Shown here: positions 1 through 64,000 of the stretch, one piece after another | Layout of the letters: each line of letters opens with the position of its first letter | How positions within the stretch are numbered: the first letter of the stretch is position 1 | Source of the DNA: Patiria pectinifera | Taxonomy: Eukaryota; Echinodermata; Asteroidea; Valvatida; Asterinidae | Assembly: GCA_029964075.1 (NCBI GenBank) | Contig: CM057147.1 | Span: 19,365,513 to 19,429,512, forward strand | Direction of reading: 5' to 3' | Length of the DNA: 64,000 nt | Translations under genes and position numbers: made by a program | The notes under the pieces: generated by a model | Database searches by the model: none | Told to the model about the DNA's origin: nothing | Seen by the model: the letters and a program-made list of their open reading frames with translations, nothing else

Positions 1-159
1 GTGCACAGGACTGCGAGCTTATATTTCTGTGAAATTCGGATGACATTGGGCCCTAAAATTGCTCTATTTTGCAATGGAGCGCAGGCATCATTTTTCAAAA
101 TGGTGATGGGCCACAGGACTACTTTGAGGGGTGATTATCTTTGGATGAAATTTTCTCCC

Positions 160-285
160 AAAAGACATCCGATTACCCCCAAAAAATTGAACGGAAAACG
201 AAAGATGATGAAATAAGCTTTAATATGATGGGAGTCTCAAACACCCTGAAGAGTTGTTAGTATTTTTAATAATTAGTTATCACTG
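160..285. repeat. Dispersed repeat, copy 1 (partner at 22375-22556)
   Basis: Both places share a diverged but recognisable order of words: an 'aaaaaattga' start, then 'aaagat(g/t)atgaaataag', 'tctcaaacacc' and 'gagttgt(t/g)agtatttt'. No coding potential is evident. It may be a fragment of an old interspersed element; its ends cannot be defined from two copies. Confidence 0.5.
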
Positions 286-506
286 AGGTCTATGGGAGAC
301 TATTTACTGGTCTGCACCCATAACAGTCACAGCCAGTCAATCCTGCTGTATGTTGGCATCTATAAAATCAAGTCACTTAATTTATTTTGACTGCTGGGGT
401 GGTTTTGTTATAAAAAGATGTCTAAAAACACAACCTGAAATTGAGTTGAAACTAACTGAAGTGAATAACCACGTAATTTTAATAGTCATAATCATAACCT
501 CCTGAC

Positions 507-2036
507 CTTGACATACTGATTCTCCTGGATGTTGCGACCTTTGACCCTTAGCACGCAGGCCTGCACATCGAAGTCCACGTCCTCCACTGAGATGGTCAGC
601 ATGGTGCGGACACGGTTGCTGCTGCTGCTGCCCGTGGAAGACTCTGTGGTCACTTTACGGACTGTGGTGGACCGTAGGCTGTCGCCGGCCCGGACTAGGT
701 TGTAGGCGTGCCACATGTCCTCTGACTCCTCTGGGACGAGGGTCACTTGCCTGTGAGAACCAAGGCAAAGAAACATAATTACATTCATAGTCTTACTCAC
801 TGACTGACTGTCACTTGTGAATAAGACTTGATTAAGTCTCTCACTGACTGATTGTCACTTGTGAATTAAACTGAATACCTATCTCACTGACTGACTTGTC
901 ATGTGTGATTAAAGGGATATTACGTCCTGGAATATGCCCAATTGAGCTACAAAATGCATTTTAAACAAAATGATGTTTATTGGAAAGAGCATTTAAAAGA
1001 AGGATATAAACGTCCACACAACCATCCTTTAAGAACTAGGCGTTTTTGTGTTATTCCTACGAGAAGCATGCGAGACCGAATTTCGGGTGTCAACATTTTG
1101 ACTCTCAAAAAAACGAGCTGTTGAGTGTTAGTTGTGAATCCCGCCACACAGTGCATCGCATTCTGTGGACGTGCGAGAAACAACATTTGTGTATTGGTGC
1201 TGTGTGTATTAATGTGTCACAACACAACGTGACCATACATTGAATGGACACGGCTGGAAATACGTATGCGTGTGCCACAAAATGTCCGCTGCGTCCGACA
1301 AAAACAACCAGGTTTTTTGGGGTCTTTTCTCAGGAACGGTAAGGCATTATGTTAGTTTCCTTTCAACCAGACCTTTGAAATAGGATAAGTAAACAGTCCA
1401 AAACATAAAATTTTGGGGAATTTCTAGCCGTCACCACGTTATGGGGAAGTTGTTGTTAGGGTAATTATGACCAAGTTGTGTGGACTTTCTGCTGTCCCCA
1501 CAGCGTCTTCGGTCCCAATATTACCATGGGACAACTCGTGTGTAGTCCCCACAACTACAGAACAAGAATGTGTGCCGTTTAGAGACTGGCACTGCTTGTA
1601 CTTTTGTAATACATGTGTAGTCAGTAAGTCGAGTCTCCATGCAAACGGCAATTTCAGTGGATTTTTCATTTTCATCAGGTTACCACTACAGCTTAAAGTT
1701 AATATTCTACAAACTTTACAGCTGTTTTGAATCAACTGAATAGAAATTTGTGCACTCTGGAATCGGCTTTAAAACACTTGCTTAGCTTGGGCTCCTATTT
1801 CTGGGGTAAGACAAATCGTGTACGAGAAGTAATCTAGAGTTACTGTCATACAAAAGTAGCCAAGAGTGAATTTTCAGCTCGTAAAATGTAGTGGATGTGA
1901 CGTTGCATGAACAGAAAGTTTTGAACCATGGTTAATAGGAACGTGGAATTGAGAAAGTCATGACCAGGGGCCCTCTTTACGAGTCAAGTTCTTACCCAGC
2001 ACCATCTTTCTCAAGATCTCGGCTGACAAGCTTCAT
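507..2036 (-). CDS. PELO: Pelota mRNA surveillance protein, 5' part (partial)
   Basis: Two coding exons are visible: 1996-2036 (start codon and 13 codons, MKLVSRDLEKDGAG) and 507-750 (81 codons). The first ends in GG and the second begins with G, so codon phase closes on Gly. The second exon reads QVTLVPEESEDMWHAYNLVR and later SNRVRTMLTISVE and NIQENQYVK, matching the N-terminal Sm-like domain of eukaryotic Pelota/Dom34. Pelota, with the GTPase HBS1, recognises stalled ribosomes, splits them and triggers no-go and non-stop mRNA decay. The N-terminal domain enters the ribosomal A site in place of tRNA. Donors are gtaag and gtcag, and the acceptor is ctcacag. The central and C-terminal eRF1-like domains are missing because the gene continues past the left edge. 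No breaks are visible in the part seen. Confidence 0.93.
751..1995. other. PELO first intron
   Basis: This is the 1.25-kb intron between the two Pelota exons. It is AT-rich, and its open reading frames show no family resemblance and no supporting splice structure. A short imperfect repeat of 'ctcactgactgactgtcacttgtga' type recurs two to three times near 795-905. I see no other element. Confidence 0.7.
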
Positions 2037-4627
2037 CTTGCTGAAGACGATGCTCTATGCTGTGGTTCAAAGACGAAACTGATGGTCCTCGCACTAAGTA
2101 ATATTTTGACTGCCCTCGCCTAGTGAATATGAAGTTGATCTGTTTTCTTGTTTTGAATTCCAACGGCTACTTCCATTTTTCACGAAGAAGTTACATCTGA
2201 AAAACAAAACAATAAATACATGTACACAAAAGGTTTCATTACAGGCATGAACTGAGTATTTAGAAAAAAAAACGAGGAAAGTCGATTTGTAATGGTAATC
2301 TTTAGAAGTAAAAAACGACGAAATCTGCGGATCCGAGGAAAAGTTGCATGCCTGTTCATATTTAAATACAATGCAGTCCAATTGAAAAATATATATTAAA
2401 AGAATCAACATAAATTAGAAGTACACATGGTAGACCCCCAAAATAAATGGCAATATAGCCCCCTGGTGCGAAGTACTGTCCAGTAACTTCTTTTCACCAG
2501 AATGGGGCTACCCACTTCTTCACTAGTAGGCCTAGTTAACAGTAATAAGTTGGTCTAGGCCTGCCGCCTAGTCCGAAAATTTGGGACTCTCAATACTTGT
2601 ACTTGTGTAGGCCCCAACCAAACCAGAACCCACAAGGCTAAATTCTTTTTTCCTAATCCTATAAACAGGATAAACTGTTTTTCAAATTTGTGAGGTGGGA
2701 ATGAAAATGTTTAATATTGGGGGATATAACTACACAAAAATAATTCCAATACAGTTGTACATCAGTACAGTCGTTTCAACAAATTGTGCAAGAACTAACC
2801 ACTAAGACAAGACCTAAAGAGCGCGCCCCCATTTTTTGCACATTTAAAGTCAAACTGCGACACCGTGATGGTGCAATACCGCGCGCGCGAACAGCCGGTA
2901 AAATTTCTTTGCCCCTAACATCCAAAGTTTTCAACATTTTACGTCCTATCGATGCTCAAAAACACATGTATAATGAAGACATTATCACATCTTACCGTGA
3001 TGTTGATTCAACCTTAACTTTTGAGGCATATAAGGGTAGAAAACATAGCCGAAATTTCGCCGACAATTACTTTCGCGGTTACCTACTTTCGCAGTGACAG
3101 GTTGACCTTCATGACCTGCCACGCTGCGGGAGTTTTCTCAACCTAGGCTTCGTTCCAGATTGGGATTTCATCCGGCTCGAAAATCATTTTAAAACCCCAT
3201 CAATGTCCAAATGACATAGAAAACTCTAAAACTCTAAATTGTGGCCTCTTAGTTACTTAGTATATGTTCTTGAGGTAGAATATGGACCTAAAGTGATCAC
3301 AATTTCCCCAAATTGTGGGCCCAAAAATCGGCAGTAGCCAGTAGTGGAATGAAGCCGAGGCTTGGAAAACTTATAACCCGGAAATAAATTGTAACCAACC
3401 GGAAGCGGCTTTCTAGCATAAACTTGTTCAAGTCTTTTCTCATGTTTATATGGAATGTAGGGGGGGGGGGGGATCACTCCCCTAAAAAACCAAGTGGATC
3501 TTATGCTTTGGTAAGCCTTTTATTTCACGTCCCTAGCCTCCGTTTTTCAGTAGCTTACCAAAACAAAACCCATCCCCGTGCATAGAGGGCGCTCTGTAGA
3601 AGCGGTATACAGGGGTGTCATACGAAATTTGGACTCCCATGATAATCTAGTCCCTTTTACCTTATTATGGACCCTCAGAGAGGTTGTCAATATCCAATCT
3701 ATGTTAAATGCCCAATACAACCAATATGTCTGATTGGTCCTTAATTCACACTACACTGGGTTTTAAGAGAGATTTCCTTTCACCCACATTCGGGCATTTA
3801 CTCTTCCCATCCCAGACAAATTTAACACTTTAACTCATCCCTCCAATTCTTTGTTTCATTAACATTGATGAAATTGAACAACGATGTAATTCCGAAATCG
3901 CCACAGTTGGACTTTTCCCCCCTGCCAGTATCATGCCACCCATTTTTGACTCCCGCAACAAAATAAATTTTAAGCTTCAAAACAGAAATTCAAAAACACA
4001 AATCACACACAGACGAAACATATAAATTTTCCCAACACCCTTTTTAATCATCCATACTGGATGTCTGTGACCGCCTCTAAATATTTGTCATATATTTTGT
4101 ATGTACATCAAACAGGAGAAAACAAGCTATATTACAACGCCGCATATTTACATGATGTCGCTCTTTATAGAATAAGCAATTTAAATTTGATTTAAACTAC
4201 GGTTAATCAATCTTGAACAGATCTTCAACCACTCATAATGAAATCTGGGTTATGTGTAAAATAATAAATATTCCCACGGGAAATAAATACAGGGACAGAT
4301 ACTGATGAACAATATCTCTGTTGTGTAGATGGGGGGTCATGTTTAACATTATTTCTGTACTAAAGTTTTGGCAAAATGGCATCTGCAAAATTGTACCTTT
4401 CGCATATGTAGGCCCTATGTGCATGTGCTGAACAAATCAGTAGGCGATGCATTTTTACAAAGCTAAAGGCAACTATGCAGAGGGCATAATGAACGTTGTC
4501 AAATAATGAAGGTTCAACTGGGCTTTAAGCTAATCACATGTAGTTTGGATATAAGTACTGTTCTTGTGTGCAGAGTTAAAATACAGCACATTCACATTTC
4601 AAAGTAAAGCCGGTCCAAGTCTTTTCT
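2037..4627. other. Gap between PELO and XBP1
   Basis: This stretch holds the presumed PELO 5' UTR and promoter next to 2036, and the XBP1 3' UTR next to 4627. A GC-rich patch with a short CG run lies near 2880-2900. A possible XBP1 polyadenylation hexamer (ATTAAA on the minus strand) is at 4043-4048. A 103-codon frame at 2786-3097 resembles no family I know, and I do not call it a gene. Confidence 0.6.
4043..4048 (-). terminator. Possible XBP1 polyadenylation signal (ATTAAA)
   Basis: The plus strand reads tttaat, giving ATTAAA on the transcribed strand about 580 bases after the XBP1 stop. Such hexamers are common by chance in AT-rich DNA, so this is a candidate only. No transcript end can be seen from sequence. 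Confidence 0.25.
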
Positions 4628-7588
4628 TCACAGGTAATCCAGAGAAGGGAAGAGATCAGTGAAGGACTCCTCCCAGATATTGTCCCCGAGGTTGGGCGAC
4701 ATGTCCACGCTGTCACTGAACGGCGACACAGGGTTGTCGCTGAACGCCGAGTCGGCACAGCTGCCCGTCTCGCTCTTGGCGTCGCAACTCTTCATGTCAG
4801 AGTCCAGCGAGAGGAGATCGGAGATGTCGCAGTCGAAGACGCCGTTGTCATCGTCGATGGACAGCAGGTTGGGGACCGTGGTGTCTTTCGTGTTCAGTGA
4901 CAGCGAGGCGTCTTTCAGCGAGACCAGCATGTCTTGCAAGGTAGCCTCTGCGTTGCTTCCGAATTCCACGACCGAGGCTGGGGCACTCGCACTGGGAGTG
5001 AAGTCCATCACTGATTCCTCCATGTCCAGGCAGATTACTTCCGGCTCTACAGTCTCTGGCTCTGCGGCGGACAGATGAGCCATTTTCTCCTGTTTGATGT
5101 CCACGGCGGGTGTGGGCACGGGCGGCCTCTTGACGTACTCGTGGTCGAAGCGGATCAGTTCTTTGAGGGATTCCAACTCTTCTGTTGAGGGCCCCACCAC
5201 TGGGTAGGCACCGTCTTGGCCTTGGCCGGCTTCAAAGGAGTCTCGTCCAACATGGCAATGCGCTGGGTCTTGGGCGTCCAGATTTTCAAGCAGTCCCAGT
5301 AGCATGTCAGACTGTGGAAGACAAGTTAGGAAACTGGTCTTAAAACTTGAAGACATTTCATAACTCTTTCCGTTTGCTTTAGGTTTGCCATTTATCTACA
5401 CCTGTATGTACGTGTAGTTTTTTTTTTGTGTTTTTTTTTTTCAAATTTAATGCTTACTTTTTTTTTTTAGAAATCAGTAGCAGAGACAATGAATTTGATT
5501 GCACTAAGATCAATAATGAATTTAAGAACACTGTCAAACTTAACACAGAAAACACATATCAACCATGAACAACAAATACAAAAATTCAGAGATTGATTGA
5601 CCTTTCACCCAATTTGCTTTACAAATGTCATGCATCCCCATTATAGAGTGATTTTTAGGGCAAATCTTGCAAACCATACTACTGTTATTATCAAAAGTAC
5701 ATACCTCAAGCAGAGAAGTGTTGCCAGCCACGCTGAAATCAGTTGGATCTGCGCCTGCTGCGGAGGTGCGTTGAGTGCTGCGGACTCAGGTGATCCAACT
5801 TCATTCTTTATGACGACCACATCTTCTTCTGTCTTGGTCTCCTGTAGTTCGAAGAGGGGAAAAACAGAAGAGACTTGCACATCAATTCTTGAGAACAGAC
5901 CAGTTTACACCACCGTGTCAAATAATTGTTGTGTCAAAATACAAGGATGAGCCTACATATTTGGTTGGGTCAACTGTCACTTTGCAGGAAATGTAATTAT
6001 GGAAAGTCAATCACAAGTCTGTCAATCAGTCAAGTGCCAACGTATTCAACTAAACTGTCACAAAGAACTGTTTTGTTATTGTTCTTACAATTACTTGTTG
6101 TAACCTGTTGTGAAGTTTGAATTGTGGTGATTGGTTTGTGAATGAATCGATCACAAATATATGTCACTTTCCAACACTTCTGTTGTCCTATAGACTATTA
6201 AAAATTGTGGAAAAAATGTTGCAACCTGACGCCACTTCAGCGGTTGTGTTTTTGCAATATGGCTGACCTTCATTGAGATGATATATGAAGAAAAAGTGGC
6301 ATCAGGTTGCAACATTTTTTCCATAATTGTTTTAGTGAGAAGGGGCAGGGCAGAGTGGGGCGGGGTGGAATGGGGCGGGGTGGGGGGGGGGGGGCAAATA
6401 CTGATTACCTTGTGCTATCTTAACTGAAAAACTTCCAACCCGTCATTCTCATACATGTCACTCATTGTTTACATGCCTTGTTTACATGTCACTCGTTGTT
6501 TACTTTTCTTGTTTACATAAACTGCGTACCACTTTGACATCAGCAAGCAGCCCCAGTCTCCGTCGGAGTTCCTGGTTCTCGCTCGTGAGTCTCTCGTTCT
6601 CGTCTTTCAAGGCCTCGTTCTCATTTATGAGTTCTTGGTTGGCCAGCTGCGTGATCTCAAGGGTCTCCTCAATGGTGTCCATGTGGGCCTTCTTGCGGTC
6701 TCGTGCAGTCTGGGCTGCTACTCTGTTCTTCAGTTTCCTGGAAAAAGGCAGTTTTAATTAAATAGGAAAATTAGTAATCATATGTTTACACATTTGACAA
6801 ATACAAATAGGACCTAATTTTTTTTTTGGGGGGGGGGGGGGACGGGGTAATGTAGTAATTGTGCCGCCACTTCCTTTGTTAACTGCAATAAGTAATGGTC
6901 ATTCACTGCAAATATATTGGGATATCATTTATTATGAATTTTGGTTCAGGAAACATCACACAATTTCTTTTGTTTCAACTTTAAAGGGCCTACTTTCCAA
7001 AAATCTGTTGGTTCCCATACACTTTCATGACTTTGTCATGTTTGTCATGTTTGTAACATTAGGCAATAGGCCTATTACAATATGTTTATTACATTTTTCT
7101 AAATATAAAATTATTCATTTAGAGAAAAACATCCCTTGATTAGTTTCAAATAACCTAGGCCCTTGGGACCATTTTAATAAAATTTAATGTAATGTGGGCC
7201 TTCAAATCAAACACAAGTCGATTATTTATTCGAAACATCTGGAAACTCAGCTGTTCAAATGCTTCACTTTCGTTTCGTGATTGTCGTGATTAACGCCCCA
7301 AAAAACAGGGGAAAATATCACAAACAACTCAACAAGTTGAACAATGAACATTTTTGCTGTATAACCACCGTTTTGTTTCAAGAAGGTAAGCCCTATGCCT
7401 ATGTCATCACACCAAAAAAAACCGACTAACCTCCGAAGCATTTTCTCTTCCGGGGACAAGTGCGTAAGCCTTTGCCGCTTGCGCGGCGCAGCGGCCGAGA
7501 CTACTGTGTTGTTCTGATGTTCCATCACTCCGAAACTTCTCTTGATACCCTCTGGTAACTCAGTGAAAATAATTCTCGTAGTAGCCAT
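4628..7588 (-). CDS. XBP1: X-box binding protein 1, spliced form (XBP1s)
   Basis: Coding exons are 7431-7588, 6530-6737, 5705-5841 and 4628-5311. With the 20-nt IRE1 intron at 5761-5780 removed from exon 3, the frame stays open for 388 residues, close to the length of human XBP1s. Residues 36-65 carry RKRQRLTHLSPEEK and the bZIP basic region KLKNRVAAQTARDRKKA. A leucine zipper follows to about residue 115. After the splice the protein reads SAAGADPTDF, then SDMLLGLLENLD and ELIRFDHEY, matching the vertebrate XBP1s activation domain. The acidic C-terminus ends WEESFTDLFPSLDYL. XBP1s is the nuclear transcription factor of the IRE1 branch of the unfolded protein response, driving ER chaperone, ERAD and lipid genes. 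The chosen ATG follows TAAG and gives the only start leading into the bZIP. All conventional introns have GT/AG ends. Confidence 0.95.
5155..7588 (-). CDS. XBP1: XBP1 unspliced isoform (XBP1u), alternative frame
   Basis: Without IRE1 cleavage the same exons encode a 219-residue protein that stops at 5155-5157. It shares the first 147 residues or so with XBP1s. It then reads through the retained 20 nt into AALNAPPQQAQIQL, a hydrophobic stretch (LISAWLATLLCL...) and a tail ending QWWGPQQKSWNPSKN. In vertebrates the hydrophobic region recruits the translating ribosome to the ER membrane. The C-terminal arrest peptide there pauses translation so that the mRNA reaches IRE1. The tail here keeps the W-G-x-x-Q-x-SW-x-P-x-x-N pattern of the vertebrate arrest peptide, so the same delivery mechanism is likely, by inference. 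Confidence 0.8.
5761..5780 (-). promoter_or_regulatory. IRE1 non-conventional intron of XBP1 mRNA (20 nt)
   Basis: The transcript reads GAGUCCG, then CAGCACUCAACGCACCUCCG, then CAGCAGGCGC. Both cleavage sites lie in identical seven-base loops, CCGCAGC, fitting the IRE1 consensus CNG/CAGN. The first loop is closed by UGAGU/ACUCA. The second is closed by GCACCU/AGGCGC with one A-C mismatch. Removing 20 nt changes the frame by two, exactly as the 26-nt vertebrate intron does, and opens the 388-residue XBP1s frame. From memory, vertebrates have 26 nt and fly and worm 23 nt, so 20 nt is short. Confidence 0.9.
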
Positions 7589-7729
7589 CTTACATCCCAC
7601 AGTTCTTATTCTATCTTTTCCGATGTTAAGAAGAGCACTGCTCTCCGTAGATCGTAAGAAAAATTGAGTAAATCTTCCCGATTTCTAGTCTCACATTTTG
7701 ATCGTTCTGTCCGGGTAGAAATACTGAAG

Positions 7730-7736
7730 CCACGTC
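7730..7736 (-). promoter_or_regulatory. UPRE-like GACGTGG core upstream of XBP1
   Basis: The coding strand reads CGACGTGGCT about 145 bases upstream of the start codon, just downstream of the ERSE-like site. GACGTGG is the core bound by ATF6 and XBP1s. A second CCAAT box lies at 7806-7810. A core of this length can occur by chance; the clustering is what makes it credible. Confidence 0.45.
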
Positions 7737-7749
7737 GGCCTTTTCTCGA

Positions 7750-7768
7750 TGTGGCTTTACCTGATTGG
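7750..7768 (-). promoter_or_regulatory. ERSE-like element (CCAAT-N9-CCACA) upstream of XBP1
   Basis: On the XBP1 coding strand, CCAAT is followed after exactly nine bases by CCACA. The ER stress response element is CCAAT-N9-CCACG, so only the last base differs. It sits about 160-180 bases upstream of the start codon. NF-Y binds CCAAT and ATF6 the second half. A vertebrate XBP1 promoter carries such an element, which supports the reading. Confidence 0.6.
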
Positions 7769-9780
7769 TCGAGGCATAAAAAATGATGTCACATACTAGG
7801 CACACGATTGGTCTATCTGTAAATGCGTCAATGAAATGAATATGCATCACGAATAACTACGTAAATATTTTGAAACGCAAAAAGGGGCGGATTCGGTGAA
7901 TGATACAAGCGAGTGTGGACCGTATGGGAACATTTTCTGATGCAATATTCTGCATGTGTGTCAGGCGCCAACGTGGCAATGTAATATCATTGTGATGACT
8001 TTTATAGCCCATTTCTTTTTTTAGCCAGTAAACAAAAGTCATTGTTTGGTCGTCGAACTCGTCAAGGATCCCGCGGCCCGCCCAGTAATCAAAAAGGCAA
8101 AAAAAATATGCGCTCCATTGACATTCCTAACTATTATGCACCGTTTTATAAAAGTGAACTTGTGCTGCAAAGCCTGCACTGCCACAATATTGTCAGAAAT
8201 AGAAACGTCCAATTATAAACCAAAGTCATTTGCTTGAATCAGTACTTGAAAATTTCAATGGACCTCTAGGCAGTCTGATAAAAAGTGAATACACTGATTC
8301 GAACCGTGGACTCCCCGCACGGCTGCTGTACTGAAAACTTAGTGCCAATCATGAGGCTCGCGACAATGAGCTCGTTTCTGTCTCCGTATTTTTCAATCGG
8401 TTTATATTACGGTTAGTATTTTAAGACCATCTCCTAGCTGCGCTGCATGGTGAAAACGTTCCCCACAAACAAGCTACGGTAAGGTTGTGCCATTTCCGGG
8501 TTGATATCTTGCAACATCATCAGCCGGCCGTGTATAATAATGCATGGGGCTTGGGACGAAGTCTTGCGTTATCTCGCAAAACCTATTGAGTAATTTCGCA
8601 CAACTATTGCATTATTTAACAAATTTCTTTGTGTTAATAATAACATACCATTTCGCAAAGGCAAGATTTTTTTCAGGTTTTAAATCTGGCACGAGCAGGC
8701 CTCAGTTTTTTTTCCCCAAAGGAGACATGCAAAGGGCGGGGCGAACGGATCTATAGCCTTCAGAAATTTTAACGGGGGAGTTGATTCAGGGAGGGGGCAA
8801 GGCACGCCCTGCTTTTTTGGGGGGGGGGGTCCGGGGCCGTGATGCCCCCCGGATTTTCTTTTTTAGTCTAGTCTAAGATGCGTTTTCCCGCATTCTAAGA
8901 CAATTTGAGAATAAATTTGTAACTTTAGCATTCCATTTATTAGTTTTGGCCCCATTTTAGTAGCATTCAGCGGCTGAACGGGGTTGCCACCCCCCCCCCC
9001 CCACACATAGATCGGCCACTGGAAATGCGTCTTAAAATCACATAAAAGTATAGTTCACGGTTCGTGCAGTCAATTAGCATCGCGTGGGGTGGATTAGGAA
9101 TTGTGCAGGTATCATAATTTATATAGCTCATATGGCAGGTATACACCATTCAGAGCATGGAAAACCTCCATGAAAAAGGACCATACAAACCTAAAAACTC
9201 AAAAGGGTTGTGATAAGCATCTAAGGCCCTGTAGGATTTTGAGAGTGGATTCATGATGAAGTCATGCAGGGAGAAGGTACTATCTAAGGCTCTGAGGGTG
9301 GTGGAAAATGATGAGCATCGATCCCCTCAACACATCATTTCAAAGTGCTTAGTACTTGTAGGAGATTTCAGTCGGTATTGTAAGGGCCGGAACAAACAGG
9401 TACCTCAATTCATTTGTCCCCAGTTTCCATACGCATTCTTATTGATGATCAGCATCGGTGCTTACATCCTTAACTTCATCAACATTTGCTAAGCCAGAAC
9501 AGTCTGGTTTTCATGATTTTTGCTTCCTCTGTTATTTATGGTTGATATGCGAAAACGTAATTGTTACGGTAATCTGGATTATATTTCAACTTGTTTATTT
9601 AATACTTGGATTTAATTAAGCATTCGTGCATTGCTTTGAAAACTGAACAACGAAAGCATTGTGCCAGCTAGTGTAAAGCAACTGCCCATCATGGATTATC
9701 GGAATAATGGGCACAAACTATACGCCATTGAAGGTGAGAGCGTGCTCAGAATTTATCAGCATCGCAAACACGCATTTATA

Positions 9781-10400
9781 CAGGGCGAGCTAAAAATAAC
9801 AAACCCAAAAAATAAATTTCGTATTTAAAACAATACGTAGCACCAAACATATTAATGAGTGGAAAGCCAATTTCATAAGCTACTTTTAAATGAAAAAAAT
9901 TAATGAAATTGCTCAATCCGTTCAAAGAATATCACCATTTAAACGCAATAACTCTAAAACCTCGTCCAAAAAAAGCAGTTTAGTGTGTATTCCGACTGTT
10001 TGGAACAAAGAAAATGACACACATACTTGTTTCAACAACTGTCAACAACTGAAATACACAATATCCTGATTAACAACCCTGGTTAGGCAAACAATATGAC
10101 AAAAAGATCCATCCATGAATATTTGTAACTTTTAAACTGAGGTTTTATCGCTGGTGTGATGTTTGAAGACAATTGTGATGACGATTCTTGAAATCGCATT
10201 TTGGACGAAAGCTGTTCTAGGGTCATTGTGTTTAAACGGTGATATTCTTTGAACGAATTGAGCAATTTCAGTATTTTTTTCATCTAAAAGTAGCTTATGA
10301 AATTGGCTTTCCAGTCATTATTATGTTTGGTGCTATATATTTATTTAAATATGAAATATTATTTTGGGGGTTTGGGTTCCGCTTTTTTTGACTCGCCCTG
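9781..10400. mobile_element. Palindromic MITE, TA target duplication
   Basis: The unit begins CAGGGCGAGCTAAAAA and ends TTTTTTGACTCGCCCTG, flanked by TA on both sides. The two arms, about 185 bases each, are imperfect inverted copies and share words such as 'caccaaacat', 'ggaaagccaatttcataagc' and 'tcaaagaatatcacc'. There is no transposase frame. The TA duplication and CAGGGCG ends suggest a Tc1/mariner-type non-autonomous element; the superfamily is inferred. Confidence 0.8.
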
Positions 10401-10969
10401 TACGTTGGACACGTGAATATTTCGCTTTAAATGCTATACGTTAGCAACGTATATGATCTATTTCCTTACTTATGTATTATGATCTTCCAAAAAAATGAAC
10501 ATATGGCACAACCCTCCCATAAAATTACTGAATTATCATATCTACATATTGCTATAAAATACACGATGCGATTCAACACTGTGTAGTGTGCATAGTTTCT
10601 TTAATTTATCAAATTAGTTTTTACAATTTGTTTTATATCTTTCAGCATGCATGCATGACACTCTCTTCTTGTTATCAAGTATGGAGTATAAATAAAAAAT
10701 ATATCTTAAATGTTTCCTTTCATTAAATATAAGTAATGAAACCGAGACATTATATCGCATAACAATTGAAGTAAAACAATTTTATACGAATAAACAATAA
10801 ATAGATTTGCAAATTGTGTGTTATATACTAAACACACATATCAACTTGATTCTTTAAAACATTAAAAGGTGAAAATTCATATAAGGAAGGTGAAAAAAGA
10901 TAGTAATCAGTTTGCCCGAGAAGTAATCAATGTAAGTATATAAATTTAATTCATAATGAACATTCATAA

Positions 10970-11216
10970 ATACTACACATTCATAAATACCTGGGACAGT
11001 TTACCCATTCCTATTGGCCGAGAGTCGCCACGTGGGTGTTTTAAGCCACAGGTATAAACACTGCTGTGTTCTGCACCACATCGCGCAGTACACACCGCGC
11101 GCGCGAGCCTGTTTTCATATATGGAGATTTTTTTACCCTCATCTTCGGCTCCGTTCATTATCGGCGTCCAGGCCCCTATAGCCGGTTTCAACCGACCAAG
11201 CACATATTTGTTCCCT
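10970..11216. repeat. Dispersed repeat, copy 1 (partner at 48725-49148)
   Basis: It shares 'tcataaatacct', 'tttacccattcctattgg', 'gccacgtgggtg' and, further on, 'ggcgtccag.cccc' and 'gcacatattt.ttccctta' with the copy in a clathrin intron, in the same order and orientation. It lies just downstream of the PIPOX stop codon and may contribute to its 3' UTR. Confidence 0.65.
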
Positions 11217-11340
11217 TATTAAAAACTAATTTTTGAAAATAAACTAGACACTTTGGGCCATAACTGCTTCAGCACCTTTAAATCATTTGTTCTCAAAACC
11301 CTGTTAATTGGGGACTAATGACTAACAGTTTAGCCAATGA

Positions 11341-14300
11341 CTAAAGTTTAGCGGCAAGTCTGCCGTTGTTAGGGAACCGTTTCAAACTCATGGGCGATAT
11401 GTCATAGCTGGGCGTGGTCCCTGTTGCCAACTCACTCAGGATTCTCCCCACTGCGGGCGCTAACTTGAAACCATGACCTATAAAATATAAGATTTAGAAA
11501 ATAAAATTGGATATTCTTGAAGCAGGTTTAGACGAGACCTAATAATCCATATGCATGGAATTGAAAAATGATTGCAAAAATTCTTTAGGCTTCTCATAAT
11601 GAGACATGACTGGGAGAAACACCGCAAGCCCTACCTATATACCATGGACACAAAACTATATGAGTGTATGTGTAGACCATGTGACCTGTGACGTCATATC
11701 TACGGGTAACTGCGCACCGGACAGGCAACTCAAACATTTAAGCATCTTTTGCATGTTATTTGAAAATCATGAGTTCATCCAGTTATGCAGTACAAGTTGT
11801 TCCTTCCAGGGCTGAGACAAAAGTGACAGCATAGCAACTTGTCTTTCCCGCCTATAAAACTTTCTACCTCTAGGATATAAAGAACCAACCCTGCCTGTCA
11901 TTGGCCCACGGCTGGTTACCCCTCTAAGCCTTTTCAGCCATTGGCTCCAATTCGTGGCTCTTGATTGGCTATTTTTTATGATTACCGGATCCCACTTATG
12001 TCACAATATTTTCTGTGGTCTTTCGTGTACAAACGCTCTCCATAAGAAGGCACAGTGTAGTGAAATGCTATTACACTATGCAGTATTGCCATCCATTTAC
12101 ATTACATGTGAGGAATAGGAAAAGTCCTATTGCAATATTTGCAGCTTATAAATAATTTGATCACTTAGTGGTACAATTTATTCCAATCACATTTCAAGAG
12201 TTACACAATGAGTGAATCATACTTTTTTTCTGGTCAATCCAGCTAAGTTTAAAACTAACCTGAAAACCCACAGCCTATGACGATGTTAGGATGATCGGGA
12301 TGTCTGTCTAATATTATGTCTTCATCTGGTGTGTGCTACAAAAATGAAAAATTGATGTAAATATAAAAATAAGGACACGACCACTAAACTGATTATTGCC
12401 ATCATGAATACAATATGTGGACAGCTCAGCTTGTTTATTTGCAGAAGCGGCATTCTCTGTGCAGAACGAATCCTGCCGTACTGTTATTTAACAGTTGTTG
12501 ACTGATGTGATGTGGGATATTTAACAGTTGTTGACTGATGTGATGTGGGATATGACGTTTTGAACACCCGAGGGACGCATAGCGCCCGAGGCGAAGCCGA
12601 GGGTGCTATGCGTCCCCGAGGGACGCGTTTTACTTGTTTTTCTAAGGGAAATTAAGGGTGGCAAACTGAACATAATCTTAATGCCGCTCGTCGCTGGCCG
12701 CCAAATTAAAGTAAATATCGTCTGCAAATGCACTGCTCCCTCACTGCTATACATTATATTGTGGAACGTGAAAGTACTGCGGGGTACCAGTGAGTATGGG
12801 TGCGTTTTGGCGGTCATAACCAAGAATTGGTTCGGTGGTTTCTTGTCGGTGAATTTCTTCGGCAATTTTAATTGGATTAGAATTACGCATGATCATGTAG
12901 TACTCAAATTCCCAAAACAATTAACCAAAGAGAAACCATCGAACCAATTCTTGATTATGACCGCCAAAACGCACCTGGTTTAAACGCGGTCCGCGCATAA
13001 TGGTTTGGACTGTGGGGCGGGGACTAGTCTACATGCATGTGATATCACAATGTGATATACAACGGGAGTGTGCCATGCATATTTATCGCCCGGTCAGGTG
13101 ATCGTCCTGGGCCAATGAAAATACAGTATAAAGACAGAGGTATGACAAATTCTGTTATCAACCCCAAAACCCATTCCGGTCTTCCAGATATTATGTTGGC
13201 ATTTGACTCACTGTGTACAGGCAGTTTTCAACGAGAGACGGTTCTGGCATGAGTCCAGGCACATGTTCTCTGATGAATCTCTTTAACGTTTCAATCTGGT
13301 GAGAATATTGCACCTGGTTTTGTTGATCAGGCCCTTGCAGATCGTCACCGTGATGATTGCACACCTGAAAATACGCCAGCGAAAACTTAACACCATCTTC
13401 AGCAATAATCAGGTCATTCAGAATACTCTGGAGAAAATTGAAATACAAGCAAACTCAAAAGGAAAGTGCTTGCGTACACTTTCATTTGTGTGAAGTTTTA
13501 AGTTACTAAGTATGCAGTGTAAGTGCTTCTAACCTACTGAAGAGATTTAACATAAATTACAAATGTTAATAATTGTTATGTTTTTACTTTCGCTATTTAT
13601 ACATAGGACTCAAGAATGAATAAGGAAGAAAATGAGCTCAGCAGGCCCGTCGCCAAGAGGGGGTCCTGGTGCCCCCGGTGAGCAATTGCCCCCCCCCCCA
13701 ACAGCAAAAGCCATACATGTGTATTTTTGTATTTTTATGGTAGTTGGCCCCCTAGTTGGTACTATGCCCCCCCCTTCCCGACCCTCAGGGGTGGCGACGG
13801 GGCTGGAGCTCAGCTACTCCATTTGTTTGAGTTCAAAAGAATCATTTCGGATGTTTAAGGTATATTTAGGGTCTTTTTTGGGGTAAGCTTCAAAATTGCT
13901 CAAAGTCCACGCTTGGGTGCACTGCATGAATACTAACCGGTTGAAAATTTAGCTTCTTTCAAACCATGCCATTTCAGGTGGAGTAATTTCACAAGGCATA
14001 CATCAGTCTTTTCTTCACTTTGAGCAAGGATTTTCTTGGTACTTTTCCGCGTCTATTTACCTATGTTTCTACGTGCCTTTCAGTTTTGGCTTACGGTACA
14101 GTTTCATCAGCCAATAGGCCCGAGACCTAAATGACGTCACGCTTTGTTTACATGTGCGCTTTCCTATGTGGTAGACGGTCCTACTTCGTCTGGCGTCCCG
14201 ACTTCGCTCCCATAGGAAAGCGCATATGTAAACAAAGCCATTACGTCATTAGGTCTTAGGTCTATTCAAGTCAGAGGTATTTATACTTAGTTTACCTTGA

Positions 14301-17300
14301 CCAGCCCAGAGTGGTCATCACAGGGCAATCCGTAAGTCTCGTATTTCTCCGAGAGATAGTAGAAGCATGGGTAGTTGCCGAACGCACCGGGCTGTCTCTC
14401 TGGCCAATAGCAAACTTTGATTTGGGTGACCTGGTCGTTAAAAGAAAGTCCACTGATTACAGGACAAAGACTTCATGAATTCATTCCAGGAGTTATATAT
14501 AAAAAAAGACTTTAGAGGAATCGATGAAAGGACAATAGTTAGATGTTTTAAAAGCAATGAACCTATAGGTTGGGGCGGGTTGCCCTGGCTGACATTATCC
14601 GATGAAAACATCTATTCATTTGCACACCACTTTTCATCGGTTGCTATTTGTTACCCTTCAGCACTCCAGACTCAAGAACAATTGAGTTTCAAGAACGTAT
14701 AGGTCTCGGAGTTAAAAAAGCTAATGCAAAAAAACCTGTAGTTTTCCGCGCCCACCTATCGTCACGATAGTTAAATTTTTGTTTTACACAGGCGACTATA
14801 GCCGTGTCCGCACTGGACTTTTTTTTTGGAAGGTTTTACCGAGACGATGGTAAAATGAGAAATGGTCAAATTTGACCACTGTCCGCACTTGGACTTTCGA
14901 CACGGGAAAATTTACCCAGACCGCGTGGGAGAAGTAACCGAGCTGTCACAGTGTCAGTAAAATGACTCACCGTACACAGAAAACAAATTGCCGATCACAT
15001 TTTCAGCCGCCGATACGCACAGTAATATTACACACGCCATTTGCATGCACAACATAATCGTTTACACGATATTTTTTCATCTTGACATGCTAAATCTTGA
15101 CGAAAAGGCATATAATTCTGACGCATTTGTGATGCACGTCGTCAAAGCCATGCCGCTGTACGATGTTCCGTGCGGCAGCAGTGCCATCAGTATTCGTTGG
15201 TTCCCATCGCATGCTTACAGAATGAAAGCTATGATGTGGGCCGGAACCAGTGACTACGGCCTACGTACGGTACCGGACCATGATGTTCCGTGCATGACTA
15301 CAGTAGCGTATCAGGACGAATTTGGATCGTAGAAAATAACATACATCGGTAGAGAAAGAGAATTTCCGCAAATTAATTCTCAGAACGTGATCCCTCTTCT
15401 CTGTGTATGTATTTGTCCGTTGAAATATATATTTTAACGAGATTTTACCGCTCGAACTTGATGATACACCGCAGCGTGTTTCTACAAAATGTTCGGGCAC
15501 TTCACGTGCAGGTTCGTGTGGTCTCAGTATGCATAACAGGGCGCTCAGGCCGGATGTACGCTTTCCTGAGCCGCTTTTACCGACTCGCACTGTCCGCACT
15601 GGACTTATCGTCTCGGGAAAAGTGACCTGGTCAGTTTTCCTGGGCGCGTGGGAAGTTTTCCTGGGCAGCAGTTGGCCAGTAAAAGTAACCGCTGGACTCA
15701 GGAAAAGTAACCGAGAGGAAAACGTCCTAGGCTGTCCGCACTGGACTTAAAATGGGAAAAGTACCCATAGTCTCGGTTAGTTTGACCAAAAAAAGTCCAG
15801 TGCGGACAGGGCTTAAGACTGAAATGATTCGGGCTGGCCCGGCATGGAACGCCAATCTGAAGCGTGAGCAGCTCTGTTGGGCTTTGGTTAAATGCCATTA
15901 ACTACATGCATGCACGCTCCAATTTGCAGGGGGGGGGGGGGGTGTTACGTATGGAGACACATTTTCTTGAGAGGTACTCAACTGTTTTTTTACCAACAGA
16001 TCTGAGAGGGGGAGGGGGCACAGGACAGGATGGGGAGGGCGTGCCCTTTAAGTTATGCAAGTGCTCAGGTAATAAAACCCAGAGATTTGTGATGTGCCCG
16101 TTCCAATGATCGATGCTTTCTACTCAAGCGAAAAGGAACAACGCACCTTCAGTGGAGGATCAATCCCTAGCGGTCTCAGCATCTTCGATGCCCAGGCTCC
16201 CGGGGTTAGGACCACACTCTTGGCTGTATACCGCCCTCTGCTGGTCACGATAACCACATGTTCGCCGGGGACAATTTCCAAGACTTTTTCGTTTTCCTTT
16301 ATGACTCCTCCCTGCTTCACGAACATTGTCTGCTCGAGAAGAACAGAAACATGTTTGTATGAGTTACGTCATTGCGAAATTATTCATTGCTCGAACAAAA
16401 AGACACCGCGGTTTTTGCAAATTAATTTTCTTCCACTGTCCTTCGTCTTGACATTTTGTGCACGAGCTGTTCTGTTGTTTAGAATTATTTTATCCATGTT
16501 GAAGGCTCCATATGTAGGCCTACACTGAAATACACCTATTTAAAATGCCATTTACAGAAAAGGCATAACAAGATGGACATTGAAAAAGTGAAAAGGTGTA
16601 ATTAAAAAACTAAAAAAAGAACTACATGTAGATGACATATTTTTAACACGATTTTTGAAAATCCGTTATGCATCCATAAATTGATTAGGGAAACAATAAT
16701 AAAAGCATTTTTCAATGGACGCAAATATAACCATGATTAAGATTGGGGCTCTCTCAAGCAAAGTTTGTCATTAAGACATAATATCTATGCTATTTCTAAT
16801 GTTTTAAAAATACTACACTGTACTCTTTCTTGTCTTTCCCATATGTACAACCAAAGATTCAATAATTTCCGGTCCATAACTGAATCATTTATTTTAGAAA
16901 AAGAAGTGGAACGCTCACACTTGATCGTACATTGGAAAGCCCATAACATCACAAATGCTTGGATATTGCAAAATAATTCAAGTTCGATATTCTAGGTGCC
17001 ACCCCCCCCCCCCCCCGGCCAAACACGGATTGTTCAAATAGTATTCTACTTGTTATAACAGAGAGAAAGACGGTTGTTCAAATCACAATACATGCGTCTT
17101 TAAGTTATGCATATATTTATATTCCATAACAATACATGTCATGTATAGTTAATGTGCATTACAATCAGGAATGCAAGTCATGCACCAATATTGTGCTGTA
17201 TGATTTTGTTTGTAGGCCCGTAAAAATTTACTTCTCTTTCTCAGGCATTAATTGGCGTTCAGAACATTCTTTCTTCATATAATATACTGAAGAGTATTGA

Positions 17301-20300
17301 ACCTGCAGCTTCATCTATAACCTTGAAAGGCAGCGGCGTAACTAGGGTTAAGCTGCTATGGGCTCCGTGCGCCAACGAAAGAGGGCGCCCTTTTATCCAG
17401 CAACGACGTCCAATGGGCGGGACATTTAGCTGGTTGACGCACACCGTTCCTTGTGTGTTGTGTGTGACGCACGTACACCAGGAGATTTGTACTATGTACA
17501 CGCAGTGGTACAGCCACGCGTCGCGGCAAAATCGCAGTCAGGCAAGATGGCGTTGGTTTGTCCCCCCCTCCCAACTGTACTTTCTTTGCCAGTGAGGGGG
17601 TACTTGTGAACTGGGCGGATAGGGGGCACCTGGGGGTGCTCCAATTTTTCAAGGACGGGCTCTGAGGGCAGTGTATATTGTTTGTGTGCAGTTAAAGATT
17701 TCAAATGTGGGGGAGGAACGGACCTCCGCAGGGGTGGGAAGGCAAGCGCCACCCCCCCCCCCCCTAGTTACGCCACTGCTTGTGGGCCTGGGTTCATGAA
17801 TCAATGGCCGCCTCGGTTGCTGCGAACTGTATGAGCTGACAAACTGTAGTTAAGAATTATTTGGGAAAAACAACAACACCACAACGCTGATTACAGTCTG
17901 CACTTTGTTCAATAATTGGCTTTCCAAAATAACACATTCATTTCCTGCAAGGCGCAACTTTTTGATTAGGCCTATTTGATTATAGGCCTATAATTCAAAC
18001 AATGAAACTCCGTTTCCTGCTACTTATCATTCATAGGCCTTAGGCCAACAAAAAAAAGTCTCCGGTTTCTGGTATGGAGCTTGCCCAAAAAGTGGTGCGG
18101 CGACGCGGTTTCTTTTTTTTTTTACCTGATTTTTTTGCTTCAAATGTCGGCTGATGACTGCAAATGGTGCCCGACTAAACTTAGTGCAAATATATGGGAG
18201 TCCAGAGAGGCCACATAAAGCTTATTCTCGATCATTACCCCATCTAAAAACACGTTAGTATTGTGCAGGAGCAGGATTCCAGTCAAACCAGTGAGTTTGG
18301 CGGTTTTGAGACATCATCTTTCATTGAAAAAAAAACTTGTTCATTTTGACGATGCGCATGGCTACAACGACGCGCGCGCATACCAGAAACCAGAGACTTT
18401 TTTTTTTGGCCTTATAATCCTTTTTGTGTGTGTGTGTGAAGACTGTGCGTGATGTATAGTTGTCCCAAGGGAAATCTCACAAGTCGTCTTATATTAACAA
18501 CACATCATTCAATGTGGAATTGGTTTTTTCAAGGTGCTACATAGAGACCTTCCCATGATTGTTTTTTTTTTCCAATTTCGAAAACGCGAGTATAATCAAG
18601 AGACGGCCTTATTAAGCCTACTGATGACGCACGAAATCAGCGCAGGGAAAAAGGCAATTGTTTCTTTAAAAATCATCACTGAAGGAGTTTGCACTGATGT
18701 TGGTGGTCGTTGCACTGACAGCAAAACCGCACAAACCACGCTCCCAAGCTCAGTCAAAAAGCAGTACACCGTGACTTCCAGACAACTTTACAAAACCTGG
18801 AAAGCTATAAGGTATCACAGTCTTTCGCAGAGGCAAACGGAAATCCAAACTGAACACACAATTCCTTGCGATGGCATCAAATCAAAATTTGTCGAGTGGC
18901 GATTTTGAGAACGATACGGGCGATGAAGTTTGGCCTGAGTCCAGCGAGGCGGTCAGCCCTTCACTCGGTGCAATCAATACGATTATCGCCTGCCTCGCAG
19001 TTGTAGGTAACAGTGGTCATCCTCGTTATTCTGCTTCGGCATAACATGTTCAGCTCCTTCACCAATCGTCTCATCCTGCACCAGTCCTGCATTGACTTGA
19101 CTGCCGGGCTGGTGTTTTTCTGCAGTACGGTACTCAAGAGCCCCAACACCGTTGTTGTGTCTCAGGAAGGGAACCTCTCCGACAAACTGACCTGTAGCTT
19201 AATCTTCTCCGATTTCTTCCTGTGGTGCTTGAACGTTACGTCTACGTATAACCTCGTCGCCATCTCACTGAAGCGGTTCGTGGCGACTTGCCACATGGAG
19301 AAATGGCGCAACTCGTGCACGAAAGCCAAACTGAGACGAGGAGCCATGGTAACTTCCTGGGTCGTGGGCTTCGTCTTCTGCTCCCATATGACACTCATGG
19401 TGGAGCCCGTCCAGGGGCGTTGCCAGTTTGTGCCGATGAGCCCTTCTCTGAAGATTTGCATCGGCGTGTTTGTGTTGAGCATAGAGTACGTCGTGCCCGT
19501 TCTCATCATGACGTACTCCTATGTCAAGATACTGACCATGCTGACGAAGAAACTTGCGAATCCAGTGAACCCTCGACAGCACATCATCCGTAGAGCTAAA
19601 AAGAACATTCTCGTTACGATCCTGCTGGTCATTATCGGTTTTGCCATCTGCTGGACACCGGCTGAGTGTTATTACGTGGGTACGCTCCTGCTTGACCTAC
19701 AGCCGAACGAACCCGTGTACACCGCCTTCACCACGCTGCTGGCCTGCAATCTCTTCATCAACCCGATCATTTACAGCTTCATCTACAAACACTTCCGGGC
19801 TCAGCTCAGTGACCTGTTAACACTACGACGATATCGTAGGAATCGCGTCGAAAATATCCCTCTAGGCTGAGGTAGCCTAACTCAAGAAACTTTCAAGAGT
19901 GACTATACAAATTTGACGTTCAATTTGCAGCAACCAAAGTGAAGTGTAATCTGAAAGTTGTTTTTTCAAATTATTTATGGCCCAACAATAGTCTTAATCC
20001 AGGCAGATTTTTTTTGGTGCGTTTGAGGCGCATAGCAACCAGAAATTTTAAAAAAAAGTTGGGTTGTTTTTTTTCAGAGGGAGATTTTTTTTCCGCTAAA
20101 ATAAAAAGGCGAAAAAATTAATTTATTCGGAGAAAGAAAAAGTGCAACTTTATTTTGTGATTTTTATGCTAACGACCCCTTTAATAGCTAAACTGCACCT
20201 GTAAAGCGCGGAGGCAACTGGCGGCCCTCAACACCCCACCGTTGGGATCGACGAACGTCTTGTGCTCCGGACCGAAGCTGAAACCAGGGTGGCGCCGGCA

Positions 20301-21552
20301 GATCTCCCCGACCGTCGGCAACTCGCACGGCTTGCCCATGACTCGAAGGGATTCGCTGCGGAGTGTGTAGTCCTGGTATGGTGGGCCATTGACTGATAGT
20401 AAACCAGTATTTCTTCAAAAAAAAATCGAAAGAAAAGAAAAACTAGAGTCATGTCAATTTATGAAAATAACATTATGGAATTTTTCCGAATTTATTGTTT
20501 TAAAAAGCAGCACAAATTAATTATCATAGATGTTGTTATTAATGAGAAAAAAGTACTTTATGATATTTGTCCTGATAGGCGTGCTGAAATATAGACCCGT
20601 TTTTTTCCTCCACACCTCCACATACACATACAGGCCTACTTAATCAATAAGGGGTGGCGGGGGAGGGGGGAATCATATTTTCAATGGGGAGCGCTTATAA
20701 AATCCTACAGTCATGCACACTTTATTAGTGTACAAATGCCCGTCACCTTTTAACCTTTGGTACTGCATTTTTTTATGGACTTTTTTTGGAGGGGGCTGGA
20801 CAAACCCCCCCCCCCCCCAGTAGAACTGCGTCTGGCTATTACTATGCCGATGTTTCTACGTGCCTTTAACCACCAACCTGTAAAGCTCAGTGCCTACTTC
20901 TCCGCCCAGTCGCTCCCACGTCTGGAAGCATTCTGGCATCATGTTGGCGTAGTGTATCTGCCGGTATGTGTAGCGGGTGATACGCGACTGGCCATGGGAG
21001 CTCCCTTTACTGTGTCCCAGCGTGAACTTTGGACAGATTCGCAAAAAAAAATTATAATTATAGAGGTAGGAAACATGACCAAACCAACGGTGCCTGGCCG
21101 CCAGTCAGCGGGAAGTGGGGGGCGGGGTGGGGGGGGAACAACTCGACTCACTCAACAATTTATGGAAAGAATCCCATATCTGGCCATCATCACTAACTTT
21201 TCCCTTCAGTGAGTATCAGCCATCGGAAAGTGATAATATGTCCTACTATGAAAAAAGCCAAATTTAGTAGGGAAAATATCGAAGTATTTACTGAGAAAAC
21301 ACTTCAAATTTTTCAGACTAGTCTCATATGGTTTGTGCACAGGGTGTCAAGCACTGCATACAATCAATGGGTCCGCTATGGTTATTATGCGCTGCATGAA
21401 GCCCGGCCAACCCTTTCAATGAGCACAATATCAAGTCAATTCACCTGTTCAAGCAGCAGTGTCTTGTGACCGGTTCTCGTCAGGTGGTAGCCCGTAGCCG
21501 ACCCTTCTACGCCTGCTCCTACCACAACACAATCGTAGTCGTGATGAGCCAT
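11341..21552 (-). CDS. PIPOX: Peroxisomal sarcosine oxidase / pipecolate oxidase
   Basis: Eight exons: 21445-21552, 20878-21026, 20199-20412, 16147-16329, 14296-14430, 13212-13364, 12260-12335 and 11341-11477. All phases close, giving 384 residues against 390 in human. Residues 9-17 hold the FAD-binding VVVGAGVEG (GxGxxG). Exon 2 carries KGSSHGQSR, exon 3 FVDPNGGV, exon 5 KVCYWPER, and exons 7-8 [18 protein letters not shown] and [11 protein letters not shown], all family hallmarks. The Cys in ENCLYT (residue about 311) aligns with the cysteine that covalently binds FAD in monomeric sarcosine oxidase. The protein ends AKL, a type 1 peroxisomal targeting signal. The enzyme oxidatively demethylates sarcosine, or oxidises pipecolate, releasing hydrogen peroxide inside peroxisomes. 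Intron 3 contains an antisense GPCR gene. Exon 3 uses the acceptor at tttttgaag, the only one nearby restoring frame. Confidence 0.95.
12486..12551. repeat. Exact tandem duplication, 33 bp x 2
   Basis: The 33-base unit starting atttaacagttgttgactga occurs twice head to tail inside a PIPOX intron. The two units are identical as read, so the duplication is probably recent. A short palindrome built on 'gggacgcatagc' follows at about 12569-12622. Confidence 0.85.
12801..12979. repeat. Inverted repeat with arms of about 45 bp
   Basis: The left arm reads gtgcgttttggcggtcata and 'ccaagaattggttcg'. The right arm, near 12930-12979, is its inverted copy with few changes. Together with the palindrome at 12569-12622 it is probably part of one non-autonomous DNA transposon in a PIPOX intron. 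The outer ends are not clear. Confidence 0.6.
14114..14267. mobile_element. Short hairpin element in PIPOX intron
   Basis: Arms of about 50 bases are inverted copies: 'gacctaaatgacgtca', 'gctttgtttacatgtgcg', 'ctttcctatg' on the left, mirrored on the right. They enclose a spacer of about 42 bases. The structure would fold into a long hairpin. No reading frame or clear target duplication is seen. It looks like a foldback-type MITE. Confidence 0.6.
14800..15813. mobile_element. Non-autonomous DNA transposon with AGCC ends, copy 1
   Basis: The ends are inverted repeats: AGCCGTGTCCGCACTGGACT on the left and its counterpart AGTCCAGTGCGGACAGGGCT on the right. The terminal word TGTCCGCACTGGACTT recurs internally near 14880, 15592 and 15733, with 'cgggaaaa' motifs beside it. 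The roughly 1-kb interior has no credible transposase frame. A related element is at 43434-44293. It lies in a PIPOX intron. Confidence 0.75.
17331..17778. mobile_element. hAT-like non-autonomous element
   Basis: The terminal inverted repeats are CAGCGGCGTAACTAGGG and CCCTAGTTACGCCACTG. The CAGNGGCGTA start is typical of hAT superfamily ends; I did not find a clean 8-bp duplication. The interior contains 'gggctccgtgcgc', 'agagggcgc' and 'gagggggtac', which recur at 60374-60605 and, inverted, at 56517-56577. It lies in PIPOX intron 3. Confidence 0.65.
18043..18411. mobile_element. Harbinger-like MITE, family A, copy 1
   Basis: A 369-bp unit with inverted ends GGCCAACAAAAAAAAGTCTC and a matching right end in GGCC, flanked by TTA on both sides. 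An element of identical length and near-identical sequence in opposite orientation is at 50135-50503. There is no coding frame. A 3-bp TTA/TAA duplication points to PIF/Harbinger. It lies about 460 bases upstream of the nested GPCR start. Confidence 0.85.
18871..19870 (+). CDS. Rhodopsin-class GPCR, intronless, frameshifted in helix 1
   Basis: The ATG at 18871 (context gcgATGg) opens a frame with N-glycosylation sites NLS and NDT, then helix 1 ([13 protein letters not shown]). The frame breaks at about 19012, and the rest of the receptor continues to the stop at 19868-19870 in another frame, from [13 protein letters not shown] onward. One extra base or two missing bases after GGTAAC explains it. 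Helix 3 ends ISLKRFVAT, so the usual DRY is KRF. Helix 6 has FAICWTP and helix 7 NPIIY, followed by a short basic tail. A seven-helix G-protein-coupled receptor at the plasma membrane is clear; the ligand is not. The gene lies antisense within PIPOX intron 3. It may be a recent pseudogene, a sequencing error, or have an unseen splice. I cannot assign a subfamily. Confidence 0.85.
19871..20198. other. GPCR 3' flank inside PIPOX intron 3
   Basis: AT-rich sequence with several T runs between the GPCR stop and PIPOX exon 3. No clear polyadenylation hexamer on the plus strand and no element recognised. Confidence 0.5.
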
Positions 21553-22374
21553 TGCATGTAATGTAACCAGTTCCGATGATGTAAATTTTTAGATCAATGA
21601 CTAGGCAGGCATACTAGGCCTAGGCACAATCGCACATGGTTATTAACGACCACTGGTTTCTTGCCTGTGCTGGCTTTGTTTGCATTTCGGATATGCTTAT
21701 ACAAGTATGAGACTGCACCTATTAATATGTTGACCTTTGACGGTTTACTGCTTTTTCTCTCAATATTATCACTGTTGTAGACCGGATAAAAACCCAACTC
21801 ATACCGCCAGTCGTTCACCGCGCGCCGTCGCGAAAGCCGCGAAAATTGCGCCCTCTCCTTGTGACACGTGCATGCATGCGATCCGAGTCGCCGGCCGGGG
21901 CGGGGGCGTTTACGCACCGCCACCCCATGGGTATAGTACTGGCCAGTATATAGGTCAAAAATGTTTTGGGGTTCAAAAAAAAAAGTCGGTCCCCCAAAAA
22001 AGTGGGTCCCAAAAAATACGGCGTGAAGTTCGGGGCCCGTTAAAGGGCCCGATTTTTTGAGGGGTTCGAGATGCTCTGTACCACTACCATGCCTGTGGTG
22101 TGATCTGATGAGGCAATTTATGGCCACTTCAACCAAATCTTTTTATGGAAACTATGGTGGTGTACGCAGTGCCTGCCTTTACTGAAACGTCACTTAAAAA
22201 CAAAAAAGGTAGGGGGGCATGGCCCCCGTTGTCCCCCCACTTCCCCGCCTGGATCCGCCCTTGGAGATTGCCTACGCCGTGGCAACATAACGGCTTGCAT
22301 GCCCTCATTTTGCAAGGGAACATATTATATCCTTTCTCAAAATGGCGATAGGCTTTTCTCCTGAAAGTCTTGGT

Positions 22375-22556
22375 TCATTATACCCTATCACCCCCCCAAA
22401 AAATTGAGCAGAAACTGAAAGATTATTAAATAATTAGTTTTAATATATACGTTGATGTGTGTGTCGCACCTGGGAAAATGAAAGATTATGAAATAAGTTT
22501 CAAGTTGATGTGTGTCTCAAACACCTTGGAGAGTTGTGAGTATTTTCCATAATTTC
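22375..22556. repeat. Dispersed repeat, copy 2 (partner at 160-285)
   Basis: Same orientation and same word order as the copy near the left edge. Internally it shows a second partial duplication of the 'gaaagatta.taaata' stretch. It lies in the flank upstream of PIPOX. Confidence 0.5.
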
Positions 22557-23118
22557 GGGACGGTGGGCCATGGGCGTCCAGATGCCGATTTTGCTGTTTG
22601 TTTGCTTGATTAAGTTGATTGATGAATGATAATTAAATTAGAGTGAAGACTATTGCTTTAAAATCGATGCAGTATAGGGCAGAGGGTTCAAAGGGTAGAG
22701 CGCCCCTAGCGTCAAACGAGTTCCAGTCCCCCAAAAAAAAATCTGCCACAGCGGAAATTTGAAGACGCGTTCAGGGTGGTTTGGGCGGTGTTCGACATTT
22801 TCTCCACAACCAAGAGATTTGAATGTTCGACTCTGCAATTCAAGAGTCATAGCGCCCTCTTGCAGTGTTTGACTGTACTACATGTACCAGCTTTATTAGT
22901 TGAGACAAAAATTGCGGTTCCTTGCTCTACTGTACTAGCACGATGGCACTGCCTCTCTTTCAAAATTTTACAGCGGCTTGTTTTGGCGAACAATATTGTG
23001 GGCATTGGTCTTTCATTATAATCTTTCAACTATTTTAATGGAGGGTTTTTTTGTCCCAGTTGAGGATCCACTCAATCCGCTATGCTTCACCGCTCAGTCA
23101 AATGCCGGCTCAAGTCAT

Positions 23119-23418
23119 CAAGGCAGAGGACTTGTCAAAAAGGCTAGTTGCACTGTTGCATCTGTGACCCTGGCCAGACGTGGTTCGGGGTGTTTTTTGA
23201 CACTCATGGTGGAGCCCGTCCAGGGGCGTTGCCAGTTTGTGCCGATGAGCCCTTCTCTGAAGATTTGCATCGGCGTGTTTGTGTTGAGCATTAAGTACGT
23301 CGTGCCCGTTCTCATCATGACGTACTCATATGTCAAGATACTGACAAGGCAGAGGACTTGTCAAAAAGGCTAGTTGCACTGTTGCATCTGTGACCTTGGC
23401 CAGACGTGGTTCGGGGTT
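23119..23418. repeat. Direct repeats of about 75 bp flanking a GPCR fragment
   Basis: A unit starting caaggcagaggacttgtcaa and ending 'cagacgtggttcgggg' followed by T runs occurs at 23119-23197 and again at 23345-23418. The copies differ at about one or two positions (gacccTgg / gaccttgg). The unit is not seen elsewhere in the window. The interval between the copies is exactly the GPCR fragment. Confidence 0.85.
23198..23345 (+). pseudogene. GPCR gene fragment (helix 4 end to helix 5)
   Basis: These 148 bases match 19389-19535 of the nested GPCR with about three differences. One Glu to Lys change (LSIEYVV to LSIKYVV) is among them. The piece encodes [20 protein letters not shown] and helix 5 up to YVKILT. 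It has no start, no other helices, and is bounded by direct repeats. It is a partial duplicate and cannot make a receptor. The very high identity means a recent origin or gene conversion. Confidence 0.9.
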
Positions 23419-26400
23419 GTTTTTTTTTTGGGGGGGGGGGACAAAGCTGCACCCTGGGGCCGGGCCCTAACCCTGGAGACTGACGACGCATGCTCCCCAG
23501 GGGTATAATTATCAAATATTGCACCAGGAGGGGAACCTGTCAGTGAGGAGTCATCGATTGGTTCAAAACGTGTGATAACATTGGACATGATTTTGACACT
23601 GTGGGGTGCAGGCGTGCAGCACAATGCACGATAGAATTTCACTTCGTTTTAGTTTTCTTTATATAACTTAGGCCTATGCACTGATTCATTTTGTTGCTAT
23701 TATTTTGGGCTCAGTAATTATTGACTCGAGATGTTATTTTAGTCTCGTGATCATCAAAAGAGGGCGCAACTTTGTGAGTACGAGTACGGGTGCTCTGTCA
23801 CGAGTACGAGTATATAGTTGTTGTTTTTTGCGAAGTAGAGTACGCTACATTCTCATGGCATAAGTACGACTATTACCAACAACTACTTAGTACAAGCACG
23901 ATCGAGTGCTACAAAGTTGAGTGGGTAGTGCCAGGTTGCATAAACTGGTCGGACCAAGGTTTGACTAGGTTTGATTTTGCCGTCATTGTATTGATATTGG
24001 GATAAACTAGGTTTAGGTAAGGCTATAGTGTTTAGTTTGGTTGGAGTTGGTTTGAAATAGGTTAGGCTGGTTTGGTTGGATTGGACTGGGTTACTGCACT
24101 CATTAAAAAGTCACCATTGAAACAGCTGAATCAACAAGTAAGAAAAAAATTCACAGCAAGAGCTATTTCTCTTGTTTGTTAACAAATGCAAGTTTGCAAA
24201 TTGTATTTTGGGACGTTAGTGAGCAAATATCCGACTTTGTATAGTCGTGACTTGTGAAACTGTTCTGAAGTTTTTATTCATTTTGTGAAGACACCTATTT
24301 TTCCTAATCGATTTTATCCCTTTTATATATTTCCAACTCGCACTTTCACTGGGTCACATAAAAATCCCTCACTATATTGGACATTACCTTTTCATTGCCA
24401 AGCCTATTTTAAATGTACCGTGAGTAGAATAACACTGACTGCGGGAACTCTTATGGCGTAGCCTGTTGTTGTGGTCAACGTTATTTTCATTGGAAGTTCA
24501 TCCGAATGTCATAATGTCCTACAAAAAAATTATATGAATCAACAACAGGTACACGCCTGTTGTATGATAACCCCCCCCCTTTCATGTTTTTGTAGTGCAA
24601 AATAAATACATCCATAACACAACAGTTGTCGAACAGCAGTGAAAACAACTTCTTAAGTCACTTCACAGAGCAACACTGGAGTTATTCTTGCGCTGATGAA
24701 AAGAACACCCATTTACCAAACTTCGGCTTAAGCCGCAAGAGTCAAAACACTTTCGCGCGTTTCCCCCCCTCTTTTGAGCAGTTGAACTGTAAGTAAACGG
24801 GTCGTCCCTCATATTTTGATAGCGAAGAACTTGGAGAATAAAGCAACTTTAACCTCAAGGTATTGATTCTATTCTGGAGTGTGAGTATAAAAGTGGGGGA
24901 ATGGACTTTTTTTCGTGGATACAGGCAGACTTTGAAGGAAAAAAAACATCCTCTGCACAAATATGACCTATAGGATGAATAAGTAGACCTATTGGCACTA
25001 GAAAGTCCCCGCGTTGCAAACTTGGTCCCGGCAGTTTGGCTGCGCTGGTGCAAGGTACATGACTTGTACGTAACCCAAGATTTCTTCTACACGGTGCGGG
25101 GTAAGTTGCTTGGCGGGATACCACAGGCAGAAAATTCAGGAGTTTCGATACAAATAAGTTTCAGTTAAGGTGAGTTATTTCACACTCACTCTAGTTACAT
25201 GAATACGTATTTTAAATAAATATTCATTAACTATCGAAGGAAAAGTATATAGGTGTATAAACTGATGTCCGAAATTTGAGAATGAGCAGAGTTAACCTTA
25301 TGGGTTTTTAGGGTTTTAATCCAAAATATGAACTCTGAAAGGTATAAAGCTTGAAAGTAAACTGATTTTTTTTTACTCAAAAGATGATTTTCAATTGAAA
25401 AGGAATCTCGTATAAAAAGTCATTAAAAAAGAAATTCCGTTCATCTTTCGGACTTTTTACTATACGTCCAATGGAAAATGATAACAATTATTGCTCTAAC
25501 TTTGATAAACAACTGCAGCGTAAATGATGCTGTTAGCAGTAAAATCTCTGACGGAAAATAGCGAAATGTTGTTGTTTGTCGCAACATGACTTTATTAGCA
25601 AGTTAAGTGTAACTTAATTAAACGAGACAAGTCAAGCCTCATAAACCAAACTCGGATCTCAGAGCACACAAAATTCCATCGAAATAAATCAAAAGGGATT
25701 TTCACTGAAAGTCTTTTCATGCATGTGGTTTACCACAACAGCCCATTCATTGGCGTCATGGGGTAATCCTATACAATAGCACTACACTCACCGTTAGTGA
25801 GTGTTAGTTGGTTCAAAGGTGACTCTACAGTGTATATAGGCTGGCCAATGGTACCAGCAGTGATATTGCGATATTGATCGCAAGTAGACACTTCCATGAT
25901 ACCCTTGTTATAAGTCAAACATTTTTGATTTTACATTACTACATTGCACAAGTATACACTAGATAAAAGATTGGCATTCCGTTAAATGCCGAGTTTCTGA
26001 ACGGCAATTATGCGTTTGCATAGCGGGATTCCACACAAAACAAACAAGCAATTCGTATATGAACACAGCATTACATGCATTATAATCCTATTTAAAGCTC
26101 ATGAATATTCATATTACTAAACTGGATACTTTTATAAGCACACACGCCCCTCTCGATATGTGAGCAACAGTGATGGGAGTTTGGCATTTGGTGGACGGTT
26201 TGTGCCCTGGTAGGATTACCGACTATGCATTCCATCAATGCATTAAAGACTAATCTTTAATTCCTGGACAGTTGTTCCAAGGTGATGTGCTATATTACTG
26301 TGTATAGCATTTCCATATAGGCTTATGCAAAAGATCGCAAAGACCTTACCAAAAATTAACGGGAAAAGACGACACTGGGGAGATTCTATTTCATTTGGGC

Positions 26401-29400
26401 AAATCATCGTCGAAGACACTTTCTCAAGGTAGGTCTCTTTTTATATTTTGGCTGTACGCTGCTTTTTTTGTCAGTAAGATGCTAGCACTATTTTATGACT
26501 TTCCCCAAAACATACTTATACGCATACATGTATTCTTTTTTTGACGCTTCGCAAACTAAAACGCACCGTGTTGATCTTTAACAATTATTCTAAGCTAAAA
26601 GTGATTGTCATGATAATACAGGTTCTTATATAGCGCTGTTAACAAGATCACAGCGCTTTACAAAGAAAAAAAACAATATAAAAAAAACTAATCGGAATGT
26701 CAATTCGTCTGCTGACATTGAAATTAGTAGTAACAACGATTATTGAAGAAACATAACATGGAGTGAAAGTTGATAAAAAAAAAATTCGAGAAGATTTGAC
26801 TTGATTATAGAGTAAATCAGAACCCAGTGAAGGTAAAGTAATTTCTGTTTTACTAAATTAGGGTGCGAGCACTGCAGGATTTTTCAGTTGACATTTTAAG
26901 TTTATACCAAACTCGATCATTGTGCATTCGTCTTTAACAGTCGATTTTATAGCACCATTCAATGAAAAAAAACTTCTCGAGATTTGTCACATCAGCTAAA
27001 GGCAAATGTTGATATAACCCTTTTTCAAAGTGCCCACTGAAAAGAAGTCACATTCATTATATTCTTTGTGACTGATCTAGAAAGGAGTGCGTGGGTTTTG
27101 ACGGGTTTATTTTTTTTTTGTATACCCACTGACTTGTGTGCGTCATGTATGGTATATAGGCCTACTTTGCGATCATTTCATTTGACCTTGAATTTCATAT
27201 TTAAGCATGTATTAAAAATGAGTTGCTTTAATTAAATACATAATTAAAGCTCCTGCATTACCGGAGTGAAGGCCTATTACTAAAAAAAACAAGCGCTCCA
27301 AACGGGGGATTAATTACTTCAGTCTATAAAGAGTGTGATATCATTATTATTTTCACAGAAGCCTTGGGATTCTTTGTAACATTTACACGTTGTAACTGTA
27401 CGTCTCCTCCCTCAATGAAGCCTGCCCCAAGGCTCATAAGGTAGGACTTTATAGGTACAGACATTTGGCACAGTATCTGGCAGACAATAATAGCCCAACA
27501 CCGCGGGGCATGATTGCAGACATCACATTACATCAGCTCTTAATCACCATAACGACGTGTACCACTAGATGGGAGAAAAGATCAGCTGAGTTGTTAACCT
27601 TTCCACGACGACACTCTCGAAGAGAACATGTAAGAGAGCCTGGGGTTTGCACATGCTTAGCGCTGGTACTTTACGTGCTGGTGGTACAGGGAGAGCAATT
27701 TCATTACGGGGATGAAATTCCAACTCCAGCGGGTCGTCCCGAGGTTGGACGCGGGGCCGGCAACAGCATGAACGGCGCCGTCGGTGTGAGGGTGCACGCT
27801 CGCTGAACTTTCTGCCCACTCGATGATTTTTTTCTTCTTCAGTAATACCGGTGGTCTTCCGTGGTTGAATATGCTGATGCACGCATTAATCCTATCAATA
27901 ATATCAATGCAAGTTCTTTATCTAATTTTTGCTCTTTAAATTGTTTCTTTGGTCTTCAGGATTCCATTTCATTTCCCCTCCATCTCCTTTACGTGCCTCA
28001 TCATCGTTAGCCCATATCTTTGTTACCAGTGCCTCGAAAGAGGCTAAGACATGCAAAATCACTGCAAGTAATTTCCTTAACTTTTGATAAACAAGAGAGA
28101 TAACACAGTCTCCGACGCTTGATAAACATTTGTTAAACCTACCACTATTTCTATTTTTTTTTTGTAGCTCAATCATTCGGTTCTAAAAAGTTCACATCTG
28201 TACAATAATTGTAACAGTCAACAATTCTGTTCACCGTAAACGCCTGAAGCTCTATAGTCGAAAACTTTTTTTTTCGAACCAAACAGTCAATTTGGGCTAA
28301 TCACTGGCTCATAATGCACCGTTTAGGGGGTCGGCTCCAGGCCCCCCTTCCCCTCCATTCAACCCCCACAATGACCCACATCCAATCGAATTAAACCTGA
28401 AATCTGCTGCCTCAGGGGGTTAACCTGAGGGGGTTTCAAACAAAGTTTCCACTGAGGTCAACATATTGTGTTCCATATGGGACTGTTCAAGTTTTAACTT
28501 GGAATTTCATGGCTGTCGCTGCGAGGGTACATTTTGCTGTGCTATAATACTGTTCTTCGTGAAATTTGACAGGAACCGTGTTGAAAAGAACTCCCTCTGC
28601 AAAAAAGGCTACTTTACTGGCACCTGGAGGGCAACAGTCACTTCATAAACATTTCTGTTCATCCATTCAAGTTTCAGAATTCAATCTTATGCCGACATCT
28701 GGATTATGGTATTAAGATCTGATATTTCCGAGTCAATCACATAAGTCTATAATTGATTCCATTCCAATTTCAATTTCGATACCTTTCAGCACGACTTACC
28801 GGATTAGTGCAGACTGGAAAATATTTGTCGTGCAATTGAATTTGACTGGCTGTAAACATTTCTCCACAAACTTACCGTAGTTACGACATTATTATTCATT
28901 TTTTTTCACAATTTAATTCACTTTGACACAATCGTGTCGGCTATTATACTATCCTGAACTATCCCGTACCGGTACCATTTCCAATGGTCCTGTAACTCAC
29001 AGATTCGAGTCCCGTCTTACTGAGCATGCAATACGGCGGACTTCTTGACAACATGAGCACTTTTCATGCACTCGAAACGAAACGAAACAAAACTCGACAA
29101 AACACAGAACGGAGGACCTGGTTCTGTATGCCTTTCGGCCTACAAAGAAGGCCATATTTTAAACGCGACGGCTTCTTACGGCACTAGAGTTTAAATGGCT
29201 GACGAATTATGTGTAAATAAGCCCAATTGTCTTCCCGAAATGACAGGTGCAAAATCTAATTGATACCGATACCAAGAAAGTCGGCGACATTGGGTTGCGA
29301 ACAGCAGGAGTAACCCTAACCCGGTTAAGTTAAATAGAATGCTGGGTATTTCAACCAAGTATCACGAACAGTTTCCACCCATTTTGCATGTTATTTTGTT

Positions 29401-30183
29401 AAACATTTCACCTGAACGTCAAATTTTTTCCATGTCTCCTACAAAACAACCTTTGATCTGTCATAAACATTAAACATCTTTTCAGTAACAATATTTCAAA
29501 CATCGTTACCTAAATTCTTCTTCTAAGTCGTCAAGGCCTATAGTTAATTCAATTCAAGCCTCTTGTCCGGTCCCCTATTTATCTCGATATGCTAATAGAA
29601 TGTAACAAACCTTTGATTCATTACTCTTTGAACATTCTTTGTCGATGTTCCAGACGGCATAAATCAGACACCATATCAGCTACCTCGCAAGTCAGTTTTC
29701 GATTGATAAATCAGTGAAATCAATATTTCAGCGAGGGGAAATCAACTCCAGCAGTTTCCAATTTGTTTTCCAAAAACATTTTAAGGAGTAACCAAATCTG
29801 TTATGCAAAATGCAAGGTCCCCTCTCCCAGAAGCATTGCGTGTTAGGGTGAGTGGCATTGGGATACCTTTTTTTCAATTGAAACGAAAGCATCACTGTGT
29901 TTTCACTGCAGGACACATCTGAATTGGTGTTACACCCAGCGACCAATGAGAGAACAGTAAGACCACCACTGTGAGGTACGTCTACCCAATTCCCGCCCCC
30001 ATCTGTGTTCCCACGACCGTCGTGAATCGGGCAGCTGCTTCGCTGTCTAAATTCCCAGGACTCGAGAGTCTTCCAGGACTTAATCGAGCCCGTCGGACCA
30101 AAATTTGGGATTACTCACCAACTTGGAATTACATCTCATCCAGAGAAAAAGTTCCTAGCTGTATTTCACCGAAGGAGGACAGG

Positions 30184-33100
30184 ATGATCCCCCTTCTAGT
30201 GTTTTGTTTGGCTTGGAGCCATCTTTGGTCGCCCGTGAGAGCGTCTTGCCGTGACGGGGGTCAGTTCGGCGGAGCTCTGTGCTGCCAGGGGAAGGATCTT
30301 AATTGTGTGGCGGAGGGTTACAGGGTCAACTCGCCTTACTACCACGAGACCTGCTTCTGCGACAAGGCGTGTGTGGATAGCAGGGACTGCTGCTCTGATT
30401 ACGAAGCTGCCTGTCCAGGTAAGGACACTTTGGGGTGATGGGAGTGGTGCGGTGGTGGTGGTAAGGGGGATGCTGAGATGTGGGTGGGGTGGTGGTGATA
30501 GATGGGTGATTGGTGAGAAGTGTGAGGATTGTGGCGGTGGTGAAGAAGGAGGGTATAATGAAGGTGAATATGGTAGTGGTGACAATTGTAATGATGGTGA
30601 CAATGGTGATAACGGTGGTGATGACTGGGTCGATGATGGTGATCATTGTGAAGAAGATGTAGGTGATGAAAGTGGAAATGGTGACAATTATGATTGTGGT
30701 TACTGTGGTAAAGACTGAATAACGATCATCATTATAAAAAGAGGGTTATAAAGAGGATAATGCCTGAATAATGGTGATGGGGGTAAGGATGGTGATGATG
30801 ATTCATTCATTCATTCATTCATAATTGTTCATTCATTCATTCGGATTGTGATGCTGTAACCGATACTGTTGTTGCTGCTTATGATGCTGATGATAATGTC
30901 GATGATGATGGTGTGAAGAAGTTGACGATGGTGTTGAAGACAGTGCGTATAGGTTGATATTGCTACTGCTCATGGTGGTAAAGTATGAGGCAAAAGATGC
31001 ATGGTGCGTATAGCGAGGATGGTTCAAATTGACAATGATTGTGCTGATATTAATGATGGTGAATTAATGTGACGATAGATCAGCTCACGATGACAACCAC
31101 TAACGTGGAGTGTTTAGTATGATACTGTAAAGACGCAACAAGGTAAATGGTGCATTGTGATGACGAGTGCGAATGTGTTCACAGTTTTGACTATTTGAGG
31201 TGGGGATGATCGTAATGAAAACACGACAATTCCCATCGATCGATTACGATCACCAAAATTACCACAATAATCATATTTTTTTCCCACCTCAAGCTGCAAT
31301 TATAAAAATCAGTGACTCAGATTGCGGCACATCTGCACGAGTTCCTTTTTCATATTTTCCCGCAAGACATAAATACATTGCTGGGAATTTCCAGTCGAGT
31401 GTGATGTTTATACCAAGACCTGGGAGCCACTTCGAACGTTGAAAACTACATTCCATTTGTCGCATTTTATTTAGGCCCAACTATTTCCGTCGTGTCAACT
31501 TATAGGTGTAATTTACAGGATGATTCTCAGTGTTGACGGAGTAAACCACTGGAATTCTTTAACTGTCTCAAGCTTTCATTGACAAGCAATAGAAAAAAAC
31601 CTGGCTGGTGGATATGCCATTACACATTAATATCTTTTGGCACAGATCGATGTCCTTATAGACGGTACAATTTAGTTGAATTCTAAAACGAAGTTTAAAT
31701 TCTCAATTGAAATCTCGATTCATGTATTGCATTTTTTAGGCCTATAACTTGTTTCCCATTTTAATAGAATTCTGGCCTCCATACAACTTTCAAACCGGCT
31801 CAATTTACGAAAATGTCAATCCTTCATATACCAAGAAGGATATTCTTATCCTTAAAAGTGTGCCATGCAGAGCTGTATGTGTGGTCTTGTTTTGCTGTTG
31901 AGCGTGTGGTTGTGTGTTTAACAAAACAAAACGTGACGATTTTGAATTCCACCGTGACATTTCATTTGGCCACTGACCCAAATATTCGACCTAAAAATAT
32001 CTCCTAAAATAAACTGCTTCAAGTATCAAAAACTACGAGGCCGACACATCTCGCCATATGGACAACATCTCGCAACTCGGTATTAAAAATTCTTTCAATG
32101 ATGAAATACTGTTGCCATACCTAGATGTAGAACAAAAGATATTCCAATAGCTTTTTTCCCCACGCGCTGCATCTCTTTGGAATTCCTTGCCTGGTGCTTG
32201 TTTCCCTCCAACCTGTGATCTGTCCTGGTTCAAGAGGACTGCTAAATCCTACCTTTGGTATTTCTGATTACTTACACTTCTGTTTATTTCTCCTGTAGCC
32301 ATGTACCTTGAGTGCATGGCTTTTAGCGTTGTTCAGGGAAAAAATGCATTAAAAAAATAGATTATTCACTCCGTACACCAATTAATTAAAATAAACATCA
32401 CTTGATCAATATAGCTCAAGACGATATGCTTTCATTACAAATTGTTGTATTAATTGGGGGACCTTTAGAGGTAATTAATTTTTGACTCTTTAGCGGAAAA
32501 TGACATAGTGTGGCTCGATTAGTGATGTACAAAACAGGGCATAATGTGGTGACTTCTAAGGAAATTCTGGCGCTCCTTGAGATTTTTTTTTCTATTTGCG
32601 AAATTTCACAATATTGTCTCCTTTAAAACAAGTCAACACATTAAAACAAACAAACAAACAAACAAACAAACACCCCAACAAACAAACAGACAACCCATCA
32701 ATGTAGGACAGTGAAATGTGACATTGAGCACACCATGGTGCCCGTCACGACGACTCTCTCAAAAAATCTCCTGGATTTGAAATCAAAAAACAAATTGTCA
32801 ACAAAATGTCCTCGGGCGCCCTAGGCTATTAAAAAAAATTAGACGAATGAAAGAAGTTTGTCAAGTTTTGCCTGTTAACAGTTTGCTAACAACATCCCCT
32901 GTGGACAGACAATACCGAACACATTTTTAAAAATCACAGGGGGTGGCACGGTCAGATAAATACCGGGGCTCACAGGGCGTGGGGTGAAAGCACTTTCACC
33001 TTGGGGCAGCTGTTGAGAATCCAGGGCATTGGCACGCGTGGAAACAGCACGGTACCTTTCTGAGCATCAGGGGCATATTTCCCACAACTGTTGCATTTCA

Positions 33101-35941
33101 AACTTAAAGCAAACGATTTTTCTATCATAGGTTACATTTTGGCAACATAGTACTCGAGACCACGACAAGTCGTCACAAATTAACGCACAGTGAAGTCAAT
33201 CACATGTCATCCATCATGCACGCCCAATTCAAGTCACAAGCTATGTCTCAACTGACAAAGACCTCTTTTTTTTGTTCCTCCCATGTTTTGACCGAACCCG
33301 TGATGGACTTTTGATGGACTTGATTACGCACTTTTTCTTTAAACAGTTAACTGCTTATTGTCCGAATCACGCTGAAATTCAATCATCTCAGACATATCAT
33401 AACAACATTTTGGGGGGGGGGGTGGCGAATTTTGATATTAATATCTTCTCTTGCGAAGGAAAATGTCTAACTACTCGCTAATATCTCTGAATGTACTACA
33501 TTTACTACCTAAAAATACATCTCGAGTTCCTAAAAAATGTTCACGAACAAAGTTTGAGGTTTTTTGGAGGGAGGGTAATAAAACGGCCCAACCTAAGTCA
33601 ATCCTGTTTACACTTCCATCTATAATTCATTCAACAATGATCAACTTGTCCAAATTTTTTACGATAGGCTTATTTTGTCAGTCATCTTTATTCTTTAATT
33701 TTCACTTCATCATCTTCCTCCAACCCTCTGGCTCTTAAGTACGAGTCTCACGAACACAAACACACTTTGATTTTTTTCCGAGCACACAATTTTTGTTGCT
33801 ACCTAAAAGTCCTGCCATTATAATGGGTGTCCTTAAAGTGTCTACTGCCTACTCAATCTTAACTATTTCCATGATTTTTCTACCGCATCTTTTCTTTTTA
33901 GCCGTGGACTGTGAGGTCTCCTCATGGAGCTACTGGAGCGGATGCAGCGTACTGTGCGGTATCGGCGTCAGCGAACGAAGACGCTACAAGATCAAGGACC
34001 CCGAAAATGCAGGAGATAAGTGTCCCCCTTTCCGCCAAATGAGGGCGTGCTTCGCAAGCTTCTGTGAAACCAATGAGATCCCTGCTAACGGTAAATAAGG
34101 CAAAAACTTTTTCCCTAAGTACGAAACATGTTGACGACGGAAAATTCCAAAAATGCTCTGCCATGACTTGACATACAATACTGCACAAAATGACTGCACC
34201 CAAAACAACTTACATTCAAAGTACATTGGAAATACCGTTTCTAAATCTAATAGGTTTAACACACCCAACTACATGTAAACTCCATCAATGCACCAAATGT
34301 TAAATTAAAAAATATCCGACTAAATTTTTTATTTGACTCTCACAATTTGGTAATCTTTCCCAGGTATTGCACTAGTCCTTCCATACTCCTACAATGCAAG
34401 AAGGAACGATCCGGATTTGAATCGCATGAAGAATTTCCTCATTAGTTTGGGCCAGTACAAACCGTAAGTTTTTGATTCAGAAAACAAGCACGAATGTTAG
34501 TGGTATGTAGCAAATGATATGATGCAAATTTATTTACTTTATCTACGGATATAAACACGAGTTTTAAAATAGTGTTAAGAGATATACCGGGGTTAGAATT
34601 TCCGGTCATTTATGTAGGCTGTAACAGTAACACGTGCAAATTTAGGAGCACGATGAATTGTTTATGAAATTCAGGTACTGGTTCGTATGACTTGTGTACT
34701 GACGAAACGACACGGGTCTACATCTAACGATAGTGCCTATAGTGGCATTCTACAAAGATGTGCTAGAAATGGGGGAGTAAATTCTTCTTACAAACGTTTT
34801 TACAAACGTTTCGCAGATACATTATTAATAATGACATGTACTTACTATTTATTGTCTTGGTTTTCCACATTCCATAGCTTTGACAGTTACTGTGTGTATT
34901 TCAAGGTGACTGGGAGGAACAAAAGCTGTCGATCCAATCGAGATAGCGTGTGGGCCAACATCATCAAAAAAGGTATTCCGAAAAGTGAATGACCCCCAAA
35001 AGTGAACATTCCCTGCGCTGTTTTGAGCGTTTGTTTAGCTCGAACTGATAATTGAAGTCCAAACGTCATGCCATATTTCTGCCAGATGGCAAAAAGAATG
35101 TGACTGGTGGTTTCCAAGGTGAAAATGTTGCAAGAATGCCATGCCAACCATTCCAGCCCTGGCCACATGTACCCGGAGTGACCTTTTCCGAGTTTCCCGC
35201 CCAACGTGTTGACGGTGTCTAGAAGGAATTTTGGAATTTTCAAAACTATTCTTGATTGAAGAAAACTACAAGAGAAGTGAACACTTTGGGGTCACCGTCA
35301 ATTTTAATGCACAAATTATTGATGTCGAATGTGGATATTCAATTCGTGAGGTTTTTTGGTAAATACTTATTACGCGATCTCCTTCAGGGTACCGTTGATT
35401 TGGACATGTTCTTGGTCGTCTGCTCGCTGCTCATAAACATGGCTCGTTCAAATTTCCATTCACTGAGTATTTGCAAAGGGTGTTTAATTAGTTCTCTGAT
35501 CCTTTTTCTTAATATTGATGAAGAAATTAAGAAATGGACCACAGGTCTGATGTCTACCAAGGTTGCTTGCTACTTTTCAGGGAAAAGTTGAGGAAAAATT
35601 TTAAAATGTAGGCTACTTTGTTGCGGTCATTTTTCAAAATGGGCACGCAAAACATAAGCAAGTCTCCATCCTGGTGCTAGTTACGTTATTCATGACTTTG
35701 TTTCTTAGAATTCCATGTTATTTCAAATTTTTGGTGTCGTTATTTATCAGGTACATTAGTCTGCGTGGAATGTACCCAACCTGCCTTCGACAACGACGGC
35801 CGGTGTCGCGGGGAAGGCACCGAGGGGAAACGGACGCGCTGGTCGGCGGTGGATCTGCCCAAGTGCCGGGGCCGCTGGGTCCAGACATCGATACAGGAAA
35901 AATGCAAGTGCAATACGGGCTCCGATTTAATATTTATTTGA
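30184..35941 (+). CDS. SBSPON: Somatomedin B and thrombospondin type 1 protein (RPE-spondin-like)
   Basis: Five exons: 30184-30418, 33902-34090, 34364-34463, 34878-34972 and 35751-35941. Phases close exactly, giving 269 residues against 264 in human SBSPON. Residues 1-21 are a signal peptide (IPLLVFCLAWSHLW). Residues 22-78 form a cysteine-rich somatomedin B domain (CFCDKACVDSRDCCSDYEAAC). Residues 81-135 form a thrombospondin type 1 repeat with WSYWSGC. The C-terminal part has SYCVYFKVTG, then VCVECTQPAF and RWVQTSIQEKCKC, ending LIFI like the vertebrate protein. The secreted product is presumably an extracellular-matrix component; its role in invertebrates is not known to me. The small fourth exon is placed because it alone restores frame and matches the family's YCMEF segment. 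The frame is open upstream but the first ATG is the one preceding the signal peptide. Confidence 0.93.
30801..30842. repeat. (ATTC)n microsatellite
   Basis: Two runs of ATTC units, separated by 'ataattgtt', lie in SBSPON intron 1, beside triplet-rich DNA. Confidence 0.9.
32644..32690. repeat. (AAAC)n microsatellite
   Basis: About seven uninterrupted AAAC units, then 'acccc', then further AAAC units, in SBSPON intron 1. Confidence 0.9.
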
Positions 35942-36316
35942 ACCACCAGAAAAGCCGGATCTCCATCAGGGATTTATTATGCAATCAGTGTAGGTTATTT
36001 CTCCTGAAGTTTAAAGTTTGTTTGGTAAATCCAGATCAAATTGATGCAGATACAAAGACCTTATTTGCATAAACCTTGTCCCCCCCCCCCCATTAAACAA
36101 AAAAAATAACTCCCCAAAATGTAATCGTTGCTTACGATGGCTTACCATAATACTCGATGTCAGCCGTTTTGTAAACTTAGGTATTGTTTTGAAGACTGGA
36201 GTTGTTAAACTTTTCATATAATACTCATCAGACATGGCGCTATGTATCTTTTTTTTTTTTTTTTTTTTTTTTAAGTAACTCACTTCTAGCGTACCTTCAA
36301 CATTGGCAGTTTTATA

Positions 36317-36322
36317 AATAAA
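36317..36322 (+). terminator. Candidate SBSPON polyadenylation signal (AATAAA)
   Basis: AATAAA lies about 375 bases after the SBSPON stop codon, just before a MITE at 36432. Other AATAAA words occur on the plus strand near 38150 and 40014, so this is the nearest candidate, not a proven site. Confidence 0.35.
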
Positions 36323-36431
36323 GCTCTCTTGATAATCGCAAGGCAGTTAGAAATCTGAAAACTGAAGTCTTGTTCTGTACAAAATTGTTTTGTTTTTACT
36401 TTTAGGAAAAAATGAGTAGCAATCAATGTAA

Positions 36432-36809
36432 GGCCAAAAAAAATAAATAAGTCGGTCTCTGGTCAGCGCGCACGTCGATTTTAATCATGCGCGTCGATCT
36501 TTTTTTTCCAAAATGTTCCGCGGTAGCTCCAACAGCGCCCTCTATTTCCGCACCTCCTCATTTTTTTTTTTAACCAAAGAGCACCAAGGAATGGGAAATT
36601 GCACCAAGGCAAATGATCGAAAGCACCAAGGCAAATTATGGAGGACACCCATGTACATGAGGACACCAAAAAAGCAAAATAGTACCCCACCTTGTCTGTA
36701 CAATCCAAGCTTGAAGAAAAAAAAAAAAAAAAAGCCGCGTGGCCGCGTCAATTCCGGAACTTTGGTCTGACCAGAGACCAAATATATATTTTTTTTGGGG
36801 GGGGGGGCC
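36432..36809. mobile_element. Harbinger-like MITE, family B
   Basis: A 378-bp unit starting GGCCAAAAAAAATAAATAAG and ending in GGGGGCC, flanked by TAA on both sides. Subterminal inverted words are GGTCTCTGGTCAG and CTGACCAGAGACC. An 'aaaagccgcgtggccgcg' stretch near the right end resembles 'aaaagccgcgtcgccgc' of family A, so the families are related. It contains 'cagcgccctct' and no gene. Confidence 0.75.
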
Positions 36810-39800
36810 TAATATGTCTTGACAAATTCCAGTGTTTGAAATTAAAGTAAACTTCCTGTAGAAAAGTCTGTATGTAAATAATTCCTATGAAATGCCATTC
36901 TAATATAATAAGGGGGAGACATCTGAAAATTAACAGGTGGAAAAATGACAAAATGTTTTATCTGTCTCTCAAGGAGTCAATTTAATAGTTGAATAATCGT
37001 ACATAATAATATCTGGCACAAAATTATACCTCAAAATTAGAGACAAAATATGACAACTTTTCCAGACTAACATTATACAAAACATCTAAATGCTGCTAAA
37101 AGGTTTAACGGAGTACAATTAGTTTGTGTGATGTAGGCATAGATAGACAACAGCATGTATATATAGTGATATTGTGAATAACTGGTGGTGCGTTAGTGTT
37201 GTTTTTTTTATAATCGCTAAACATTGCTTAGATTAATGTGATAACCGCTTTTTAAATTTCTTTTAATAAGAATGAAAATATGGTTGCTTCAAGATGGAAA
37301 TACGCATTTAACGTTACCATGCTCACTCCTATTTACCGACTCATTGCAATCTTCTATGTAATCAAGTATTTTCGGAAGATGTTCGCAACTTTATCGGTCA
37401 GTGTCTCAAAGAATACAAGTTCAGAAAGCATCTACCTATAAACAAGACAAAATCGTCGTTGTGTACCCTACCCAAAAGTGTGAACAAATAACTTTGGGTC
37501 TCCACGTAAACGGGCACCAGACCATTATTTTGAACACAAGTTTGACCATAATCCCATGAAGCATTTGAAAGTCTTGTGGATTTACAACGGCCAAATTCCG
37601 ATAAAAGTATTCTGATTTGAAAACAAGCCGAGTACAAGAAAGACAACATCAAGTGTTACAAATGACAACAAAATAATGGATACTAAATCATAGCACTTTA
37701 CTCCGTGTAGCTACTGCAAAAATTCATTCTAGTAAATATAGTGTATCACGGTATTTTTTTTTTTAAATTAGCACAAAAGCAAGTTGACAATCTAACTCAA
37801 CTGTGTGAACAGTTTGAACACCCAAAATTATTTGCTTAAACAGATGTAAATTGTACGAAATCAAAAATCTGAGGTCAGTTTCTGTTGATTAAGAATTTAC
37901 AGAGTTTTACGAGCACTTTAAGCCGTGAGTGAAAAAAACAAAAACCCCAAAACGCAGCAATGTTTGCAGAACAGTCTTCTTTTTTTTTTTACAACTCACT
38001 GCAATTTATAGACAAATCTTCAGTTTTTAAAATTTGATGTAAACTGAAATTTGTGTTCATGTAACCTTATTTTTGTTCAATGTATTTTGTTGGTTGACAT
38101 TAATTTTTTGTAAAGACAGCAAATTTTCTTGGCATGGGAGGCTGTAAAATAAACATGTGACAAAACCACTGGACTTGTCCATTGATGAGCTTCATTTCCC
38201 TCAACACTCTTTTGTGCTGTAAATCTTAATCCATAATTTCCATGTTTTGAATTCCTCTATCAAAGAATGTGCTCAGCCGACTTTGTTTTTTTTTGCCCCA
38301 AATCCTAATTGTAATGTCTTTTAATTTCAAGCAACAAAAACGACAATCAGCAAGAATTTACAGCTAAAGAAGCGCCAATTTATAAGCCTTTCTGTTCATT
38401 CAGAATTTTTTAAAAGGCAGTTTGCATTATTGGATTTTTTTTTTTTTTTTTGGTTTGATTTTTACGGCAAGTACAAATTATACGCCCTTTGTTCAAAATA
38501 TCCTTCTCAAAAAAAGAAATATATAAAATTAGATTTTAATGGACGATCACTAAATCTCAATTCTATCGCTGTACCTTTTATTCACAATAGTGTTATCCTG
38601 AAGTATATTGATTTAGCTATAAATCTACGCCAAACTTTAATTATTTTTTTACAAACAGCTATTTTATAGGCAGATACAAAAAAAAAAGCCACTACTCTAG
38701 TTACGGAATGTTAAACACTTGCCACCAACCTATTCACATTAAGTATGTCCGACTGGTAATAACAATTACTTCCCCCCTCTCCCTGCTTTTCGGGAGATGG
38801 AATGAATTAATCACCAATGGCGTTACAAAAATATCACACCTACCCCCTAAAATATATAATGGTTCAACCCTAAGCTTTGGTGATTGGATCAATCCATTCC
38901 ATTCCCGGGGTTGACTGCTTCCTTTCCAAAATATATCAATATATGTATTGTCAGAACACAAGTTTAAATTCTAGTCTAAGCTACTGAATACATTCTGTAC
39001 TTCCCACTTTTTGACTAACACTACACATGAACAATCTAACTGACTACCTATGCTACCATATTTTTCGTTTTTACCTCTGTATATAAAAAAAAATTACCAC
39101 TGAACATTAATTTTACATTACTAATAATTTTGTCGGCATCGTTTTTTAATATTCTTATAATATATTTTCTAACATTCAACATGTTGGTACAGCGATTTTT
39201 TTTTCCCAATTTGTTTTATTTCAATTTTTAAATTACCATTTTTAATTTTTTTATACCAGGTTTTGTATTCAACAACTTATTCCTACCTATAATTTGTACA
39301 CTAGTGCCATTTTTTTTTAAAGTGTTCTTTTTAAAGTCATTCACATGAGTGATTAAAAAAATGTATATCGGCTGAGCACATTCCTAGGACCTTTAAAAAT
39401 AATTTCTCCGTCAGGTTTTGAGTGTCATTGCTTAAGGGTTACATATCAGTATTTGTGAAAGAAAAAGAGAGACAACCTAAAAATCATGAGACATAGAGCT
39501 ATACAATAAAGACATAAGCACGCAACGTTGTCTTTGGTCTTTCTGCAGAGGAAGGGATCGGCGCTAAAGCAGCGCGTAAATATATACAGAGAGGGAAGAA
39601 GCGTGTACGAAACTCGCACAAAGCAACAAAGCTGTCTATGCCAAGCCTTGGCAATTACAATCGAAGCCTAAGGAACAACAGCACATCTCACCACATACAG
39701 ATGAGAAAAGAGGAACCCAATATTTAAGAGCTGCAATGCACACTACTTTTTGAGGCCGTAAAAAAAAAGGTCCACAAAGTAATAACATATTTCCCTCCAG

Positions 39801-40347
39801 GTATATGTTGTTCACCAAAGTTAAACCGAGATCCGGATGTTACCAAAAACAGCAAACGAAGGAATGCATGGATTAAAAAAAAATCCTAATGAATTGCCCA
39901 CATCTGCACAGGAATCACAAATTTAACTTCCCAGTCAAGCTCAGAACTGTGAACTCTGAAGACACACCTCAATATTTTGATTTAAACATTTTAACAATTT
40001 TTGTGCAAGCTTGAAATAAAATGCAAACCAAATATAAAAGCTTTTTGAAATACACTTAAGTTTTCAGCTGATGGTTTGATCTGCAAAATTGCTTGAAGCT
40101 GTTTTTTCTGGTGGGGGGCCACTTTTAAAACACCAAATAATATGCCAGAAATTATTATATAGCTCTATACTAGGGATGTACAGACAAAATAACAAAAACA
40201 CCGGGCAAAGAATTACAAGCCACATCCGCCTCCAATTTTGTCTCACAGAAAAAATAAAAACGTCACTTATAAATTGTCTGCAAATTGATAAGGAGTCTTC
40301 TCAATAACTTCTACTGTTCTTGCAATTTTTTTTCAAAAGCTGCTGTA

Positions 40348-40353
40348 TTTATT
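40348..40353 (-). terminator. Candidate CLTC polyadenylation signal (AATAAA)
   Basis: AATAAA on the minus strand about 240 bases after the clathrin stop codon. Other candidates lie further out near 38578. Clathrin 3' UTRs can be long, so more than one site may be used. Confidence 0.3.
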
Positions 40354-40593
40354 GTTTTAATAGTTGGGAATTTTTGTCTCACGTTGTAGAGATGAGTTAG
40401 TCATTTTTTTTTACAAATTTTTTTTTTGATACTTTCAATATTTTCACACCTTAAAATAGTCGTCACTCCTGGATTTTTGTTTTTTATTTGTTATTATTTT
40501 TTTTCGAGAACTTTTGTAGAGGTTGGATGGGCCCGTTTGTTCTTTCCCCCAGACTTCTATAATTGATACAATAATTCATTGATTCCATCTGTC

Positions 40594-63888
<23,295 letters not shown>

Positions 63889-64000
63889 CTGAAGGACAGA
63901 ATGAAATAGTAGAATAGTTTTTTTTCCTGCAAAGGCTTCTGTATAACTATCTCAATAGGATATCAATCACTTGGTGCTAACCAAGCTTCTTAAAAGGCTT

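What the first reader, a model, noticed from the sequence alone, without database searches (positions are those of the whole stretch)
5761..5780. XBP1 IRE1 intron is 20 nt, the shortest form I know, yet keeps the frame switch
Seen: two identical CCGCAGC loops bracket 20 nt. Removal joins a bZIP frame to a 227-codon activation domain, and exon phases close exactly (137-20=117). Known: vertebrate XBP1 introns are 26 nt and fly and worm ones 23 nt; all are 2 modulo 3. A step of 3 from 26 to 23 to 20 suggests the inter-loop spacer can shrink only by whole codons. This constrains models of how an IRE1 dimer reads both hairpins. The second stem also has an A-C mismatch, so it may tolerate a weaker fold.
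Basis: partly seen in the sequence, partly recalled or inferred. Interest (0 to 1): 0.85.

Follow-up and report, generated by a model that had tools for sequence, protein, structure and literature searches.

The report
Ordinary XBP1 splice switch, 20-nt intron
An animal's copy of the well-known XBP1 stress-response gene carries the usual tiny intron that the enzyme IRE1 is expected to cut out; at 20 bases it is not the shortest on record, so it is a good example of a known switch and not a new one.

Summary
On the minus strand, 5761-5780 is a 20-nt IRE1-type intron in coding exon 3 of an XBP1 gene (7588-4628). Removing it joins a bZIP frame to a 246-codon tail, 227 codons of it in exon 4. The RNA folds as the known three-way junction with two 7-nt CCGCAGC loops and matches Rfam RF04247 at E 5.3e-5, but at 38.1 bits, under the curated 41.

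The interpretation mostly fails. Shorter or equal introns are published: 17 nt in XBP1 of Lepidoptera and Coleoptera (by alignment), 19 nt in Candida albicans HAC1, 20 nt in Aspergillus niger hacA. The three-base ladder needs no IRE1 geometry: XBP1s is blind to intron length, while XBP1u is read through the intron into a C-terminus resembling the human arrest peptide, so only whole-codon changes keep it. HAC1 introns of 19 and 252 nt are not 2 modulo 3.

A new member of a known kind; low interest. Splicing was not observed, the animal was not identified, and no relatives were obtained.

The parts
5761..5780 (-). IRE1-type intron, 20 nt
   Evidence: between the two CCG^CAG cleavage positions; removal switches frame to a 246-codon tail
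5777..5783 (-). loop 1, CCGCAGC (5' cleavage loop)
5757..5763 (-). loop 2, CCGCAGC (3' cleavage loop)
5772..5788 (-). hairpin 1: 5-bp stem around loop 1
   Evidence: closing-pair probability 0.85
5751..5769 (-). hairpin 2: 5 bp with one A-C mismatch around loop 2
   Evidence: closing-pair probability 0.83
5741..5800 (-). three-way junction closed by an uninterrupted 9-bp outer stem (5800-5792 with 5749-5741)
   Evidence: same architecture as the Rfam RF04247 consensus (match 5734-5803)
7431..7588 (-). XBP1 coding exon 1 (from ATG)
   Evidence: donor GTTAGT
6530..6737 (-). XBP1 coding exon 2 (most of the bZIP)
   Evidence: acceptor TTTTTCCAG, donor GTACGC; Pfam bZIP_1 E 1.4e-8
5705..5841 (-). 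XBP1 exon 3, 137 nt, holding the IRE1 intron; folds almost whole as one long hairpin
   Evidence: -46.5 kcal/mol, z -2.66, 1 of 200 shuffles as stable; borders
4628..5311 (-). XBP1 exon 4 coding part: 227 codons of the XBP1s tail plus stop
   Evidence: acceptor CTTCCACAG
5155..5229 (-). XBP1u (unspliced frame) last 24 codons, resembling the human arrest peptide, plus stop
   Evidence: best of 1,769 C-termini in the window against the human peptide; human peptide checked against PDB 6r5q; coordinates worked out by hand
5705..5742 (-). exon-3 part of an HR2-like hydrophobic stretch of XBP1u (continues at 5311-5305)
   Evidence: most hydrophobic 15-residue stretch of XBP1u, residues 156-170, mean 1.97 Kyte-Doolittle; coordinates worked out by hand

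Best explanation
This is the ordinary IRE1 splice switch of an animal XBP1 gene. Shown from sequence: the unspliced mRNA carries two 7-nt CCGCAGC loops in hairpins on a shared closing stem, and excision of the 20 nt between the two cut positions joins the bZIP to a 246-codon tail. Inferred from the known pathway: under ER stress IRE1 cuts both loops after the G, the exon ends stay held by the outer stem (which in the predicted fold gains a 4-bp CCUG/CAGG pairing once the intron is gone), an RNA ligase (RtcB in animals, recalled) joins them, and XBP1s activates ER genes. Without stress XBP1u is made, and its hydrophobic stretch and arrest-like C-terminus would bring the mRNA to the ER. Also inferred: intron length in this gene changes by whole codons because XBP1u must be read in frame through it; whether 20 nt arose by loss or gain was not tested.
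For: Two loops, exon phases and both proteins. Rfam RF04247 match over the full model, E 5.3e-5 in 3.3 kb. The minimum-energy fold is the twin-hairpin three-way junction, and both loop-closing pairs keep probability 0.85 and 0.83 in mRNA contexts of 100, 140, 220 and 320 nt. Twin-hairpin arrangement: 0.02 per simulated window. bZIP domain. XBP1u tail: C-terminus scores 36 against the human arrest peptide where the next best of 1,769 window C-termini scores 20 (last 13 residues 44 against 20); 8 of 24 residues identical, 7 of the last 13, among them W249, G250, Q253, S255, W256, P258 and N261 (human numbering). Cofold of the cleaved exons shows the outer stem plus the 4-bp pairing, the kind of zipper-like arrangement that PMC6037481 describes for XBP1 (passages).
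Against: The Rfam score, 38.1, is below the curated cut-off 41. The 70-nt core is not unusually stable: z -1.42, 22 of 200 shuffles as good. A PDB search with whole XBP1u or with its last 35 residues does not find the XBP1 arrest-peptide chains. L246, whose change to Ala abolished pausing in human XBP1u (PMC4138184), is T here in the ungapped alignment, and of the eight optimal positions of PMC6624018 only four are kept (W249, G250, W256, P258), so pausing here is open. No RNA data, IRE1 gene not looked for outside the window, no relative's XBP1 obtained, animal unidentified.
Confidence: 0.94

Rival explanations
1. The steps of three (26, 23, 20) reflect how an IRE1 dimer reads the two hairpins, so the spacer can only shrink by set amounts.
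For: The animal lengths that I read or recall, 17, 20, 23 and 26, are all 2 modulo 3 (17 and 23 in insects; 26 in mammals: abstracts; fly and worm 23 recalled).
Against: The unspliced frame alone demands it: XBP1u runs through the intron into an arrest-like tail. HAC1 introns of 19, 252 and 626 nt, with all three remainders, are spliced.
Confidence: 0.04
2. Assembly error: bases are missing between the hairpins and the true intron is 23 or 26 nt.
For: No reads could be checked; 20 nt is shorter than the 23-26 nt of the best-studied animals.
Against: The length keeps both frames open, both hairpins fold, there is no homopolymer in the stretch, and an error would have to be a whole number of codons.
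Confidence: 0.03
3. Decayed or processed XBP1 copy that no longer switches.
For: None found.
Against: Three conventional introns with GT-AG sites, both reading frames open over their full length, XBP1u tail resembling the human one.
Confidence: 0.02

Closest known systems
Vertebrate XBP1 (26-nt intron)
   Same: bZIP gene, two 7-nt loops cut in CNG^CNG, frame switch, XBP1u C-terminus resembling the human arrest peptide
   Different: 20 nt here; 4 nt less between the hairpins and one position less in each stem (human side recalled); only 4 of 8 optimal arrest-peptide positions kept
Insect XBP1 (Diaphorina citri 23 nt confirmed; Lepidoptera and Coleoptera 17 nt by alignment; PMC13027231)
   Same: CNG^CNG loops in two stem-loops; length 2 modulo 3
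   Different: lengths 23 and 17; 17 is shorter than the case here
Fungal HAC1/hacA (A. niger 20 nt, PMC3472299; C. albicans 19 nt, PMC6222058; N. crassa 23 nt, PMC4488935)
   Same: short IRE1 intron between two hairpins; A. niger has the same 20-nt length
   Different: different gene context; 19 nt breaks the 2-modulo-3 rule

Membership tests
Hac1/Xbp1 non-canonical intron (Rfam RF04247) | covariance-model match at the curated score | tested here: inconclusive
   match over positions 1-72 of 72, E 5.3e-5, but 38.1 bits against cut-off 41
Hac1/Xbp1 non-canonical intron (Rfam RF04247) | two 7-nt CNGCNGN loops in hairpins on a common closing stem | tested here: met
Hac1/Xbp1 non-canonical intron (Rfam RF04247) | excision changes the reading frame to a long C-terminal tail | tested here: met
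   219 aa unspliced, 388 aa spliced; activation by the tail not testable
Hac1/Xbp1 non-canonical intron (Rfam RF04247) | stress-dependent removal by IRE1 and ligation | not testable with these tools
   needs RNA from the animal
XBP1 transcription factors | bZIP domain upstream of the intron | tested here: met
   bZIP_1 1.4e-8, residues 48-107; the 3 Pfam hits are general bZIP models, none specific to XBP1
XBP1 transcription factors | XBP1u hydrophobic region after the intron (HR2) | tested here: met
   hydropathy only, residues 156-170; not aligned with other HR2 sequences
XBP1 transcription factors | XBP1u C-terminus resembling the arrest peptide | tested here: met
   first of 1,769 window C-termini; but PDB searches did not recover the human chain
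XBP1 transcription factors | arrest-peptide residues needed or optimal in human (L246; Y241, P244, W249-H252, W256, P258) | tested here: not met
   L246 replaced by T in the ungapped alignment; 4 of the 8 optimal positions kept. This bears on pausing strength, not on XBP1 identity
XBP1 transcription factors | orthology by tree with other animals' XBP1 | not tested
   no animal XBP1 sequences obtained; genome search not answered

The most novel reading that the evidence does not exclude
First animal XBP1 with a 20-nt intron, filling the ladder 17-20-23-26, in which length is set by the need to read XBP1u through the intron, while exon 3 as a whole is shaped into one long exon-holding hairpin (z -2.66, 1 of 200 shuffles as stable; z -2.1, 18 of 1,000 synonymous recodings of the unspliced frame as stable) that keeps the cut exons together despite a short, mismatched second stem.
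Probability: 0.3. Interest if true: 0.3.

Novelty: new member of a known kind. Interest (0 to 1): 0.17.

Why it matters
It adds an intermediate length to the animal XBP1 series and suggests a simple cause for the three-base ladder: XBP1s is blind to intron length, XBP1u is not. That predicts that animals which lost the XBP1u tail should be free to have introns of any length. Otherwise it is a textbook gene.

Tried and rejected
Searched viral contigs once for the twin-loop pattern to find relatives: 0 matches. PDB search with whole XBP1u gave 29 sequences up to E 10, the best being bZIPs (E 0.0014 and up), none XBP1; with its last 35 residues, one, an endoglucanase at E 0.14. So the arrest-peptide resemblance rests on the comparison anchored at the stop codon, with the window's own C-termini as control, not on a database hit. 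Rejected as an argument: stability of the 70-nt core (z -1.42). Pfam on 10 neighbouring frames: 8 matched, 2 did not. No tRNA genes.

Papers. Hooks and Griffiths-Jones 2011 (the survey of Hac1/Xbp1 introns) and Peschek 2015 (RNA zipper) are not held; I know them only through other papers. In the listings I did not see a 20-nt XBP1 intron reported for an animal, but nearly all papers were seen only as list entries, so this is weak. Passages were seen of PMC4891664, PMC4488935, PMC6222058, PMC3634759, PMC4138184, PMC6624018 (also its section 11), PMC3472299, PMC13027231 and PMC6037481; none was read whole.

Full report
What is there. The window looks like animal DNA: a rhodopsin-type receptor, clathrin heavy chain exons, a thrombospondin type 1 domain and a somatomedin-B-like domain just under its cut-off (8 of 10 frames tested matched Pfam). 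The minus strand of 7588-4628 holds an XBP1 gene with four coding exons, 7588-7431, 6737-6530, 5841-5705 and 5311-4628; the three conventional introns have GT-AG borders. The bZIP domain is recognised by Pfam (bZIP_1, E 1.4e-8). The end of exon 2 could also be three bases earlier (read by eye); this would not alter the frame.

The observation. Two CCGCAGC loops at 5783-5777 and 5763-5757 bracket 20 nt, 5780-5761. With the 20 nt kept the gene reads as a 219-aa XBP1u; with them removed, as a 388-aa XBP1s whose last 246 codons are specific to the spliced form, 227 of them in exon 4. The heptamer by itself is not remarkable (5 matches, 2.44 expected). The arrangement is: two loops of the form CNGCNGN, each closed by at least five of six pairs and 14-60 nt apart, occur once in the real window and 0.02 times per simulated window (200 first-order Markov windows; single hairpins 17 real, 8.16 simulated). 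These criteria were set after seeing the site.

Structure. The best fold of 5803-5734 is a three-way junction: a 9-bp outer stem, a 5-bp hairpin, and a second hairpin of 5 bp broken by one A-C mismatch, each with its 7-nt loop open. The loop-closing pairs have probabilities 0.85 and 0.83 in all four mRNA contexts tried (40 to 150 nt on either side). Rfam's model of the Hac1/Xbp1 intron matches over its full length with E 5.3e-5, but scores 38.1 bits, under the curated 41. The core is not unusually stable for its composition (z -1.42, 22 of 200 shuffles as good). Exon 3 as a whole folds into one long hairpin; 1 of 200 shuffles was as stable (z -2.66), and 18 of 1,000 synonymous recodings of the unspliced frame (z -2.1; these recodings did not preserve the spliced frame). 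When the intron is left out, the two exon ends stay paired by the outer stem and gain a 4-bp CCUG/CAGG helix. That is the kind of zipper-like arrangement attributed to XBP1 by Peschek and colleagues, seen here only through PMC6037481 (passages).

The unspliced protein. Its most hydrophobic stretch is residues 156-170, just after the intron; this is a hydropathy result, not an alignment with known HR2 sequences. Its C-terminus was compared, anchored at the stop codon and without gaps, with the human XBP1u arrest peptide (recalled, checked against PDB 6r5q). It scores 36, while the next of 1,769 C-termini of open frames in the window scores 20; over the last 13 residues 44 against 20, with 7 of 13 identical, including both tryptophans of the turn and S255. 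Against this: PDB searches with the whole protein or the tail do not find the human chain; of the eight positions called optimal in PMC6624018 (section 11) four are kept; and L246, needed in human (PMC4138184), is not matched. One of the differences here, P at 251, is among the natural variants that paper names, with modestly weaker arrest. So the tail looks homologous, and its pausing strength is open. Conservation of these regions between mammals and Drosophila is already published (PMC4138184).

Is 20 nt the shortest? No. [quoted passage not shown] PMC6222058 gives 19 nt for Candida albicans HAC1 and 19-22 nt for it and two relatives. A. [quoted passage not shown] In the listings of my ten literature searches I did not see a 20-nt XBP1 intron reported for an animal, but several listings were cut, two of them heavily, and the main survey of such introns is not held, so this is weak.

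Why steps of three. The spliced reading frame does not contain the intron and is indifferent to its length. The unspliced frame contains it and continues for 70 codons after it (worked out) through the hydrophobic stretch to the arrest-like tail. A length change that is not a multiple of three would cut XBP1u off from that tail. So lengths of 17, 20, 23 and 26 follow from coding alone, and say nothing about the distance between active sites in an IRE1 dimer. [quoted passage not shown] This explanation is an inference; its tests are in the next steps.

Verdict. A well-preserved XBP1 switch with a length between the 17 and 23 nt published for insects. Splicing was not observed, the animal was not identified and no relatives were obtained (genome search did not complete). 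A new member of a known kind.

Noticed in passing
6199-6332: Long inverted repeat in conventional intron 2 of XBP1 (match to miRNA family MIR7533 at 28.3 bits, far below its cut-off of 230; a 13-nt motif of its arms occurs nowhere else in the window); perhaps a small inverted-repeat transposon.
   Followed up: partly
19389-19547 and 23198-23356: A 159-nt piece of the rhodopsin-type receptor frame (19007-19870) recurs at 96% identity 3.8 kb downstream, probably a partial duplication.
   Followed up: no
45336-63951, minus strand: Clathrin heavy chain exons: 5 of the 7 minus-strand frames tested matched clathrin models; the frames at 41528-41851 and 59993-60277 had no Pfam match.
   Followed up: partly
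18041-18408 and 50140-50506: Inverted repeat arms of about 370 nt, reported as two pieces 96% and 93% complementary, some 32 kb apart: probably two copies of a dispersed repeat.
   Followed up: no
41911-42193: Tandem array with a 23-24-nt unit.
   Followed up: no
54251-54891: Four copies of a 177-nt direct repeat; the other three are 74-94% identical to the reference copy.
   Followed up: no
29950-30438 and 33739-34098, plus strand: Somatomedin-B-like domain (21.6 bits, cut-off 23.1) followed by a thrombospondin type 1 domain, perhaps parts of one gene.
   Followed up: no
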